From assembly GCF_947077765.1 (NCBI RefSeq), contig NZ_CAMTTF010000006.1, forward strand, positions 1 through 64,000: a stretch of 64,000 nt of DNA, in the 5' to 3' direction. The stretch is from Salinibacter grassmerensis (GTDB lineage: Bacteria > Bacteroidota > Rhodothermia > Rhodothermales > Salinibacteraceae). This document shows positions 1 to 64,000 of the stretch, one piece after another. The first letter of the stretch is position 1. Each line of letters begins with the position of its first letter. Below the pieces are notes generated by a model that worked only from the letters and a program-made list of their open reading frames with translations, searched no databases and was not told the origin of the DNA. The position numbers and the translations under genes are program-made.

Positions 1-1043
1 TCGGTCCCGGCCGACATCTCCTCCGCCGTCGAGGCCGTCGTCTCCGCGGCCGCCGAGAGCCGGCTGCTGGTGGTCTCAACCTCCTGAATGAGGCCGGAAA
101 GCTGGTCGATCATCGCGTTGACCTGCTCCATGAGCTGGCCCACCGCATCGTCGCTTTTGACCGTCAGCCGCTGGGTGAGGTCTCCCTGCTCCACGGCCGA
201 CAGCACGCCGGAAATGCGGCTGAACTGCTCGCGCAGATACTCCTGCTCCTCCTCGGCCTCGTGCTGGAGGGTCTCGGCCTTCTCCAGGGCCTCCTCCGCC
301 TGCGCCGACTTCTCTTCCAGGGTCTCGGTCTTCTCCCGGCTCGCCGTCACCATCGCGTTGAAGGCGTCGGCGAGCTGGCCAATCTCGTCCCCCTGGTCCG
401 CGTCCACGTGCACGTCCAGCCGGCCGCCTTGGACTTCCTCCGCCGCCTCACGGAGCGCGTTGACCGGGCGCGAGACGGTGCGCCGCAGCACCACCACGAT
501 AAACACGCCCAACAGCCCAATGCCAACGACAATTCCGCCCGCAATTAGGTAGCTCGTCTGCTTGGTCTCCTGCAACACCGTGGACGGCATGACCATGAGC
601 ACTTTCCCGATCACCTCTCCATTGCTCATGATATCCGACGTGGCGACCAACGCAGACGTCCCTTTGGTCGTCTGGATCCATCGGGTCGTCTCGTCGCCAT
701 CCTTTATCTCTTGGGCCGAGGATGGGAGCATCCCCTCAAGCCCGTACGAGTTGATTTCCACTCCTTCAGAATCGTAGACCCCACCGCCGAGTGCCGATCC
801 GCTCTCTACAGTCCGCTTGAGCATCTGCCTGATGCCCGTTTGATCGCTCATTTTTATCCTCATGACGGACTGCAGGCCCACCGTCTTGGCCATCAACTCT
901 CCGCGTCGCTCAACCTCACGCTCTGTCTGATCGAGGGAGTAGAACACGAACGAGAGAAAGAGAACGACGAACCCCACGGCCCCGATCGTCAAGAGCAAGG
1001 CAAATCGGGTGCTGAGGTTCAGGTCTGTAAATCGTAGCGACAT
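1..1043 (-). CDS. Methyl-accepting chemotaxis protein, N-terminal part (runs off left edge)
   Basis: Membrane chemoreceptor that would control a CheA/CheW array. The visible 347 residues start at an ATG at 1043. They show a short basic N-terminus, a first membrane helix (about 14-36), an extracytoplasmic sensor of about 130 residues with no recognised ligand domain, and a second helix (about 166-188). A HAMP domain follows directly, with 'SRPVNALREAAEEV' and 'DEIGQLADAFNAM'. A strongly charged coiled coil comes next, then a second HAMP-like unit ('VEQGDLTQRLTVKSDDAVG'), and the beginning of the signalling helices, rich in Ala/Thr/Glu. The conserved kinase-contacting hairpin lies outside the window. 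The family assignment is secure; the ligand is unknown. Confidence 0.93.
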   Translation of the reverse strand, partial: MSLRFTDLNLSTRFALLLTIGAVGFVVLFLSFVFYSLDQTEREVERRGELMAKTVGLQSVMRIKMSDQTGIRQMLKRTVESGSALGGGVYDSEGVEINSYGLEGMLPSSAQEIKDGDETTRWIQTTKGTSALVATSDIMSNGEVIGKVLMVMPSTVLQETKQTSYLIAGGIVVGIGLLGVFIVVVLRRTVSRPVNALREAAEEVQGGRLDVHVDADQGDEIGQLADAFNAMVTASREKTETLEEKSAQAEEALEKAETLQHEAEEEQEYLREQFSRISGVLSAVEQGDLTQRLTVKSDDAVGQLMEQVNAMIDQLSGLIQEVETTSSRLSAAAETTASTAEEMSAGT

Positions 1044-1479
1044 GAGTTTGGGTGTCGGAAGATATACGGGGGTTAGCGTCGAAGAGGAGGCGTGAGCCTA
1101 CACAGTGTCTCACGCATGGCGCATGAGACGCGCCAACTCTTCCATCGTCGCGTCGGTGCACGGACGGTGCGGATGGACGAACACGAGCAGCGTCGCCCAC
1201 TCGATCAACCAACTCATCAGCAGTACGTGAATCTACTTCCAGCCGCCGCCCAGAGGATCATAGCAATCCACCCCATTGGGAGGATCGTCCAGATGTCGAA
1301 AGCAGGGCGCTGCATGACACGAGACGACGAGACATAGGAATCCGACGCACCCAAATTATCGGTGGGGCGGAGCGGACCTTAAGCACTTCCATCGGCTTGA
1401 CGCCGCGCTAGGCGCGCTCATCAAAATGGAAGAGAGCCAGTAGTCTTCTCGAAAGGACCACTCTAGCTCGTTCCCACTG
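1044..1479. other. Intergenic, no gene seen
   Basis: Sequence upstream of the chemoreceptor start. No open frame with coding character and no recognisable RNA or repeat. It presumably holds the receptor promoter, which I cannot place. Confidence 0.5.
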
Positions 1480-1704
1480 CTACTGTGGTGTATCTACTCC
1501 CCGTTCCACCTGTGGGCTAAACGGGCAAACCCTTCCAACCGTGTCCACCCAGTAGTCCAGATCCTCACTGACGAACGATGGCTGGCCGTCACAGACCTCC
1601 TGAGACACCTCAGCGAGGGTCCACTCTCCTTCCACGGAGTACCAAGGGTGCCCGGGATTGTAGCTCCGCCCGCCCCGGGAGGCGATTTTGTTGGCTTGAT
1701 AAGC
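1480..1704 (-). pseudogene. BP74-like C-terminal fragment, no start codon
   Basis: A 74-codon open stretch on the reverse strand, bounded upstream by an in-frame TAG (1705-1707) and containing no ATG. It nevertheless reads like protein: 'SYNPGHPWYSVEGEW', then 'EVCDGQPSFVSEDLDYW', then 'CPFSPQVE'. This matches the layout of the BP74 N-terminal-domain family, in which an Asn-Pro-Pro-Trp segment is followed by 'EVCD' and ends in a 'WCPWSSR'-type motif. The usual N-terminal beta-sheet half is missing. I infer a truncated gene remnant; the assignment rests on remembered family motifs. Confidence 0.45.
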
Positions 1705-1725
1705 CTATCGGAACATAAAAGAAAA

Positions 1726-1755
1726 CGCTCGCCATCCGACCGGCGGGCTTTTTCT
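1726..1755 (+). terminator. Terminator-like hairpin with T-run
   Basis: Stem GCTCGCC (1727-1733) pairs with GGCGGGC (1742-1748) with one G-U pair and an 8-nt loop, followed at once by TTTTTCT. It lies just upstream of the DUF3667 pseudogene and no intact forward gene precedes it, so it may be a leftover. Confidence 0.4.
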
Positions 1756-1829
1756 ATATCTGCTCGGCCTGTGTCTATGACCTATCTCTTTCAAGGCCTG
1801 CCTCCTGGCCAAGAGACTTGCCGCGGCCC

Positions 1830-2864
1830 ATGTCCTCGCCGGAAAGTCTCGACAAGCAAAATGACCGGGCGGAAGGAGAGCCCTCAACGGAGGATATCTC
1901 CGGGGCAGTGGCCCAAACCACTGAGTGCCCAAACTGCAGGCGGACGTTCATCGGGGACTACTGCCCGAGTTACGGGCAGGCAGCGGAGCCGCCTGTCTCG
2001 GTCACGAGTGTGATTGGAGGTTTTTTCCGGGAGCTCGTCGACATCAAAAACGGCTTCTAGCCGACGCTCGTCGGTCTCACTCTCCGCCCGGGGAAGACCC
2101 TCCGCTGGTACCTGCGGGGAGCCCGGGCTGGGCTGGCAACCCCGGGCCGCTGTCTTCTGGCGACAGTGATCATCGGCATCGGAACCAATCGGCTTCTCGC
2201 CTGGATGGGCGTAGGAAAAGCCCCGTTCGATGGCCTGGCTCCTCCCCCCACTGGCGAGGGAAACACTGCCGATGGGGCCGGAGCACTACTTTTAGAGGCG
2301 CTCTCTGCGGCAATCGGCCAGTGGCACCAGTTCTTCGGGGGCCAGATCTGGACCCTGTCGGCCCTGCTCATCGCAGTGCTGCTGGCGGCGCTGCTTTTCC
2401 GCCTGTTTGCCGAGAGCCTTGGGCAGCCTGGAGGGGCGCTGGTACTTGGAGCGTTCTTGAGCGGACACCTGGAGCTGATCGAGCACGGAATCCAACTTCT
2501 GTATTTGCCTGCCGCGTTTCTCTGGATCGGACAGCCTGCTGGAGACTCGGCTCCTCCTCTCCTTTCCCCGACCGCTCAGGTTGCATTCGTTGGGTTTGCG
2601 GCCTACCGGTGCTTCGGTCCAGGCTGAAAGCCTACACTGAAGGGCACTTTTGCTATAGAACTGGCGTTGATCGAAGCCGTGACAATCGTGCTGATGGGTT
2701 TGTTGGGACGCGCCGCTTGGCTGGCGCTTGCCCGGCCTGAGAGGATCGGTATGTCGGGAGAATCGCCCGAGGTGCTCGGGGCACTGTCTACTGTGGTGGG
2801 AATGCTCTGCGCCGCGCCGTTTCTTCTGCACGCGGGAGTAGAGGCGTACTACCGCCTACGGTAG
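1830..2864 (+). pseudogene. DUF3667 zinc-ribbon membrane protein, broken by two in-frame stops
   Basis: One continuous reading frame of 345 codons interrupted by TAG at 2058-2060 and TGA at 2625-2627. Part one has a zinc ribbon, 'CPNCRRTFIGDYCPSYGQ', in which the fourth Cys of the family's CxxC...CPxCGQ has become Tyr. It continues 'ELVDIKNGF(stop)PTLVGLTLRPGKTLRWY', the typical DUF3667 segment before the membrane region. The middle part holds several hydrophobic helices. After the second stop the frame carries on through 'KPTLKGTFAIELALIEAV' and more helices to 2864. A single base change could explain each stop and the Cys to Tyr loss. Readthrough is unlikely with two different stops. Confidence 0.8.
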
Positions 2865-3142
2865 CCTACCCACGCTGGCATGGCCGCCGAGCGGCATTCA
2901 ACGTGCGAAGGCACCGGGGTTCGCCGCGAGGGGATCATCGGCTGTTGCATCCGCCCGTGCGCTTCACGCAGAGCCGCGCAGCCGAAAAGGATCGCCTTTC
3001 CTCAACATGCCGGGCGAGATCGCCCCAAGCGGCCAGATGCCTGGCACTGGCCTCGCCTCCGAGAACGTGTCCTCAAGGATTCGCCAATATAATTGCCACC
3101 CTTCCGAATCTGTGCCTTCCTGGCTCTCCGCGCGTTTGCTCT

Positions 3143-3388
3143 CTACGCGTTTTGGGGATCAATACCCACGACGTTTGCGGCAAACAACTGCATCTTCCCG
3201 CAGTCCTCGCAGGTTGCAACGACCGACGGGATGCCGGCACCCATCTGGGTATTTCCATCCTCAAGCATCTGAGGCATGACAAGATGGTCCTCAATTCTTA
3301 TGTCTCCGCCGCAGGCGGTGCACCCGCCTTGGACGTGCTTTTGGAGATAGTCGACAACGTCTTGCTTTTGGTCTTGATCTAAAGCCAT
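3143..3388 (-). CDS. Small zinc-ribbon protein, 81 aa
   Basis: Hypothetical small soluble protein. An N-terminal helical segment of about 20 residues is followed by C23-x2-C26 ('CTACGG') and C60-x2-C63 ('CEDCG'). This spacing suits a four-cysteine zinc ribbon. The tail 'MQLFAANVVGI' is the beta-strand plus hydrophobic end often seen after such ribbons. No enzyme motif is visible. It stands alone, with about 280 bases of empty sequence upstream of its stop side and about 210 bases on the other. Coding character is good and the start is the only ATG available. Function unknown. Confidence 0.75.
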   Translation of the reverse strand: MALDQDQKQDVVDYLQKHVQGGCTACGGDIRIEDHLVMPQMLEDGNTQMGAGIPSVVATCEDCGKMQLFAANVVGIDPQNA

Positions 3389-3599
3389 GGCGGGGGCGCT
3401 TTTTGCTAGAGGTATGTTTTGCTAAAGATACGCTGTTAGAGATGTGACTATCCTCCCATAGGCATAAGAAATCAGGTGTTTCCGGCTCTCCCACTAGCTT
3501 CAGACGCAACGAAACTGCCTACCCACCGCTAGTGGACCAGGCTCGCGCGAGTTGGAGTAATCCCCACGTGCGCGCCCAGACCTGCCCAGCTCAATCTCT

Positions 3600-3848
3600 T
3601 TATCCTGCTTCGACATCCTCCTCCGAGCATTGGGATGTGCGCTGCCGCATGAATTGACCGGCTGCGTCAAACATCCCGCCGGAGAAAATCAAGAAGCCGC
3701 CGGAGAGGATCACGAAGGGAGCAATATCTTCGAAGCCCGACGCGCTGAACGGCGGCACGCCAATGGTCATCAGCGTGGCCGCAAGCATGAGCGCGCTTCC
3801 AATGAGCGAGGTGGATGTCCCAAGTTTTTTCCTTAGATCTGTGCTCAC
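3600..3848 (-). CDS. Small two-helix membrane protein, 82 aa
   Basis: Hypothetical. The C-terminal 80 residues of a long open frame look genuinely coding: 'STDLRKKLGTSTSLIGSA' leads into a first membrane helix, a 'PPFSASGFEDIAPF' loop and a second helix, then a charged tail ending 'QCSEEDVEAG'. The upstream part of the open frame reads as random sequence rich in Arg and Gly. I therefore start the gene at a GTG (3848) giving 82 residues. No Shine-Dalgarno decides this. Membrane location is inferred from hydrophobicity; no family recognised. Confidence 0.5.
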   Translation of the reverse strand: MSTDLRKKLGTSTSLIGSALMLAATLMTIGVPPFSASGFEDIAPFVILSGGFLIFSGGMFDAAGQFMRQRTSQCSEEDVEAG

Positions 3849-5086
3849 GTTGGGCAGAATACCTAGGTGAGTGTAGCGTATGATGCGCGCGGTTTCCTGC
3901 CGGAAATCTGGGAGAGGAAGGTCCCCTGCCCGCGCCAACGTGTGACCGTGACCTGGGGCCGTGAGGTCCCGCCGGGCTCTTCCCGTGTCTGCCCGGCCAG
4001 CGTCTCTCCGGCCAACGCCTCTCGTGGTCACCTCTGGGAGCAACCGCAGGGCATCTCGCCTGAGGGGGCGGCCCGGTAGATGCTGCCGCTGCCTTCGGAG
4101 ATCGCATTGGCAATCCAGATAGCAGCATAGATCGAACGGCTCCGGTCCCCCTTGACATGCCGAACGAGTCCGCTCTGAACGGCCAACTGCCCAGCTCTGG
4201 CACTTGCCCCCGAGGACCCGGTCCCAGAAATTCGCCAACACAGTTGCCCCCGTCACCCTCGGAGCGCCCGTGGCTCTTTTTGTTCCTGTCGGAGACAACG
4301 AGACTCCCCCCGAAGTCTCGGCGCTCAGGAAGGAGACATAATGCACCTTTAGAGGTGACTCGTAGCAGACTCAAGTGTGACGACCGATGATTGGTGTTAT
4401 CAATTCCCACCGGTTACTGCCAGTTACCATCAAGCGCAATTTCCCTGTTGCTGTTCACGCGGTGCGCCCACGCAACTCGGCCCTCACAAGCAGCACAATC
4501 TCGTAAGGTCTTAGAAGGAAAGAGCCGCCTCTCTCAGCACTTTTTTATAACCGGCCTTCATCAAAGTAGTTTGGGGCCTGGTTTCACTTTTTGGGCAACA
4601 AGCGAAAGTGCAGCGTGAGTCTCTAGACCCAAATCTACGGCCACTGGATCTCCAGTCTCCGAATTTGCAGCAATCCTGCGTTCGTCTGGAGTAGGAAATA
4701 TTTCCTCGCATTGAGGACCCAACACGCTTCCATCTCTTGTTTGGCAGGCTCCGCTGCGGTTCTGGAATTCCTCCGAAGTCCCATGCAAACCTCAGTACGT
4801 CCGTTGCGGTGTGGACGATTCGGTGTAGTCGGTGGAGCTACTTCAGTGAATGGAGCTATTTACTTGCAGCCCCGAGAACCGCTCCGGTGTGCACCGCCCC
4901 ATCTCATCTACTGGCCTGCGAACTCTACCCCAATTAATTTCGAATATTATAGAGGTTTGTTTGATTCTAAACGTTTTCTGCTGGACATTGACCAAAACTG
5001 TCCGCTACCCTCGTTATGCACACTACTCAATTTTGCCCGTCAAAATCGACGGGCATCACCCAGTAGCATTTAGTGACATCGGGCCG
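3849..5086. other. Long stretch without a convincing gene
   Basis: Mostly empty. On the reverse strand 4561-4788 there is a 75-codon frame containing 'DERRIAANSETGDPVAV' and 'ALSLVAQKVKPG', which has coding flavour and could be the C-terminal scrap of an older gene, but I cannot name it. Around 4930-5000 the DNA becomes AT-rich and may carry the promoter of the small gene starting at 5087. Confidence 0.4.
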
Positions 5087-5371
5087 ATGAACCGTATAGA
5101 AAAGCTATCCGACCTTGCACGCAGAATGCACAACCTTACGGAGACGATTCAGGACGGAAGCGATGTAGAGGAGCGTACCCGGCACCTGGCCCACGAGCTG
5201 CGGACTCGTCTCGGCGTCGCGCTCATCTTGGCCGAAGGGCTTGCGCGAGACGAGGGCAACAAGTCCATGGTGGCGGTTGAAGAGAACGGCACTACTGGAC
5301 ACATCTCCTATGATATTGCCCTCGGCGAGACTCTCAGTGAGACGAACATTGCAGACGTGAGTCTGCAGTGA
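5087..5371 (+). CDS. Small hypothetical protein, 94 aa
   Basis: Starts 'MNRIEKLSDLARRMHNL' and is predicted mostly helical and acidic in its first 55 residues, with a less regular tail ('GTTGHISYDIALGETL'). No domain is recognised. The longer open frame upstream of this ATG reads as random sequence, so the internal ATG was chosen. It stands alone, preceded by AT-rich DNA. Possibly a real short gene, possibly a remnant. Confidence 0.45.
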   Translation: MNRIEKLSDLARRMHNLTETIQDGSDVEERTRHLAHELRTRLGVALILAEGLARDEGNKSMVAVEENGTTGHISYDIALGETLSETNIADVSLQ

Positions 5372-6008
5372 GAGCGTTCAGCATAGGCGCAGATCCGCAG
5401 TGGGAGTCTGTCACGAGCCGCTGACTGGCGGCAGTCCATTTAGCAGCAATCCGTCCCGCTGGCCTGCGTCCTGGACACTTCAGTCTCAACGTCTTGGCCT
5501 CAGCATTTCGGTCTCAGCCTTCACTCCTTCTTGCTTGACACCCTGAAGAATGGTTTCAGTATACCGTCGACGCAGTGCCTTGACCGGACGCGCAGTCTGC
5601 CCCCCGCCGTCTGGGACTGCAGCTTACCTGCCCTCAAAAGCGCTCGCTCTCATAAGTGCTCTCAGACCCGGAAACGGAATTCAGAAACGGGACAGGACTG
5701 CCTCGGGCTCTCGTTTGTCCACGATTGATGCGGTCAATTGACAGGGTTAGCCCACAACGGTTTTTATCACCGATACTGCCGACGACGCGAGACAGGCGGC
5801 CATGAGCATGTGAAAGTGGGAAACACCACCGCCGCGATGGGACCGATGGTGAAGAGCGCGTAGATGATGAGGGGCGCGATCGTGTCTGCATCGTTCACGT
5901 GACTCAGGCATGAAAGAACGATAATTCTAACCTGCAGGGGCCTGGGTGAAGCCGCGGACACGACTAAATCTTGGCTCCGCTAAATCCTTGCTCCGCCGAC
6001 CCGTCCGA
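5372..6008. other. Intergenic, probable remnant DNA
   Basis: No intact gene. On the reverse strand near 5767-5961 a short frame encodes a hydrophobic segment ('IAPLIIYALFTIGPIAAVV') that could be the trace of a membrane protein, but nothing around it supports a gene. Confidence 0.4.
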
Positions 6009-6689
6009 CTACACGGGCCAGGATTCTCCCTCCCAGCACATTTCCCAGAACTTCCACTCGTACCGGCTCGACAGCATGAACAGCTCCACGAGCCGCTCTC
6101 GGTCAGTCTCAGTGGCGGAGGCAGCCAAGCGGTTCATCTCGTCACGCAGCCGTGCAGCGGTCTGTGCAAACTCCTCGGAGGCGTACTGCGCGATCCAGTC
6201 ATCGTAGCGACCGTCCCGCTCGGCGGCGGTCTGACCGCCGATCTGTTCTTCAAGGGTTTGGCCGATCTCAACGTAGGCCCAGGCGCAGGGCAACAGTGCG
6301 GCGTGCAGCTCGGCACGGTCTCCGTCGGCGGCCGTCCGGACCAAAAAATCGGTGTAAGCGCGTGTGGTTGGCCACATCGTCTCGTTTTCGAGCTCCTCCT
6401 CCGAGATCCCGAAGCGCGCGGCGTATTCTCGATGTAGTTCCATCTCGGTGTTGAGAGTGAGGTCCAGGACACCGGCGTTCCAGCTCATTGCGTCGAGCTC
6501 AGGGCTCTTGGCCGTCGCCCAGGCAAAGAGGCGAGCAAACTCCTTCAGGTAGAGATAGTCCTGACGCACCCAGTTCTCGAACGTGGACTCGGGCAGGGTG
6601 CCGTCGCCAATACCCTGAACAAAGGGGTGCTCGATTTGAGCCTGCCAGATCGGCTCGGCGGCATCGTGAAGCGTGTCGGTGAAAGACAT
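6009..6689 (-). CDS. tenA: TenA-type thiaminase II (Cys class), thiamin pyrimidine salvage
   Basis: TenA/thiaminase II, a cytoplasmic all-helical enzyme that hydrolyses aminopyrimidine breakdown products of thiamin (and thiamin itself) to HMP. The 226 residues match the family length. Key residues are visible: Asp44 in 'VRQDYLYL', the catalytic Cys135 in 'LLPCAWAYVEIG', and the Tyr/Glu pair in 'SSRYEWKFWEMCW' near the C-terminus. I start at the 'MSFTDTL' ATG (6689), which lines up with the same sequence in the neighbouring paralogue; an ATG 15 codons upstream adds an unlike hydrophobic stretch. It is the second gene behind the TPP riboswitch at about 7706-7776, so low thiamin pyrophosphate should switch it on. 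Confidence 0.92.
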   Translation of the reverse strand: MSFTDTLHDAAEPIWQAQIEHPFVQGIGDGTLPESTFENWVRQDYLYLKEFARLFAWATAKSPELDAMSWNAGVLDLTLNTEMELHREYAARFGISEEELENETMWPTTRAYTDFLVRTAADGDRAELHAALLPCAWAYVEIGQTLEEQIGGQTAAERDGRYDDWIAQYASEEFAQTAARLRDEMNRLAASATETDRERLVELFMLSSRYEWKFWEMCWEGESWPV

Positions 6690-6887
6690 AGAAGAGAAGC
6701 AGAAAATTGACAGGGAAGCCAACGGAAAAAGCATCTGAGCGAGGAGATTTTTCCGAGTCCTTGCAAACGGCGCGCCCGGGGGAAGCCATCTGTAGGGAAA
6801 CCGTCTGTAGGGAAGCTGCCCGCGGAGGTAACGTCCCGAACGCCCGCAGGGAGCCAGAGCAGCTAAAGATGCAGGAGCGGACGGTCG

Positions 6888-7586
6888 TCAGTCAAGGCCG
6901 GGCCAGTCGGTAGTGTCGTACGCCATTTCCCAGAAGGCGGCCTCGTAGCGGAGGGTGGTTTCGAAGAGACGGTGCATCTCAGACTTCTCCTGCGGCCCGG
7001 CTCTTGCGGCGAGGTCGTCGAGAGTAGTAGTCAGAAAGCCGACGTACTCCCCGAATCCGTCGCTTGCCCAGTTCTCGACGAACGGGGCAGCGAAGGCGTC
7101 CGGTGACAAGCCCTCCTCGACGCGAGACCAGGCCTCGTAGTAGGCTTTTTCTGCGGCGTAGAGGACCGTGAAGCTCTTCGGGTAGCTTTTCCCCCGGGCG
7201 GTGGCAAGAAGAAACTGGATGTATGCGTGGCAGGTGAAGGCGGGCCTGGCGTCGCCGAGGTCGATGCCCGCAGTCTCGGCGCGCTCCTGAAAGAGGTCAA
7301 GCTCGTCGTAGAGACCACTCAGGGCATCCGTCAGCGGCTCCCTGTGGCTGGCAGGGGCCTTCGAGATTAAAACGCCAAGCATCGGGCAGGCGGCCTCCAC
7401 AAAACGGTAATCTTGCCTCAGCCAGCGAGCGAAGACAGTATCGTCAATGGTCCCGTCGCGGGTCTCAGCAAGGAACCGGTGACCGAGGTTGGCCCGCCAA
7501 AGAGTCTGGTGGTCGTCAAGAAGCGTGGTCGTGAACGACATGGAACTGGTGGTCTGCTCGTGGAAATCGTGAGCGTTAGCAAACAT
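6888..7586 (-). CDS. TenA paralogue of the Glu class (TenA_E)
   Basis: Second TenA-fold protein, 232 residues, first gene downstream of the TPP riboswitch. The family core is clear ('WLRQDYRFVEAACPML', 'TLRYEAAFWEMAYDTTDWP'), but where TenA has its catalytic Cys this protein reads 'LYAAEKAYYEAW', with Glu in the neighbourhood. That is the mark of the TENA_E group, thought to act on amino-HMP or formyl-amino-HMP. Two starts are possible. ATG 7586 has a Shine-Dalgarno-like AGGGG about 12 nt upstream inside a strong hairpin. ATG 7541 ('MSFTTTL') aligns with the paralogue but has no such signal. I chose 7586 for the riboswitch logic; the true start is open. Confidence 0.88.
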   Translation of the reverse strand: MFANAHDFHEQTTSSMSFTTTLLDDHQTLWRANLGHRFLAETRDGTIDDTVFARWLRQDYRFVEAACPMLGVLISKAPASHREPLTDALSGLYDELDLFQERAETAGIDLGDARPAFTCHAYIQFLLATARGKSYPKSFTVLYAAEKAYYEAWSRVEEGLSPDAFAAPFVENWASDGFGEYVGFLTTTLDDLAARAGPQEKSEMHRLFETTLRYEAAFWEMAYDTTDWPGLD

Positions 7587-7592
7587 GCGAGT

Positions 7593-7643
7593 GGGCCGCC
7601 CCTGCCCGGTCGCCTGAGGGCGACTGTTGGACAGGGGCGGCCC
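7593..7643 (-). promoter_or_regulatory. Nested hairpin covering the tenA ribosome-binding site (riboswitch expression platform)
   Basis: A perfect 12-bp outer stem, GGGCCGCCCCTG at 7593-7604 with its complement at 7632-7643, encloses a second perfect hairpin, GTCGCC-TGAG-GGCGAC at 7609-7624. Read on the reverse strand, the 3' arm contains AGGGG, the only Shine-Dalgarno-like sequence before the ATG at 7586. It sits between the TPP aptamer and the gene, with no T-run, so control of translation is more likely than termination. Confidence 0.65.
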
Positions 7644-7705
7644 GCACGATACAGACCGAGGATGCGGCCAGCACTCCGCCGATGAGGACGGCAGACCGAC
7701 AAGCG

Positions 7706-7776
7706 GTGAGTTTCCTACGCCGGTGTGAACCGGATCAGGTTCGAGGGTTTGATCTCAGCCTGCGCCAGCCCCAAGC
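7706..7776 (-). promoter_or_regulatory. TPP riboswitch (THI element)
   Basis: On the reverse strand the conserved parts occur in order: a 5' GGGG-type strand near 7768-7773, 'GGCTGAGATCAAACCCTCG', 'AACCTGATC', then 'CACCGGCGTAGGAAA' ending near 7708. These are the TPP aptamer's CUGAGA and ACCUGAUC...GCGUAGGGA boxes. It lies about 120-190 nt upstream of the first of two tenA genes, exactly the expected target, and should repress them when thiamin pyrophosphate is plentiful. Confidence 0.95.
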
Positions 7777-8517
7777 GGACTTCTGCTGCGAGGGCACGGC
7801 GCGAGACACCCCTGTCAACCGAACAATATGGCTTCGCCAGGCGAGCTCGGGAAAGCCGCGGGCTGGCGTGGATGACAACACTAACGACTGGAAGCCGTCT
7901 TCTCAACTCGTCTCCCTCTGACACAGGGACCGCGAAGCCGACCGCATAAAGTAATCCTTTTATTTGTCGTCCCGTCTAAGCTTCTTCAGAGCGGCCAAGC
8001 CAATTTTCAATCGTGGTAGCCTAGATTGACTGCAACCATTCCCAGTCTATGCTGACCTTCTCCAACGCCCAGCTTTAGATCTCGGAGCTTCTCCACAAGA
8101 CCAGACCCCCGTCGGTCAATTCGATGGGCGTAGCCTCACAGTCTCCCCTTTCACCAGAACCGATCCACAAGCTCGCAACCCAATTGTGGCCATGGAGGCT
8201 TCAAATGAGAACGCTCTGATCGATAAATCTAGAAGCGAGAACTGGCGCATGAGCCTTCTTGTCTCTTTCTGAATCCGTACTCTGAAGCTTATTTTCAGGC
8301 TGCATCTAGGTCTTTCCTTTCGGGTCTGCAAAGGTCGGGGCGTCAGTTGCTCTCAGTATCCTGCTTTGCTGATTTCCAGAGACACTACTTCCTTGAGGGT
8401 GAAACCACTCGGTTCTCCCGCGGGACACAAAGTGCGGGAGCTTTCTCTTGGGCCACTCCTCCCGGATTTTGCATCAGGCGCCTCAGTTGCGCGCTGGGCA
8501 CCCACGCGCTAGTCGTG
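7777..8517. other. Intergenic, one hairpin only
   Basis: No gene seen. It should hold the promoter for the riboswitch transcript. A perfect inverted repeat, CTCCCGC at 8415-8421 with GCGGGAG at 8434-8440, is followed on the plus strand by CTTTCTCTT and could weakly terminate transcription there. Confidence 0.4.
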
Positions 8518-9591
8518 TTAACTCCCGGTCCCTTCTCGGCGGAGATGAAAGTCGACATCGTAGAGCTGGAGGCCAACAGAACTGGTCTCGCCGACGGCGT
8601 ACCGCAGCCGGTCGCTCGCCTCGTGGGCAATGATGAGCCCCTCGACAGTGTCCTCGCCGTCGGCTAGCTCGCGGCGCACGGCGCCCATGTAGCGAAGCAC
8701 CTGCCCTACCGCCCCGTCACTGCCCTGGCCGCGCTTAAGTTCAATCACGAGCCAGCGGTCCTCCTCCCGGTGCTCGGCCAAGAGGTCGATGTAGCCGACC
8801 TTCACCGGGTACTCGAATCCGGCCTCCGGCTCTCCCTCCTCCGCGTAGAGACTCCACTCGCCGGCAAGCTCGGTTTTGCCCCAGTTGTCGCGCAGGAACT
8901 CCTGCAGGTACTGCTCGAGCCCAAACCGAGCCGCGGCCTCTCCGCCAGAGACCTCATCGTTGATTTCTTCTCCCTCCTCGCCGGATTCGCCGTCGAACTC
9001 GAGGTTGGGCGAGGGTCCCTCTTTCTCGTCGACCACGCCCCACAGGGCATCGAGGGTCCACAGGTCTGTGCCTACCGCATCAGCGAGGCGGAGAAGCACC
9101 TCATTGATGCGGGCATAGCGCTCCCCGAAGGTCGCCCCGCGCTCGAACTGAGGCCAGACGCCTAGCGCCTTCAGCCCATGCGCCGACGTCGAGTTCCAGA
9201 CGCCGCAGTCCTCGGGCCGGGCCACCTGCAGGATTGCGGTGGCGGTTGCTTTGCCCATTCCCTTCACGTGCCGGACGGCCGCCGTCGCCCGCTCGGCAAG
9301 CGGCTCCGACGGGTCAACGAGGCAGGCTAGGCCCTCCCTGAGTTCCTCCATGTCGCTGGTGAGCGACGGAATAGAGCGGTCTAGGCCCGACCAGTGCTTG
9401 TTGTTTCGGAAGTGCAGGAAGGAGGTGAACTCGTGCTCCTCGATCTTGCGGACCTGCTCTGGGGTAAAGAGCGGCCCGAATCGCTCGATCACCTCACTTC
9501 GGGAAGCGATGATCTCCTCAACCTGGACCGGCTTCGGGCCGGTGAGGGCGTCATAAATCCGTTCGGTCGCGCGCTCGAAGGCTTCGCTCAT
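8518..9591 (-). CDS. NucS/DUF91-like nuclease-fold protein with HhH-like region
   Basis: Predicted DNA-acting protein of 357 residues. The C-terminal third has the DUF91/NucS PD-(D/E)xK core: 'YIDLLAEH' gives the first acid and 'WLVIELKRGQGSDGAVGQVL' the E-x-K, followed by 'RYMGAV'. About a third of the way in, 'HVKGMGKATATAIL' looks like a helix-hairpin-helix glycine turn, as in DNA-binding glycosylases. A very acidic linker ('GESGEEGEEINDE') joins the two halves. The start at 'MSEAFERATE' was chosen because the open frame upstream is unstructured and Lys/Asn-rich DNA precedes it. Nuclease activity is inferred from the motif; the physiological target is unknown. Confidence 0.75.
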   Translation of the reverse strand: MSEAFERATERIYDALTGPKPVQVEEIIASRSEVIERFGPLFTPEQVRKIEEHEFTSFLHFRNNKHWSGLDRSIPSLTSDMEELREGLACLVDPSEPLAERATAAVRHVKGMGKATATAILQVARPEDCGVWNSTSAHGLKALGVWPQFERGATFGERYARINEVLLRLADAVGTDLWTLDALWGVVDEKEGPSPNLEFDGESGEEGEEINDEVSGGEAAARFGLEQYLQEFLRDNWGKTELAGEWSLYAEEGEPEAGFEYPVKVGYIDLLAEHREEDRWLVIELKRGQGSDGAVGQVLRYMGAVRRELADGEDTVEGLIIAHEASDRLRYAVGETSSVGLQLYDVDFHLRREGTGS

Positions 9592-10661
9592 GTTGGTTTT
9601 GTTTTTAACAATTGTTCCAAACAGTGCTCTCAGAAGGTAATGAGAAGAGCCGTGCATGAACAAATGCTTCATCGCCGATTCAGGCATGGCGGTAGTCCCA
9701 AACGGTGGGAACCACAGGAAGCAGTTTGTGGAGGGAAGAACGGGCTTATGCAGGGAAGAGCCCGTAGACCTTCGCCCTGGGGCGAAGACGTGGTCACCCT
9801 CTCCGCCCATCACAATATCAAGGGACTGGAATTTGAGAACATGATCTGAATGAACGTGCACGACAGGAGCTTCTCATCCTGCCTCACCCGCGATCTAGAC
9901 AGTCGCCGAGAGATGTCGTCTCTTGCATGTGGACGTGACACGCACCAAGCGTCATCTCGTGCTCACTCATCCGCTCTAAGAGCGCCAGGGGCTGGATCGT
10001 GTAACTTAGCGGCAAACGGCGGCGCACAGTCAGGCTCTTTTGCCTCATCCGAACGGTGTGTGTTGGGCCACGGCGTTGCTCACAGCAGTGGGGATGTCTT
10101 CCGGTTGGTTCACCCCTTGGTGAAGGCGAGCAGACTCGTAGTCGGGTGGGTTGTCCTTGCCAATGCTGATGCACTTGCACACCACCGCACACGACATCGC
10201 GACACGTCACCAGAAGAAAAGGCAAGGAGCTGCCCTCTACCTGGCTGCCTCGATGTCTTGCGGAATGAGCCAGGAAGATACAAGAGAGAGCGCTCATCCA
10301 GCGGCTGGGATGGGTGAGATGACATCATCGTGCCGTGCAGAATCACGCGTATCGCATCCCTCATCCCGAAATCCCCGAGGACATCTTCGGCCGCCTCTTC
10401 CCCTCTCTTCTTGGTCTTTACTCCTCCTTCGGCATGCGTCACATGCGTCGGCTTAACCCCCCATCTGCTGCTCTGAACCTGCGCGCCATGCGTCTCCCCC
10501 TTTGCTTCAACTCTGTACCAGAAACCGCCCACCACGAAAAATCCACCGTTCATTCTCAAATGCTACCACTCCAGCTGAGGCCGTTGTGGTCGCCCGTTCC
10601 ACATCTGATATTCGGGAGCAGCAAACTTCTGGTCGGCAACTGCAAAATTTAATCGCCACCC
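9592..10661. other. Intergenic, over 1 kb with nothing recognised
   Basis: Several overlapping open frames occur on both strands but all read as low-meaning Arg/Ser/Gly sequence without motifs. No repeats or RNA seen. The 3' end probably carries the promoter of the large gene at 10662. Confidence 0.4.
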
Positions 10662-13600
10662 ATGTTTAGCGACGACGCCTCCAAACAGCTCCGCTTGTGT
10701 CTCTCAATGCCGTTTGCCCTCGGCCTATGTATTTCCCGTGCACTGATCCAGTCCGTATGGAGCGCCTCAAGACCTCTCATCTGCGCTGCTGTCGGCGTCT
10801 CCAGCGATCTCAACCGCGCAGAGAATCAGCCCCCGTCGGGCTCGACTGACTTTGATTCGACGGTCAACCGCGCCACCTGCATCGTAGACTTCGCAAGCGA
10901 CGGCGCGATCCGAGTTGGACCTACTGCGCAGCTCGCTCGTGCCAGGGCGACTGCCTTCTTCTTTCTCCTGCTCACCGGCCTAGCGGCCGAGCCGCTCCAG
11001 GCTCAGTCTCGCGCGGGCTACAGCCCCCGGTACCGCACGGCCCTTGACTACCGAACCTTCGAGACCGAACGCTTCAGTTTCCACTTCCCGGCCGGCACGG
11101 ACACGACCACGGCTCTCTTCCGGAGCGAACTGGCGGCGACCTTCGACGGGGCGCGCTCAACCGTAGGCACCGACACGGAGGACTTCCAGCTGCCGGTCGT
11201 CGTCGATCCGCGCGGCCAGTCCAACGGTGTTGCAGTGCCGGTCGGCTTCCGCACGAACTTGTCTCCCGCACACCCGACAAGCAACTTTGCGGCGAAGTTT
11301 GACACGTGGCCGCAGGCCCTAGCGCCCCACGAGCTCGTGCACGCGATGCAATACGAGATCGACTCGGGCGTGGGGGTGGGCGGCCTCGTAGGTCTTTTCT
11401 CGCCGGACTTTTCTCGCCTCATCAACGCGGCCCAGCCGCGGGGATGGCTAGAGGGCGCCGCCGTCTACCGGGAGAGCCAGCTCACCCCCGGTGCGGGGCG
11501 CCTAAACGCGCCGTTGGCAACCATGAAGTACCGCGCCGCCACCGGCTCAGACGATCCCTGGAGCCTGGGAGAGATCATGTACAGCAGCCGGTTCGAGCGG
11601 CCGGCCCTGCGCCACTACTTCGGGGGCGGGCAACTGGTCAAATACCTCGCCGAGCAGGAGGGCGGGACGAGCTTCATCCCCCGCACGAACCGGTGGTTTC
11701 ACCGGCTTCCATTTCTCGGTTTCGGGGCGGCACTGTGGATGGGCACCGGCTCGCTGCCCCACCAGATCAGCGATTCGTTCCTGTCGGCCGAGCGCCGCGA
11801 GGAGCAGGGGCGACTCGACTCGCTTCGGCGCTCGGCCGACGGAGGTATTACCGACCCGACGATTGTGGCCGGCACCGACGGGCTCCACGTGCGGCGCCCA
11901 CAGTGGCTGAGCGACTCGACCCTCGTGGCCTATGCCTCCGGCTACAGCACCCGGCCGGGCTTCTACCGCATCGGTGCTAGGTCGGGCAGCTTTAGTTCGA
12001 TCCGGCACGGAGACATCACGGCGGGACACGCCTACAGTCTCGCGCCGGATACGACGGCTCTCTTCTTCTCGCGTCCCCACGCCGCTCCTTTCATCGACCA
12101 GAAGACAACCCAACGGGCGCATCGGCTGAATCTCTCATCGGTGGAGGTGACCTCCGTGTCGGGCGCGAAAGGGGTGTTTGCCCCGGCGAAAGCGCCGGGC
12201 GGACCAGTCTACGCGGCCCAGCGAGACGGGTCGTTCAGCACGCTGGTGGCACTTGGCGAGGAGAGCGCAAGTGCGGTCGCGCCTACCGAAGGCCTGCGCT
12301 ACAAGCAGATCGCCCCATCGCCCGGAGGAGGGCCCGTGGCCGTGCTGGGCAATGAGGGCGGCCGCCAGGGCATCTACCGCCTGTCTGGCGGGACTGCGCC
12401 GGGCGCCGGCGGGGCGCTTCGTCCCTGGCTCCGACTGAAGAACGGCACGATCTACGACCTGAGTTGGGGGCCCAGCGGCCGGTACCTGCTGTTTGCGGCC
12501 GACCCGTCGGGCATCGCGAACGCATATGCGCTCGACACCGAGCAGAGCCGCGTCCTGCGCCTGACGACGGTCCGGTACGGGGCGCTGGAGCCGTCGCTCT
12601 CCCCAGACAGGGAGACGCTTGCCTTTTCGAGATACACGCACGAGCGATTTGAGCTCGCCACGATTCCGTTCCGTCCCGACTCGGCTGAGGTGGTCGGAGG
12701 CGTGGAGCGAGACTGGCCCGTGCCCGGCGGCCTGCTGGCCGGATCGGATACCGCCCGTGCCCGAGCCACGGGCACAGTCGCCAGCGCCTCTGGGTCGGCC
12801 CCCAGACCAGGGATGAGGGCGAGCCGCGCGCAGGGCAGTGCGCCCGCAGTCTCGCCCGACTCCGGCTCAGTCTCCGCCCAGGCCCGCACCCTGTCCGGGC
12901 AGTCCCAGTCGTATGAGACCTGGGGGCACCTCGCGCCCCGGACCGTGCACCCCGTCCTTTCAGGTGACGTGCTGTCGGCGTCGGATCCGGGGGAGGACCT
13001 GGGCATAGGCGCCGGCCTGCGCGTTCTTGGCGCAGACCCCCTCCAGACGTGGACCTACGCTTTGAGGAGCTTCTACCAGGCAGATCGCCTCTGGGGCAGC
13101 GCCTCCCTGTCGACCGGCTTGCTGCCCGGCACCCCGTTGCTCAAGGTGTTCAACGAGCCCCTGGAGCGGGCGACCGAAGGCCCCAGCGGGAGTAGTCGCG
13201 TGGAGGCGATCGAGGAGCGGGGCGTGGGCCTTGAGATCAAGCAGCGCGTCGTGCTGGCGAACAACGTTTACTCGACCAGCCTGACGGGCAGGCTGGAGAC
13301 CGAACTGCGCCAGACCCGGCCCATCTCCGCCTCCAGCGACCCAGAGGGCGGCTTCACCGAGCGCCTCACCCTTGAGCCGACGCTGGCCCTCCGGTACCAC
13401 ACCCAACAGAACATTCGCGACCTCGTCCCGAACACCGGCTTCGTGTCCACGACGGAGGCCGAAGCGGACCTGGCGACCCCCGAGGATGCGAGGCTGAGCC
13501 GTGCACTTCGCAACCAGACCGACCTCTACTGGCCGCTTCTGTCGAGCGTCAATGGGGGCCTCCGGACCAGCGCGGCACTGCTCACGCAAAACGAAGAGTC

Positions 13601-13985
13601 TCTGTTCGATCCGGACGGCTTCGTGCCCCGGGGATACCAGGGCACCAGCCGAGCCCTGCCTGGGGCAGGCACGCACCTCCGGTTCGACCTCAAGTACACC
13701 CAGCCGCTCTGGTTCATGGACACCGGGTCGGTCATGCTTCCTGCGGTACTCGACGTGGCATACGGCTTCGCCCTCGGTCAGGCGCAGTACCGGGCGAGCG
13801 GCGGCCCTGCCGACCTCACGCTCAGCGACCGGCGGGCCTCTGTGGGAGGCGGGCTGGGCGTATCACTCCGCCTGCTCGGCCAAAGTCAACTGACGGTCAA
13901 CCTGGAAGTGGGCCTCGCCTACGCCATCGACCCCGCTTCCGGCCAGGACCGATGGAGAACATACGGAGGGACCACAGGGCTCTGA
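10662..13985 (+). CDS. Large exported peptidase-MA-like / TolB-propeller / barrel protein
   Basis: A protein of up to 1107 residues, probably at the outer membrane. The first ~90 residues are not typical. A signal-peptide-like stretch ends 'LLLTGLAAEPLQAQ' near residue 115, so either the annotated start is too early or there is an extension; no ATG or GTG lies close to the hydrophobic segment in this frame. Next comes a zinc metallopeptidase motif HELVH (His223 and His227) with a downstream 'GWLEGAAVYRESQ', as in gluzincin-type MA peptidases. Residues ~400-680 contain repeated 'YLLFAADPSG' and 'LSPDRETLAFSRY' blades of a TolB-like propeller. The remaining ~400 residues alternate as in a surface-antigen beta-barrel. 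Role inferred: surface protein processing. Confidence 0.85.
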   Translation: MFSDDASKQLRLCLSMPFALGLCISRALIQSVWSASRPLICAAVGVSSDLNRAENQPPSGSTDFDSTVNRATCIVDFASDGAIRVGPTAQLARARATAFFFLLLTGLAAEPLQAQSRAGYSPRYRTALDYRTFETERFSFHFPAGTDTTTALFRSELAATFDGARSTVGTDTEDFQLPVVVDPRGQSNGVAVPVGFRTNLSPAHPTSNFAAKFDTWPQALAPHELVHAMQYEIDSGVGVGGLVGLFSPDFSRLINAAQPRGWLEGAAVYRESQLTPGAGRLNAPLATMKYRAATGSDDPWSLGEIMYSSRFERPALRHYFGGGQLVKYLAEQEGGTSFIPRTNRWFHRLPFLGFGAALWMGTGSLPHQISDSFLSAERREEQGRLDSLRRSADGGITDPTIVAGTDGLHVRRPQWLSDSTLVAYASGYSTRPGFYRIGARSGSFSSIRHGDITAGHAYSLAPDTTALFFSRPHAAPFIDQKTTQRAHRLNLSSVEVTSVSGAKGVFAPAKAPGGPVYAAQRDGSFSTLVALGEESASAVAPTEGLRYKQIAPSPGGGPVAVLGNEGGRQGIYRLSGGTAPGAGGALRPWLRLKNGTIYDLSWGPSGRYLLFAADPSGIANAYALDTEQSRVLRLTTVRYGALEPSLSPDRETLAFSRYTHERFELATIPFRPDSAEVVGGVERDWPVPGGLLAGSDTARARATGTVASASGSAPRPGMRASRAQGSAPAVSPDSGSVSAQARTLSGQSQSYETWGHLAPRTVHPVLSGDVLSASDPGEDLGIGAGLRVLGADPLQTWTYALRSFYQADRLWGSASLSTGLLPGTPLLKVFNEPLERATEGPSGSSRVEAIEERGVGLEIKQRVVLANNVYSTSLTGRLETELRQTRPISASSDPEGGFTERLTLEPTLALRYHTQQNIRDLVPNTGFVSTTEAEADLATPEDARLSRALRNQTDLYWPLLSSVNGGLRTSAALLTQNEESLFDPDGFVPRGYQGTSRALPGAGTHLRFDLKYTQPLWFMDTGSVMLPAVLDVAYGFALGQAQYRASGGPADLTLSDRRASVGGGLGVSLRLLGQSQLTVNLEVGLAYAIDPASGQDRWRTYGGTTGL

Positions 13986-14266
13986 CACACGGGTGCTCTG
14001 ACACGCCCACCCAGCGTTCTTGCGGGTAAGCCAGGCGCAGTGGCGCTCGCGGCCAGTGCCTCCGTGGAAGGTGCGAGAGCCCTCTGGCGTGAGAATCCCG
14101 GCGGGAGGCCTCCTGAGCTGCAAAGACGGTCTTGGTTTCCCGCATCCCACTCCGACCGCGGGCCATTTGTCTGTGCCACGTCACATGCACACCCCGCAAG
14201 ACTACAAAATCAACGGCTTCCGACAACGCAACCAAAGAGGACATGGCTACGACGGAAGGACGCGGA

Positions 14267-14938
14267 ATGGGAAAAAACGGGACTGAAGGAGAAGTCCTGC
14301 AAAAGGAAGTCTCGCAGAGGGAAGTCACACGAGGGGGGCCAAGGAAGGCCCTTTTGCTGCCTGCGTTGCTTCTTGCCACCATCCTATCTGGCCAGGTCTT
14401 GTCGGGGTGCATCCCGGCCAGGGCTCCTGACGTGCCTGAGCGGGGCCCCTTCGACGGACGGACGGCGCTAAACGACTACGGAGAGGTTCCCGGCGGGTGG
14501 ACGCTCCGGCCCGTGTCGGAGACGGCCTCCAGCGAGGCCAGCGGCGAAAGTATCCGCTTTGAGAAGCTCCAGGACGGGCCGGTCGTGGTGAATAAATGGG
14601 CCACTTGGTGTCCCCCTTGCGTCGAAGAGATCGGAAGCCTCCAGTCCCTCCACGGACGGTCTCGAGAGGAGACGAGTGTCGTACTCGTGTCGGAGGAAGA
14701 TGTGGAGACCGTTCGCCGGTTTGCCGAGAAGAGAGGCGTGTCGGTTCCGATGTACGTGACCGACGAGATGCCAGCGGCGCTGGAAGGAAAAACAATTCCT
14801 CGCACCCACGTAGTCAAGGCGGATCGCGAGGTCGTGTACTGCCACGTCGGAGCGGCAGACTGGAGCACCGACCGGGTCTATCGTTTCCTCGGTCGCCTCG
14901 GAGCGTCTCCAGTTGAAGACGCTTCCAGCACAGACTAG
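14267..14938 (+). CDS. Thioredoxin-like lipoprotein (TlpA/ResA type)
   Basis: Predicted lipoprotein of 223 residues with a thioredoxin fold facing the periplasm. The hydrophobic leader ends in a lipobox 'VLSGC' (Cys48). The active site is W-C115-P-P-C118 within 'VVNKWATWCPPCVEEIGSL', preceded by 'LQDGPVVV' and followed by the cis-Pro region 'KTIPRTHVV'. Family role: thiol-disulfide exchange, for example in cytochrome c maturation or oxidative stress. I start at the ATG at 14267, with GGA six bases upstream; ATGs at 14132 and 14243 would make an unlikely long, polar pre-sequence. It is followed after about 280 bases by an N-acyltransferase homologue, the enzyme that finishes lipoproteins. Confidence 0.88.
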   Translation: MGKNGTEGEVLQKEVSQREVTRGGPRKALLLPALLLATILSGQVLSGCIPARAPDVPERGPFDGRTALNDYGEVPGGWTLRPVSETASSEASGESIRFEKLQDGPVVVNKWATWCPPCVEEIGSLQSLHGRSREETSVVLVSEEDVETVRRFAEKRGVSVPMYVTDEMPAALEGKTIPRTHVVKADREVVYCHVGAADWSTDRVYRFLGRLGASPVEDASSTD

Positions 14939-15216
14939 TCTCCACCGGGGCGCTAGTGCCGTAGGGCGGGAGCGATCAGCAACTGGGCATGTGTGGCGCT
15001 GCCACAGAGACGGGCGAGAATATATGCTCTGGACTTGCCCTGCCCCTCAGGGCTCTCGCCACCTGCCTCTCCCGCTGAACGCACACCCGTCCACCGAGCA
15101 AAATCAACCGCTCATTCGGCGCTTGGTCCGTTTGTTAGGGCTGGCTTCACCACCGCGCCCGTGCCCTGTACCTTCCGGCAAGCAAACTTCACGGCATTCC
15201 CTCTACACCTCGCCCA

Positions 15217-16725
15217 ATGCTTTCCTCCCTCGATCGAAGCCGCAAGTCTCGGTCCTTTCTCTGGCTTCTCCTCGCCGTGCCGCTCATGTTTGTAGCGATG
15301 GGTCTGTGGTCCTTGCCCGCCGCGGCCTGGCTTGCCCCTGTGTTTCTGCTTCGCTTCGTGCGCGATCAGTCTACCTGGCGCGGATGCATGATTGCCGCGC
15401 TTCTCCTTGTCGTCGTCTCCTGCGCGGCGTGGCACGGGGCCACGGGTCGATTTCTCCAATTCCCCCTGCCTTACGTCGTCGGCGCGGCGCTCGGGCTTGT
15501 GGCCGTCCTTCCCTACTTGATCGACCGCCTGTTGGCTGCGCGTCTCTCCGGCCCCGCGGCGACGCTCGTCTTTCCCGCAGCTGCCGTGACGGTCGAGTTC
15601 GCGGCCTCGTTCGGGCCTTTTGGGACGTGGAGTAGCGCAGCGTACACCCAGAAGAATTTGGCCCTTCTGCAGGTGACATCCGTCACGGGCATCTGGGGCG
15701 TGACCTTTCTCCTTCACTGGACGGCTAGCGTCGCCAACGCGGTCTGGGAGGAGGGACTCATGTCACCAGAGATCCAGTGGACGGCTGGCCTGTGGGCCGG
15801 CCTCTTGGCCGCCATGTTCGTGTTTGGGGGCGCCCGCCTGGCGCAGGATGCCTCGTCCGATGCCATTCCCCTCGCCACGATTACAGGGACTCACGACGCA
15901 TCCTCCTTCTGGGACGTCCGTCGGCAGGCGGAGAGCCGCGAGGCCGTTCGCGACTCGGCGCGTGCCGTTCAGCGGGACTACTTGCAGCGCGCCCGACGGG
16001 CCGCTCGGGCGGGCGCCACCCTTGTCTCGTGGCCCGAAGCCGCCGTTCCGGTCCCCCACGAGGACACAGCGGCCTTTCTGGATCGGGCGCGTCGCCTCGC
16101 GCGCAAGCAGGAGGTGTACCTCGCGATGGGCGTCAACGCGTTTCCCCGCCCAGACACAGACGATCAACTGGAGAATAAGGTTGTCTGGATCGGCCCCGGC
16201 GGGACAGTGCGCACAGAGGGACTCAAGACCCGCCTGGTCCCCGGCGAACCGGGACGCGCAGGAACAGGCACACTTCCGGACGTTTCGGCGCCAGCAGGGA
16301 CATGGTCGAGCGTCGTGTGCTACGACCTCGATTTTCCTGCCCTCATCCGGCAGGCCGGTCGGCAGGACGTAGATCTCCTCGTCGCTCCATCCAACGACTG
16401 GGCGGCTATCGCCGAGCGGCACGCACACATGGCACGCATCCGTGCTATTGAGAATGGGACCTCGCTTCTTCGTCCCACCTCCAATGGTCTCACCCTCGCG
16501 ACTGGCCCACTAGGCCGAACTCATGCCCGAGTCAATCACTTCACGTCTCCGGAGCACCTTCAGATGGCCCACCTTCCCAGAAGGGGGAAGTCGACCATCT
16601 ACACCGCTCTCGGAGACTTTTTCGCATGGGGCTGCGGGCTGGGGCTCCTCGTGTTGACCGGGAGTGCATGCTTTCGCCTGAGGCTTCCCCTCCGGGAAGC
16701 GGCTGCGTACTCAGCGTTCTCTTGA
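15217..16725 (+). CDS. lnt: Apolipoprotein N-acyltransferase homologue
   Basis: Inner-membrane enzyme that adds the third acyl chain to the N-terminal Cys of lipoproteins. The 502 residues equal the usual Lnt length. An N-terminal block of about six hydrophobic helices is followed by a nitrilase-type domain with the triad visible: Glu274 in 'SWPEAAVP', Lys337 in 'EGLKTRLVPGEPG' and Cys368 in 'VVCYDLDFP'. A last helix closes the C-terminus ('GCGLGLLVLTGSACF'). The tail 'NDWAAIAERHAHMARIRAIE' matches the conserved arm contacting the substrate. The window encodes many predicted lipoproteins. If a chromosomal lnt also exists this would be an extra copy; that cannot be seen here. Confidence 0.9.
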   Translation: MLSSLDRSRKSRSFLWLLLAVPLMFVAMGLWSLPAAAWLAPVFLLRFVRDQSTWRGCMIAALLLVVVSCAAWHGATGRFLQFPLPYVVGAALGLVAVLPYLIDRLLAARLSGPAATLVFPAAAVTVEFAASFGPFGTWSSAAYTQKNLALLQVTSVTGIWGVTFLLHWTASVANAVWEEGLMSPEIQWTAGLWAGLLAAMFVFGGARLAQDASSDAIPLATITGTHDASSFWDVRRQAESREAVRDSARAVQRDYLQRARRAARAGATLVSWPEAAVPVPHEDTAAFLDRARRLARKQEVYLAMGVNAFPRPDTDDQLENKVVWIGPGGTVRTEGLKTRLVPGEPGRAGTGTLPDVSAPAGTWSSVVCYDLDFPALIRQAGRQDVDLLVAPSNDWAAIAERHAHMARIRAIENGTSLLRPTSNGLTLATGPLGRTHARVNHFTSPEHLQMAHLPRRGKSTIYTALGDFFAWGCGLGLLVLTGSACFRLRLPLREAAAYSAFS

Positions 16726-16874
16726 CCTCTACACATCATCGGCGGCGCTCGCTCTCGGTCCTGCAGACGGGAACGGCTCCCCAGAACACCACACCGGGCA
16801 CTTCAGGAGAAATTTTGTCTGGGCCGAGCTACCCCTTGCCTGCTTTCGACCGACCGCTGCTACAACTGAGGTTC

Positions 16875-17996
16875 ATGCTCATGCCCACTTCGATCCGCAA
16901 CGCATTTCCGGGCCCGAGAAGGCTCATCCGTCAGGCGGGATTGATCCTTGGGGTAAGTGTCCTCGTCGGCACGTTCCTCTTTCACGTCTTCACGGGCCTG
17001 GACCGCTTTCTGGACCAGTGGCCTCGATTTCTCTGGAACGTGTACTACACGGTCATCCATGCCACGATCATGTTTACCAGCGTGAAGGCGGCCGTAAACG
17101 TTTTGAGGACCGCCGTGCCGCTCCAGTCGCGGCGGGCCGTGGCGCTTCACGTGGGCGTCCTATCGGTCACGACAGTCGTGGCGTTCGGGATTGCAACAGG
17201 CTTCTGTAGAGCATTTCACCCTGGCTTTAACCTCGCGTGGGAGGTGCTGTTCACCTCGGCAACCGTGGCCTTCGGGGCCACGCTCATCTGGAGCGCGTTC
17301 GTGTACATGAGCGCGTTCTACCAGCAGCTCCGGGAGGCAGAGGCGGCCCGGTACGAGGCGCGCCTGTCCGCACTCCGCGCGCAAATCAACCCGCACTTTC
17401 TGTTCAACGCCTTCAACTCGATTGCGGCCCTGGTCCGTACCCGCCCCGGCGAGGCCGAGACGGTCGTCGAGGACCTCTCCGATCTTTTCCGGTATGCCCT
17501 GCAGGCATCGAAAGAAAACGCCGCGGTGACGCTCGGGGATGAGTTGGAGGCCGCCCGTCGCTACCTGAGCGTCGAGAAGGCCCGGCACCGCGACCGCCTG
17601 ACCGTGGAGATTGACGTGCCGGAGCAGCTCCGGCCTGTGCCCATTCCCAGCATGATCCTCCAGCCCCTCGTCGAGAACGCCGTAAAGCACGGCGTCGGCG
17701 AAACGCAGGGCGACTGCACGGTCTCGGTAACCGCCGAGTGGGCCGATGGGACGCTCCTACTCCGGATTCTCGACACAGGCCCAGGCTTCGGTACGACCCA
17801 CCTCGACGAGGTGCTGGGGGAAGGATCGGGCCTCGCGAACGTTCAGGAGCGACTGGAACTGTTCTTCGGAGAGACAATGCAGATGAGGCTGCTTCCACAG
17901 GGGGTGGAACTCCAACTTCCCGTCCGGGAAGCGACGGAAGTACGCCCCGAGCCCGCGGTTGACAAGCCTGCAGTCGAGATGACCGGAGCGGAGTAG
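16875..17996 (+). CDS. LytS/YehU-type sensor histidine kinase
   Basis: Membrane kinase of about 373 residues. Four hydrophobic helices fill residues ~15-150 with no extracytoplasmic domain, so the signal is sensed in or near the membrane. The His_kinase (PF06580) box is 'ALRAQINPHFLFNAFNSIAA' with the phosphorylated His in 'NPHFLFN'. The ATPase domain shows 'LQPLVENAVKHGV' (N box), 'ILDTGPGF' and 'EGSGLANVQERL' (G boxes). The frame is open further upstream but reads as noise; ATG 16875 or 16881 is preceded by GAGG. It is followed within 51 nt by its partner response regulators, a normal LytTR-type arrangement. Confidence 0.92.
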   Translation: MLMPTSIRNAFPGPRRLIRQAGLILGVSVLVGTFLFHVFTGLDRFLDQWPRFLWNVYYTVIHATIMFTSVKAAVNVLRTAVPLQSRRAVALHVGVLSVTTVVAFGIATGFCRAFHPGFNLAWEVLFTSATVAFGATLIWSAFVYMSAFYQQLREAEAARYEARLSALRAQINPHFLFNAFNSIAALVRTRPGEAETVVEDLSDLFRYALQASKENAAVTLGDELEAARRYLSVEKARHRDRLTVEIDVPEQLRPVPIPSMILQPLVENAVKHGVGETQGDCTVSVTAEWADGTLLLRILDTGPGFGTTHLDEVLGEGSGLANVQERLELFFGETMQMRLLPQGVELQLPVREATEVRPEPAVDKPAVEMTGAE

Positions 17997-18047
17997 ACAA
18001 GTTCGTCCCCGCCGCCTCCTACCTCCCCCAAGCGAACCCTGAGAGCG

Positions 18048-18845
18048 ATGCCCGTGCGTTGCCTCCTCGTCGATGACGAGCCGTTGGCCCGTGAGCGCCT
18101 CCGTGCCCTGCTCGGTAAGGCCGACGTAGAGGCCCAAATCGTAGCGGAGGCCGACGGCGGAGAAGAAGCGGCCTCTCTGATTCACGAGCACAGGCTCGAT
18201 GCTGTATTTTTGGACGTGCAGATGCCTGTACTCGATGGCTTTGACGTGGTGGACCTCCTGCCCGGAGAGGGGCCAGATCGTCCTCACATCGTGTTCGTCA
18301 CTGCTCACAACGAGCATGCCACGGAGGCCTTCAAAGTGCAGGCGCTCGACTATCTGACGAAGCCGGTGCGGCTCGAACGACTGAACCAAACGCTCCATCG
18401 GGTCCAAGAGTCTTCTCCGCAGAGCGACGGCAGAGAAGCTATCGCGGCCCGGAGCCCGGCCCGTGAGCCCCGACGCTCCACCGAGCCCAGGCCGTCGGAA
18501 GACAATTCCGTACGATCCAGCCCAGAGCCTGGCCGCAGTGCGCTGGGAGACCTCCTCTACAGGCGGATCCCGCAGGTCCTTGGGGGCTACCTAGGCGTGA
18601 CGTGGACCCTCTTTGAACTTACGCAGTGGCTGGCTGAGCAGTATCCGGTCCCGCCCGACCTTGGGCGCATAGTTTTGTTTGGGCTCCTCCTTCTCTTGCC
18701 CTCAGTGCTTATGGTCGCCTACCGCCATGGGCGCCCCGGCCCTGACCAGTGGACTCGTGGAGAACAGGCCAGCCTCGCCGGGAATCTGGTCGTGGCGGTG
18801 CTCCTCCTGATCACTTTGTTCGGCGACGTGGGGCCTGGAATGTGA
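18048..18845 (+). CDS. Receiver domain fused to a three-helix membrane module (no DNA-binding domain)
   Basis: 265 residues. Residues 1-120 form a complete receiver: acidic pair 'VDDEP', phospho-acceptor Asp56 in 'VFLDVQMPVLDGFD', the 'VFVTA' Thr and Lys in 'YLTKPVR'. A Ser/Arg/Pro-rich linker (~120-165) follows. Instead of LytTR, the C-terminus has three hydrophobic helices: 'YLGVTWTLFELTQWLAEQY', 'IVLFGLLLLLPSVLMVAY' followed by 'RHGRPGPDQWTRGE', and 'NLVVAVLLLITLFG'. That module resembles the membrane segment in front of TPR/TolB-like proteins of Bacteroidota and Rhodothermota. The receiver is closely paralogous to the one at 18969. Inferred: the kinase output may be tied to the membrane, or this is a phosphate sink. 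Confidence 0.85.
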   Translation: MPVRCLLVDDEPLARERLRALLGKADVEAQIVAEADGGEEAASLIHEHRLDAVFLDVQMPVLDGFDVVDLLPGEGPDRPHIVFVTAHNEHATEAFKVQALDYLTKPVRLERLNQTLHRVQESSPQSDGREAIAARSPAREPRRSTEPRPSEDNSVRSSPEPGRSALGDLLYRRIPQVLGGYLGVTWTLFELTQWLAEQYPVPPDLGRIVLFGLLLLLPSVLMVAYRHGRPGPDQWTRGEQASLAGNLVVAVLLLITLFGDVGPGM

Positions 18846-18968
18846 CCTGACTCACATCGGCCCCAAAGTAAGCTCCACCCGTCTGCATCGACCGAGACAC
18901 GATGAGCGACAGCACGGGTCTCCTCGTTCGTCTCGCCCTTTCCGAACCCGCTTCTGCCAATTACACCG

Positions 18969-19724
18969 ATGCGCTGCCTACTCGTCGACGATGAGCCACT
19001 GGCCCGCGAGCGTCTCCAGTCCCTGCTCAAGGAAGCCGACCACAACGCCGACGTTGTGGCTGAAGCCGAGGGGGGCAAGGAGGCCGTCTCGCTGATCCAT
19101 GACCGCGAGCCGGACGTAGTCTTTCTGGACGTGCAGATGCCGGTTCTCGACGGCTTCGACGTAGTGGACTTGCTTCCAGCAGAGGGCTCCGACCGGCCCC
19201 ACATTGTATTCGTGACCGCCTACGACGAATACGCTTTGCAGGCGTTCGAGGTGCATGCGCTTGACTATGTGACCAAGCCGGTGCGGCTCGACCGCCTTAA
19301 CAAAACTCTCGATCGCGTACAGCAGGCATTAGAAGACGAGAGCACCGAGGACCGGGAGAATCTCGACGACCTCCGGGACTCTCGGCAGGATCAAGCGCTG
19401 AAGCGGCTTACGGTTCACGTCGGTCGCCGTCTCCGCGTGGTACCCCTCGGCGAGGTGCGCTGGATCGAAGCCGACGACGGGTTCGTGTTCGCGCACACGA
19501 CTGAGGGCCGTTACCGGACCGACTTTGCCCTTAAAGAACTTGAGGAGCGGCTTCCGTCGGACCGCTTCGTGCGCACGCACCGCTCCACCATGGTCAATCT
19601 GGATGCGGTGTACGAGTTCGTTCCCGAACCAGCGGGAACGGGCCTTCTTCACCTAGAGGACGGGACGGAGGTAAAGGTGGCACGGCGGCGGACATCGGGG
19701 GTTAAGAACGTGCTGGGGGGGTAG
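18969..19724 (+). CDS. LytTR-family response regulator
   Basis: Transcription regulator of 251 residues paired with the kinase at 16875. Receiver residues 1-120: 'LLVDDEPLARERL', Asp54 in 'VFLDVQMPVLDGFD', and 'YVTKPVRLDRLN'. A short acidic linker with coiled-coil character follows. The LytTR DNA-binding domain (~145-250) shows 'RWIEADDGFVFAHTTEGRY', 'SDRFVRTHRSTMVNLDAV' and a C-terminal 'VKVARRRTSGVKNVLG', as in AgrA/LytR. It sits 123 nt after the receiver-membrane fusion and shares its receiver sequence, so the two arose by duplication. Direct target promoters are not visible. Confidence 0.93.
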   Translation: MRCLLVDDEPLARERLQSLLKEADHNADVVAEAEGGKEAVSLIHDREPDVVFLDVQMPVLDGFDVVDLLPAEGSDRPHIVFVTAYDEYALQAFEVHALDYVTKPVRLDRLNKTLDRVQQALEDESTEDRENLDDLRDSRQDQALKRLTVHVGRRLRVVPLGEVRWIEADDGFVFAHTTEGRYRTDFALKELEERLPSDRFVRTHRSTMVNLDAVYEFVPEPAGTGLLHLEDGTEVKVARRRTSGVKNVLGG

Positions 19725-20129
19725 GGAGACGGTCAGATGCTGGAAGATTGAGAGGTGGAAGAACTGGCAACCCGGGAATCGATGAAAGGTATGCTCTTGC
19801 CCCCTTCCCTCTCTTCGACCATCACTTGTGATGTACCACGTCCCTGTGCCATGTGATGTTATGGGTCGTGGGGAATGCTCCGGTGGTGCAGACCCCGGAT
19901 AGGCCAATCGGATTGAGCATGTTGGCGGTGGCGGGATGTCAGGCTCTCTACCAAAACTCGCGCTCGTCGGAGTGCCTGGAAACACAGCCCGGTTCTTCTG
20001 GCTCCTGTATTTATAGGGATCTTCTACCTTCTGATTGAGGCCCGCGTTGGAGAGCAGGAGAGACATCGGCACGGCAGGCCCCCCCATTCCTTGAGCCTGT
20101 TTCATTTTTCAGTCGGGCCGATTTTAGAG
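19725..20129. other. Intergenic between convergent genes
   Basis: Lies downstream of the LytTR regulator and of the reverse-strand barrel gene. No gene, repeat or clear terminator seen. Confidence 0.4.
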
Positions 20130-20819
20130 CTAGAAGCTTCCAAAGCGGAGCGAGATCTGGCCGTAGGGGGCGCTGAGATCGCCATTCGATACGTCTGCCT
20201 TGTCCAGGTTAGCCCCCGAGACGAGCCGGTATCCTCCACTCAGCCCGATTCGAAAGAAGCTGGTCACGTTGAGCTCGGCGCGCGCTCCCAGCTCCGTGGC
20301 AAACACGGCCGACCGCTCGAAGCTGTCGTCCGACACCGATGCGCCAGCGGTAAAGCCTCCGCCATCAACGAGCTCCACGTTTCCTCCGCCGACGACGAGT
20401 TCAGCGCCGTAGTGCAACAGATTGGAGGGAGCACCGATGTATTCCAAGAGCAGCCCCGCGTACCCCAGCTGAACCTGTGCCGACTCGGGGTCGCCTGAAG
20501 AGCGGTTCTGCAAATCGACGTCCGGGCGTGGCGCGATGCCGCGCAGGGCGCCCCCAACTGCGAAGCGACGGTTGAGCACCCAGCCGCCCTGCCCGCCCAC
20601 CATGGCGGCCGTTTCGCCGTTCAGGGTCGTCAGGGCGACCGTCGGGGCGCCGTAGCCGCCGCTGGACTGGACGCCTCCGAAGAGCGTTTCGTCTTGGGGA
20701 TCTCCGCGTTCCTGGGCGAGAGAGGGAGCCGCCCCGAATGTCGAAGCGACGACGACCGACAGAAAAAGAGAAGGAAGCAACTGAGACCAAAAGGAGGGGA
20801 AAGAAGAAGCGCGCGTCAT
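20130..20819 (-). CDS. Outer-membrane beta-barrel protein, about 229 aa
   Basis: Signal peptide with a hydrophobic core ('LLPSLFLSVVVASTFGAA') and likely cleavage after 'SLAQ'. The mature part alternates small and hydrophobic residues in strands such as 'ETAAMVGGQGGWVLNRRFAV', 'LGYAGLLLEYIG' and 'FFRIGLSGGYRLVSG'. It ends in 'ISLRFGSF' with the terminal Phe typical of barrel assembly. It resembles small 8-strand OmpW/OmpA-like barrels but no named family is recognised. Start at 20819 chosen so that the signal peptide begins 'MTRASSF'; an ATG 11 codons earlier is possible. It stands alone and is convergent with the two-component operon. Confidence 0.8.
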   Translation of the reverse strand: MTRASSFPSFWSQLLPSLFLSVVVASTFGAAPSLAQERGDPQDETLFGGVQSSGGYGAPTVALTTLNGETAAMVGGQGGWVLNRRFAVGGALRGIAPRPDVDLQNRSSGDPESAQVQLGYAGLLLEYIGAPSNLLHYGAELVVGGGNVELVDGGGFTAGASVSDDSFERSAVFATELGARAELNVTSFFRIGLSGGYRLVSGANLDKADVSNGDLSAPYGQISLRFGSF

Positions 20820-21589
20820 CCGATAGGTAGAGGGGTTTTCTGTGCAGAACATTCGCCCACGTGACGGCTCGCTGCCGGCCGCTTGTTACAGGCTCAGTCC
20901 CGGTTCGCGGAGACACAACGCAATTTCACAAAGGGAAATGGCCCGTTGGGCGAAGGTGGATCGTCAAGCGAAAACAGTCTATTCGTACTCGCGATGATCG
21001 AGGTTCAATTTTCGGCATCACGACCCGGAAACGTGATCCCACGTGGTTTTACGACGGGCCTGAATCTACGCCAATCTACGAGCCGGGTGCTCTCTCAGCT
21101 GCGACACAAAGTCCATTCTGATGGACGTAGCCCGTGGTACCGTAGACTTCGAGTACTAAGCAGTAAGCAGCGGATGGGGCTTCTGCGTTCGGTAAAGTCC
21201 TGCACAGTCGCACTGCAGAATAGGAGTTCGGGATTCCAGGGCCTTGCAGAAAGGCCACGTGGCAAGCAGGCACTAAGAACAAGGCGATGTGCTCAGCGGA
21301 GGACTCGGGACGGGATTAACAGCTTCGAACGTTCTTCCTCCATCTCGGCGGCGAACAAGACGTAGGTCATGATCAGTGACTAAGCCTCCCGGAAATCGCC
21401 CCCAGATGCGTGCGCATCATCAGAAAAACGATCAGGGCAGCTGTAGTCAGAACTGCCATCAGAGGCGCGCTCACCGAGTAGTTGATCGTGACCGTCCCCG
21501 CCACGAGTACGCCCGCAGGACCTTGGGCGACTGCGATCGGGGTAAGGAAAGCGGACATACGAGACGGCCCCATCTCGGGCATAGCCGAC
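20820..21589. other. Intergenic, possible membrane-protein scrap
   Basis: No convincing gene. Reverse-strand 21373-21597 encodes 74 residues with two hydrophobic segments ('VLTTAALIVFLMM') that could be the tail of a lost membrane protein. I do not call it as a gene. Confidence 0.35.
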
Positions 21590-21776
21590 GATCGCACGCC
21601 GGCCCGCTCGGCGCCGCAGTCTCCTCCCCAAAGTTGTCACAGGTCACTCCAGTGCGGGTCTCCTGTCAATTGAGCCTGCGAAGGCCATAATGCCAGTCGC
21701 TTATGTCCTCTCGGCTGAAGCGCCAGCCGTACTGGAAGTGTCGGCAGTTTGCGCAGACATCCAGGCCACCATCTGG
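21590..21776 (-). pseudogene. Remnant of a small cysteine-rich (zinc-binding) protein
   Basis: On the reverse strand a frame starting 'MPDGGLDVCANCRHFQ' runs through 'FSREDISDWHYGLRRLN' to a TGA at about 21667. It continues after the stop with 'QETRTGVTCDNFGEE' in the same frame. Read through, this gives a C-x2-C ... Cys pattern in which the third Cys of a four-Cys site would be the Arg in 'GLRRLN'. I infer a short zinc-binding gene broken by a nonsense change and a Cys to Arg change. The family is not identified. Confidence 0.35.
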
Positions 21777-21984
21777 CATAGTGGCCATCCGGCACAGTGG
21801 CACGGGAAGCAGTTCTCTGAAAGTAAGCCACCAAGTGGCCCAACACAGGTGGGGTCTACGTAGGGGGGCCTGACCGTTGTCTGGCTTCCAGTGTCTGGCT
21901 TCCAGCCGGTTTCCAGTAGCCGGATGGAGGGCAGAATCTAATCGCGCCCTTGCAGGAGCTTCGGCCGCTTCTAGACCTAGGAGC

Positions 21985-22473
21985 TCATGAAGACTGCTGA
22001 AGCATATCAACTGCCTCCTCTACCTGAGGGCGAATGGCCTCTTTCTCTGCTCCCAACGTCTCGGAGACGCCCTCGATAAACGGCTCTTTGTGGCGGGTCA
22101 GAAGCTTCAAGTCGCCTCCCTTCAGAATCCGATCCCGTATCGTCTCGTCGCCATAGACCTCGTTTGCGCACCGGGCACCGTAGTCATGCGCACGGCTCGC
22201 CTCTGACCTTGTCTTGAAGTCTCGGTACCGCTGGACCTGGTCGTCGCGCAGTTCAACTTCCCTCGGTGGCAGTCCCCCGTACTTCTTGATGATACCCCTC
22301 CGCACCGCTTCACCGAGCCGGAGCCGTCCTTCTTTCCAGAAGGAACTGCCCAGGGTTGCTGTGTCGACTTCCTCTCCCTCGACGTAGATGGTAGCCTTGC
22401 GGGGACGGGCGGAATCTACCTCTAGCTCTATGTTCGGCTCCAGAGCCGAGACTTCAATCGTGAGAGACTCCAT
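21985..22473 (-). CDS. Hypothetical soluble protein, 162 aa
   Basis: Good coding character but no recognised family. It begins 'MESLTIEVSALEPNIELEVD', a beta-rich, acidic half including 'KATIYVEGEEVDTATLG'. A helical half follows with 'RLGEAVRRGIIKKYGGLPP' and a charged C-terminus 'KEAIRPQVEEAVDMLQQ'. No signal peptide, membrane helix or metal site. The acidic composition fits a salt-in halophile cytoplasm. It stands alone between two long empty stretches. Confidence 0.7.
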   Translation of the reverse strand: MESLTIEVSALEPNIELEVDSARPRKATIYVEGEEVDTATLGSSFWKEGRLRLGEAVRRGIIKKYGGLPPREVELRDDQVQRYRDFKTRSEASRAHDYGARCANEVYGDETIRDRILKGGDLKLLTRHKEPFIEGVSETLGAEKEAIRPQVEEAVDMLQQSS

Positions 22474-23366
22474 TCGTCAAGCGTAGGCTTTGATTGAAAG
22501 CTACCAACGGTGGCTCCAGTCCGCCCAGATAATCCAATGCCACCAACCCGAAGCGGGTTTGCTTCTTCTTCAGCATTAGTCTCAGTCGGCTTTTGGGTTT
22601 TCTTGTAGCCCTGAGTTACACCAGGTTTGACCTGCGGAAGCCTCGCAACGGGGAAGTTCGTCGTCAAGGGAAATGGATCAGGGCACGACAGGACTTGAGC
22701 ACTTCATCGCAAATCGTCTCTCGGGCTGCTGTGCCGCCCCGAATCTGTACGGGGCGCTGCCTTCTGAGACTCCGACCTGCTGGTCGTAGGGAAGCACGCG
22801 GTGACGTGTCGGGACTCATCGTCACGCTGTGTCCCCTGCCTTCTCTCTACGGCCGCGGCATCCGGCGTTCTCAGGCTCTCGCCGAATCCCTAGAAGCGTA
22901 GCCGACCCTGAAGAGCTGACCGTTTCAGGGAAGTAGCTGTCTCGGAGAAACGCAGTGTCGTTGAGACTGATGCTCTGTGCTGTGCGTCTTTCGTGGTGAG
23001 CACCCCGTGGCGGAATCCCTTGTGACGGAATTCCTGCCACGATGCTCCCACGTCAGGGCTTCTACTGCAGGGCGCCGCGGCGGGCGTCAGGGAAACTCTT
23101 TTCTCACGGCCAACGTCCGTCGGTGAAATGCAGCGTCGACAGAATGTGTCGGGGGCGCGCAGAGGCGCACATACACAGAGAGACTCATGCGCACCCAGTC
23201 ATGTCCAGAACGTGCAGGCCACACCACACTTGAGTCCGATGATCTTCGGCCATGCTGCGCGGTCAATCTCCGTTTTCGATCACAAGCTTGGCAGATTGGC
23301 CTGTTTCTCGAGCAAGGAAGCTTTTTGCAGTGTCCTGCGAAGACGACAGGTCCATTCCCCCTCGTT
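22474..23366. other. Intergenic, nothing recognised
   Basis: About 0.9 kb with only short open frames lacking motifs, on both strands. No repeat, RNA or mobile-element end seen. Confidence 0.4.
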
Positions 23367-23873
23367 CTATGCGGCCGATCCGGCTTCCTGGGCCTGGGGA
23401 TCCGCGAGTAGCTCAGTGTGCTCGACAGCACGCCCGTCGGTTTCTTCCGCGTCGTCCAGAAGGTGCTGCAGCTGCTCCACCACATCTTCTTCGTCAAGCT
23501 GCTCGGCGCAGATACGAGCGTGATCGTATCCTGCCAAAAAGTAATGCTCAACTCGACGGACGTTGGCGAGGATGCCTGCGTCGCGCGCCGGACTCTCCCC
23601 GCTTTCTTCCATGAAGGTGTCTCCTTCCGTAATCAGCCCCTCCATGCCGTGGCACTTTTCGCCGGTGGGGTCGACACCGAGAGATTCACACAGGTTCTCG
23701 AGCAATTCGATGTGGTCTCCAGCATGCTGGTGTCTCTCTCGCAGAAACTGCGATAGCTCCTCCGATACAGCCTGCCCGCCCCACTGCTCATATGCTGACT
23801 GCACCTGTGTCTCAGCGTTATAGAGATCACGGAGCTGGTTGATGAGCTGATCTTCGAATGACGTAACGGTCAT
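23367..23873 (-). CDS. DUF892 (YciE/YciF) ferritin-like protein
   Basis: 168-residue helical-bundle protein of the DUF892 family, stress-linked proteins with a diiron-type ferritin-like fold. Visible features are the opening 'FEDQLINQLRDLYNAETQ', where Asp/Glu of 'DLYNAE' is the first metal-ligand helix; 'FLRERHQHAGDHIELLENL'; 'RVEHYFLAGYDHARICAEQL', the second E...YxxAR helix; and 'LLDDAEETDGRAVEHTELL'. The length is normal. Start 'MTVTSFED' at 23873 matches family N-termini. The upstream sequence (23880-23950) is unusually AT-rich and probably holds the promoter. The biochemical role of the family is poorly defined. Confidence 0.88.
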   Translation of the reverse strand: MTVTSFEDQLINQLRDLYNAETQVQSAYEQWGGQAVSEELSQFLRERHQHAGDHIELLENLCESLGVDPTGEKCHGMEGLITEGDTFMEESGESPARDAGILANVRRVEHYFLAGYDHARICAEQLDEEDVVEQLQHLLDDAEETDGRAVEHTELLADPQAQEAGSAA

Positions 23874-24701
23874 AAGTATTACTTGACTACAGTAGGATGT
23901 ATCGAAGTATACCGACGTACGCAACATGTAGGTGATACCGAAGATCCAGTGTATCTGTTATGAGACTGTTGAACCCTGTTTCTCATGTTGGAGATTTCCT
24001 TTGGGCGGTTTTTCTACTGAAGCGGAATTTCCCGAAGCAGAAGGACAGCTCTGGAAAGACTGAGTCCAGACGGGTTGGTCTTCGAGATAGTCCTAGATCA
24101 GAAATAAGAATCCAGATGCGCTGGCGATCAGCACCCGGCTCAGTGCTCCCGCGAGCGCCGGAAGCCCGATGGCCGATCCGGTCGCCAGCCAGCCGGTGCT
24201 TTGAGGCAGGCGCGGGTGCAGTATTTTTGCCAGACATTTCCTCGCTAGATGTATTTTCGCCAGGCCGTCTGCCTCCGGTAGATAGCTCACAGGCTCGTGG
24301 TGACCACCATGAACTGGGTTACCTCCCCCTTCAGAAAGCTGGCCAGCACCTCTCTCCATTCCCTATCAGAGAAAACCTCGGGGGAGAAGGAGCACGTCAA
24401 CGGGTGTCCGCCCTCCGGGGCTGATTTTTCCTCTCGTCGACGGCCCAGACCTCCACTTCCCAAGTCGGGATTGTGTGGGCGTCTCGGCCCCTTCCATCAA
24501 AAACGGCGTTTGTGCCGCAAGCGACACATCCCTGGTTTCGGTGCACTGCACACCCGCTGCCCGGCCAGCGCGACCGTACCACGCGCATGCTGCCGTTCTT
24601 TCGCTCCGGCCTGAACCGGACCGAAAGCTAAATCAGGTGCATCGAGGTGGATCTTGTTCCCGATCCGCCGTTTCGGCAGTCAGGCTCCATCGCGTGCTCT
24701 C
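23874..24701. other. Intergenic, nothing recognised
   Basis: An AT-rich first 100 bases (promoter side of the DUF892 gene) and then about 700 bases with no coding character, RNA or repeats that I can see. Confidence 0.4.
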
Positions 24702-25805
24702 TCAGCGGCGCGCCGCATCTTGAATCTCGGAAAAGGGAACGGACTCGCCCGCACGCATCTTGGCGGCAAGATCACCGCCCACGATGGCGATGCGCATCTC
24801 CACCGGGATCTTCTGCGTGTAGATCGTCCGGTCGCGGCCGTAGTTAACACCGGTCATCACTCCAGCGACATTAATGCTATCCCGGCTCCACGCCGCCCGC
24901 ACCTCGACCTGTCCGGACCGAGGGTTGGCTTCCCATTCGTGGACTCGGATGAACCCGGGCGTTTGTTTAGTGGCTTGGAGCTCGTAGTCTTCCAGCCGAA
25001 GGTCCGCCCCGACCGAATTGCGGATCGCACTCAGGTCAGTGGTGGATCCTTCGTAGTTGACCTCTCCACTCGTGTTCGCGTTGGGATAGTTGTTGACACT
25101 CGCGTCGCTCAGATCACTGTCGAACGGCACTAGGATGGACGAAAAGTTCTCGGCGATTCCGCTCTCGTAGACGGAGCCGTCCGTTGTCCCGTAGGCGCGG
25201 ATCATAGCGGTAAACTCGCCCGGTTCGACGACGGCCTCGTGGAAATCAGACTGGTCCGTTATCGCCGTGTAGTAGCGACGGTCCGCCCCGCCAACCGCGT
25301 CCGCCGTGAAGAAGCTATCGCGGGACGGGGATGGCATCTGCTCGAGGAGATCGTACTCGACCTGAGCGAACGGGTCCGCCTCCCGAACCACGTTACTCAC
25401 GCTCCGGGTGCCGTCAAATTCGAAGCGGATCGGGGCGTCTTGAAACCCGGCGCCCGGCACGCGGACGTAGACCTCGGCGTACTGCGAATCGGCGATGGTG
25501 ACCGACGTGATCGTCGTGTCCAAGGTGGCTCCCCACTGGATCTTGAGGGTGTCGCCCTCTTGTGTGAGCGTATTGGTTCCGCGGTCGAACGTGGTCTCGT
25601 TGACGTGGTCGGTCAGATCGAGATTGATGATGCTGGGGTCGGTCCCGTCCGGTCCCTGCGGCCCCTGTTCTCCCTGGGGCCCCTCCAGGCCTTCGGGCCC
25701 GGCCGGGCCTTCGCAGGCGAGGAGACCGAGGCTCACCACGGCCCCGAGCAGAAGAAGCAGTGTTCGACGGAAAGTCGCAGAACGAGTCGGTGTAAAGACA
25801 TGCAT
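24702..25805 (-). CDS. Lipoprotein with a short collagen-like repeat after the lipid-anchor Cys
   Basis: 367-residue predicted lipoprotein. The signal peptide 'LLLLLGAVVSLGLLAC' provides the lipobox Cys. Directly after it come eight Gly-X-Y triplets (starting GPAGPEGLEG), a collagen-like spacer often seen on bacterial surface proteins of the same build. The rest is acidic, beta-rich and rich in Asp/Thr/Asn, with 'TLKIQWGATLDTTITSVTIA' and 'PIRFEFDGTRSVSNVV', and no catalytic motif. The start at 25805 ('MHVFTPTRS') puts positive charges just before the hydrophobic core; an ATG further upstream would lengthen the leader. Function unknown; probably surface-exposed. Confidence 0.8.
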   Translation of the reverse strand: MHVFTPTRSATFRRTLLLLLGAVVSLGLLACEGPAGPEGLEGPQGEQGPQGPDGTDPSIINLDLTDHVNETTFDRGTNTLTQEGDTLKIQWGATLDTTITSVTIADSQYAEVYVRVPGAGFQDAPIRFEFDGTRSVSNVVREADPFAQVEYDLLEQMPSPSRDSFFTADAVGGADRRYYTAITDQSDFHEAVVEPGEFTAMIRAYGTTDGSVYESGIAENFSSILVPFDSDLSDASVNNYPNANTSGEVNYEGSTTDLSAIRNSVGADLRLEDYELQATKQTPGFIRVHEWEANPRSGQVEVRAAWSRDSINVAGVMTGVNYGRDRTIYTQKIPVEMRIAIVGGDLAAKMRAGESVPFSEIQDAARR

Positions 25806-26581
25806 GAGTTCGGAAGCGCAGTTGTGGGAGGCGACGACACCGCCGGAATTGGCAGTTGACGAGATTCCCACAATTACCGTACCACATCCCGAAAGCTCGG
25901 GAATCGAGTAAAATATGGGCTACCGCCTCTCCACAGGCCGGACCATTCACGGCCCTTGTACGCCTCGTGGGAAGATGACTCACGCGCATTTCCTTTCCTG
26001 AAGGCTGCCCACGGCGACTCGGCCGGGTACCGGGCCACCGGCAGGCAACTTGCCCTGCCTATCTCTCAGGCAAAAAGCATCGTCCTGGCGAAAAGAGTCC
26101 CGCTGGCAAGAACAGTCCTTTCGATTGGAAAAGGCTACGGCCGTCTGGGGAGCAGGGCGCGCCAGACACAGGAAATGAGCCAGCCTGGACAGGGACGGCG
26201 CTCGGGGATGTCAGTGCCCTGCGGCGAAGGCTCAACCGGCGGATTCTTGAGCAAACCCAACGGCAAAAAATCTACTAGTCCCCTCTCCCCCGCCTTGAGA
26301 TAGTGTTTGGAGGACAAGGTCTACTGGTCACCCGGCACATGATAGGCTGCGTGGCAGGCTGCCGTCCCGGAGACCTCCAGGCTCCTCAAACCCCGACACT
26401 ATCCGAAACTCCGACTGTACCTCGGATTCAGCTACAGCCGGAGAAAGGGACCTGGGTGGCCCGTCGGCACCGGGAAAAAGAAATGACTCTGGCGGAAGAG
26501 ATGCCCTACGGGAGAAGTGTTGTCTTCAGAAGAGGAGGTGGTTCCGACAGCCCCTGAGGGTCTCCTGTCGCTCCTCGTTTG
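25806..26581. other. Intergenic, nothing recognised
   Basis: Between two reverse-strand lipoprotein genes. No gene, RNA or repeat seen. Promoter for the collagen-like lipoprotein presumably lies at 25810-25920. Confidence 0.4.
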
Positions 26582-27505
26582 TCAATCTTCTTCCCCATCG
26601 TCTCCGGTTTCGATCTCCGCGACGCCGTTCTCGAACTCAAGTTCGACGAGCTTTCCAGTGTCGTTCCAGTCGCTGTTCGCGAGGTTGTCCACCGTCTCGT
26701 CATCGTTTTCAAACCAACGGGCCGGATCGAGCTCCACGGTCAAGGAGCGCGCCGGACCGTCGGCGGTAACCCTAAGCGGGGGACTTAAGGCCCGTTCCAC
26801 CTCAATCTCAGCGTTGAAGAACACCTTGAAGCGCGTCGAGCTGCCGCCCGTCGAGCTATCCCCTGGAGTGAAGGTGCCAGTCGCGACCATGCTTGCGCCG
26901 GGCGGCCACTCGGGGTAGGCCTTCCGCAGTGTATCGAGGACCCTGCGGAGCTGGCGTTGCTCATCTTCCTCATCGTCATCGTCGGAGCCGAAGTCCTCCA
27001 CCTCAAACTCGAACGTCGAGTAGGTTTCCGCCTCGATGTCGTCATCACCGGCAATCGCTACCTCTCCCGTTCCGAGCGGCAGGTCGAGAGCCGAGGGCCC
27101 CGCCTCATACTCCTCCTCTTCGTCGTCTTCTTCCTCATCATCATCTTCCCCGTCCTCATCTTCCCCGTCGTCGTCCTCGTCACCATCATTTTCCTCGCCG
27201 CCGCCCTCCTCCTCGTCCTCAAGTTCGATGCCGGAGACCACGAGGCGGATGTCGTCGAGAGCAAGCGTCCCGTTCGATCCCTCGATTGTCAACGGTTCGT
27301 CCGCCTTCGCCGTAGCAGACGCGGAGGCGTTGGCTTCTCCCGCGGCGTCATTTTCTGCCAGGGACGTGAAGCCAACCCGGAGTACGTTTGAGCCAGAGTT
27401 CTCCCCGATCACGTCGCACCCGACGAGCGTCAGCGTGGCAGCGAGAAATATGGTAGCGAAAAGGGCTATGGCCCGAAAAAGAGCGCGGGGGTGAGGACGT
27501 GGCAT
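26582..27505 (-). CDS. Very acidic lipoprotein, DUF4382-like
   Basis: 307 residues. Signal peptide ends 'LAATLTLVGC', so a lipoprotein. The mature N-terminal part contains 'TLALDDIRLVVSGIELE', the kind of strand found in DUF4382-type secreted proteins. A run of about 40 residues composed almost only of Glu, Asp and Gly follows (around 95-135). After it come 'AGPSALDLPLGTGEVAIAG' and a second beta-rich part with Thr/Ser/Gly stretches. Such acid runs suit high salt and may also bind cations. No catalytic residues seen. The DUF4382 relation is tentative. Confidence 0.75.
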   Translation of the reverse strand: MPRPHPRALFRAIALFATIFLAATLTLVGCDVIGENSGSNVLRVGFTSLAENDAAGEANASASATAKADEPLTIEGSNGTLALDDIRLVVSGIELEDEEEGGGEENDGDEDDDGEDEDGEDDDEEEDDEEEEYEAGPSALDLPLGTGEVAIAGDDDIEAETYSTFEFEVEDFGSDDDDEEDEQRQLRRVLDTLRKAYPEWPPGASMVATGTFTPGDSSTGGSSTRFKVFFNAEIEVERALSPPLRVTADGPARSLTVELDPARWFENDDETVDNLANSDWNDTGKLVELEFENGVAEIETGDDGEED

Positions 27506-28036
27506 GGTGGCTCGGTTAGGATAGAGGGGCTATGCTGGTTGTGGTGCACCGGTAGCACAGAGCTAGGCCCCTAATTGTTGGGATGAGTTGAAGAAAGACG
27601 GCCGCCTGTGCCGGACGTACCTAGAAAGTAGATTTCTGGAACGTAAATTTTGCGGAGCCATGCGGCAGATCTCGAGGATCATTGCACATGCGAAGGCACA
27701 CCATTCGCGGGAGCCATGAAAGCCGGGTAGTTCCCTTCCGGTCTTGCCGGATCTGGCGTGTTAACCAGGAGGAGAGTGGCCGAGGAGTGCTCTCATCCGG
27801 CTGTGCTGCCTGCACCGCCTGTCTCGGCCGGTCGGGTCAGCCCCCGCTCGTTCTAGACGACCCACACCGCCTTCCCGGCCTCGGAACTCAGCCTCAACCC
27901 GACTGCTCTGCTTCTTCAGACGCTCGGACGGGGTCATCCAGTAGTAATGTCGCTGGAGGCCTCGGAGGAAACACAACCTCCGGGAGCGTCCGGGCGCCGT
28001 CGAACAGTATGGAGTACAGGTGGACGAGAATACCGG
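27506..28036. other. Intergenic, nothing recognised
   Basis: Between the acidic lipoprotein start and the potassium-channel remnant. No coding character found on either strand. Confidence 0.4.
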
Positions 28037-28431
28037 TTATGAAGTCGACAGCGCCGTACCACAGTGCTTGCAGAAGGCTGCTTCGGCATCGTGCCCCCGG
28101 GGCGTCGCACGCCGAACAGCGGCGCGGGCGGTTCGGCTACAGATGGCTCCTGGGCTCGCGCGATCTCTGCTGTCACGATGCCAGTGGGTACGGTGACGAC
28201 GCCACATCCCGTGATCACGATCAGTGAGCCGACCATTTGGCCAAGCACCGTCTGCGGCGAGATGTCACCATAGCCGACGGTCATCAGGGTAACGACGGTC
28301 CAGTAAATACTTCTGGGAGAGAATATTCCCTTACAGTCGGCCTGTCTCCGGTAGCTGGTCCTCTTTGATAAATAACTCACCTCTGGTGGCTGGCCTCTTT
28401 CACCCAAAACCGTAATACAACCGTTAACCAC
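28037..28431 (-). pseudogene. Decayed voltage-gated K+ channel: pore present, N-terminus lost, tail frameshifted twice
   Basis: The first frame carries the pore and last helix of a Kv-type channel: '[19 protein letters not shown]', with the TVGYGD filter, then '[20 protein letters not shown]'. The S1-S4 voltage sensor and S5 are missing upstream. After 'AEPPAP' the frame should enter a zinc-ribbon tail. Instead its halves sit in the other two frames: 'RCSACDAPG' in one and '[18 protein letters not shown]' ending at TAA (28037) in the next. Two frameshifts, one beside a run of five G, would restore CxxC-x12-CxxC. The gene cannot make a working channel. Confidence 0.75.
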
Positions 28432-28602
28432 TTTTCCCCAAAATAGCCGTTTCTTCCGGATAAGATCATGCGAGTAGCCGTATCTGGAAAGCAGTTGGAT
28501 AACGTTGAAATATGTGCGGGCATCTACAGCATAGCATCAGGAAGAACCGTTGCTAAAATTTCTTTCTGAACGAACCCTTCTCGAATAGATCTTTTCGCAA
28601 AC

Positions 28603-28833
28603 ATGGCTGAAACCTGGAAGACCCGGTGTCCGATCGGTGAAGACAGCCCCGACCGACGGCAGGCTTGGCGCCGCGGCTGGCAGTACCGCAAGGAGCAGGG
28701 CCCCGGCACCCCCAAGATGGAAACTGCGGCGGAGATGGCCGGGAAGCCTGGCCTTCTAGAAGCGTGGCTGCAGGGCTACGCCGCCGCGGATGGCCACTTC
28801 ACCGGCCCGGAGCCCAGGACCCTGAGACTCTGA
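28603..28833 (+). CDS. Small helical protein, 76 aa, RMF-like spacing
   Basis: Starts 'MAETWKTRCPIGEDS' and contains two similar helices: 'RRQAWRRGWQYRKEQG' and 'LLEAWLQGYAAADG'. The pattern of Trp and Gly-Tyr/Gly-Trp pairs resembles ribosome modulation factor, which has a repeated 'GYxAG...WLxGWR' layout, but the identity is too low to claim that function. Charged and small, no signal peptide. The DNA just upstream is AT-rich (28440-28600), which suits a promoter. Coding character is good. Confidence 0.6.
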   Translation: MAETWKTRCPIGEDSPDRRQAWRRGWQYRKEQGPGTPKMETAAEMAGKPGLLEAWLQGYAAADGHFTGPEPRTLRL

Positions 28834-29158
28834 CCCCCTCAAAGGCTTCGACTTAGGGAGCCTCAGGGCGAGGCCGCGTGGAGTCCCAATCGTTCCCCCG
28901 CCCTCAATGGCCCGGGCCCGAATCACACGGAGACGATCCAGAACGCAGAACCCGCCGACCGTATCGGTCTACTCTGCACGTGCCTCAGCGATGAGAGCAA
29001 TGACATCTTCAAGGGACAACATCTCCTGAGGAACGGTGCATCCCTGACTCCTAGACTGTCGTGCAGCACCCGTCCTACGGGAAAGAAAACAGCTGCTATC
29101 TCTGCGCGTGCAGGGCTCTCCAGTCTGACCTCTCATACTCATCTCCCCCAGTGAGCCG
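28834..29158. other. Intergenic before the propeller gene
   Basis: No gene seen. If the propeller gene was once longer, its lost 5' part would lie here, but I find no trace of a signal peptide. Confidence 0.35.
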
Positions 29159-30139
29159 ATGCGAATGGACGATCGAAAGCAGTGGGCCTTCAACACCGGC
29201 GACGCAGTGAAATCGTCCCCAGCAGTGACCGGCGGGACCGTCTACGTCGGAAGTGGATCCCTCGAAAGTGATGGCCGCCTCCATGCCCTAAGCGCGGAAA
29301 GCGGGCAAGAACGGTGGGCTTTCGACGCCGGCGGGGCCGTGGAGTCTTCCCCAGCGGTAGCCAACGGGACCGTTTACGCCGGAAGCAACGACGGTTGCCT
29401 CTACGCCCGAACCGCAGAAACCGGTCGGGAGCAGTGGGTCTTCGAAACCGGTGCGGACGTGGAGTCGTCTCCAACCATCGTCGGCGAGACCGTCTACGTC
29501 GGAAGCTACGATGGATCCGTCTATGCCCTGAGCGCAGAAAGCGGGCAACAACAGTGGGCTTTCAGTACCGGCGGGGCCGTAAACTCCTCCCCGGCCGTAG
29601 CCGGTGAAACCGTTTATGCCGGAAGCAACGACGGCCACGTTTATGCCTTAGGTGCAGAGACCGGACGGAAGCAGTGGGCCTTCAACGCCGGCAGTGGTAT
29701 ATTCTCCTCCCCTGCGGTGGCCGGCGGGACCGTCTACGTCGGAAGTAACGACGGCCACATCCACGCCATCGATGCAAGGACTGGACGAGAGCAGTGGGCC
29801 TTCAGCACCGGCAATGGTGTGTTCTCCTCCCCCGCGGTGGCCAACGGGACCGTTTACGTCGGGAGCTACGACGAGCACGTTTACGCTTTGAGCGCAGAGG
29901 CCGGACAGGAGCAGTGGGCCTTCGACACCGACGATGCCGTGGAATCCTCCCCAGAAGTCGATGGTGGGATCGTCTACGTCGGAAGCTACGACGGGCATGT
30001 TTACGCCTTAGACGCAAAGACCGGACGGGAGCAGTGGGCCTTCGACACTGGTGCCTACGTGCGTTCCTCTCCGGCGGTGGCCAACGGGACCGTTTACGTC
30101 GGGAGCTACGACGGCTGCGTCTATGCTCTGAACGCATAG
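29159..30139 (+). CDS. Eight-blade PQQ-like beta-propeller protein made of near-identical repeats
   Basis: 326 residues consisting of eight ~40-residue units, each close to 'QWAFxTGxxVxSSPAVxxG' followed by 'TVYVGSYDGHVYALxAxTG'. These are PQQ/pyrrolo-quinoline-type (BamB-like) propeller blades: Trp-docking 'QWAF' and 'GTVYVGS' strands. The units are so alike at the DNA level (120-bp period from about 29177) that recent expansion is likely. There is no signal peptide and no enzymatic module, so it is either a cytoplasmic scaffold or has lost its leader. No cofactor-binding residues can be claimed. The start is taken at 29159; a Met two codons later is equally good. Confidence 0.9.
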   Translation: MRMDDRKQWAFNTGDAVKSSPAVTGGTVYVGSGSLESDGRLHALSAESGQERWAFDAGGAVESSPAVANGTVYAGSNDGCLYARTAETGREQWVFETGADVESSPTIVGETVYVGSYDGSVYALSAESGQQQWAFSTGGAVNSSPAVAGETVYAGSNDGHVYALGAETGRKQWAFNAGSGIFSSPAVAGGTVYVGSNDGHIHAIDARTGREQWAFSTGNGVFSSPAVANGTVYVGSYDEHVYALSAEAGQEQWAFDTDDAVESSPEVDGGIVYVGSYDGHVYALDAKTGREQWAFDTGAYVRSSPAVANGTVYVGSYDGCVYALNA

Positions 30140-30573
30140 GACAACGGCCCCCATGAAGCTGTGCCCGTGTGAGTCGTCCTGGTCCGACTCCAAGCCCTTC
30201 GGTGCAGACGGGCCTGCGTTTGGCAGAGCCCATATGGTTTTTGAACGGCCCTACTCCTGCTTCAGACCCTTTTGGCTCATTCTCGATTGGAGGGCACCCC
30301 AGGTCGGAAACGAAAGCCCAGGGGTTGTCACGATCAAGGACTGCGTGAATGATCGGGGGCTCCTCGTCAGTAGGGAGATTGCCAGGCGGGAAAACTGACC
30401 GGTACGGGTCCGACTCTTCCACCTGCTGGGCGCCTCTCCGGGGCACGTCGCCAGAAGGACCTCCCAGTAGCCCTGGCTGGTGCGGGCTGGTTAGGCAGGG
30501 CGCTTCTGTGAAACAGGTCGCTTCGGCAAAGCAAGTCGGCGCGGTGAGCCCCTCTCAGCGGAGCGAGTACGCC
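30140..30573. other. Intergenic between convergent genes
   Basis: Only shadow frames. No terminator hairpin with a T-run is obvious. Confidence 0.4.
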
Positions 30574-31323
30574 TCATCGGAACGGGTCAAGGTGGGGCCG
30601 CAGTGCCTCCATCTCCTCATACATCCATTCGAAGTACCCGGGCTCCTCTTCCTGGAGACGCTCCAGCGGGGTGCCCTCGTGTTTGCCGAACGCCAGGACA
30701 ATCTCCCCACCCGAGCGCTTGAGGCGCCCTTGCCTGTCTACGTCGCTCCCGGTCGCCCGCTGGGCCAGGGCGCGCACGTCTCGCTCCGGCTCGTAGGTCT
30801 GGAGCTGTCCCTTCAGCACCTTGCAGGTCGACCGGACGTCGGCCATCGCGGTGTGGGCCTCCTCCGGCCGGTCCCCAAAGTACTTCTGGAAGACGTCCCC
30901 AAGGCTCTTCCCGCGGAAGGTCTCCTCCAGGCGCATTACGTCAAGGTGGACTCGGTCGTCCGGGCCCGGGAGCGGGCCGAGGCCATGCCTTCTGAATTCG
31001 GCCTTGAGCAGCGGCAAGTCGTACTGCAAGGAGTTGTACCCTGCCAGGTGCGCGTCCTGTATAAGCGGCTGGAGGTCCTCCCCGAGCTCTTCGAACGGCG
31101 GGGCGGTTTCGACCATCTGGTTGGTGATGCCGGTCAGGTCGCTTACCTCTGCCGGAATGGGCACACCGGGGTTGACCAGTGTCTCGAAGGAGCCGCCCAG
31201 GGAGAGGGACCCACTGCTCTCGACGAGCCGGAGAACAGCGACCTGGATGATGCGGGCGGAGGCGGGATCGGCACTGGTCGCCTCCAGGTCCAGGACGGCC
31301 AGCGGGCGATCAGTCGAAAGCAT
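30574..31323 (-). CDS. DnaQ-like DEDDh 3'-5' exonuclease with DUF3820-like tail
   Basis: 249 residues. All exonuclease acids are visible: Asp12 and Glu14 in 'LAVLDLEATS', Asp102 in 'AGYNSLQYDLPLL', and His157 with Asp162 in 'EEAHTAMADVRST'. The protein thus belongs to the DEDDh group (DnaQ/epsilon, RNase T, ExoX). A C-terminal extension, 'IVLAFGKHEGTPLERLQEEE' then 'YFEWMYEEM', matches the small DUF3820-type domain often joined to such nucleases. It stands alone, so it is not a polymerase subunit by context; a DNA- or RNA-trimming role is inferred. Start ATG 31323 gives a short, normal N-terminus. Confidence 0.92.
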   Translation of the reverse strand: MLSTDRPLAVLDLEATSADPASARIIQVAVLRLVESSGSLSLGGSFETLVNPGVPIPAEVSDLTGITNQMVETAPPFEELGEDLQPLIQDAHLAGYNSLQYDLPLLKAEFRRHGLGPLPGPDDRVHLDVMRLEETFRGKSLGDVFQKYFGDRPEEAHTAMADVRSTCKVLKGQLQTYEPERDVRALAQRATGSDVDRQGRLKRSGGEIVLAFGKHEGTPLERLQEEEPGYFEWMYEEMEALRPHLDPFR

Positions 31324-32112
31324 GGGTGTCGCGGTGCGTGTTTCGTTTGAGCGTGCTTTTGGGCTTGTGTCATTCAGGGGCGCCCAGCCGACAGATTTCA
31401 GCCACGGCAGGTTTCGGCTGCAAAGCTACGAAGAGGTCTCAACCTTCCCTCACGCAGGGTGGAGTGGGCGCCCGGTGCTGCCGCAGGCCTGTCTCCCACC
31501 GCTAAGTCTTCCACTCCACAGGGCCCCAGGACGATATGTGATTCATGTTCAGGCTTGGCGGCTCGTCGCTTCAAGCGGTCTCAGATTTGGGCTTCATAAC
31601 TGATGGGGGTCGGTGACAGAAATACAGCGCGCTGCTGGACTTTCCTTCGTGCCAGCGCGTCCGGTTTGTCATCCGACAAGTGCGCCCTCCCCGCAGCGAA
31701 TCTCCTCCTGATGGAAGGCTCCTTGGTGGAAGTCGTTTGCGCGCAGCCTTGGCGGAATGAACCAGAGCGGTTCTCCTCTTCCACCATAGCGTCGGTACGA
31801 GCCCCTGAAGCAGAAAGACATCCGTCCTGTCGGACGGCGATGATGGATGCCCCCTCCTATCGATCGTCCCCAGGCCGTGCTCTTCACCCACCCCGCGCTG
31901 ACTAGTCGCTCATCAACCTGTTCGCCGGCCTCGACCTGAGACGCACCGCGGAGTCGTCGCCGGAAAGGGTTGGTCCGTCCTTCCCCGTATTGTTCTTGTG
32001 CATCCATCAAACCACCCATGATCGAAAGATTCAGGAAGCGAGAACCATCCTCGGTTCGCACCCTACTCTACGTACCTTCTGCGACACCCTTCTTCGCACG
32101 CATCCCCCACGT
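31324..32112. other. Intergenic between divergent genes
   Basis: About 0.8 kb with no recognised gene. It should contain promoters for both the exonuclease (leftwards) and the dehydrogenase (rightwards). Confidence 0.4.
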
Positions 32113-32856
32113 ATGTCTTTTCTCCAGAACTCTCGTGTGCTGATCACCGGTGCAAATCGAGGCATCGGGCTCGAGTGGACCCGGCAGTTGGCCGGCCCCG
32201 CCGGCCGTCTCTTTGCCACGTGCCGCCGGCCCGACGAGGCCGATCAGCTGCAAGAGATCGCCGACTCTCACCCGGATACAGTAGACATTCTTCCCCTCGA
32301 CGTTGCCGAGCCCGACGCAATTCAGGCCACGGCCGAGCAGGTGAACGGCCAGGTCGACGCCCTGGATCTTCTCGTCAACAACGCCGGCATCAACGGAGGC
32401 GGGAAGCAGGACCGGTTCGAAGGCATCGATCAAAAAACGATGACGGATGTCTTTCAGGTGAACGCCGCGGGGCCGCACCTGATGACGAAGGCATTTGCCG
32501 ACCTGCTCCGGGCCGGCACCGCGGAGCAAGGCGCCACAGATGGACACGCGGCGGTGGTGAACATTACCTCCCAGCTCGGCTCCATCGCCAACGCGCAGAG
32601 CGACACCTGGCACAGCTACCGCGCTAGCAAGGCCGCGCTCAACATGTGTGTTCGCCTGCAGGCCGCTGCTCTGCGAGACGACGGGGTTGTTGCCGTGGCA
32701 CTGCATCCGGGCTGGGTCCAGACCGACATGGGCGGGTCTGAAGCGCGGCTCTCCCCTGAGGAATCGGTCGAGGGGATGATGGAGGTTACCAGAAACCTGT
32801 CGCTCGACGACACCGGCCGTTTTCTCAACCACGATGGGGACGAACTTCCGTGGTAG
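32113..32856 (+). CDS. Short-chain dehydrogenase/reductase (C-factor-like)
   Basis: NAD(P)-dependent oxidoreductase of 247 residues. Cofactor motif 'ITGANRGIG' at residues 11-19, 'LDLLVNNAGING' at ~85-95, and the catalytic set Ser153 ('NITSQLGS'), Tyr169 and Lys173 in 'YRASK', plus Asn117. 'HPGWVQTDMGG' is the usual post-catalytic loop. The overall build, including the short N-terminus and 'YRASKAALNM', is like the CsgA/sniffer branch of SDRs. Substrate unknown. The frame upstream of ATG 32113 reads as noise, so this start was chosen. No neighbouring gene suggests a pathway. Confidence 0.92.
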   Translation: MSFLQNSRVLITGANRGIGLEWTRQLAGPAGRLFATCRRPDEADQLQEIADSHPDTVDILPLDVAEPDAIQATAEQVNGQVDALDLLVNNAGINGGGKQDRFEGIDQKTMTDVFQVNAAGPHLMTKAFADLLRAGTAEQGATDGHAAVVNITSQLGSIANAQSDTWHSYRASKAALNMCVRLQAAALRDDGVVAVALHPGWVQTDMGGSEARLSPEESVEGMMEVTRNLSLDDTGRFLNHDGDELPW

Positions 32857-33315
32857 TCGGTCCACCTTGGTTGGCTACCCTCCCTCTGCTGCCCAGCTCA
32901 TTTCAGTGAAGGTCGGTGGGCTGTGGCCCAGAAGTGCTGGAAGGCCGTGATGCATCAGGGATACCAGCGTGCTGTGTGCATGGTGAGATGCCATGCGTCG
33001 TGTCTTCTTCACCTCTGGGCTTGCAGATGGACCAGTCTTGCAGGCGGATTCGTCCGATAGGAATTGCTACTCTGTTTACCGAAAGCCAAGTCGCCCGGAA
33101 TCGTGATGCAACTGCACACCACCCCATCTCCGAAAAGATACGGCGAGTTCGGTCGAGACATCTCTAACCATACTCAAATCGCTCGTCGTTCAGTTCGTGG
33201 TGACGACATCGGGCCGTAGGAAGCAATCAGAACAGCCCCACTTGTGACCCAGTTGCCACATGTAGTCTTCTCGTCAGACCGCGTCTAGTAGTACGCATCG
33301 CAGAATAGACGTGAC
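32857..33315. other. Intergenic, nothing recognised
   Basis: No gene, RNA or repeat seen. The last 40 bases precede the four-CxxC protein. Confidence 0.4.
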
Positions 33316-33603
33316 ATGGAGATCAAAAAACAAACATGCCCCGAGTGCGGGACAACCAACCTCGTGACCCAGTGTGGAAGCTGTGGACGACCGTTTGTGC
33401 TGTCGGAGGCCCACCTCGAAGGAAACTCTCGGCAGTTCGGGGACGCCCCGCTGGAGGAGGCGCCCGATAATTTCTCCCTGCAGCACTGCGATTACTGCAG
33501 GCTGAGAGAAGAAAGTGGGATGATCGAAGCGATGAGTGCGGGTCGTCGGCAGCGAACCTGTCCCGTTTGTCACACTGAGCGTCTCTCGGGAGGGCAATCG
33601 TGA
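33316..33603 (+). CDS. Small protein with four CxxC motifs, 95 aa
   Basis: Zinc-binding small protein. Two CxxC knuckles lie close together at the N-terminus ('TCPECG' and 'QCGSCG'), and two more in the C-terminal half ('HCDYCRL' and 'TCPVCH'). Between them is an acidic stretch ('DAPLEEAPDNF'). This gives either two zinc ribbons or one double-knuckle domain. No basic nucleic-acid-binding surface and no membrane segment are obvious. It resembles many uncharacterised zinc-ribbon proteins of halophiles. Start ATG 33316 is preceded by 'GACGTGAC', not a clear Shine-Dalgarno. Confidence 0.75.
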   Translation: MEIKKQTCPECGTTNLVTQCGSCGRPFVLSEAHLEGNSRQFGDAPLEEAPDNFSLQHCDYCRLREESGMIEAMSAGRRQRTCPVCHTERLSGGQS

Positions 33604-33678
33604 AACTGCCCGGCATTTGCGGCAGCCGTCGACCTTCGGCTAGCGCAGCCTGGCCCATCACACAACCGCACAGAAGCA

Positions 33679-34125
33679 CTACTCGTACTGGCGGTAAATC
33701 AGGTCCCGCATGCCCTCGGGGTCTTCCAGGTCGCGCATCGTGAGCTCGATGCCAGACTGGCCTGCACTGGACAGCCGGAGCGTCCCACAGCCCATCAACC
33801 GGTGGATCGGGCCCTGGTCGATCTGTACATTCCTGATGTTACGGTGGGCAAGCTCGGTCGTGAGGTTGCTAACGATCCCAGAGCGCTTTCGGACTCGGGA
33901 CCGGGTGATGACGAGCTCTCTGCTTCGTGCTCGAAGCCACATCCAAAGAAGGGGGAACGGGCCGCAGAGTCCCGCCATCAGCGCTGCGGCCCACCCGGTT
34001 TCAACGAGCGCTCCGCCCAACACGAACGGGGCGACCGTTGCCGACAGCAGTCCGAACAGCGTCACGCTGAATGGATGTGCCTTCCACAACCTCGGCTCTG
34101 CTCGGAAAATGACATCTTCGGGCAT
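33679..34125 (-). CDS. Bacterial PH-domain (bPH2/DUF304, YdbT-like) membrane protein
   Basis: 148 residues. 'MPEDVIFRAEPRLWKAHPF' is the usual opening of this family. Two adjacent membrane helices follow (about 20-63), then the PH-like beta domain: 'RELVITRSRVRKRSGIVS', 'ELAHRNIRNVQIDQGPIHRL' and 'GCGTLRLSSAGQSGIELTMR', and a C-terminal helix. The family sits in the cytoplasmic membrane; its role is not settled, with some members linked to membrane stress. Single gene, convergent with the small zinc-binding protein. Confidence 0.88.
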   Translation of the reverse strand: MPEDVIFRAEPRLWKAHPFSVTLFGLLSATVAPFVLGGALVETGWAAALMAGLCGPFPLLWMWLRARSRELVITRSRVRKRSGIVSNLTTELAHRNIRNVQIDQGPIHRLMGCGTLRLSSAGQSGIELTMRDLEDPEGMRDLIYRQYE

Positions 34126-34749
34126 GGCTTGCTTTCATTTCTCAATTGACTCCGACTAGATAGAGACGCCTCACGTGCGACCGCAGGGTTTTTGCGATCC
34201 TTCTTTCCGAGGCTCGGCTTCAGAGACTCAGGGCCGGTTTAGTGCTATGTGCCTCGGTTCTTTCCCTCACCCCCTCCTTGAAGGCTGACTGGCTGGCCCT
34301 GGATCCTTGACGCGGCCACCGGAGAGACGGAGTGCGTCTTTGCTCGGAGTCAAGGCGGTGCGGTTCCGCTAGGCCTCGGAGAGACAGTTCCATTTCTACG
34401 GCCGGTGAGCCGAGAGTGCTATTTCCCAAGAGCGAGTCGTGGGGGCATGCCTCTTCTACTTAGAAGGCACTCACGCCGGTCGGTCTGGCAGAATGGGCAG
34501 TTCCACTCAAGAAGCCTCCAGTCCCTCACATGTACATGCAGGGACATGAAGCCGCGCAGCGACCTCTCCTGTCGGCACCGGCTGATACTATCTGGCAGCT
34601 TCTGTGCGACGTGCTCGAGAGCACAGTCTCCTTGTTCGGCCTGCACGTGCGGGTCGGACCGCCTGAACAAGAAAGCTCACACAGCCGTGAGGGCCGTTGA
34701 GAGAAACGCAGCTTTTCAATGCCCACTGTCAATCAGGCTCAATGTGCTC
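34126..34749. other. Intergenic, nothing recognised
   Basis: The frame in front of the DUF4112 gene stays open from 34405 but its sequence has no coding character. No RNA or repeat seen. Confidence 0.4.
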
Positions 34750-35118
34750 ATGACCGCAGATGCCTCCTCGGACTTTGGTGCCTCGGGGACAGCCGACCTC
34801 ATAGAACGCCTCGACCGGTTTGCGTACTGGAGTGATGACTGCATCCCAATCCCTGGCCTCAACGCCCGAATTGGGCTTGATCCGGTCATCGGGCTCGTGC
34901 CGGTCTGGGGTGACATCATCACCGCCATCATTTCCTGCTACGTGCCCTATGAGGCATACCGTGTCGGCGCCCCGCCCACGCTCATCTTCAAGATGGTACT
35001 GATCGTCGTTCTGGACGCCCTTTCGGGCACTATTCCCGTCATGGGAGATCTCATCGACGCTGCGGTCAAGGCGAACAAGATGAACGTGCAGATGCTGAAG
35101 AATCACCTCGGCGCTTAA
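34750..35118 (+). CDS. DUF4112 membrane protein, 122 aa
   Basis: Short membrane protein. After an acidic start, 'LIERLDRFAYWSDDCIPIPG' leads to 'RIGLDPVIGLVPVWGDIITA', the DUF4112 signature region. A helix 'AIISCYVPYEAYRVGA' follows, then a second membrane helix with 'LDALSGTIPVMGDLID' and 'AAVKANKMNVQML'. Length and order are normal. ATG 34750 is chosen because upstream codons are unlike the family; a GTG two codons earlier is possible. The family has no known function. Confidence 0.88.
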   Translation: MTADASSDFGASGTADLIERLDRFAYWSDDCIPIPGLNARIGLDPVIGLVPVWGDIITAIISCYVPYEAYRVGAPPTLIFKMVLIVVLDALSGTIPVMGDLIDAAVKANKMNVQMLKNHLGA

Positions 35119-35629
35119 TCTAGCCCCCCTGGCTCTCTTGCCGCATTTTGTCTTCCGGGGCTGTTCTTCTTGTGACTGAAGTTCTCGTCTCCAACAAAGC
35201 GCCAGGTCTCCCTGCCAAGTTGGTTTCTGGGGAAGTACCAGGGCGACGTTCCATGCGCTTTGACATTGGGGGTCTCCCGTCACTGTGGCTTCTTAACGCA
35301 AAACCTACCCGGTGGGGGCGGTTCGGAGGGAGATTTCTTAACCTGCCCGACCTGTCCCTGAGGCTAGCTCGTCCTCGGGAGATCTCTCGGGTCCGGCACA
35401 CTTCCTCAGGTGTATCCTTTCCGGCTGCAAACGACCCGCGTCCAGATCGCATCGAAGGCTGGAGGTCTTCCGTCGGGGATGCTGCGCCTCGACTTTTGCA
35501 CCTCCCCCAGCATCCAAAAATAACTCTCTAGTGTTTTTCTGAAGGGGGGGACTTTCCGATGATCTGGCACCTCAGCACCTCGATACTATTTATGCGAGTG
35601 AGTGTTAGTCAACAAAACCGAGGACTCAA
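35119..35629. other. Intergenic, nothing recognised
   Basis: Open frames on both strands lack motifs. The 60 bases before 35630 are AT-richer and probably contain the promoter of the lipoprotein gene. Confidence 0.4.
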
Positions 35630-36697
35630 ATGCGATACTGTTTGCACGTCGCAGCTCTCCTTTTTGCATTTCTGCTAATTGGAATCGGTCTCTCCGGGTG
35701 TGATCAGGGAGGCGGCCCCGGCACGATGACGAAGGAGACGGCACGGAGTCGTATTATTGAGTCAGCAGGAGTCCTGCAGCAGGCGGCAGAGGACTTTGGC
35801 AAGACCCCACTGGGTAAAGTGGTAGAGGCAACGATGAACTCTGGGACCAGTGGATCCGCTACACCTTTCTCAGGGGGTTTGACGTCAGGTCTCGGAGCCG
35901 TGCTCGACACGACCGGTGGGGGCTTCAACTACGAATCTAGCACGGGAGTTTACGTCTGGAGTAACAGCAGCGGGACATGGACTCAGGAACGACCGGCCGA
36001 CAGTCTCATCCTTCGATTTCCTACTGCGCAAGAAGCGACTGGAAACAACGCAACCTTTACGCTGAGCGAATACAAGACGGAGTCGGTTTCAATTGGCGAG
36101 ATAACGGCCGAAGTGCCGACCCAGGTGAATAGCTCTCTCAAGGAGAACGGCGAAGAAATATTCTCAAGCCGGTTGAGTGTAGGTTTCTCATCCCTCGTGG
36201 ACATACCAGAGTCACTTGAGTCGTATATCGGAGCTTTCTCCACGTCGGACGAAGCAGTAAGCAACCTTACTTACAGTTCTACCCTATCTGCCGACTTCTC
36301 CGACGGGATTACGTATGAGTTTAGGGACGGGCTCGAGAACGGCAGTCAGAAAGTAGTCTCCACGGATGCAACCATCGCTCTCGGTGATGGGCCGGGCAGC
36401 GGGGGTGGTGAAAACCTCTTCGGAAGCGTGGATGGGGAGACACGGGTGGGCCAGGGCCTCAGGGTCCAGTACACGGCCGACCTCAGCGCGCTGGTCGCTG
36501 CCCTGAGAGACGACTCTTCTGACGGCGTCGATGCCGAAGGCATCAACAACAGCGTGGACGTGAAGGTGCTCGGTGAGGACGACAATCAGGTCGCAACCCT
36601 CCGGTATGAGGGAGACAAGGAGCAAGTGGTCGTGGAATACCCAGATGGACAAACGGAGCTGCTCGTAGACCTTCTGCGAGACCTTGATCTGCGGTAG
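35630..36697 (+). CDS. Predicted lipoprotein, 355 aa, unknown family
   Basis: Signal peptide 'LLFAFLLIGIGLSGC' with lipobox Cys24, then a flexible Gly-rich start and a helical segment with 'SRIIESAGVLQQAAEDFGK'. The body is beta-rich: 'FNYESSTGVYVWSNSSGTW', 'LILRFPTAQEATGNNATFTL' and 'YSSTLSADFSDGITYEF'. The C-terminus has 'VDVKVLGEDDNQVATLRYEG' and a Glu/Asp/Leu-rich end. Repeating strands suggest a lipocalin-like or sheet-rich envelope protein. Codon use is less GC-rich than in neighbours, which might mean separate origin. No function proposed. Confidence 0.8.
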   Translation: MRYCLHVAALLFAFLLIGIGLSGCDQGGGPGTMTKETARSRIIESAGVLQQAAEDFGKTPLGKVVEATMNSGTSGSATPFSGGLTSGLGAVLDTTGGGFNYESSTGVYVWSNSSGTWTQERPADSLILRFPTAQEATGNNATFTLSEYKTESVSIGEITAEVPTQVNSSLKENGEEIFSSRLSVGFSSLVDIPESLESYIGAFSTSDEAVSNLTYSSTLSADFSDGITYEFRDGLENGSQKVVSTDATIALGDGPGSGGGENLFGSVDGETRVGQGLRVQYTADLSALVAALRDDSSDGVDAEGINNSVDVKVLGEDDNQVATLRYEGDKEQVVVEYPDGQTELLVDLLRDLDLR

Positions 36698-37104
36698 GCC
36701 TCTGGCGTCGACGAACGCGGCGTCATCTCAATTGGCCCCTAGCAAGGCAGCGGGCATCGTTGGAAGGCCAGTAGACAACACTTTTCGCTCGACAGTTCCT
36801 ATCATGGAGGCTTTCCGGACGGATGATTCGCTCCACCTTGCCTGCCCACGAGTTACTTGTTGTCGGGAACGGCATTGGAGTTCGATGGCACCCGTCGGGC
36901 CCGTTCCCCTGGCCACTCCGTGCGCCATCAACTGCGGTTTGGCAACTGTTTCAACACTACCACTACCCCCGTCGGCTCCGGGAGGCGTTTACCCTAGAGG
37001 AGGGTTAGCGTAGCCCCGTGGGCATCGTCTTTCTGTATTCCTTTCCCTTAGGCGCTTGCCTGGAGCGCTGTGGACAGTGTCTCTCTTCAGCCGCTTGCCC
37101 CTCT
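36698..37104. other. Intergenic between lipoprotein and partition genes
   Basis: No gene. A short inverted repeat (ACCCT/AGGGT near 36990-37005) is present but has no T-run. Confidence 0.4.
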
Positions 37105-37168
37105 GGTTCTTTAGTGGTATACTTCTGCAGAACTACAGATCTCTACCGACTTAGAACTGTAGTTCTAT
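37105..37168. repeat. Octad array upstream of parA (operator and/or partition site)
   Basis: Eight consecutive 8-bp units in fixed phase (starts 37105, 37113, 37121, 37129, 37137, 37145, 37153, 37161) with AGAACT or its complement AGTTCT as the best unit. The clearest part is AGAACT-GT-AGTTCT at 37153-37166, a perfect 6-bp inverted repeat. Units 37129 and 37153 match exactly, 37161 is AGTTCT, and 37105, 37121 and 37137 have one mismatch; 37113 and 37145 are poor. It ends 52 bp before the parA ATG. Ribbon-helix-helix repressors such as MetJ (8-bp met boxes) and omega (7-bp heptads) bind this kind of array. Confidence 0.75.
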
Positions 37169-37220
37169 TTTGCGCTTTCAAGTGACTCTGCACGTCTCAA
37201 CAGGTTCTCGCATCTCAGAC

Positions 37221-38093
37221 ATGGACACACTTTCAGTTGTCAATCAGAAGGGAGGAGTGGGCAAGACCACCACCACGGTCTGCCTGGCCACTGCCCTCTC
37301 AAGACTTGGGTATTCAGTCCTCGTCGTTGACCTGGATCCTCAGATGAACGGAACGAAGTGGATGCTTGGGCGAGAGCTGGAGGATGACGAGGCGTCGGTG
37401 CTGGACGCTATCGTGACGGCAGGTGATAACGGGGAGTCCTCCTCTTCCGACTGGCCGCTTGCCCGTCTCACAGAGCCATCCGATCTTGGCTTCGACTTTG
37501 TACCCGCCCATGCCGATCTGGCGAATGTAGAGGGTGAGATCGGCGAAAAACCCTCCCGGCCATATCTGCTGAGAGAGCGACTCCAGGAAGTGGAGGAGAA
37601 GCACGGCTTCAAGTACCTGCGGGAGGTAGGCGCTCACAACGCTTCAGAGGAGCCTTACGACATGTGCCTTATAGACTGCCCTCCCTCGCTTGGTTTGCTC
37701 GTTGTGCAGGCGCTCACGGCCTCTGATGGGCTAATCGTTCCTGTTTCGGTAGACGGAATGTCGATGCAGGGTCTGAGTCAGCTCGTAAACACCACGAGAG
37801 AGGTTCGAAAGTACCTGAACGACACGGTCGAGATTGTCGGTCTTCTGCCGAACAATCTCGACTACCGTGCTGGGCTCGTAAACGAAGGCCTGGAGGCTCT
37901 CCGGAAAAACTATGAGGACCTGGTTTTGGACACGGAAGTGCCGTGGCGGTCGAAAATTATCGAGACGTCGACCTACGGGACAACCCTCTACGAACATGCC
38001 CCTTCTAGCGATGCGGTTCAGATCTACGAGAATCTGGCCCGGGAAGTCGTCTCCAAGATCAGCGTGCCCGAGGCTGAGGACGCACGTCCCTGA
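37221..38093 (+). CDS. parA: ParA partition ATPase
   Basis: Walker-type plasmid partition ATPase, 290 residues without an N-terminal helix-turn-helix, so of the type Ib layout. Deviant Walker A 'VNQKGGVGKTTTTVCLA' at residues ~7-23, A' region 'VLVVDLDPQMNGTKWML', and Walker B 'YDMCLIDCPPSLGLLV'. C-terminal 'VEIVGLLPNNLDYRAG' and 'VPWRSKIIETSTYGTTLYEH' match ParA/Soj proteins. The family makes ATP-dependent gradients on the nucleoid that move ParB-bound plasmids. ATG 37221 ('MDTLSVVNQKGG') is chosen over an upstream start because ParA proteins of this type begin at the P-loop strand. It forms an operon with the RHH protein 62 nt downstream. Confidence 0.95.
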   Translation: MDTLSVVNQKGGVGKTTTTVCLATALSRLGYSVLVVDLDPQMNGTKWMLGRELEDDEASVLDAIVTAGDNGESSSSDWPLARLTEPSDLGFDFVPAHADLANVEGEIGEKPSRPYLLRERLQEVEEKHGFKYLREVGAHNASEEPYDMCLIDCPPSLGLLVVQALTASDGLIVPVSVDGMSMQGLSQLVNTTREVRKYLNDTVEIVGLLPNNLDYRAGLVNEGLEALRKNYEDLVLDTEVPWRSKIIETSTYGTTLYEHAPSSDAVQIYENLAREVVSKISVPEAEDARP

Positions 38094-38155
38094 GGCATTC
38101 GGAAGCCCGTAGTCTACCCCCTCGATGCATACCTTCCTGATTCGGTTTTACTCAC

Positions 38156-38650
38156 ATGCCCAAGAAAAGTGATCGCCCTGAGCACGAATCCGCAATGTCG
38201 AGTCTCCTCCCAGACGTCTCCCTCGATGAGGAGTCGCCGCAGGATGACGAAGGTCAAGAACTAGAGAACTCTAGAACGAAAGAAGAAAAGAACTATAGTT
38301 CTGCAGAACCATCGTCCGGCGACGGATCGGAAGCAAATAGGGAAGGAGAAAACCAGGGAAGTAAAGCCGGTTCTTCTGACCCGCAGCAGATTTCTGAGGA
38401 TCAGTCCGAAATGCCGGTGCTTCCCGAGCGTCGGCCTGAACTGGATCAAAAGATAGGTCCCTATGTCTCCGACGACGTAAACGAGGCCCTTGAGGAGGTG
38501 TACCTTACCCTCCGCCGGCGATTTGGGAAGAAGGCCAGCAAGAGTCTTATCGTGGAGGCCGCCCTCCGGTATTTCCTGAATGACTCCATGAGACGGGGGA
38601 AGAAGGGAGAGATCTCGAAATGGATGAGACGTGTGCTCGACTCGGCTTAA
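38156..38650 (+). CDS. ParB-like ribbon-helix-helix centromere-binding protein
   Basis: 164 residues, second gene of the parA operon. The first ~95 residues are disordered and acidic ('DEESPQDDEGQELENS'). The C-terminal ~60 are folded: 'KIGPYVSDDVNEALEEVY' (strand and helix), 'RRFGKKASKSLIVEAALRYF' (turn and second helix), 'KGEISKWMRRVL'. This is the ribbon-helix-helix layout of small ParB adaptors. Such proteins bind arrays of short repeats as dimers and repress parA. Two arrays of 8-bp sites, upstream of parA and inside this gene, are the obvious targets. The binding itself is inferred. Confidence 0.85.
   Translation: MPKKSDRPEHESAMSSLLPDVSLDEESPQDDEGQELENSRTKEEKNYSSAEPSSGDGSEANREGENQGSKAGSSDPQQISEDQSEMPVLPERRPELDQKIGPYVSDDVNEALEEVYLTLRRRFGKKASKSLIVEAALRYFLNDSMRRGKKGEISKWMRRVLDSA
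38257..38312. repeat. Octad array inside the parB coding sequence (candidate centromere)
   Basis: Seven 8-bp units in perfect phase (starts 38257, 38265, 38273, 38281, 38289, 38297, 38305). Five begin AGAAC, one is AGAAG and one is the inverted form AGTTCT. Units 38289 and 38297 together form the perfect palindrome AGAACTATAGTTCT. Eight is not a multiple of three, so the period cannot come from a protein repeat; the encoded stretch (residues ~34-52) is in the disordered region. The same half-site and phase occur upstream of parA. Confidence 0.8.
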
Positions 38651-39113
38651 CTACGACCTTCAACCCAGGAGTTTCTTGTTCTGGAGGAGGCAGAGTCTGA
38701 TGTCCTGGAAGTCCCGCAGGCATGGTCACATCGTCAGTTACTGAAGACCCGATGTTGAACTGCCCGAAGCTGGACGGTAGAGATAGTCTGACACAAGCGC
38801 CCGGGATACGGCTGTGTGACCACTCCTGTACGGTTGTGCCATGGCCCTAAGACAGGTAACAACTTCTACGCTTCATCTTCTTTCTGTTATCCAGTGTAGA
38901 AAACGATTTCTCTACCTCTGGGGATCGACAGAACGTTTCACCGTAATGACTTTCGAAGGCGATCCAACTGTGACTCTGAGCGTTTTCCTATTTACTAGGT
39001 CAGTACTGCAAGTAAACTGCCGTCCCCGATGGCTGCTGAAGTTTGTTTCAGAGTCACGAAGAGCAAGCTGGTACTTCCTGCTCATCAAACTCGCGAAGTG
39101 AGGAATTGACGTC
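38651..39113. other. Intergenic, possible regulatory DNA
   Basis: An 86-codon frame at 38841-39101 lacks coding character. The region is AT-richer than average. No further AGAAC octads seen. Confidence 0.4.
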
Positions 39114-39797
39114 ATGGGCGTATCACACTACCGAGAGCGAACGTTGGATGTCATTGTTGCGGGGGGCGGTCGCGTAGGTCGGGAGACAGCCATGCTGATG
39201 ACGTCCTATGGGCATCAGGTGACCATCATCGAACAAGATCCTCGGATCACCCGAGTTCATTCAGGTCAGCAGGATGATATTACTTTTGTCCAGGGGGATG
39301 CGACCGAAGAAGATACGCTTACGTCTGTCGGCATCCGTGACGCAGACATCGTTCTTGCCTTGACGGATAGTGAAAGCACCAACGTAGACATATGTCAACG
39401 GGCTATGGACTTTGCTCCAGAGACACGCCGTATAGCTCGTAGCCATCGTCCCCCCGCAGCTACTGGCAACCCCGATGGCGTCGGAGCCTTCGTATTCCCA
39501 GAGCGGGCTGGAGCACGTGTCGCCATTGGTCGAGCATTCGGGGCTCCAGTTCAACCGATTACGGACCTTTCGACGCGATTTGAACTGGTCGAGATTGAGG
39601 CCAGGGCCGATGCGACCGCCGTGGGAAAATCACTTGCAGAACTGGACTTGCCGACCAGGGCAACAGTCATCACGGACCTTGGAACCGAAGATCTAGCAGA
39701 TGGGGATATGGTAATTGAAGCGGGGCGCCAGTACATGATCGCTACTCGGCCGGGTGCCGTTGATGACCTCAAAGAGTTGTTTTGGAACCGAGAATAA
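39114..39797 (+). CDS. TrkA/KtrA-like RCK protein (K+ uptake regulator)
   Basis: Soluble regulator of 227 residues. The RCK_N Rossmann domain begins 'DVIVAGGGRVGRETAMLM', continues 'HQVTIIEQDPRITR' and 'FVQGDATEEDTLTSVGI', and has 'ADIVLALTDSESTNVDICQR'. A shorter RCK_C-type domain follows ('TRFELVEIEARADATAVGKS', 'EAGRQYMIATRPG'). These proteins bind NAD or ATP and gate TrkH/KtrB potassium transporters. No transporter gene is nearby, so it may act on a chromosomal one. A salt-in halophile depends on K+ uptake. It lies between the partition genes and the replication origin, an odd place for a transport gene. Confidence 0.88.
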   Translation: MGVSHYRERTLDVIVAGGGRVGRETAMLMTSYGHQVTIIEQDPRITRVHSGQQDDITFVQGDATEEDTLTSVGIRDADIVLALTDSESTNVDICQRAMDFAPETRRIARSHRPPAATGNPDGVGAFVFPERAGARVAIGRAFGAPVQPITDLSTRFELVEIEARADATAVGKSLAELDLPTRATVITDLGTEDLADGDMVIEAGRQYMIATRPGAVDDLKELFWNRE

Positions 39798-40150
39798 AGA
39801 CTCTTCCCTTGTGATAGGTCACGCAAGCCCGTACTACGCAGCTGGTACTTCCACTACTGATGAGTTATCAGCCATCCAGTTATCGCTTGCGAGGTCTATT
39901 TACCCGGGGTCGTCGCAGCCAAAGAGCAATGCAGCGGGTATCGTAGGGGGCACCATTAGTGCTATAAAAACTGTTTTGCGTCTCAGGGGCTGCTGGGAAG
40001 CTATTCATCTTCCTGCCTGTCACATCTCCTACCTGAAGCTCTTCCGTGAAGAGGGAGAGATCCTGATGACGCCCAAGTTGATCAAAGGCTTTAAGACTTC
40101 TCGACGCGTTGCAGTCTGACTTTCCACGGCCGGATCAGAAACAAGAAGAA
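39798..40150. other. Intergenic before the origin
   Basis: A 122-codon frame partly overlaps the end of the RCK gene but has no coding character. I see no gene. Confidence 0.4.
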
Positions 40151-40152
40151 GG

Positions 40153-40164
40153 TCTCTCGCACCC
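40153..40164 (-). repeat. Inverted partial iteron
   Basis: TCTCTCGCACCC on the plus strand is the reverse complement of the first half of the origin iteron (GGGTGCGAGAGA), whereas the ATCACAGT half is missing. It lies about 100 bp from the main array, on the other side of the AT-rich segment. In iteron plasmids, inverted half-copies often mark initiator-dimer repressor sites, but they usually sit at the rep promoter, so the role here is open. Confidence 0.55.
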
Positions 40165-40716
40165 TTCTCTCGAAGGCTGGGCGCACGCCATTATATATTA
40201 TTTCTAATTAGAGTATTACTACATTAGCGTTCTTCCATCTTACTGGAAACACTCTACTTATAGATCGAGGGTGCGAGAGAATCACAGTGAGGGTGCGAGG
40301 AAACCACAGTGAGGGTGCGAGAGAATCACAGTGAGGGTGCGAGGAAACCACAGTGAGGGTGCGAGAGAATCACAGTCTCCGCTGACGAGGGTGCGAGGAA
40401 ATCACAGTTGGGGATTTCTGCCCCTATGAAGAGTGCCCTTCTCCTGCACAAACCATCGTATTGGGCCTAAAGCTAAAGGGTGCGAGGGAATCACAGCCGC
40501 TGTTCCAAGGGCGAAAGGCCCAGCGTTTTTCGCTAGAGAGATCGGTTCTCGGTCGATAAGAGCCCCCGGACGACCCGTTGACGCTTCCAAATAGGCTGGT
40601 CCAAGGGCAAGGGTGCGAGGAAATCACAGTCCTTAGGTTGGAGAGTGCGAGGGAATCACAGTCTCTAGGACGGAGGGTGCGAGGAAATCACAGTGAGGGT
40701 GCGAGGGAATCACAGT
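40165..40716. other. Plasmid replication origin (oriV)
   Basis: An AT-rich stretch of about 80 bp (about 40188-40266, containing TTATATATTATTTC and similar), the expected unwinding element, followed by 11 iterons (40267-40716), and the rep gene 150 bp further. This order, AT-rich region, direct repeats, initiator gene, is the classic iteron-plasmid origin. I found no DnaA box of the usual form, but I searched only by eye. Confidence 0.9.
40267..40716 (+). repeat. Eleven 22-bp iterons
   Basis: Consensus core GGGTGCGAGRRAATCACAGT, usually preceded by GA. Five copies are contiguous with no spacer (40267-40376; copies start at 40267, 40289, 40311, 40333, 40355). The others start at 40387, 40476, 40609, 40641, 40673 and 40695; the last two are contiguous. 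Two tandem copies read AACC in place of AATC, the copy at 40641 starts GAGAGTG, and that at 40476 ends in C rather than T. Twenty-two bp is about two helical turns, so bound initiators face the same side. Expected binding site of the Rep protein at 40866. Confidence 0.95.
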
Positions 40717-40865
40717 CAAAATTGCCCCTGTCTCCGAAATTGGTTAGAGTATCTGTCTCTGAAAATGCGTTATCGAGTCGAATGGCGTAGTGGCTAAACG
40801 CTGAATACGGCGACTTGACCATACAGTCCTCAATCACTGGCCCCACTGACGGTGGTGACCCGCCT

Positions 40866-41903
40866 ATGTCCAAACAGCGGAGGTTGGAGTTCGATGCCCA
40901 AGAGGATCAGGTCGTGGCAAAGGCCAACCAGCTTATCCAGGGACGCCATGACTTCACGACCGCGGAGCAGCGGATCTTCGTTTCCATGATTGCGAAGCTT
41001 AACCGCAACATGGAGACCTTTCCTGAACAAAAAATCCGGATCGAGGATGTCTGCGGACCTTCCGGGATCGATCCCAGCAATCTTTACCGCAGGGTCGACG
41101 AGATCACCGATAATCTACTGGATAAGAAAGTTTCCGTACGACAGAACAACAGTCAGGGTGAGGAGACCCGCTTCAAGAAGTACAATGTGTTTTCGATGTG
41201 TGAGTACAAGCGGGGCAGTGGGACCGTCACCGCGAAGTTTAACGACGACATGGCTCCCTTCCTCTTGAAGCTGAAGGAGCGGTTCACGCTCTACTTGGTG
41301 ACAGTCTTCCTGCGTCTGAGATCGCGGTACAGCACGCAAATCTACGAACGCCTCAAGATGCGCCAGGACCTGCGTCACCTTTCGATGTCGGTCGGGGAGC
41401 TTCGCAGAGAGCTGTCGATCGAGAACAAGTACTCGAAGTTTTCCGATCTCAAACGCTCCGTACTGGAGAGGGCACGCAAGGAGCTGAAAGAGAAGGCGGA
41501 CATATACTTTACCTATCGCATCAACCGAGTGAACAACTCCCCTCGGTCGATCGACTTTTTCATTCACGACAACGAGCCCGTTATCCAGGAAATTTTGGAA
41601 GGAAATGAGAGCATGCCCGATTCCGTGCCCGGTCGGAAAGAGCAGAAAGAGAATGAACCCGCAAATAGTGTAAAAGGGGAGGAAGGCCAAAGAGAGCCCC
41701 CGAACGTCGACGCGAAGGCATTATTCCTCAGTGACCGGACACAGGAAGAAATCCAGTTCTTAGACCAGGACCAAGTCGATGATCTCTACGGGCAGGCCCG
41801 GGACCAAGTCACCAGAGAGGAGGGGGAGGTGTCCGAAGTATACATGGAGTCGATGATTGCGTCTCGAATGGAAAAGCTCTGGGGCGAATCATCCCGCCCT
41901 TGA
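40866..41903 (+). CDS. Rep_3-family plasmid replication initiator
   Basis: 345 residues. The N-terminal part 'VVAKANQLIQGRHDFTTAEQ' then 'RIFVSMIAKL' is the start of the Rep_3 (RepE/Pi-like) winged-helix pair; 'CGPSGIDPSNLYRRVDEITD' and 'RLRSRYSTQIYERLKMR' with 'SMSVGELRREL' mark the two DNA-binding domains. The C-terminal ~90 residues are a charged, disordered extension. The protein should bind the iterons 150 bp upstream and start replication; dimers probably repress its own promoter. ATG 40866 is used because translation upstream would be from a TTG and adds unrelated sequence. No copy-number antisense RNA was recognised. Confidence 0.93.
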   Translation: MSKQRRLEFDAQEDQVVAKANQLIQGRHDFTTAEQRIFVSMIAKLNRNMETFPEQKIRIEDVCGPSGIDPSNLYRRVDEITDNLLDKKVSVRQNNSQGEETRFKKYNVFSMCEYKRGSGTVTAKFNDDMAPFLLKLKERFTLYLVTVFLRLRSRYSTQIYERLKMRQDLRHLSMSVGELRRELSIENKYSKFSDLKRSVLERARKELKEKADIYFTYRINRVNNSPRSIDFFIHDNEPVIQEILEGNESMPDSVPGRKEQKENEPANSVKGEEGQREPPNVDAKALFLSDRTQEEIQFLDQDQVDDLYGQARDQVTREEGEVSEVYMESMIASRMEKLWGESSRP

Positions 41904-43746
41904 AGGATCCTTTGTCCTGAGGAACGAGAAATGGCCTAGACTAGAGAAGGCCTTCCGAATATCTCAGAGTGGTGTGAATCGACTCGTGTTGTCCCTGGAG
42001 ACCTGTACTCGAGGGCGCTCACCTTTCGGAAACGAGATGTCCACCAGACTCATCGAGCTGAGCCAGTCGCGCTCGCCTGCCTGTGAGACATCCCGTTCTC
42101 CCGACGAGCCTGTCTCTGACGGAGGCCTCCCCGCGGGCTGGGAGGTACCAATACGCAAACGCTCGCCGCTGTCGAGGCGCTCGTCTGGATGACCCCCACT
42201 GAACATTATCCGGCAAGAGAGGCCTGTGCAATTCGGTGAGGGTTAGCTACGAACGTAGGGCCGTCGTATCGACACGTGAACCGGAGGTAGAGACGTGCGC
42301 AGAATTTTCCTCCAGTCAAGCTGAAGGAAGACAGCTCGACCGTAACACATCCAGACCAGTTGCGATGAGAGGAGGAGAAGAGAAAACTCATGTTCAGAAA
42401 CGGGGCTCACCTGTGGGGCAGGGCCCGAAAACTCAGACGTAGAAATACTCCGAGGTGGAGATACAAGGAAGGAAAACGCTGTCCCATCTGGAACTAAACC
42501 AGGGGGGAGGGGCACACCTAGTGAGCTTGGTCTCAGTCGGGCTGGCACGTCGGTCGTTTCCGTAGGCTGTCCCTGAGGCCTCGGACGGGGTAAGGTGTAC
42601 CGTTCTCACAGTTTGGAGGAAGGCACCCCAATCCGCCGAGAATCCGATCATTGCCGATCGCGGCTGGGACGGAATTCGTTCTTGCATGGTGATTGCCAGT
42701 AGCCGCGTACCCGCGAAAAAAGCAATTCACAGGGTGAATGTCATTGAGAGGGTAGCTCGGAGGTATGCCGCCACACAGGGTCTGACAGGCCCTGCAACAC
42801 TGGTAATCCGTTATTGCAAGGCAAGAGCTTATGTCACGGCTTTGCCCGTCCTTGTCCAAGAGTTTTGCTGCATCCGGAAAAGCTTTTTAGTTTTCGAAGC
42901 TAGCGTGCTTTAGTTATCCTTGTCTCGTCTTCGTGCCTCTTCGCCCGCATATTGTCGCAACGAGCTTCGTGTTGGACCAAGCAGTCACACAGAGAAGCTA
43001 CTACGGTCTGCTTTACATTTTGGATCCTGCACATACCTGAAAGTAGCGTGCAATAACAGAGATTAACGGGCCAGCTAAATAGACTCAAATCATGTTTTGG
43101 GTACAAGGTCTGACGGCCTCTGCCTGGGCTTGCACTAGCCTCGTGCCTCATGTTCTTCGGCAGATCGTCTTGCTTCGATCATGATACCGATGCTACCGGT
43201 GCTGAAGACTTGGGCACGGTGGATGTTCGTGCCATCATCAAACCGATTAGCGACTGGCAAGCAGTGGCCCTGAAAGATAAGTATAAGCTACGCTGCGAGG
43301 GTCTGCCAGGACCATCAGCTCGATACAATCAGAACTTCGATGAAGAGCGAAGACGCAGGTATCACCACGTATTGGGGCGTCGAGCAACTGCATGGCTCTC
43401 TTTCCAGTCCGGCCGGCCCGCGAGCAGCCCGGGGATGTCATCCACGGGCTCTTTCCCTACGGAAACAGGTGGTTGTTTCTGATGGAGAGAGACTTGCGGA
43501 GAATCCATTCTCCGACAGAACCCGCGCAGGGTCCGAACCTCGCGGGGTGACCTGCCTAGAGACAAAAGCCCTGCCACTGATATCGATGAGCGAGACCAGC
43601 ATGGGCGTGGACCTGCCCCCTGAAACGCTGGAGAGAACAGAGAAGGCCGCTCCACCGGACGATAGAAAAGAGGCAGTTACTCAAGTAGTCCGGAATTAAG
43701 GACCGGTCGTCCCCCCCTTTGAAGAGGCCAGGACCGGCGACCACGG
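41904..43746. other. Long non-coding stretch after rep (about 1.8 kb)
   Basis: None of the open frames on either strand reads like protein. No transposase remnants or obvious repeats are seen. Possible contents (termination region, antisense RNA, further partition sites) cannot be supported from sequence alone. Confidence 0.4.
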
Positions 43747-45096
43747 TCAAAGTGCTGCCGGCTCAACACCAGCGATCTCGAATCGGGCTCCTCCACTGTT
43801 GCTCTCGGACACCGACAGGGACCAGCCGTGGGCTTCCGCGACTTCCCGGACAATCACAAGCCCCAGCCCAGTTCCTCCCTCACGGGTGCTGTGCCCCGCC
43901 TCAAAAACGGTCTCGCGTTGCTCAGGAGGGATACCTGGGCCGTCGTCCGCGACAAAGAACCCGTCTTCGGTTCTGCTGGCCGTCACGGTGGCCGCCCTCC
44001 CGGCGTGGTCAATGGCATTGCGGAATAGGTTCTCCAGGAGTTGCCGCAGGCGCCCCTCGTGGGCCAGAAAGCCCGAACACGTCTTCGAGGAACCCTCGGT
44101 TCTAGCCTCGTTCTCGACGCAGAGCGTTGCGTCCGGACTACCAGCTTGCTCCCAGGACGCCTCGGCGGCATCTCTGAACCGAACCGCCGTCACATCGTCG
44201 GGCCCGAGGTTCTGATCCCCGTGCGCCAGGGCAAGGGTGTCGGTAATGATTCCCTCCATGCGGTCCAGGGCTCGTTTGGAGATCCGCAGGTGTTTCTGCA
44301 GCTTTTCCACCTTGGTCTTTTCCTCACCATGCTCGTCGTCGAGGGCCTCCGATGGCTCGTTCGAGTCGAGATCCTCGGAGTCGAAGAGATGCCGGGCCAT
44401 GTACAGGTTCATCTGGGCCGCATTCAACGGATTTCGGAGGTCGTGGGTGACCAGCTCGGCAAACTGCTCAGTGCGCTCTCGGGAGCGCTGTCGCTCGAGC
44501 TCGTAGCTCGCCCAGCGGGTCAGAAGCTCCACGAGTGCTTCGTCTTCGTTGCTGAACGGACGGGCCCGGGCTTCTTGGGATGCAAAGCAGAACGTGCCGT
44601 AGAGTTCTCCCTCCACCTCAATCCGGGACCCAATGTACGCGCCGAACCCGAACCGCTCTCGGGCCGGATCCGCCTTCCAGCCGTCGGCCGGCGCATTCTG
44701 GATTGACAGAAGCTCCTCCTGGCCAATGGTTCGCCGGCAGTAGGCCTCCGAGAGCGGACAAGTCTCCCCCGACTGAAGAAGTGGATGGTCGCCGGAGGCG
44801 TACAAGATTTTCTGGGTGGCCTTTGCCTGTCCCGAGGATGCCCCTACTGATTCGGGGGGCGCGTCGTCCTCTTCGTCCCCGAGGGACTTTGTCTCTTCAA
44901 TGCGGGTCAGAAATCCGTAGGGAAGCTCCAGGTGTCTTCTGCCGAGGTCGATCAGGCGACGGGTCTTCTCCTCAAAGGTCGCCTCCCCGTCGGCGGTAAT
45001 CCGGTACATTCGTCGGAAGACCGACTGCTCGTTCGAGGAAGAACTCTCCGGAGACGAGCCCTCCTCTGAGTGTCGTTTTGTCTTGCCGTCAGGCAT
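43747..45096 (-). CDS. GAF-domain histidine kinase of haloarchaeal style
   Basis: Soluble sensor kinase of 449 residues. An acidic Ser-rich start is followed by a GAF-type sensor typical of haloarchaeal kinases: 'FEEKTRRLIDLGRRHLELPY', 'GFLTRIEE', 'GETCPLSEAYCRRTI' and 'GELYGTFCFASQEARARPFS'. Then come the phospho-acceptor helix 'FAELVTHDLRNPLNAAQMN' and the ATPase 'LLENLFRNAIDHAG', 'FFVADDGPGIPPEQR' and 'GGTGLGLVIVREVAEAHGW'. The start at 45096 has GAGGT nine bases upstream. No response regulator lies nearby, so it is an orphan kinase. The long acidic insertion between the two kinase helices ('DSEDLDSNEPSEAL') is typical of salt adaptation. Confidence 0.9.
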   Translation of the reverse strand: MPDGKTKRHSEEGSSPESSSSNEQSVFRRMYRITADGEATFEEKTRRLIDLGRRHLELPYGFLTRIEETKSLGDEEDDAPPESVGASSGQAKATQKILYASGDHPLLQSGETCPLSEAYCRRTIGQEELLSIQNAPADGWKADPARERFGFGAYIGSRIEVEGELYGTFCFASQEARARPFSNEDEALVELLTRWASYELERQRSRERTEQFAELVTHDLRNPLNAAQMNLYMARHLFDSEDLDSNEPSEALDDEHGEEKTKVEKLQKHLRISKRALDRMEGIITDTLALAHGDQNLGPDDVTAVRFRDAAEASWEQAGSPDATLCVENEARTEGSSKTCSGFLAHEGRLRQLLENLFRNAIDHAGRAATVTASRTEDGFFVADDGPGIPPEQRETVFEAGHSTREGGTGLGLVIVREVAEAHGWSLSVSESNSGGARFEIAGVEPAAL

Positions 45097-45670
45097 GGTA
45101 GGTACCTCAGTGCAAATCGGGATTGGCAACGCGAGGAAGCCCCCTTTTCCTGTCGTTCTGTGGCATGCTAAGGCGAGCCCCTCTCGAATTCAATTATGAC
45201 GCGCACGGGCAAATAATTCGCCGGAACGGACCTTCATCGGGCGAGCCCAGGCTCATCTCCAGACAGTGCGTGTGGGCGCACAGATCGGAGCTTGAGTTGT
45301 TGGGGCAGACGATGAATGCAGCAGCAGCCCAAGCGACTTCGAGAATCTGTCGAGGTTCGAAGGCCTCAGCACAATCGAAATAGGGAGAGGGAGCCCACGC
45401 CCAAGAGAAAGCCCACGTCCAACCCGGCATGTGGTCTCGGCGGATAGTATCGGCCGTCGAGGGGGCACTCCGTAGAGGGAGCATCGCCGAGGCAAGACCG
45501 GAACAGATCTGTCCGGTTTGGGAACAGAACCTTCCCTGCGGCGCGGCTTTGCCTGGAGGAGCACGTCGGCAGTCTCAACTTTGGGAAACAACGAGGGCAA
45601 AGGATGGCCGCTAGAGACGGATGGGCCTCCCCCGATATTGGTAGGACGGGGACGCAAAACCAGTGGGCTG
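45097..45670. other. Intergenic between two reverse-strand genes
   Basis: No gene seen; overlapping frames have no motifs. Confidence 0.4.
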
Positions 45671-46618
45671 TCAATCTGAGAACGACTCCGCACCCGGCAG
45701 GTCCAGAAGAAATTGGGTGTAGAGAACGCTCTTCTGCGTGAACTTCTCCCGCAACGCCTCCAGGTCCGGACTCGACGCGTCTTGCGTCCAGTCTGCCCAG
45801 ACTGGGTCCTCCGCGCACGTCTCCCAGTCGAGGGTTACCTCGACTGCGCTGAGTCCCGCAAACTCAGGCCCCATGGTCTTCGTCAAGAGGTTGGCCACGT
45901 GGACTGCACGCACGTCCCGATTCGCCTCTGTCACCTCGTCGTCGTGATGTTGCTTCGCGACCGTGGCCAGAGACTCCGGGAGATCCAACGTCTTCGCCGC
46001 CCACGCTCCCGCCTCAGCATGGTCGTAGCCGAAGGCCGCACGCTCGCGAACTCGGGGGCTGGCATTTCTATATTCCCGACCGGCTTGGCGTTGGTCGTAG
46101 AGGGCAGCCGCTGTCTCCGGGTAGTTGTAGATCAACACGAGCTTGCCCAGGTCGTGGATGAGCCCCTTGGTAAACCCCTCCCACCGCAGCAGCGTCTTCT
46201 GGTCCCGGTCCGGCTCGGTGTCTTCACCAGGCCGATCATGCAGCATCCTCTGCACGAGCGCCCCTGTCGCTTCGCTGTGGTAGATGAGACGGGTGAGGCA
46301 CGGAGCAGCAGGGCCCTTCAGGAGCGCATTCCACCGCCGCATGCTCAGCTCCACGATCAGTCCTGCCGCCGTTATCGGGCCGATCATCTGAACCCCCCGC
46401 TCCAGATTATCAATTGGCCGCCGGAGCCGGCCGTTGATGTGATTCAGGATCCGCCTCTCGAGACGGGGGTCTGCATTTATCGCTGCGGAAATGGCCTCCA
46501 GACCGACGCCCCCTGATTCATGGAGAGGCGCTAAGACTTCTGAAAGCCCCCGCGGAAGCAGGGGCACGTCCAGGTCAATTTGCTCCTCGGTGGCGCCGGG
46601 AGGGTCCGTGTTGTCCAT
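45671..46618 (-). CDS. HDOD-domain signalling protein
   Basis: 315 residues. 'LPLLPRGLSEVL'-like opening: 'VPLLPRGLSEVLAPLHES', then 'AISAAINADPRLERRILNHI' and 'IDNLERGVQMIGPITAAGLI', the HDOD hallmarks, followed by an HD-like core 'GFTKGLIHDLGKLVLIYNY' and 'FGYDHAEAGAWAAKTLDLP' with 'VAKQHHDDE'. It therefore keeps the His-Asp residues of an HD fold, although HDOD proteins are generally not phosphohydrolases. No attached GGDEF, receiver or kinase domain is present. The reverse-strand neighbour is an orphan sensor kinase, so the two might act together, but spacing (about 570 nt) argues against one transcript. Confidence 0.88.
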   Translation of the reverse strand: MDNTDPPGATEEQIDLDVPLLPRGLSEVLAPLHESGGVGLEAISAAINADPRLERRILNHINGRLRRPIDNLERGVQMIGPITAAGLIVELSMRRWNALLKGPAAPCLTRLIYHSEATGALVQRMLHDRPGEDTEPDRDQKTLLRWEGFTKGLIHDLGKLVLIYNYPETAAALYDQRQAGREYRNASPRVRERAAFGYDHAEAGAWAAKTLDLPESLATVAKQHHDDEVTEANRDVRAVHVANLLTKTMGPEFAGLSAVEVTLDWETCAEDPVWADWTQDASSPDLEALREKFTQKSVLYTQFLLDLPGAESFSD

Positions 46619-47646
46619 CAGCCAGGACGAAGCAGGTGACGATGAAGGTCGCCAAAAAGATACACGTCACTCGGAAAGGGGTTCAGCCCTCCAGGCTCGT
46701 TCCACGGGAAGGGGACCTACTGCCCATGGATACCTGGTCTTGCACGAGTATCGGATGCGAGCGTAGGCCCCCATGGTGCCCTTGTTTCCCAGATCCAGAT
46801 GCCCGTCACACAGCCGTAGGCCTGAGTGTAGTCTACAGGTCCCACGACCGCATGGGGCACTTACGACAGGGTCGTGCTCAGTCTGATAATTATCGTTTCA
46901 GGCATTCTCGAATGAACAGCTGGAGCATCGAGACCGTGGGGTTGTCGGTTTAGTGAGCAGGTGGCTCCTGACAGGGAGCCTCCCTCGAAGAGCCAACAGG
47001 TGCAGACCCCAGGGGGGGACCAAATACACTAACTTCCTTGGGATCGATTCGTGTGTGGTCCGCAGTCAAGACACTGGACCAGAGCTATGCGAGGACAGCC
47101 TGACTGTTATTTGGCGTCTGAGAACTGGTTCGAAAATACCGGAGGCGGAGGTCGTCGCGTCATAAAACCCCGTGGCCGCGGCAAAGCGAGTTTGTATACC
47201 AGAAGTGCGGGAGACCGGCGCTCGTGCTTCCACTTCACTGTGAGCCCGGTCAAGGTCCGTTCTTCCTCGTCCTTTTGTTAAGCAAGCGCGTAGGGTCGGG
47301 GGTTTCGTACTTCGGCATGTTTATTGCGCCGGGATAGGATCGACCGTCATAAAGCCTTCCCCGCCGTCCCCGCACGCTGAGATCGACACCCCCACAGACT
47401 CCATCCCTTTAAGCTGAGAATGCTTTTATGGACCCGATCGCGTCGACTTGACTGTTCCAGGACATCGGTGGCCGAGAGTCACCTAGACCATTCTCTTTTC
47501 GTTTACCTCGTGACCAGATGCATAAGGAGACTCAACAGATGAAAGAATGAAATTAGCACTCGACAGTGTACTGTTGGTCCATTTCGTCTTCCTCAGTAAC
47601 GATTCTCCTTCAGGGTCACTTTTTCCCGAAATATTTGCCACGTGTA
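46619..47646. other. Long non-coding stretch before the actin-like gene (about 1 kb)
   Basis: No gene found. I looked for a ParR-type gene or a repeated parC-like site upstream of the actin and saw neither; the only open frames are short and without motifs. In particular, no frame just before 47647 encodes the missing D-x-G motif of the actin. Confidence 0.5.
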
Positions 47647-48666
47647 ATGTTTAAAACCAAAGAGTTTCCAAGCGTATTCGAGGCCAGCACTGCTGAACTC
47701 GTCGACGTATCGAACAACCTGCTCACTGGGTTGAAGATTAACCACAACGGGAGCAGCTATGTCGTCGGCGAACTTGCCCTGCTTGAAGGAAATACCCCGC
47801 ACAAGGGCATCAACAACGCTCCGTCCGATCTGGACTATCGCCTGTTGCTACGGGCCGCTCTGGCGGTAGCTAAGTCCGGGATTGAAGGTCCGATGTGCAT
47901 CACCACGGGATTCCCGTCTTCCACCTACGGGGCCAATCGGGATGCGGCGAAGGACCTGGTGGAAGGAGCGCACACTATTGACATTGACGGGCGCACTTTT
48001 GGGAAAAGCCCGGATGTTAGCATCGAGGTTGAAGTTGACCAGGTCGAGGTCATTCCCGAAATTGAAGGGTTTATTTCCGGAGTACGGCGGGGGAAGCTAA
48101 ACGAGCGCGATCCGTTCTTTGCCGTCGGGCTCGGGTACGGCACCATGGAGGCTGCCCTCAGCCTTCCCTCTGGCATCGTACAGAGAACCACCACATCCGC
48201 CAGTGGCCTTCAGTACGCCACAAAGCTCATGTCTGATCGTCTTCAGCAGGAGCATTACCTGGACATGCTTACGGACCATCAGCTTGACATGGCGATGCGC
48301 GAGGGCACGATCGTGATCGGTCGAAGGAAGATGGACCTTACCGATCTGCGTCAAGATGTGCTGTCGACCTACTACGAGGACGTTGTTTCCCCGACACTCA
48401 AGCGAGCGTTCGACGACAGTGACTTCGGTCGCGCAGAAAAGATGTACGTCGGTGGGGGCGGGGCGCTGTTCGACGAGCTTGTCGACGACTTCACCGATGA
48501 GTTCGGGGACATTTTGTCCTTGAAGATCGTCCCTGACCCCGCTTCGTTTATCAGTCAGGGGTATGCGCTACACGCCGCGGATGTCGCCCGCCGGGATCGA
48601 GCCGTGGGGCTCGATATCGGCAACGCCAACACGGTAATCAACCTCTTCGAGGAAGAGAGCGTGTGA
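47647..48666 (+). CDS. Actin-like (ParM-type) ATPase with the order of motifs of a circular permutant
   Basis: 339 residues. It begins at what is normally the third strand of the actin fold: 'FPSVFEAS', 'NGSSYVVGELALLEGN', then 'CITTGFPSSTYGANRD' and 'VEVIPEIEGFI' as in ParM/Alp proteins. Phosphate-2 is 'FFAVGLGYGTMEAAL' (residues 157-171) with Gly161 in place of the usual Asp. The adenosine motif is 'MYVGGGGALFDELV' (267-280), followed by 'PASFISQGYALHA'. The phosphate-1 motif, normally residues ~5-15, appears only at the very end: 'RAVGLDIGNANTVIN' (318-332), stop at 339. Role inferred: plasmid segregation filament. No ParR partner is visible nearby. A bactofilin gene follows. Confidence 0.85.
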   Translation: MFKTKEFPSVFEASTAELVDVSNNLLTGLKINHNGSSYVVGELALLEGNTPHKGINNAPSDLDYRLLLRAALAVAKSGIEGPMCITTGFPSSTYGANRDAAKDLVEGAHTIDIDGRTFGKSPDVSIEVEVDQVEVIPEIEGFISGVRRGKLNERDPFFAVGLGYGTMEAALSLPSGIVQRTTTSASGLQYATKLMSDRLQQEHYLDMLTDHQLDMAMREGTIVIGRRKMDLTDLRQDVLSTYYEDVVSPTLKRAFDDSDFGRAEKMYVGGGGALFDELVDDFTDEFGDILSLKIVPDPASFISQGYALHAADVARRDRAVGLDIGNANTVINLFEEESV

Positions 48667-48685
48667 GCGACTCAGCTTTGCACTG

Positions 48686-48721
48686 AGGGGCCTGCTGCAC
48701 TGGAATGATGTGCCCCTTTTT
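48686..48721 (+). terminator. Rho-independent terminator after the actin-like gene
   Basis: AGGGGC (48686-48691) pairs with GCCCCT (48712-48717), followed by TTTTT. It separates the actin-like gene from the bactofilin gene, so the two are probably transcribed separately. Confidence 0.65.
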
Positions 48722-48846
48722 GTGTGGTACGATGCGATGCCACGAGCGACACTCATAGGAGGACACTCGTTGGAGGAAAGTCTCCGCTCAATCCCGACGT
48801 AACTCTCTTCAGTGGCCCAGGCCCTTTCACGTTCCGTGCTTTCTTC

Positions 48847-49548
48847 ATGCTCCCCTTTGGCAACTGGTCTTCATCGAGTAGAGAGCACCCCCTATCCGTC
48901 CCGGATGCCTTTTCCGGTTCAGTCTTGCACCGGGACTGCACCGCTGAAGGGACCTTTAGCCTCGAACATTCCGATCTCCTCGTGAAGGGACGTCTGTGCG
49001 GGCCCATTACGACCGAGGGATGCGTGTACATAGCTGAAGGAGGATCCACTTTGGGCCCAGTTTACGCATCGAGGGTGCTTGTAGAAGAGGGCGGGAAGGC
49101 AACGGGAATCATTCGTGCCTCGAAGGTACAGATCGGAGGCGTTCTGAATGCGGTTGTCCTTGGGTTCAATCGTGTCTCAATCCTGAAAAGTGCGCACGTG
49201 CGCGGCGCCATTCTCACTGCTAGCGAAGCGACATTTAAGGTCGCACTCGGGGCTCACTTTACGGGAACAGTGAGGGATGTGGGCCAGCCCCTTTTGAGGC
49301 CCATCTTGCCCGGGCGGGGCCACGGGACCCTCAGCGACTCGGTACCGACCCTAGCCCATCCTACAGATGCCTCCGGCGCGTCTCAAGGGCAGGAGGGAAC
49401 ACTGCCGATCAAGCGGCCCGAGGAGGAGCAGACGACGGTATCTGTGACGAAGGAGCCTTCAGGCGACAGTCTTCCCCTTCCCTCACGGCCTACTGAGGGA
49501 CTGGAAAGCGATTCAGAGGCGGCGGAGGATTTCGGAGTCGACTGGTAA
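48847..49548 (+). CDS. Bactofilin (polymer-forming cytoskeletal protein)
   Basis: 233 residues. The central ~110 residues are the right-handed beta-helix of bactofilins (DUF583) with regular short rungs: 'CTAEGTFSLEHSDLLVKGRL', 'GPITTEGCVYIAEGGS', 'GPVYASRVLVEEGGKATGI', 'RASKVQIGGVLNAVV', 'AHVRGAILTASEATFKV' and 'GAHFTGTV'. A short N-terminus precedes it, and an acidic, disordered C-terminal tail of about 75 residues ('SDSEAAEDFGVDW') follows. Bactofilins form nucleotide-free filaments used to place other machinery, including ParAB complexes in Myxococcus. ATG 48847 is chosen because the open frame upstream has no family resemblance. Its position beside an actin-like gene suggests cooperation (inference). 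Confidence 0.9.
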   Translation: MLPFGNWSSSSREHPLSVPDAFSGSVLHRDCTAEGTFSLEHSDLLVKGRLCGPITTEGCVYIAEGGSTLGPVYASRVLVEEGGKATGIIRASKVQIGGVLNAVVLGFNRVSILKSAHVRGAILTASEATFKVALGAHFTGTVRDVGQPLLRPILPGRGHGTLSDSVPTLAHPTDASGASQGQEGTLPIKRPEEEQTTVSVTKEPSGDSLPLPSRPTEGLESDSEAAEDFGVDW

Positions 49549-50020
49549 CGGCAGCCCTGCAGGCGTGCAGAGCAGATGGGCCTGCAGTCCCAACCTCAAA
49601 CCCACCCCGTCTGTCGCCTCAATCTCGATCCGCGCGGCTTGGGCAATCGGTTCCAGCTTGGTTCTCCACGGATCCTCTATCGAGTGGCCTCGCCCGATGG
49701 CCGATCCCGAAGACGATGCCGATGTGGCCCCCGACGGGAACGGTGAAGATGCTCTCGGAAGATGTTCTCGCAGCGTCCCTCGGCGTTACATCCACCGAAA
49801 ACGCGATCGCCATAGGTGCATTCGGCCAGGCTGCGACCGCTGGCGGGATGCCTGGCGTCGGGGCCTGTTCTGAGAAGGACCGTATCAAGAAAAGACTCTT
49901 CGTCTCGACCCTAAGCCAGCACTTTTCGGGCGTTAAAGTCCGTGGTTCCGTTGGGCGTCCGGCGTTCTCTTATCAGAGTTCACCCCGGGGAACGCCCCCC
50001 CCGGTCCAGCTCTGTCCCAA
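49549..50020. other. Intergenic, possible gene scrap on the reverse strand
   Basis: A reverse-strand frame at 49619-49888 contains 'ESIFTVPVGGHIGIVFGIG' and has some coding flavour, but neither a clear start nor a family. Nothing else seen. Confidence 0.35.
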
Positions 50021-50590
50021 TCAGTCCGATGCGTCTGGCTGGACACTGAAGCTCTCTTCCACGCGTGCGGCGGCCCCGTTCTTCCCCACCACCCTCAGCG
50101 CAACCTCGTAATTGCCCGTTGCCGAGAAGGTCACCGAAAACGTCTCGCCGGTGCCCTGTGCAGACTCAGGCCCGCTGATTGTCCAGTCGTATTCGGCGGG
50201 CTGTCCCTCTGAGCCCCTTGCATCGAAGGTCACGGAAGTGCCTGCCCGCGCCTTGCTGCCGGAGCTGATGGTCAGGCGGGGCCGCGGCGCGATGCATACA
50301 GGCTTGCTCAGCACAGTGTCGACCGTCCCTTCCGTTCCGCTCCCGTCGTCGACATAGGCCGTTACGTTGTAGTTACCGTAGCTTGGGAAGGTGGCCTCGA
50401 TGCGGGTCTCGTCCTTGAGGGTCGGATTCTGCGCCTCGTCGGAGAGCTCGTACTCCAGGATGGTGCCGCCAGAGACGGAAATGATGACCGTTCCCCCGGG
50501 CTCCGTCGACCCGCCGATGTGCAGGGTTGGGCGCCTGGGTCCAGGGGTATCGTCTGAAGAGGCTCCGGGACCGGCGGTTGGGGGGGACAT
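50021..50590 (-). CDS. PKD-domain protein, 189 aa, no signal peptide
   Basis: The C-terminal ~90 residues form a PKD (polycystic-kidney-like, Ig-fold) domain: 'GTSVTFDARGSEGQPAEYDW', then 'SVTFSATGNYEVALRVVGKN'. The preceding ~90 residues look like a second Ig-like unit ('GGTVIISVSGGTILEYEL', 'ATFPSYGNYNVTAYVDD'). PKD domains are usually surface adhesins or enzyme spacers, but no signal peptide or lipobox is found after the Met at 50590. The reading frame continues upstream without a better candidate. It may be a truncated surface protein or have an unusual export route. Confidence 0.65.
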   Translation of the reverse strand: MSPPTAGPGASSDDTPGPRRPTLHIGGSTEPGGTVIISVSGGTILEYELSDEAQNPTLKDETRIEATFPSYGNYNVTAYVDDGSGTEGTVDTVLSKPVCIAPRPRLTISSGSKARAGTSVTFDARGSEGQPAEYDWTISGPESAQGTGETFSVTFSATGNYEVALRVVGKNGAAARVEESFSVQPDASD

Positions 50591-50753
50591 TGTCGACAGA
50601 AAGGCTATTCGGGGATGGGGATGCAACCTGCAAGAGCGGCTCGTCCTGTGGGGGGCGAACTCAGTCCGAGGACCCGGTTCCCTCGTCAGAACGATCAGCT
50701 CCGGTAGAGGCCCGCCCATCGGGTTCGCTCTAGGTTTATTAGGGCACGGGGCC

Positions 50754-51689
50754 TCAGTAAGCACTATCCTGTGGGTCTGTGCTGTGCAAGTCCAGTATGT
50801 CCAGCGCGTCATCGATCCGGCCGATGGTGTAGTCCGGTTGTTCTGCTGTCTCCGCCGGCGCTTCTTGTCCCCAGAGGTCACCTGGGCAGTACACCGTCGT
50901 ACAGCCGGCGGCATTCGCCGGCCGGATGTCCCGCTTGAGGGAGTCGCCAATCACGACAATCCTGGCCGTCTGCAAGTCCGGCACTTCAACAATCTTACCA
51001 ATAGACCGGCACACTCCCCGAAAGGTAGTAGGGGTCTTTTCTCGGAGTACGATGTCGTCGAAGTACTGTCCTTCTCCAACCTCATGGGCTTCAAACGCGA
51101 CCTCCAGGCGGTCGGGCCCTCCCTCCGAGAAGAGCACAGACGCGCGGCGGTCAGGCCGAGCGCCCCGCCACGCCCCAACTCTCCTGAGAAGAGAATCGGC
51201 CCCGTCCAGAAGCGGAGGCGCTTCGCGCAGGGCAGCCCGGAAAGCTTCGGCCGCCGTTCGTGCCCGAGCTTCGTCGCATCCTGGAGGCCGGCGGCCGGCC
51301 TGAACCTGCTCGGAGGCCCAACGAAGGCGGTCCGTCTGCACATCGGCCTCGGGTCCGCCTCGACGGCCAGACATATAAAATGCCGCTGCCCGGGCCAGTC
51401 GCTCCAGGTCTGGACCCTCGCCGCCTGCGGAAGGGAGATGCTGGCTCAGGCGGTAGAGAACGTCGGTCCTTTCGGCGCTCCTCTCCGAGTCCGAAGACGC
51501 CCCAATCGGCTGTTCGGGGTCGGAGTGCTCATTATCGGAGTGCTCATTATCGGATGGATCCTGGACAGGCACATCTATCCCACTGCGCAGGACCTCAATC
51601 ATCGCCTCCCGTGCGCGTCTAAAGGTCGTATTGGTGTTCCAGAGGGTGTTGTCGGCGTCTAGGACCACTGCATGAGGGGAGATCGGCAT
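50754..51689 (-). CDS. HAD-superfamily hydrolase with a repeat-containing acidic insert
   Basis: 311-residue HAD hydrolase. Motif I 'AVVLDADNTLWNT' gives the nucleophile Asp11 and the acid Asp13; motif IV is 'VVIGDSLKRDIRPANAAGC'; motif II/III region 'ASVLFSEGGPDRLEVAF'. Between the first motif and the helical cap is an unusual acidic insertion containing a duplicated 'SDNEH' from a 15-bp perfect tandem repeat (51521-51550). Such enzymes remove phosphate from small molecules; no substrate can be deduced. It is read in the same direction as the PKD protein, which follows after 163 nt. Confidence 0.85.
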   Translation of the reverse strand: MPISPHAVVLDADNTLWNTNTTFRRAREAMIEVLRSGIDVPVQDPSDNEHSDNEHSDPEQPIGASSDSERSAERTDVLYRLSQHLPSAGGEGPDLERLARAAAFYMSGRRGGPEADVQTDRLRWASEQVQAGRRPPGCDEARARTAAEAFRAALREAPPLLDGADSLLRRVGAWRGARPDRRASVLFSEGGPDRLEVAFEAHEVGEGQYFDDIVLREKTPTTFRGVCRSIGKIVEVPDLQTARIVVIGDSLKRDIRPANAAGCTTVYCPGDLWGQEAPAETAEQPDYTIGRIDDALDILDLHSTDPQDSAY

Positions 51690-51878
51690 CAGAAGGCTCG
51701 GCTGAAGGGGTTAAAATGGGCAATTCTGCACTGGCCGGACCTGTGGCCCAGACGCCCCTCTCGGAGTCGCCGGCGCACCAGTGAGAGGAACGCACAATGG
51801 AAAACGACAAAGGAGCTTCCCTCGGCCTCCCACTACGAATCTTATGGGGACACGTGTGAGCGTATCTACGTGTGGGAA

Positions 51879-52862
51879 CTAGCGGCGCAGAGGCAGAACA
51901 TCACCGATCTCTACGCCCGGTGGTAGGTCCGGTGGACGGATGAAGGTGTTGCCACTGGCCTCCGCGTAGCTGCCAAACACCCCAGTTCCATTCTCGATCT
52001 CCTCCTCGATGTTTGGGATCTCCCCCGGGGCCAGGCTCCTCTGCTGGGCGGACTGGGTTCGGAGGAAATCGTAGAGGTTGTTGTCCACCACGCTTGCGCG
52101 GACCTGGTTCGGCCCGTAGAAGGCCACGGCAAGCCAGGGCAGGGTGATGCTGACGGTGCCGTCGTCGTTGCGGGTAAAGTTTGCCTCGTTAAGAAGGCCC
52201 GACGAGTTCACGCGAGAAGACGCGAGGGTGTCACTATCCGCGTCGTATCTTTCGAGGTAGAAAGGAGTGAGCAGGCGCCCGGCAATGCTGTCCGGTGGGC
52301 TGGGCGGGATCGACTGAAAGTCAAGTAGAGACCGGGACGTGAGTACGTACACGTTCTGCCGCTCTAGGGTGGACGGCTCAGGCCGGATCGTGAGCTCGAA
52401 CTGTGGGGGATCGGAGCCTTCCTCGTCCGGGTACGTGGTTGTGTCATTTTCAGTCCGCACGGCTTCGACGGGCGCCGGCACGGTGGTTGTCGCCGTGACG
52501 ACGGTGCCCTCTGGCGTGTTGACGCGCAATCGGTAGGAGGTGCGGGGCTCGACGGTGGCTGGGGCCTCAGGGGCATACACCCCGACACTGTCCGTCTCCA
52601 CGTACGGAATGGATTCCGCGACGCCTTTCTCGTCGTTTAGCCGCTGCACCCGCACTTCCGCGCCCTGAACGGCCGTCTGTTTCGGGGTGTACTCCGCGTC
52701 CGCCCTTGCGGTACGCGTGACCCGGACAGAATCCAGTTCAGCCCCGGCCTTCAGATAGGCCTCGACGACGACCTGAGACTCTGTCTCCAGGGCATTCGTA
52801 TCGCAGCCAACTAGGAAGGAAGAAGCAAGGCCGACGGCAGCAAGAAGCAGAAGGCGTCGCAT
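51879..52862 (-). CDS. DUF4249 outer-membrane lipoprotein
   Basis: 327 residues. Signal peptide 'LLLLAAVGLASSFLVGC' with lipobox Cys20, then the DUF4249 Ig-like start ('SQVVVEAYLKAGAELDSVRV'), 'GAEVRVQRLNDEKG', 'TSYRLRVNTPEGTVVTATTT', and the C-terminal 'PWLAVAFYGPNQVRASVVDN' with 'EASGNTFIRPPDL'. These lipoproteins come with TonB-dependent receptors in Bacteroidota and Rhodothermota. Here the receptor gene lies just upstream in the same direction (56-nt gap), so the pair is probably co-transcribed. Start 52862 ('MRRLLLLAA') is preferred over an ATG 14 codons earlier. Function likely ligand capture; substrate unknown. Confidence 0.9.
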   Translation of the reverse strand: MRRLLLLAAVGLASSFLVGCDTNALETESQVVVEAYLKAGAELDSVRVTRTARADAEYTPKQTAVQGAEVRVQRLNDEKGVAESIPYVETDSVGVYAPEAPATVEPRTSYRLRVNTPEGTVVTATTTVPAPVEAVRTENDTTTYPDEEGSDPPQFELTIRPEPSTLERQNVYVLTSRSLLDFQSIPPSPPDSIAGRLLTPFYLERYDADSDTLASSRVNSSGLLNEANFTRNDDGTVSITLPWLAVAFYGPNQVRASVVDNNLYDFLRTQSAQQRSLAPGEIPNIEEEIENGTGVFGSYAEASGNTFIRPPDLPPGVEIGDVLPLRR

Positions 52863-52918
52863 GCGGAAGGGCGGAAGGTGGAACATTTGGGGCGCGTGGG
52901 TCAACGGCGGCGCTCAGT

Positions 52919-55228
52919 TCAGAAGGTGAGCGTAAACGACAGGTTGGGGATGGGAACCGGAATCTGAGGGACCTCGGTGCGGTCCAGGCTCCCGTCGTCT
53001 TGACGCTCATACTGGTAGAACCAAATATTCCGTCGGGAATACGCGTTTATGAGCTGCAGCTTGAGCTCGTAGTCACCAATTCCGAAAAATTCCCCGCCAC
53101 GGGTTGCCCCTACGTCGAGGCGGTGATATGGCGGGAGGCGGTCGTTGTTGAAGGGACTGATGAGCACCGTTCGCTCGTCGGTAGTGGACTGGAACGGGCT
53201 ATCTACGGTGCTAAACTGCCGTTCTGGACGGGTGTAAGGCTGTCCCGTGCTGTAGCTGAAGGTGCTGGTGAGGCGCCAGGCGCTGGTCAGGCGATATTTC
53301 GCAACGAGCGTCAGGTCGTGCGTTCGGTCGTACTTTGGCGTGTAGTACTGCTCTCCTCCCGCAGCCGTCTCGTTGATGTTCGGGAACCGCCGCTCGGTGC
53401 GGCCCAGCGTGTAGCTGAGGAAGCCCGTAAAATCCCCTGTCTTGCGGCGCAGCAGGGCCTCCAGCCCGTAGGCCCGCCCGTTGCCAGTCTGGAACCGCTC
53501 GGCGTAGGGAACCCCCGCGGTGCCTGACGAAAATGGATCTTCCCGGAACAGGCCGGGCATGGTGCGCCCGTACCCCTCGATCTCCGCCTGCCAGCCGTTC
53601 CCAAACTCCGTCGTAAGCCCCACTGCCAGTTGATCGCTTGAAGAGGGGGGCACGCCTTGATCGGCCATCAGCCACGTGTCGAAGCCCGTGAAGAGCTGAC
53701 TTGTCTCCAGGGTCAAGTACTGGTGGTAGCGCCCGTACGCGGCCTGTAGCTGCACCGAAGAGGAGAGCGAGTACTCGACCGATAGGCGGGGCGAGAGCCG
53801 CCAGAAACTCCCTTTCTGAAAATAGGAGCCCCGAAGCCCCGCCTCCAGGGTCCAGTCTCCTGTCGGCTCGTACGTGTCTTTCAGGTACAGTGCTGCCTGC
53901 TGGCTCCGAAGGTCCTGGTCGTAGTTGACGGAGCCGTCGAAGGACTCCTGCAGCTGGAACGAGAGCGAGCTCCACTGGGCGCCCCCCTTCAGGGTGTGCT
54001 CTGAACTGGCCGTATACTCCACGTCCGCATTTACCGATACGTCGTCGACCCCGTTTTGCTGCTCAAACTGGGTGTTGGCAACGTTGGCCACGGGCGTGCT
54101 TCGGTACCGCGAGCCGGTGACCTGCAGGGTCGAGAAGGCCTGGCTCCCGAAAAGATGGGTCCAGTCAGCGCTAATCGTCTGGTTCCCATAGTCGATGTCG
54201 AACCGGCCGGCGTCCTGGAATTGGAGGTCCAGTCGGTCTTGTCCCCCGTACAGGGCAAGAGAAAGCTTATCGTCGGGGCCGGCATCGTAGTTGATTTTCG
54301 CATTCACGTCGTAAAACGCAAACGCCTCGGGAATGCCGTCCGTGTCCGTGCTCCGCAGTCCCGCCAGCACAGGCTCCAGGGTCGAACGCCGCACGGCAAT
54401 CATGTACGAGCCGTTTGCCGACTCCCCCGTCCCTCCGTAGGGGCCTTCGATGTAGGCGCGAGAGGCGAGCAGTCCCAGGCTCACGCCGCCGCCGACGCCC
54501 TGCCGGTTGCCGTCTTTGTTGCGGATGTCGACGACGCCCCCCAACCGCCCGCCGTACCCGACCGGATAGGCCCCCTTGTAGAGCTGCACGTCTTTGATCG
54601 CGTCGGGGTTGAACGTGGAGAAGAAGCCAAAGAAGTGGGTCGGGTTGTAAACCGTGGTGCCGTCAAGTAGGATTAGATTCTGGCCCGGACTCCCCCCACG
54701 GATGTACAAATTGCTGGAGTAGTCCGACGCCGTCTTCACGCCGGGCAGGAGCTTGAGCGTCCGGAAAACATCCGGCTGCAGCACAGAAGGTAGTTCTTTG
54801 ATCAGGGCGGTCTCCACCTGGTCCATGCCCATGGAGCGGTCCGCATCGGACTCGTCCCCGGTCACGACCACTTCCTCACCCGCGATTCCCTCCGGCCGAA
54901 GCGTTACGTTGAGCCGGCGCTCGTCACCAGTCGACAGCGTAACCGTCTCCGAGCGGGTTTGGTAGCCGATGTACGAAAACACGATCGTGTACGTCCCGGC
55001 GGAGAGATCCTGAATCGTGTAGTACCCCTCATCGTTGGTGGCTGCCCCTCGGCTGGTTCCTTCAATGACGGCGCTCGCCTGGATTAGTGTCTCACCCGTT
55101 TCGCCATCCCGCACGTAACCGCTCAGTGACGCGCCCTCCTGTGCGGAAACCGGGCTGGGGGCCCCGAGTGCGAGGAGGACTACGCAAAACCCGACGAGTA
55201 GGGGAAAAAAGTTGATGCGGGCGTTCAT
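52919..55228 (-). CDS. TonB-dependent receptor with carboxypeptidase-regulatory-like domain
   Basis: 769 residues. Signal peptide ends 'ALGAPSPVSAQ'. A regulatory-like domain 'SLSGYVRDGETGETLIQASA' to 'LNVTLRP' is followed by the plug: 'PSVLQPDVFRTLKLLPGVK', 'NLYIRGGSPGQNLILLDGTT' and 'GGRLGGVVDIRNKDG'. The rest is a 22-strand barrel ending 'IPNLSFTLTF' with a terminal Phe. It imports a substrate across the outer membrane using TonB energy. Followed by a DUF4249 lipoprotein. Ligand unknown, no cobalamin riboswitch or Fur-like box found upstream. Confidence 0.93.
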   Translation of the reverse strand: MNARINFFPLLVGFCVVLLALGAPSPVSAQEGASLSGYVRDGETGETLIQASAVIEGTSRGAATNDEGYYTIQDLSAGTYTIVFSYIGYQTRSETVTLSTGDERRLNVTLRPEGIAGEEVVVTGDESDADRSMGMDQVETALIKELPSVLQPDVFRTLKLLPGVKTASDYSSNLYIRGGSPGQNLILLDGTTVYNPTHFFGFFSTFNPDAIKDVQLYKGAYPVGYGGRLGGVVDIRNKDGNRQGVGGGVSLGLLASRAYIEGPYGGTGESANGSYMIAVRRSTLEPVLAGLRSTDTDGIPEAFAFYDVNAKINYDAGPDDKLSLALYGGQDRLDLQFQDAGRFDIDYGNQTISADWTHLFGSQAFSTLQVTGSRYRSTPVANVANTQFEQQNGVDDVSVNADVEYTASSEHTLKGGAQWSSLSFQLQESFDGSVNYDQDLRSQQAALYLKDTYEPTGDWTLEAGLRGSYFQKGSFWRLSPRLSVEYSLSSSVQLQAAYGRYHQYLTLETSQLFTGFDTWLMADQGVPPSSSDQLAVGLTTEFGNGWQAEIEGYGRTMPGLFREDPFSSGTAGVPYAERFQTGNGRAYGLEALLRRKTGDFTGFLSYTLGRTERRFPNINETAAGGEQYYTPKYDRTHDLTLVAKYRLTSAWRLTSTFSYSTGQPYTRPERQFSTVDSPFQSTTDERTVLISPFNNDRLPPYHRLDVGATRGGEFFGIGDYELKLQLINAYSRRNIWFYQYERQDDGSLDRTEVPQIPVPIPNLSFTLTF

Positions 55229-55897
55229 GCTCTCGGAGGGATGGTGAGCTGGCAGGAAGCGGCGGGCATGAATGGTACATCGGTGGCCGCCGTGCTCGAT
55301 CGGTGCAGCAGCCTCTGCGCCTGGCGTCAGACGAAGCGCCTGTCACAGAGGACCACAGGACTATGACTGTGCTCTAAATTGGGTTTTCGATATTGACATG
55401 TACGCAGTTGAATGTACAGCGGTGCTCATCCACGGTTTACGTGTCAGTCCACGGCCCTGTAATGTATGTTGCCCGGTCTCGCAAAGGCTCACCATGGGGA
55501 CGGGATTCTGACTACACGACCTGCAGATGCCTCTCATAGATCCGCGCGGACGGCCCCCCTGGAAGACTGATCGAGACGGTCTACAGCACGAGCGAGGGGG
55601 CGCCCTGGGTGGTCGGGACACCACAATGCAGATACCAAGTTTAACCTTTTCCCTCTGTGGCGCGTGTCTGCACATCGGCCTCCCGGTCAATCAGTACGCG
55701 GACGCGAAGAGACCAGTGCCGACCACCGCACCAAGGACGCGCCTCAGGGTTTTAGGAACTGCTCGGCGTCAGCAAGTAGGACTGCTACGTAGACAAAACC
55801 GTTACGCCGTTGCCTTCAGGTCTGCAGGTCAGGGGGCCACCGACCCTCGTCCACCGATGTCCATCTGCATATATCAAATGCGCCCATCCAACCCGAC
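55229..55897. other. Intergenic between divergent genes
   Basis: Upstream of the TonB receptor and of the small membrane protein. No gene or riboswitch seen. Short AT-rich patches at about 55370-55400 could be promoters. Confidence 0.4.
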
Positions 55898-56251
55898 ATG
55901 AGCAACCAGGAGACAACGTTCAGAGACATTTTGTCCTGGGCCTCATGGCTGAGCGGTGTGGTTGTGGTTCTTTCTCTGGTAGGAGTCCTAGCGTGGGTAT
56001 TTTCTCCCCCAGGGGGATGGTGCCTTCCGGCTGGCGGGGCGGTCGCGGGCGGAGTCATGGGCTGGAAAAACCCCTCCTCCCGTTCGGCCCCCACGAAAGC
56101 TGTGCTCACGTACGCCGTGCGGGGGGCCGTGCTGGGGCTGCTTGCTGTTTTCGTTTATCAGAGCGCGTGCACGCCTGCCCCAAAGGAGCCGGGAACGCAG
56201 GAGCCAAAGCAAGAGATGCTCGTCCAGCCCTCTTCCGCAGACTCGTATTGA
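55898..56251 (+). CDS. Small membrane protein, 117 aa
   Basis: Hypothetical. Three hydrophobic stretches: 'WLSGVVVVLSLVGVLAWVF', a shorter Gly-rich helix 'PAGGAVAGGVMGW', and 'VRGAVLGLLAVFVYQSACT'. A Pro/Glu-rich soluble tail ends 'QPSSADSY'. No family recognised. Good coding character and a clear ATG after an AT-rich region. It lies just before the FecI-like operon but is not obviously part of it. Confidence 0.65.
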   Translation: MSNQETTFRDILSWASWLSGVVVVLSLVGVLAWVFSPPGGWCLPAGGAVAGGVMGWKNPSSRSAPTKAVLTYAVRGAVLGLLAVFVYQSACTPAPKEPGTQEPKQEMLVQPSSADSY

Positions 56252-56663
56252 CGACTCAGACACATCGGGCCCTTTCCGGCCAATCCGTTCATCAATGAGA
56301 GAGACTTGTTTTTCTGGCGCTCGTCCACTGACTGTTCGGCCGGAAGGATAGACTCGCATCTGCCGGGGTTGACATTTCCACGACCATCGTCCCCGTAAGT
56401 CGAAGGCCGTTCGTCGTCACGGGTCGGCGTACCGGATTGCGTGTATACGGGCCACTTGGGTTACAAAAAAATTGCATATCCCACGTAGGCATTCCGCCCG
56501 ATCCGTTCGTCTCTTTCATGGCGTTTGGACGGTACAGCAACGCTGGTCACAACGCGGTACCAGTCGACAACGCCATTGCGCCACAGCACCGCTCTCTTCC
56601 ACCACGCGGGCCGGACGAGTCCCCAACGTGCCCGGTGCTTCCTTTTTGCTGACCTCTTTTCCC
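56252..56663. other. Intergenic before the sigma-factor operon
   Basis: No gene. It should contain the promoter of the sigma-factor operon. The frame in front of ATG 56664 is open but has no sigma-factor resemblance. Confidence 0.4.
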
Positions 56664-57236
56664 ATGCCCGACGCGTCCTCGCCCGATTCTCTGGACGCTC
56701 TCTGCGAGCGCCTCGCGGCGTCCAACGAGGCCGCGTTCGAGGCCCTGTTCGACCGCCTGGGCAGCCCGGTCTTTCGCTTCATCAGTGGCATGGTGGGCAC
56801 GGGCCCGCAGGCCCACGACCTCACACAAGAGACCTTCGTGCGGTTGTGGGAGGCACGCGAGCAAATGGACGAGGTCCAGTCGCCTAAGGCGTATGTCTTT
56901 CAGATTGCGCGTAATCGCGTCTACAGTCACGAGCGCTCGGAGCGCACGCGACGGGAGCGCCGCGCCGAGCGCAGCCCGTCCTCTTCGGGCGGGGCCATCC
57001 CCAGCCCCGACGATGCGGTGGACACCGAGGCCCTCGAGGATAAGATGCAGGCCTGGATCAGTGCCCTACCGGAGCGCCAGCGCGAAGCGCTCTTGTTGGC
57101 CCGCGAGCAAGGACTGAGTCATGATAAGATTGCGCAGGTTATGGGCATCTCCCCCAGCACAGTCAACAACCACATTGTGAAAGCCATGAGCACCCTCCGC
57201 GACCGCCTCAACGAGTACCGGCCCGACCTGCTGTAG
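56664..57236 (+). CDS. ECF sigma factor (FecI-like)
   Basis: 190-residue extracytoplasmic-function sigma factor. Region 2 is 'AAFEALFDRLGSPVFRFISG' with 'HDLTQETFVRLWEAREQMD' and 'SPKAYVFQIARNRVYSHERS'; region 4 is 'LPERQREALLLAREQGLSHD' and 'MGISPSTVNNHIVKAMSTLR', the helix-turn-helix for the -35 element. The next genes are a FecR-like anti-sigma factor (38 nt downstream) and a TonB receptor with an STN signalling domain, so this is a complete surface-signalling cassette. It presumably transcribes the receptor operon or further genes when the ligand is bound. Confidence 0.93.
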   Translation: MPDASSPDSLDALCERLAASNEAAFEALFDRLGSPVFRFISGMVGTGPQAHDLTQETFVRLWEAREQMDEVQSPKAYVFQIARNRVYSHERSERTRRERRAERSPSSSGGAIPSPDDAVDTEALEDKMQAWISALPERQREALLLAREQGLSHDKIAQVMGISPSTVNNHIVKAMSTLRDRLNEYRPDLL

Positions 57237-57274
57237 CTCGCGCGCTAGCCCCTCTCACCCTGCCTGTTGCTATT

Positions 57275-58306
57275 ATGGACGACTCGATGCCCCCCGATCT
57301 TCCCGATCTATTCGACGATGCAGCCCCGGACCGCCAGCGCGATCTGGCATCGGTGTGGGCGGCGCTCGGCGAGGCGGAGGCCGCCCGCGACCAGGCCTTT
57401 CAACAGGAGAGGACCTGGACGGCCTTAGCGGAGCGCTTGGACCTGGACGCCGCCTCAGAGGGCTCGAGTGCTGCGCTACCCCGTGCGGAAGGCCGCCCGC
57501 CCCGTCCCCGGGACCCTTCCGATCCGGCACGCACATCCCGTCAGACGTGGTCCGGGCCTACGGCGCGGCGCCTTCTGATGCTGCTGGTGGTGCTCGGCGG
57601 GCTCCTCGCGGGAGGCTGGTTCTGGACGCGTCCCGTTACGGTTACCACTGCTGGTGGCACGCAGGCGACGACCACGCTCCCGGACGGGTCGACGGCCCAA
57701 CTGAACGGCGGCACCCACATCACGTACCGACGCGGCTTCGCGGCTCTGCCCTTCGTCCCCGCCGAGCAACGGCGCGTACGGCTGGAGGGAGAGGCGTTTT
57801 TCTCCGTTACGTCCGGCGACCGGCCGTTTCAGGTGGTCACACCTACGGCCCGCGTCACGGCCCTCGGCACGCAGTTTACAGTGGAGTCCCTCCGCGTCGA
57901 CGACGACACCACCACACAGGTAACCGTGCGGGAGGGACGCGTCCGGGTGGCGGCGGCAGGGCGCCCGGAAGACGCTGTCACGCTGGCGCAGCCCGGAGCA
58001 CAGAGCCGCGTTGCAGGCGCCACCGCTTCTCCTACGTCCCCGACGATGGCCGACCTGAATTATGCCGAGGCCTGGCGGCGCGGCGGCTTTGCGGTCCGGC
58101 AGTCGCCTCTTCCCGCCACGCTGCGCAGGCTGGAGCGTCGGTTCGGGGCGACGATCCGCTTGAAGGTAGATTCCGTGCAGACGCGGCCGATGACGCTGCT
58201 CTACGACGAAGATGCACGCCTCGAGACTGTGCTCAGCGACGTGTGTCTGGTGCAGAACCTGTCGTATCGAACAACGAGTCAGGGGTACGTGTTGACCGAG
58301 CCATGA
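57275..58306 (+). CDS. FecR-family anti-sigma/signal-transducing membrane protein
   Basis: 343 residues. The cytoplasmic N-terminus (~95 residues) with 'DRQRDLASVWAALGEAEAAR' binds the sigma factor. One membrane helix 'LLMLLVVLGGLLAGGWFW' follows, then the FecR domain 'ATTTLPDGSTAQLNGGTHIT', 'RRVRLEGEAFFSVTSGDRPF' and 'VTALGTQFTVESLR', and a C-terminal DUF4974-like unit ('PATLRRLERRFGATIRLKVD'). It passes the signal from the STN domain of the receptor to the ECF sigma factor. Its stop overlaps the receptor start by ATGA (58303-58306), so translation is probably coupled. Confidence 0.93.
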   Translation: MDDSMPPDLPDLFDDAAPDRQRDLASVWAALGEAEAARDQAFQQERTWTALAERLDLDAASEGSSAALPRAEGRPPRPRDPSDPARTSRQTWSGPTARRLLMLLVVLGGLLAGGWFWTRPVTVTTAGGTQATTTLPDGSTAQLNGGTHITYRRGFAALPFVPAEQRRVRLEGEAFFSVTSGDRPFQVVTPTARVTALGTQFTVESLRVDDDTTTQVTVREGRVRVAAAGRPEDAVTLAQPGAQSRVAGATASPTSPTMADLNYAEAWRRGGFAVRQSPLPATLRRLERRFGATIRLKVDSVQTRPMTLLYDEDARLETVLSDVCLVQNLSYRTTSQGYVLTEP

Positions 58307-61125
58307 TCGCAGGTCCGCTCGCTCCTTCATTTAGAACACCGCTGCGCCGCTGGTGGGCAACAGTGCCGGCCTGCGCTCACGGGTCCGGGGGCCCCGTCAT
58401 GATGATGGGTGCCTTGCTACTGGTGGGCATGTTTTTCTTTTTCGGGGTCGCTCCGCCGCAGGCCTTCGCCCAGACGCCGACCGACGCTCCCTTCGCGGTG
58501 CGGGGCGCCCCTCTGGACGAGGCCCTCCAGCGCCTGGCGCGGCAGGCGGACATCGATCTTGCGTACCCCTCGGCCCTGGTAGAAGGACGCACGGCGTTCT
58601 GCCGCACGCGCCGGTCCGCTGCCGAGGCACGGCTGACGTGTCTCCTGCGGGGCACCGGCGTCGACTACGTGCGCAGCTCCGGAGGCACATACGTGCTCTT
58701 CGAGCGCCGGCGCCGTGCCCCTCAGCACGGCCGCCTCACGGGCACGGTGGTTGACGCCGCCACCGGCGAGCCGCTGCCGCGCGCGACGGTGCTTCTCGCC
58801 GACGCCTCCACCGGCACCACGACCAATGAGGGGGGGCAGTTTCAGTTTGGGCGCGTGCTCTCCGGCACCCACCGCCTCGTCGTCACGTACGTCGGCTACG
58901 CGACACAGGTGGACAGCATCGTCGTGGCCCCCGACGCTCGCCGTCGCCTCCGCATTGCGCTCAGTCCACAGCCGGTATCGTCCGAGCCGCTGGTGGTGAA
59001 GGGCCTGCAGCAGCGGCTGCCGTCCGACTCGCTCGGGCGTGCCGTGGTGTCGGCCGATCCGCTCGCTCGCCTTGCGGGGAGCGGCACACCTGGGGTGCTT
59101 CGGCGCGCGGGGCGTGAACTGGGCACTACCACACACGGCCCGCTGGCGCGCCTCCACGTGCAGGGGGGCAGCAGTGGGGAGCACGTGCTGCGGCTCGACG
59201 GGGTGCCGGTGCGAAACCCCGTTAGCCTGGGCGGCTTCTTTAGCGCCTTCAGCCCGCTGGCGCTCGACCGACTCACCGTCCACAAGGCCGGCTACGAGGC
59301 GTCGCAGGGAAGCTACACCGCCGGCGTCCTGACGGCCACGCACGACGTGGGGCGGGCCGACGAGCGGCTGGCAGTGACGGCCGACCCGATCAGTGCCAAC
59401 GGGCGGGCCGACGTGCAATGGACAACGGACCAGGGGCGGACGGGAGGGGCCATGGTGGCGGCTCGGGGCAGCGCCTGGCCCCTCTACCAGGCCGGCACGC
59501 TGGAGCACCTGCTGGGCACGTGGACGGCCCCAGACCCCGCCCTCACGTCCTTCTGGCTGTCCGGGACAGACGGACCGACGGCCGTGCAGGCCCAGCGCCA
59601 CCGCACCGACGCCCGTTTCTCGGACCTGCACGCCGCCGTGCGGTGGCCGCTCGGGGCCTTTCACACGCTGTCGGTGTCGGGCTACCGCGCTGACAACCGC
59701 CTGGAGGCCGCCCTGTCCAGCCGCCTCGCCACCGACGACGGCGCGGCGACACTGGCGGCACAGGACGAGTATCTGTGGCGCAACACGGCCCTCCAGGCCC
59801 GCCACACGTGGACAGCCAGCGAGCGTCTCAGCACGGCGCTTCAGGCCTACGGCAGCTGGCACACCTCGCAGTACAGGTACGGCCTGCGCAGCTCAGCGGG
59901 CGCCGCCGGTCCCCTCCAGCTGCCTACGTCTGTTCTCGGCGATTCGCCGAAGGAACGCAATCGCGTGGCGGAGGGCGGCCTCACAGCGGAGGTGGACTAC
60001 AGCCCCCGCGCCGACCTACGCGTCGAGGGGGCCCTCGAGGGGCAATACATCGATGGGGCCTTTCGCCTGGAGAATCGTTTCACGGGGCCGGTGGTGCACG
60101 GAACGCGGGCCTGGCAGTGGAGCGGGCATCTCCAGGCCACCGCGTCGCTCGGGGTAGGGACCACTCTGACCGGCGGCACGCGCCTCACGCACGTGCCCGT
60201 CCGCAATCAGACATATGCCGAGCCGCGCCTGTCGCTGCGACACGACTGGGCCGAGGGGCCGTTGGGGGGCGGTGCCTTTCGTCTTGCCGGCGGGCTCTAC
60301 CGGCAGTTCGTCACGCAGGCGTCCGTCACGAGCGCCGAGCCGACGTCCGTACTCCCAGATCTTCAGTTTTGGCTTCCGCTCGACGCCAGCGTGGCCCCGC
60401 CGCGGGCCTACCACGGCGCAGCCAGTGTTCTTCTGCTTCCGAGCACGGCGTGGTCGTTGCGGCTGGAGGCGTATTACAAGCGCCACCCCCGCCTGCACCA
60501 CGTGGACTACCCTCGCCTTATCGCCGCGGCCGGCTCGGAGGCGGGGACCCCGCGCCGGGTGTCGCGCCAGTCTGCACTTCTGGGAGAGGGCGAGGGCCGC
60601 ACCTACGGGCTCGACGCCACCCTGCGCCGCCGCACTGGGCGCGTCACCGGGCAGCTGAGCGCCGGATGGGGCACGGCGCAGCGTCGCTACGAGGAACGCT
60701 TTGATGCCCGGTGGGTCTCGGCGCCCTGGGAGGAGCCGGTCCGCCTTGCCACCCAGGCGCGCGTCCGCCTCGCCGACGGCCTGCAGGTGCGGGGACAGTG
60801 GGAGAGCGTATGGGGGCGCTCCTGGGCCCTGCGCCGCATCTACTACGACTATGTGGGGCCGGCCGGCGGGGGCGGCCTGGAGCGCTCGTCGCTCAATGCC
60901 CCGGGCACGGATGTCCTCGCGCCGTACCACCGCCTGGACCTCGGCCTGCAGGGGGAGCGGACCTGGCGCGGCGTGACGGTGGCCGCGCAGCTCACGCTCG
61001 CCAATGCCCTCGGCCGGGCCAACCCGTTCGACGCCTCGCTCCGTCGGGGGGCCGGTACCACCACCCGCCAGCCCCGCACGCTGCCGGGGCGCCGCCTCGT
61101 GGGCGTCCTGTCGCTCCGCTACTGA
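58303..61125 (+). CDS. FecA-like TonB-dependent transducer with STN domain
   Basis: 940 residues. A signal peptide lies at about residues 33-57 ('GALLLVGMFFFFGVAPPQ'). The STN signalling domain reads 'FAVRGAPLDEALQRLARQAD' to 'GVDYVRSSGGTYVLF'. A carboxypeptidase-regulatory-like domain follows ('GRLTGTVVDAATGEPLPRAT'), then the plug 'LHVQGGSSGEHVLRLDGVPV' and a barrel ending 'VGVLSLRY'. The start at 58303 overlaps the fecR-like stop (ATGA). ATG 58399, just before the hydrophobic segment and with GGGGG upstream, is an alternative that removes 32 residues. The receptor senses and imports the same, unknown, ligand. Confidence 0.9.
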   Translation: MIAGPLAPSFRTPLRRWWATVPACAHGSGGPVMMMGALLLVGMFFFFGVAPPQAFAQTPTDAPFAVRGAPLDEALQRLARQADIDLAYPSALVEGRTAFCRTRRSAAEARLTCLLRGTGVDYVRSSGGTYVLFERRRRAPQHGRLTGTVVDAATGEPLPRATVLLADASTGTTTNEGGQFQFGRVLSGTHRLVVTYVGYATQVDSIVVAPDARRRLRIALSPQPVSSEPLVVKGLQQRLPSDSLGRAVVSADPLARLAGSGTPGVLRRAGRELGTTTHGPLARLHVQGGSSGEHVLRLDGVPVRNPVSLGGFFSAFSPLALDRLTVHKAGYEASQGSYTAGVLTATHDVGRADERLAVTADPISANGRADVQWTTDQGRTGGAMVAARGSAWPLYQAGTLEHLLGTWTAPDPALTSFWLSGTDGPTAVQAQRHRTDARFSDLHAAVRWPLGAFHTLSVSGYRADNRLEAALSSRLATDDGAATLAAQDEYLWRNTALQARHTWTASERLSTALQAYGSWHTSQYRYGLRSSAGAAGPLQLPTSVLGDSPKERNRVAEGGLTAEVDYSPRADLRVEGALEGQYIDGAFRLENRFTGPVVHGTRAWQWSGHLQATASLGVGTTLTGGTRLTHVPVRNQTYAEPRLSLRHDWAEGPLGGGAFRLAGGLYRQFVTQASVTSAEPTSVLPDLQFWLPLDASVAPPRAYHGAASVLLLPSTAWSLRLEAYYKRHPRLHHVDYPRLIAAAGSEAGTPRRVSRQSALLGEGEGRTYGLDATLRRRTGRVTGQLSAGWGTAQRRYEERFDARWVSAPWEEPVRLATQARVRLADGLQVRGQWESVWGRSWALRRIYYDYVGPAGGGGLERSSLNAPGTDVLAPYHRLDLGLQGERTWRGVTVAAQLTLANALGRANPFDASLRRGAGTTTRQPRTLPGRRLVGVLSLRY

Positions 61126-61359
61126 GCCCGCGGGGGTTTTTCTTCGCCGTCGCCGCCCGCGCCTCCCTGCCGCTGCAGGGGGCGAGGCCGGCCGGAGGCC
61201 TGATGGTGATGTAGGGGGATAACGCCTACGTTACACCACGGGTATGGGTACTGGGGCCGCCGGGCTCGTCACAAGTGCGCGATTACCAAACGTGACTTCG
61301 GCACCCTTTATACGGCAGCGTCCCTCGTTGCCCCATCACACCACCAAAGATCCCTCTTT

Positions 61360-62724
61360 ATGACCCTCGCAAGCACTATTCGTTCAATACGACTCCGCCG
61401 CGCACTTCTTGCCGCGGCCCTGCTGGTTCTTCCATTTACTTTGATTCTCAGTGGCTGTGATAGCGGCGGGTCAGGAATGGATGAGAGCAGCAGTGTGGGC
61501 GACCAGATCACTTACGACCTGACCGCCCAGACCGACGCTGGCGTCAGCGGCACTGTTACCTTTTGGCGGGCCGGTCCCGAAAGCAGCCTAGTCACGCTTA
61601 ATCTGGATGGAAGTACAACCCTTCCTGGAAAGTCGCACCCGGCTCACATTCACGAATCCGATGGTGGTAACATTGCTTATTACCTGAGTGCAGTCAACGG
61701 CAGCAGTCCCAACGGCACGACCGCCCGGAAGATTGGGGTGCCGATCGACTCCCTAGCTGCCTTTGACGGGTACGTGAACATTCACGAGAGCCCGGCAAAC
61801 CTCGGAAATGTCGTGGCGCAGGGTGACATCGGCGCCAATGCCCAGGGCACTGACGGGTCGGGATTGGATTTCGTGGCGAATCCGGACTCTAGAACTTATA
61901 CGCTAAACCCGAACACAACTGAGGGAAGCGTCCTCTCCAACGGAGATGCCACCACAGTCCGCTTCGAAGAGTTGACTAGCTCAAAGACGCTGGTGACTTA
62001 CTCACTCGATATAGATGGATCGGTGAACCAGAACGTGGAATCCAACGTCACGGTCGCCCAGATCGGTCACATCCACCAGGGAAGCTTGGCGAACGCTCCC
62101 GGTTCTATCTCAAACAGCGACAGTGACGGGTTCTCCGGCTATCTCGGTTCGGTGGCGCCCACCGACCCGGATGCCCGAAGCAGCCGCATCATCAACGCGA
62201 GCTTCGACAAGCTTACCAGCTACAACGGCTACGTGAACATTCACCAGAGCATTGCCAACTCGCAATATAAGTTCGCGCAAGGCGACATCGGCTCCAACGC
62301 CGAGAATGGCGGAGGGTCGTCCGCCGACGTGACGGTGACCATCAATAACGAGGGAAGTAGCGCGTGGGTGGTTGACAATGTCGAGGGCGCCAGTGGCGTC
62401 GCCGGCAGTGGTCAGAATCCAACGCTCACCCTGAAGGTAGGTACCCGCTACCGCTTCGACAACAACGGGGGTAGCAACCACCCGCTGGGCCTCCAGAACA
62501 GCAGTGGCGAGTATCTGCTGAACCAGACCGACTCCGGCTCCGGCAGCCTCGAAGGTGACAGCGGTATCAACTACGAGGAGGACAGCGACGGAGTCGCCTT
62601 CACATACACCCAGTCGCTAGCCGATGCGGTGAAAACCTATCGATGCACCGTGCACTCCTCAATGGAAGGCACCGTCCAAACCGACGGGTCTGGTGGTGGT
62701 GATGATGGCGGTGGTTACCCGTGA
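61360..62724 (+). CDS. Lipoprotein with two CHRD-like domains and a cupredoxin domain
   Basis: 454 residues. Lipobox 'LILSGC' (Cys33). Two CHRD-like units follow: 'HPAHIHESDGG' with 'GYVNIHESPANLGNVVAQGD' (about 50-160), and 'GHIHQGSLANAPG' with 'GYVNIHQSIANSQYKFAQGD' (about 200-315). The C-terminal ~120 residues resemble a type-1 copper protein: His374 in 'NNGGSNHPLGL' and Cys429-x2-His432-x2-Met435 in 'YRCTVHSSMEG', the ligands of halocyanin/plastocyanin. It is likely an envelope electron carrier or copper-binding protein. The joined CHRD-cupredoxin layout is uncommon. A hairpin terminator follows at 62799. Confidence 0.85.
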   Translation: MTLASTIRSIRLRRALLAAALLVLPFTLILSGCDSGGSGMDESSSVGDQITYDLTAQTDAGVSGTVTFWRAGPESSLVTLNLDGSTTLPGKSHPAHIHESDGGNIAYYLSAVNGSSPNGTTARKIGVPIDSLAAFDGYVNIHESPANLGNVVAQGDIGANAQGTDGSGLDFVANPDSRTYTLNPNTTEGSVLSNGDATTVRFEELTSSKTLVTYSLDIDGSVNQNVESNVTVAQIGHIHQGSLANAPGSISNSDSDGFSGYLGSVAPTDPDARSSRIINASFDKLTSYNGYVNIHQSIANSQYKFAQGDIGSNAENGGGSSADVTVTINNEGSSAWVVDNVEGASGVAGSGQNPTLTLKVGTRYRFDNNGGSNHPLGLQNSSGEYLLNQTDSGSGSLEGDSGINYEEDSDGVAFTYTQSLADAVKTYRCTVHSSMEGTVQTDGSGGGDDGGGYP

Positions 62725-63471
62725 CTTACGCTGTTGTACTCAGCGGTGCTCTCGTGCCTGTGAAGAGCCGCGCCCCAGCACCATTTTTGAGCAGCCGTCC
62801 GGCCCGGGAGCATTTCCGGGCCGGATGCGGTTTTGTGAGAATGGACGCCAGCGCATAGGCAATACAAGGCCTCAGTGGAGACACGAAAATCGGCTGGCAT
62901 GACGACACGTGGATGGATCCGCTCTATTGTGACTATGGCCGACCCCTGATGCGGGTCTTGAATTTGCCTCCTTCTTTACCCAGGGCGGCTTAATACGACC
63001 TTCCCCCCGCCGTCTGGGCGTCCGGGCATTCCTTCTGTAGGCTTTGGTGCTTTCGCCAGATGGGCCCGTTTCCTAAACCAAGGTTTCATGCAAACCCGCT
63101 GAAGGCCCCGGTGCAGGCCAAAACGCACCAACGCGTACCCCCACCGAACTTCAGCAGGCGGCGCCGTGTTACCGGTCACTAAAGGGAAGATTTCCCAGCA
63201 ATACGGCCCGACGCTTGTCGGAAACCACCCGTCGAACAATTGAAAAATGCCCTCTCTGATGAGGGGAGGGGGAACGTTTCTGCAAGTTTCTTGGATGACC
63301 CCACGGATCTGTCGGTTACAACCCACCCGCTGAGCATCGGTGTCTCCCTGCACCGGGCCTTTCCCACCAGCCTGTCTCCCCATGCCCGACCCATCTCGAC
63401 GCCCAACCAGCAAGGGGTTCTCTCGCCAGGAAAGTGATCGGAGCCGAAAGACCGGCGGCCAGGTGCCCAGC
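62725..63471. other. Intergenic, one terminator-like hairpin
   Basis: No gene seen apart from the hairpin at 62799-62824. Open frames near 62976-63518 on the reverse strand lack motifs. Confidence 0.4.
62799..62836 (+). terminator. Terminator hairpin after the cupredoxin lipoprotein
   Basis: Perfect 9-bp stem CCGGCCCGG (62799-62807) with CCGGGCCGG (62816-62824), loop of 8 nt, followed by ATGCGGTTTTG. The short T-run makes it a moderate terminator; it lies 75 nt after the stop codon. Confidence 0.6.
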
Positions 63472-63942
63472 ATGGTCAATGCAACGCTCATCCAGGCCCT
63501 CAGCGGAGACGCGCTCAAAGTGGGTGTCTTACTTCCTGAGGCTTCCGGCCCTGACTTTCCGGAAACAGCTACTGGCCGGGATGTCGCCGTGGTCTACCTA
63601 TGGGGAGTCCAGGCCCCGAGGCCGGGCCAGCCGTTCGGGAAGGCCGCTACGGAAGCGGCCGCTCAGCTCTGCCGCGGAAGACATCTCCGCGTTGCGACGC
63701 GGAGCGCAGGGCCGGAGGGGTACATCAGGGGCAGCGTCGTTGCTGAAGAGAAGAGCACTGGGGGTGAAAACGCGGAGGCGCGGGACGTAGGACGAGCCCT
63801 GGTGCGCCGCGGGCTGGCATGGCAGGACCAGCGTGGACCCGCTTCTGCCCAGCTCCGAGCATTGGAGCAGGAGGCCCGGGGGCAGGAGGTCGGCCTGTGG
63901 CAACAAGAGGCGCCGACTCCTCCATGGGCCTGGCGAGGGTGA
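63472..63942 (+). CDS. SNase-fold protein with catalytic residues missing
   Basis: 156 residues related to staphylococcal nuclease (TNase). The fold is visible: 'LIQALSGDALKVGVLL' (vvDGDTlkV strand), 'AVVYLWGVQAPRPGQPFGKA', 'QLCRGRHLRVATRS', 'GRALVRRGLAWQ' and the typical end 'VGLWQQEAPTPPWAWR'. But the active Arg and Glu near 'IDxPE' are replaced (Tyr and 'APRP'), and the usual 'YGR' reads 'YIRG'. The protein is therefore probably inactive as a nuclease. Two starts are possible: 63472 ('MVNATLIQ') or 63382, which would add 30 polar residues. No signal peptide either way. Followed only by the end of the window. Confidence 0.75.
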   Translation: MVNATLIQALSGDALKVGVLLPEASGPDFPETATGRDVAVVYLWGVQAPRPGQPFGKAATEAAAQLCRGRHLRVATRSAGPEGYIRGSVVAEEKSTGGENAEARDVGRALVRRGLAWQDQRGPASAQLRALEQEARGQEVGLWQQEAPTPPWAWRG

Positions 63943-64000
63943 GCCCCGGCAGGTGTGAAATCAGTCTGGAAGAGGCTTCGTGGGACCGAACGTCTTTTCC

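Follow-up and report, generated by a model that had tools for sequence, protein, structure and literature searches.

Gene content of the locus and family distribution

The window, by which we mean the whole stretch of 64,000 nucleotides analysed here, carries on its forward strand a gene for an actin-like protein of 339 residues, with an open reading frame running from an ATG at 47647 to a stop codon at 48664-48666. We use cp-actin as a working name for this circularly permuted actin-like protein. A bactofilin gene comes next; its PF04519 domain scored 46.3 bits against a cut-off of 27.9, and it begins 57 bases after the cp-actin stop codon if the GTG start is used (Table 1). Upstream, on the minus strand, are a putative GAF/histidine-kinase-like ORF (43747-45129) and a putative HDOD-like ORF (45671-46618), the latter separated from cp-actin by roughly 1 kb in which no gene is evident. 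Around the cp-actin gene, searches for promoters, terminators and Rfam families gave nothing beyond chance level.

Table 1. Positions of the cp-actin gene, its motifs and the neighbouring bactofilin in the window
Feature	Position	Strand	Evidence
Circularly permuted actin-like protein cp-actin, 339 aa	47647..48666	+	ORF; ALP_N; AlphaFold
New N-terminus MFKTKEFP, the strand after the P1 hairpin in ordinary actin-like proteins	47647..47670	+	Structure alignment
Glu138, position of the catalytic Glu of ParM/MreB/Hsp70	48058..48060	+	E in 64/64; profile alignment
Phosphate-2 loop FFAVGLGYGTME, residues 157-168, Gly161 in place of Asp	48115..48150	+	Alignment
Adenosine motif MYVGGGGA, residues 266-273	48442..48465	+	G270-G272 invariant 64/64
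Linker from old C-terminal helix to relocated hairpin, residues 313-318	48583..48600	+	Alignment; model
Relocated phosphate-1 hairpin AVGLDIGNANTVINLF, residues 319-334	48601..48648	+	Model strands; invariant core
Bactofilin, ends ...DFGVDW	48847..49548 (likely ATG 48847; GTG 48724 also open)	+	PF04519 E 5e-12
C-terminal Trp codon of bactofilin, proposed docking residue	49543..49545	+	Trp counts

Homologues were detected in 12 genomes among the 60 relatives searched; one of these homologues, with 59% identity, is a paralogue in the host genome itself. Scanning one genome per species over approximately 85,000 species yielded 58 cp-actin loci, distributed among Salinibacter, Balneolales, Roseivirga, Cyclobacterium, Lunatimonas, Belliella, Parapedobacter, Bacteroidales and others. 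Across the phylum, 24 of 395 sampled genomes have the family, as do 48 of 391 genomes of the Roseivirga family and about half (6/13) of those from the genus of the window. Comparison with the closest relative gave a dN/dS of about 0.09 (0.099/1.06), indicating purifying selection. The host genome carries a separate canonical MreB, hence cp-actin is not a replacement of MreB.

The earlier note had framed this gene as a plasmid ParM, a framing that was not supported. A plasmid- or element-type ParM segregation system of unusual layout would fit the presence of ParM and Ta0583 among the closest solved folds, as well as a match to the 'partition protein' family phrog_691 (E 1e-19). However, the relatives of cp-actin sit in chromosomal-looking neighbourhoods, and tblastn searches of plasmid and phage collections plus two viral-contig scans found no clear relative, the only match in those collections being PRTRC-D at 23% identity. 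Furthermore, no ParR gene was identified beside cp-actin, where the bactofilin follows instead, and no parC-like repeat array was seen, the repeats found being a single 12-nt pair within 46600-47660, with nothing in 48660-48900. We regard such a segregation system as highly improbable; the cp-actin family is chromosomal.

Motif order and the relocated phosphate-1 hairpin

Along the cp-actin chain the motifs occur in the order phosphate-2 (P2), adenosine and phosphate-1 (P1), with P1 at residues 319-329 (AVGLDIGNANT), which breaks the P1, P2, adenosine order that is a feature of ASKHA proteins. The earlier note had described this order within a single frame, and it was seen in all members of our alignment of 64 sequences (approximately 36-83% identical, from Bacteroidota, Rhodothermota and Balneolota). 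Its placement of the D-x-G motif GLDIGNANTVIN at residues 321-332 of 339 was also exact. The same permutation cut was found in 64/64 aligned homologues, P1 lies at or near the C-terminus in 58/58 loci, and full-length members open with the same strand, in which P8, S9 and E12 are invariant among homologues having that residue. The linker that precedes the hairpin measures 6-9 residues in all except two of the 64 sequences, in which it reaches 24 and 28 residues.

A frameshift, a wrong start or a mis-assembly might mask a normal N-terminal P1 motif and thereby mimic this layout. Nevertheless, the layout is identical in dozens of independently sequenced genomes, and three-frame scans of 57 upstream regions turned up a loose P1-like pattern in only one of them, which argues against a hidden upstream P1 or a wrong start and agrees with the earlier claim that no P1 exists at the N-terminus or upstream. 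Residues A319, G321, D323, G325 and N326 are invariant in 64/64 sequences, which together with upstream regions devoid of P1 argues that the permuted motif is neither a product of chance nor a sequencing error. We therefore assign the artefact a negligible probability.

Profile searches gave the same picture. The Pfam family ALP_N (PF17989) matched residues 4-138 of cp-actin (E 5e-13; 49.9 bits against a curated cut-off of 26.3), with the match beginning only at position 18 of the 148 in the profile, so that the N-terminal domain is incomplete when the native protein is read in order. A weak MreB-like_C match covered residues 178-274, and MreB_Mbl gave no match at E 1. When the C-terminal piece was moved to the front, ALP_N matched from profile position 1 and the score rose from 49.9 to 56.4 bits (+6.5), and the same rotation raised the scores of two other members from 38.4 to 42.0 and from 33.6 to 36.9 bits (+3.6 and +3.3). 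These gains are modest, yet they go in the same direction all three times, and profile positions 1-17 were matched after rotation only. The native family profile aligned to Hsp70 in three out-of-order blocks (319-340 to 4-25, 129-215 to 166-253 and 252-317 to 318-384), the relocated hairpin in its native order thus pairing with the N-terminus of Hsp70. Likewise, the N-terminal P1 of MreB, FtsA and Hsp70 sequences aligned onto the C-terminus of cp-actin members. Matches of a single-sequence query to U2AF RNA-binding domains in the PDB were discarded, as they were weak, local and gone with a profile query.

The AlphaFold2 model of cp-actin, built from a 30-row family alignment, displayed a confident two-domain actin fold (pLDDT 91.5, pTM 0.89). 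The structure prediction proposed as a check in the earlier note supports its reading, with confident C-terminal strands at residues 319-324 and 328-334 and a mean pLDDT of 92 over residues 321-330. The solved structures nearest to the model were Ta0583 (Foldseek E 3.9e-15, probability 1.00), pCBH ParM, Dh-cParM1 and CorM, and they remained the same for a second model, that of the relative with the 28-residue linker, in which the linker is disordered (pLDDT about 46) and the hairpin is not (about 91). VIA Z values were 25-28 for ParM, Ta0583 and CorM, with alignments that begin past the P1 hairpin of those chains. Model residue 1 pairs with residues 19-24 in most of the Ta0583, ParM, T. maritima MreB, DnaK and actin chains, bearing out the earlier statement that the protein starts just past the P1 hairpin, and the alignments end near model residues 313-317, which correspond to the C-termini of the compared chains. 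Exactly the relocated hairpin was thereby left unaligned by an apparently sequential aligner. The hairpin probably docks onto strand 2-8. Among viral proteins, the best structural match to the cp-actin model was Gp506 of Bacillus phage G (Foldseek E 1.8e-18).

A terminal hairpin on a tether, with a linker of up to 24-28 residues in two members, brings to mind donor-strand exchange, in which the C-terminal P1 hairpin would complete a neighbouring subunit and polymerisation would build the nucleotide site. We consider this very unlikely, since most linkers have 6-9 residues and the hairpin is placed confidently in single-chain models. Taken together, the sequence, the family-wide conservation and the two structure models support the conclusion that cp-actin is almost certainly a true circular permutation of the actin fold, with its P1 hairpin at the C-terminus.

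To look for unpermuted close relatives in the phylum, 296 genomes were searched with ALP_N, and every match started at profile positions 16-21 and lay at the place of a cp-actin. A looser search with phrog_691 mostly returned proteins that by length resemble MreB, FtsA and DnaK, and in addition one ordinary ALP of the same phylum (L115) with an N-terminal P1 (GIFVCDLGFSSAKW).

Active site of the family

Actins and Hsp70 have an Asp in the phosphate-2 loop, another ASKHA feature, whereas the loop of the cp-actin family reads (S/G)-L-G-Y-G-T-x-E. The site of this Asp, position 161, is occupied by Ser in 59 sequences and by Gly in five, and none of the 64 has Asp; in contrast, the ordinary ALP mentioned above retains it (GIDIGFNT). 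Thus, cp-actin is a member of the actin family by fold that lacks two of its usual defining features, namely the motif order and the P2 Asp. The earlier note proposed that the permuted layout would alter subunit contacts at the filament end; the loss of this Asp, which it does not mention, has a more immediate bearing on how the protein may work as an ATPase.

The remainder of the cleft is conserved. Glu138 aligned to the Glu of the 'INEP' motif of Hsp70 in the profile alignment, and invariance (n=64) extends over the P1 Asp, Glu138, the Gly and Thr of P2 and the GGG of the adenosine motif. The invariance of the P1 Asp and Glu138 suggests that cp-actin may bind nucleotide. Meanwhile, the missing P2 Asp suggests that ATP is probably hydrolysed slowly while nucleotide binding is kept, which would favour stable rather than strongly dynamic polymers. 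The Hsp70 chain that scored best with the family profile has the sequence FSLGGGT, in which Ser takes the place of the P2 Asp, and the Hsp70 matches also include a chain deposited as a D199S mutant. Hsc70 mutants of this type hydrolyse ATP poorly, and cp-actin is a natural case of the P2 Asp loss that D199S made artificially in Hsp70.

The absence of the P2 Asp from all members and the pairing of the gene with a scaffold-forming partner would also fit a non-polymerising regulator with an actin fold, a pseudo-ATPase with weak or no nucleotide binding that acts as an adaptor to the scaffold of bactofilin. Such a degree of invariance around the cleft is unexpected if the cleft is unused, and we consider this alternative rather unlikely.

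A probable bactofilin partner and a proposed cytoskeletal module

A bactofilin lies directly downstream of cp-actin on the same strand in 42/58 loci, over three phyla, often with a 1-base overlap or fewer than 20 bases between the genes. Both Salinibacter paralogues have their own bactofilin (two of the three bactofilin genes in the host genome are the neighbours of the two cp-actins), and the pairing extends to more distant genomes. Mapped onto a 63-member tree, the occurrence of this neighbour can be accounted for by as few as about 4-5 changes, which makes the pairing look old, although near-copies contribute to this figure. The neighbour is not obligatory, since 16/58 loci have no adjacent bactofilin, one of them on a contig that ends shortly after the gene. 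We consider a partnership between cp-actin and bactofilin probable. Certain alignment columns set the bactofilin-linked members apart (K30, P82, D245 and others), but these track phylogeny too closely for interpretation.

The linked bactofilins share a C-terminal Trp. This is the last residue in 40/42 of them and the penultimate one in the other two, so that all 42 have it within the last two positions, counts that do not represent independent events because the linked bactofilins are phylogenetically related. A further linked bactofilin, at locus L103, lacks it. The tails diverge otherwise (DNYGTVAW, NFPRTW, DRFW and DFGVDW). No terminal Trp was found in 57 bactofilin frames that lack an immediately adjacent cp-actin, drawn both from genomes that carry cp-actin and from genomes that do not. 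The tails of ParR and FtsZ are docking peptides, and by analogy we lean slightly towards the view that the Trp tail docks on cp-actin, a partner suggested by the gene pairing.

Based on these findings, we postulate, as the more probable overall explanation, a permuted actin, probably with slow hydrolysis, which acts together with the bactofilin encoded in its operon. The old C-terminal helix is joined through a short linker to the P1 beta-hairpin, the new termini open between this hairpin and the next strand, and the permuted chain would still form one actin-type subunit with a nucleotide cleft. We infer that cp-actin polymerises; it would bind nucleotide, hydrolyse it slowly and build stable polymers, and docking of the bactofilin Trp would link the actin polymer to the bactofilin scaffold. 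The most likely role of such a module would be in cell shape or in the spatial organisation of the envelope.

Several known systems resemble cp-actin in part. ALP/ParM-type proteins (Ta0583, pCBH ParM, Dh-cParM1, pSK41 ParM and Alp7A) share with it the actin fold, ALP_N and the weak MreB-like_C match, whereas cp-actin has a C-terminal P1 hairpin, a replaced P2 Asp, a chromosomal location and a bactofilin instead of ParR/parC. CorM of Anabaena (cryo-EM 9rmi; VIA Z 25 to the cp-actin model), FcmB and BeeR are chromosomal bacterial actins that, like cp-actin, are neither MreB nor FtsA, and FcmB displayed weak sequence similarity to the family (E 3e-4 for one member). A new cyanobacterial actin-like family and BeeR have been described (PMC12645912; PMC11929497), and the portion of the BeeR report cited here mentions no permutation, unlike cp-actin. 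The circularly permuted GTPases YqeH, YlqF and cpRAS (PMC2430557) also have a nucleotide-binding fold with a family-wide permuted motif order, in a fold that differs from that of cp-actin.

Neither a permuted actin nor an operon or pair of actin and bactofilin came up in our search of the open-access literature. If our interpretation is true, no earlier case of a naturally permuted actin, or of a system uniting actin and bactofilin, is known to us, and the cp-actin family suggests a type of bacterial cytoskeleton that has yet to be described. Actin subunits polymerise via surfaces set by the fold and the chain ends; a conserved permuted actin implies that the fold tolerates being cut and rejoined, with the termini shifted to a new surface. 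The repeated bactofilin-Trp pairing offers a direct and testable link between the actin-like cytoskeleton and that of bactofilins, and ring-shaped bacteria are among the lineages concerned.

A model for the role of the partner is the Helicobacter bactofilin CcmA, which according to its abstract acts in helical cell shape (PMC9507126); that abstract mentions no actin-like operon partner, and the bactofilin of the window differs by its C-terminal Trp. A cell-shape role of cp-actin and bactofilin is conceivable, and we propose it tentatively. More speculative still is the idea that, in Bacteroidota, Rhodothermota and Balneolota, a polymer of hydrolysis-impaired permuted actin, joined to bactofilin via the Trp tail, might help to set cell curvature. 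Cyclobacterium, including the strains behind L042 and L045, is ring-like or horseshoe-shaped (PMC3744694; PMC7232363). All 12 Cyclobacterium genomes examined carry the family. Lunatimonas and Lunatibacter, genus names that refer to crescent shape, carry the cp-actin and bactofilin pair. Roseivirga carries the pair too and is rod-shaped, so ring shape is not a general correlate of the gene and curvature should be taken as a lead only.

Loci without a bactofilin neighbour displayed features of their own. In five Parapedobacter loci (L066, L067, L069, L070 and L072), cp-actin lies between genes for a predicted dihydrolipoamide dehydrogenase-like protein and a predicted LacI-type regulator. The cp-actin at L058:8001-9296 has its own tail of about 90 residues, which ends in ...LISGTW, with Trp last. 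Among the cp-actins of L025, L059, L060, L066, L067 and L069, several end in short aromatic tails (GAFGWE, ASYGGF, SEFLEG, SAFLED), which might stand in for the bactofilin tail.
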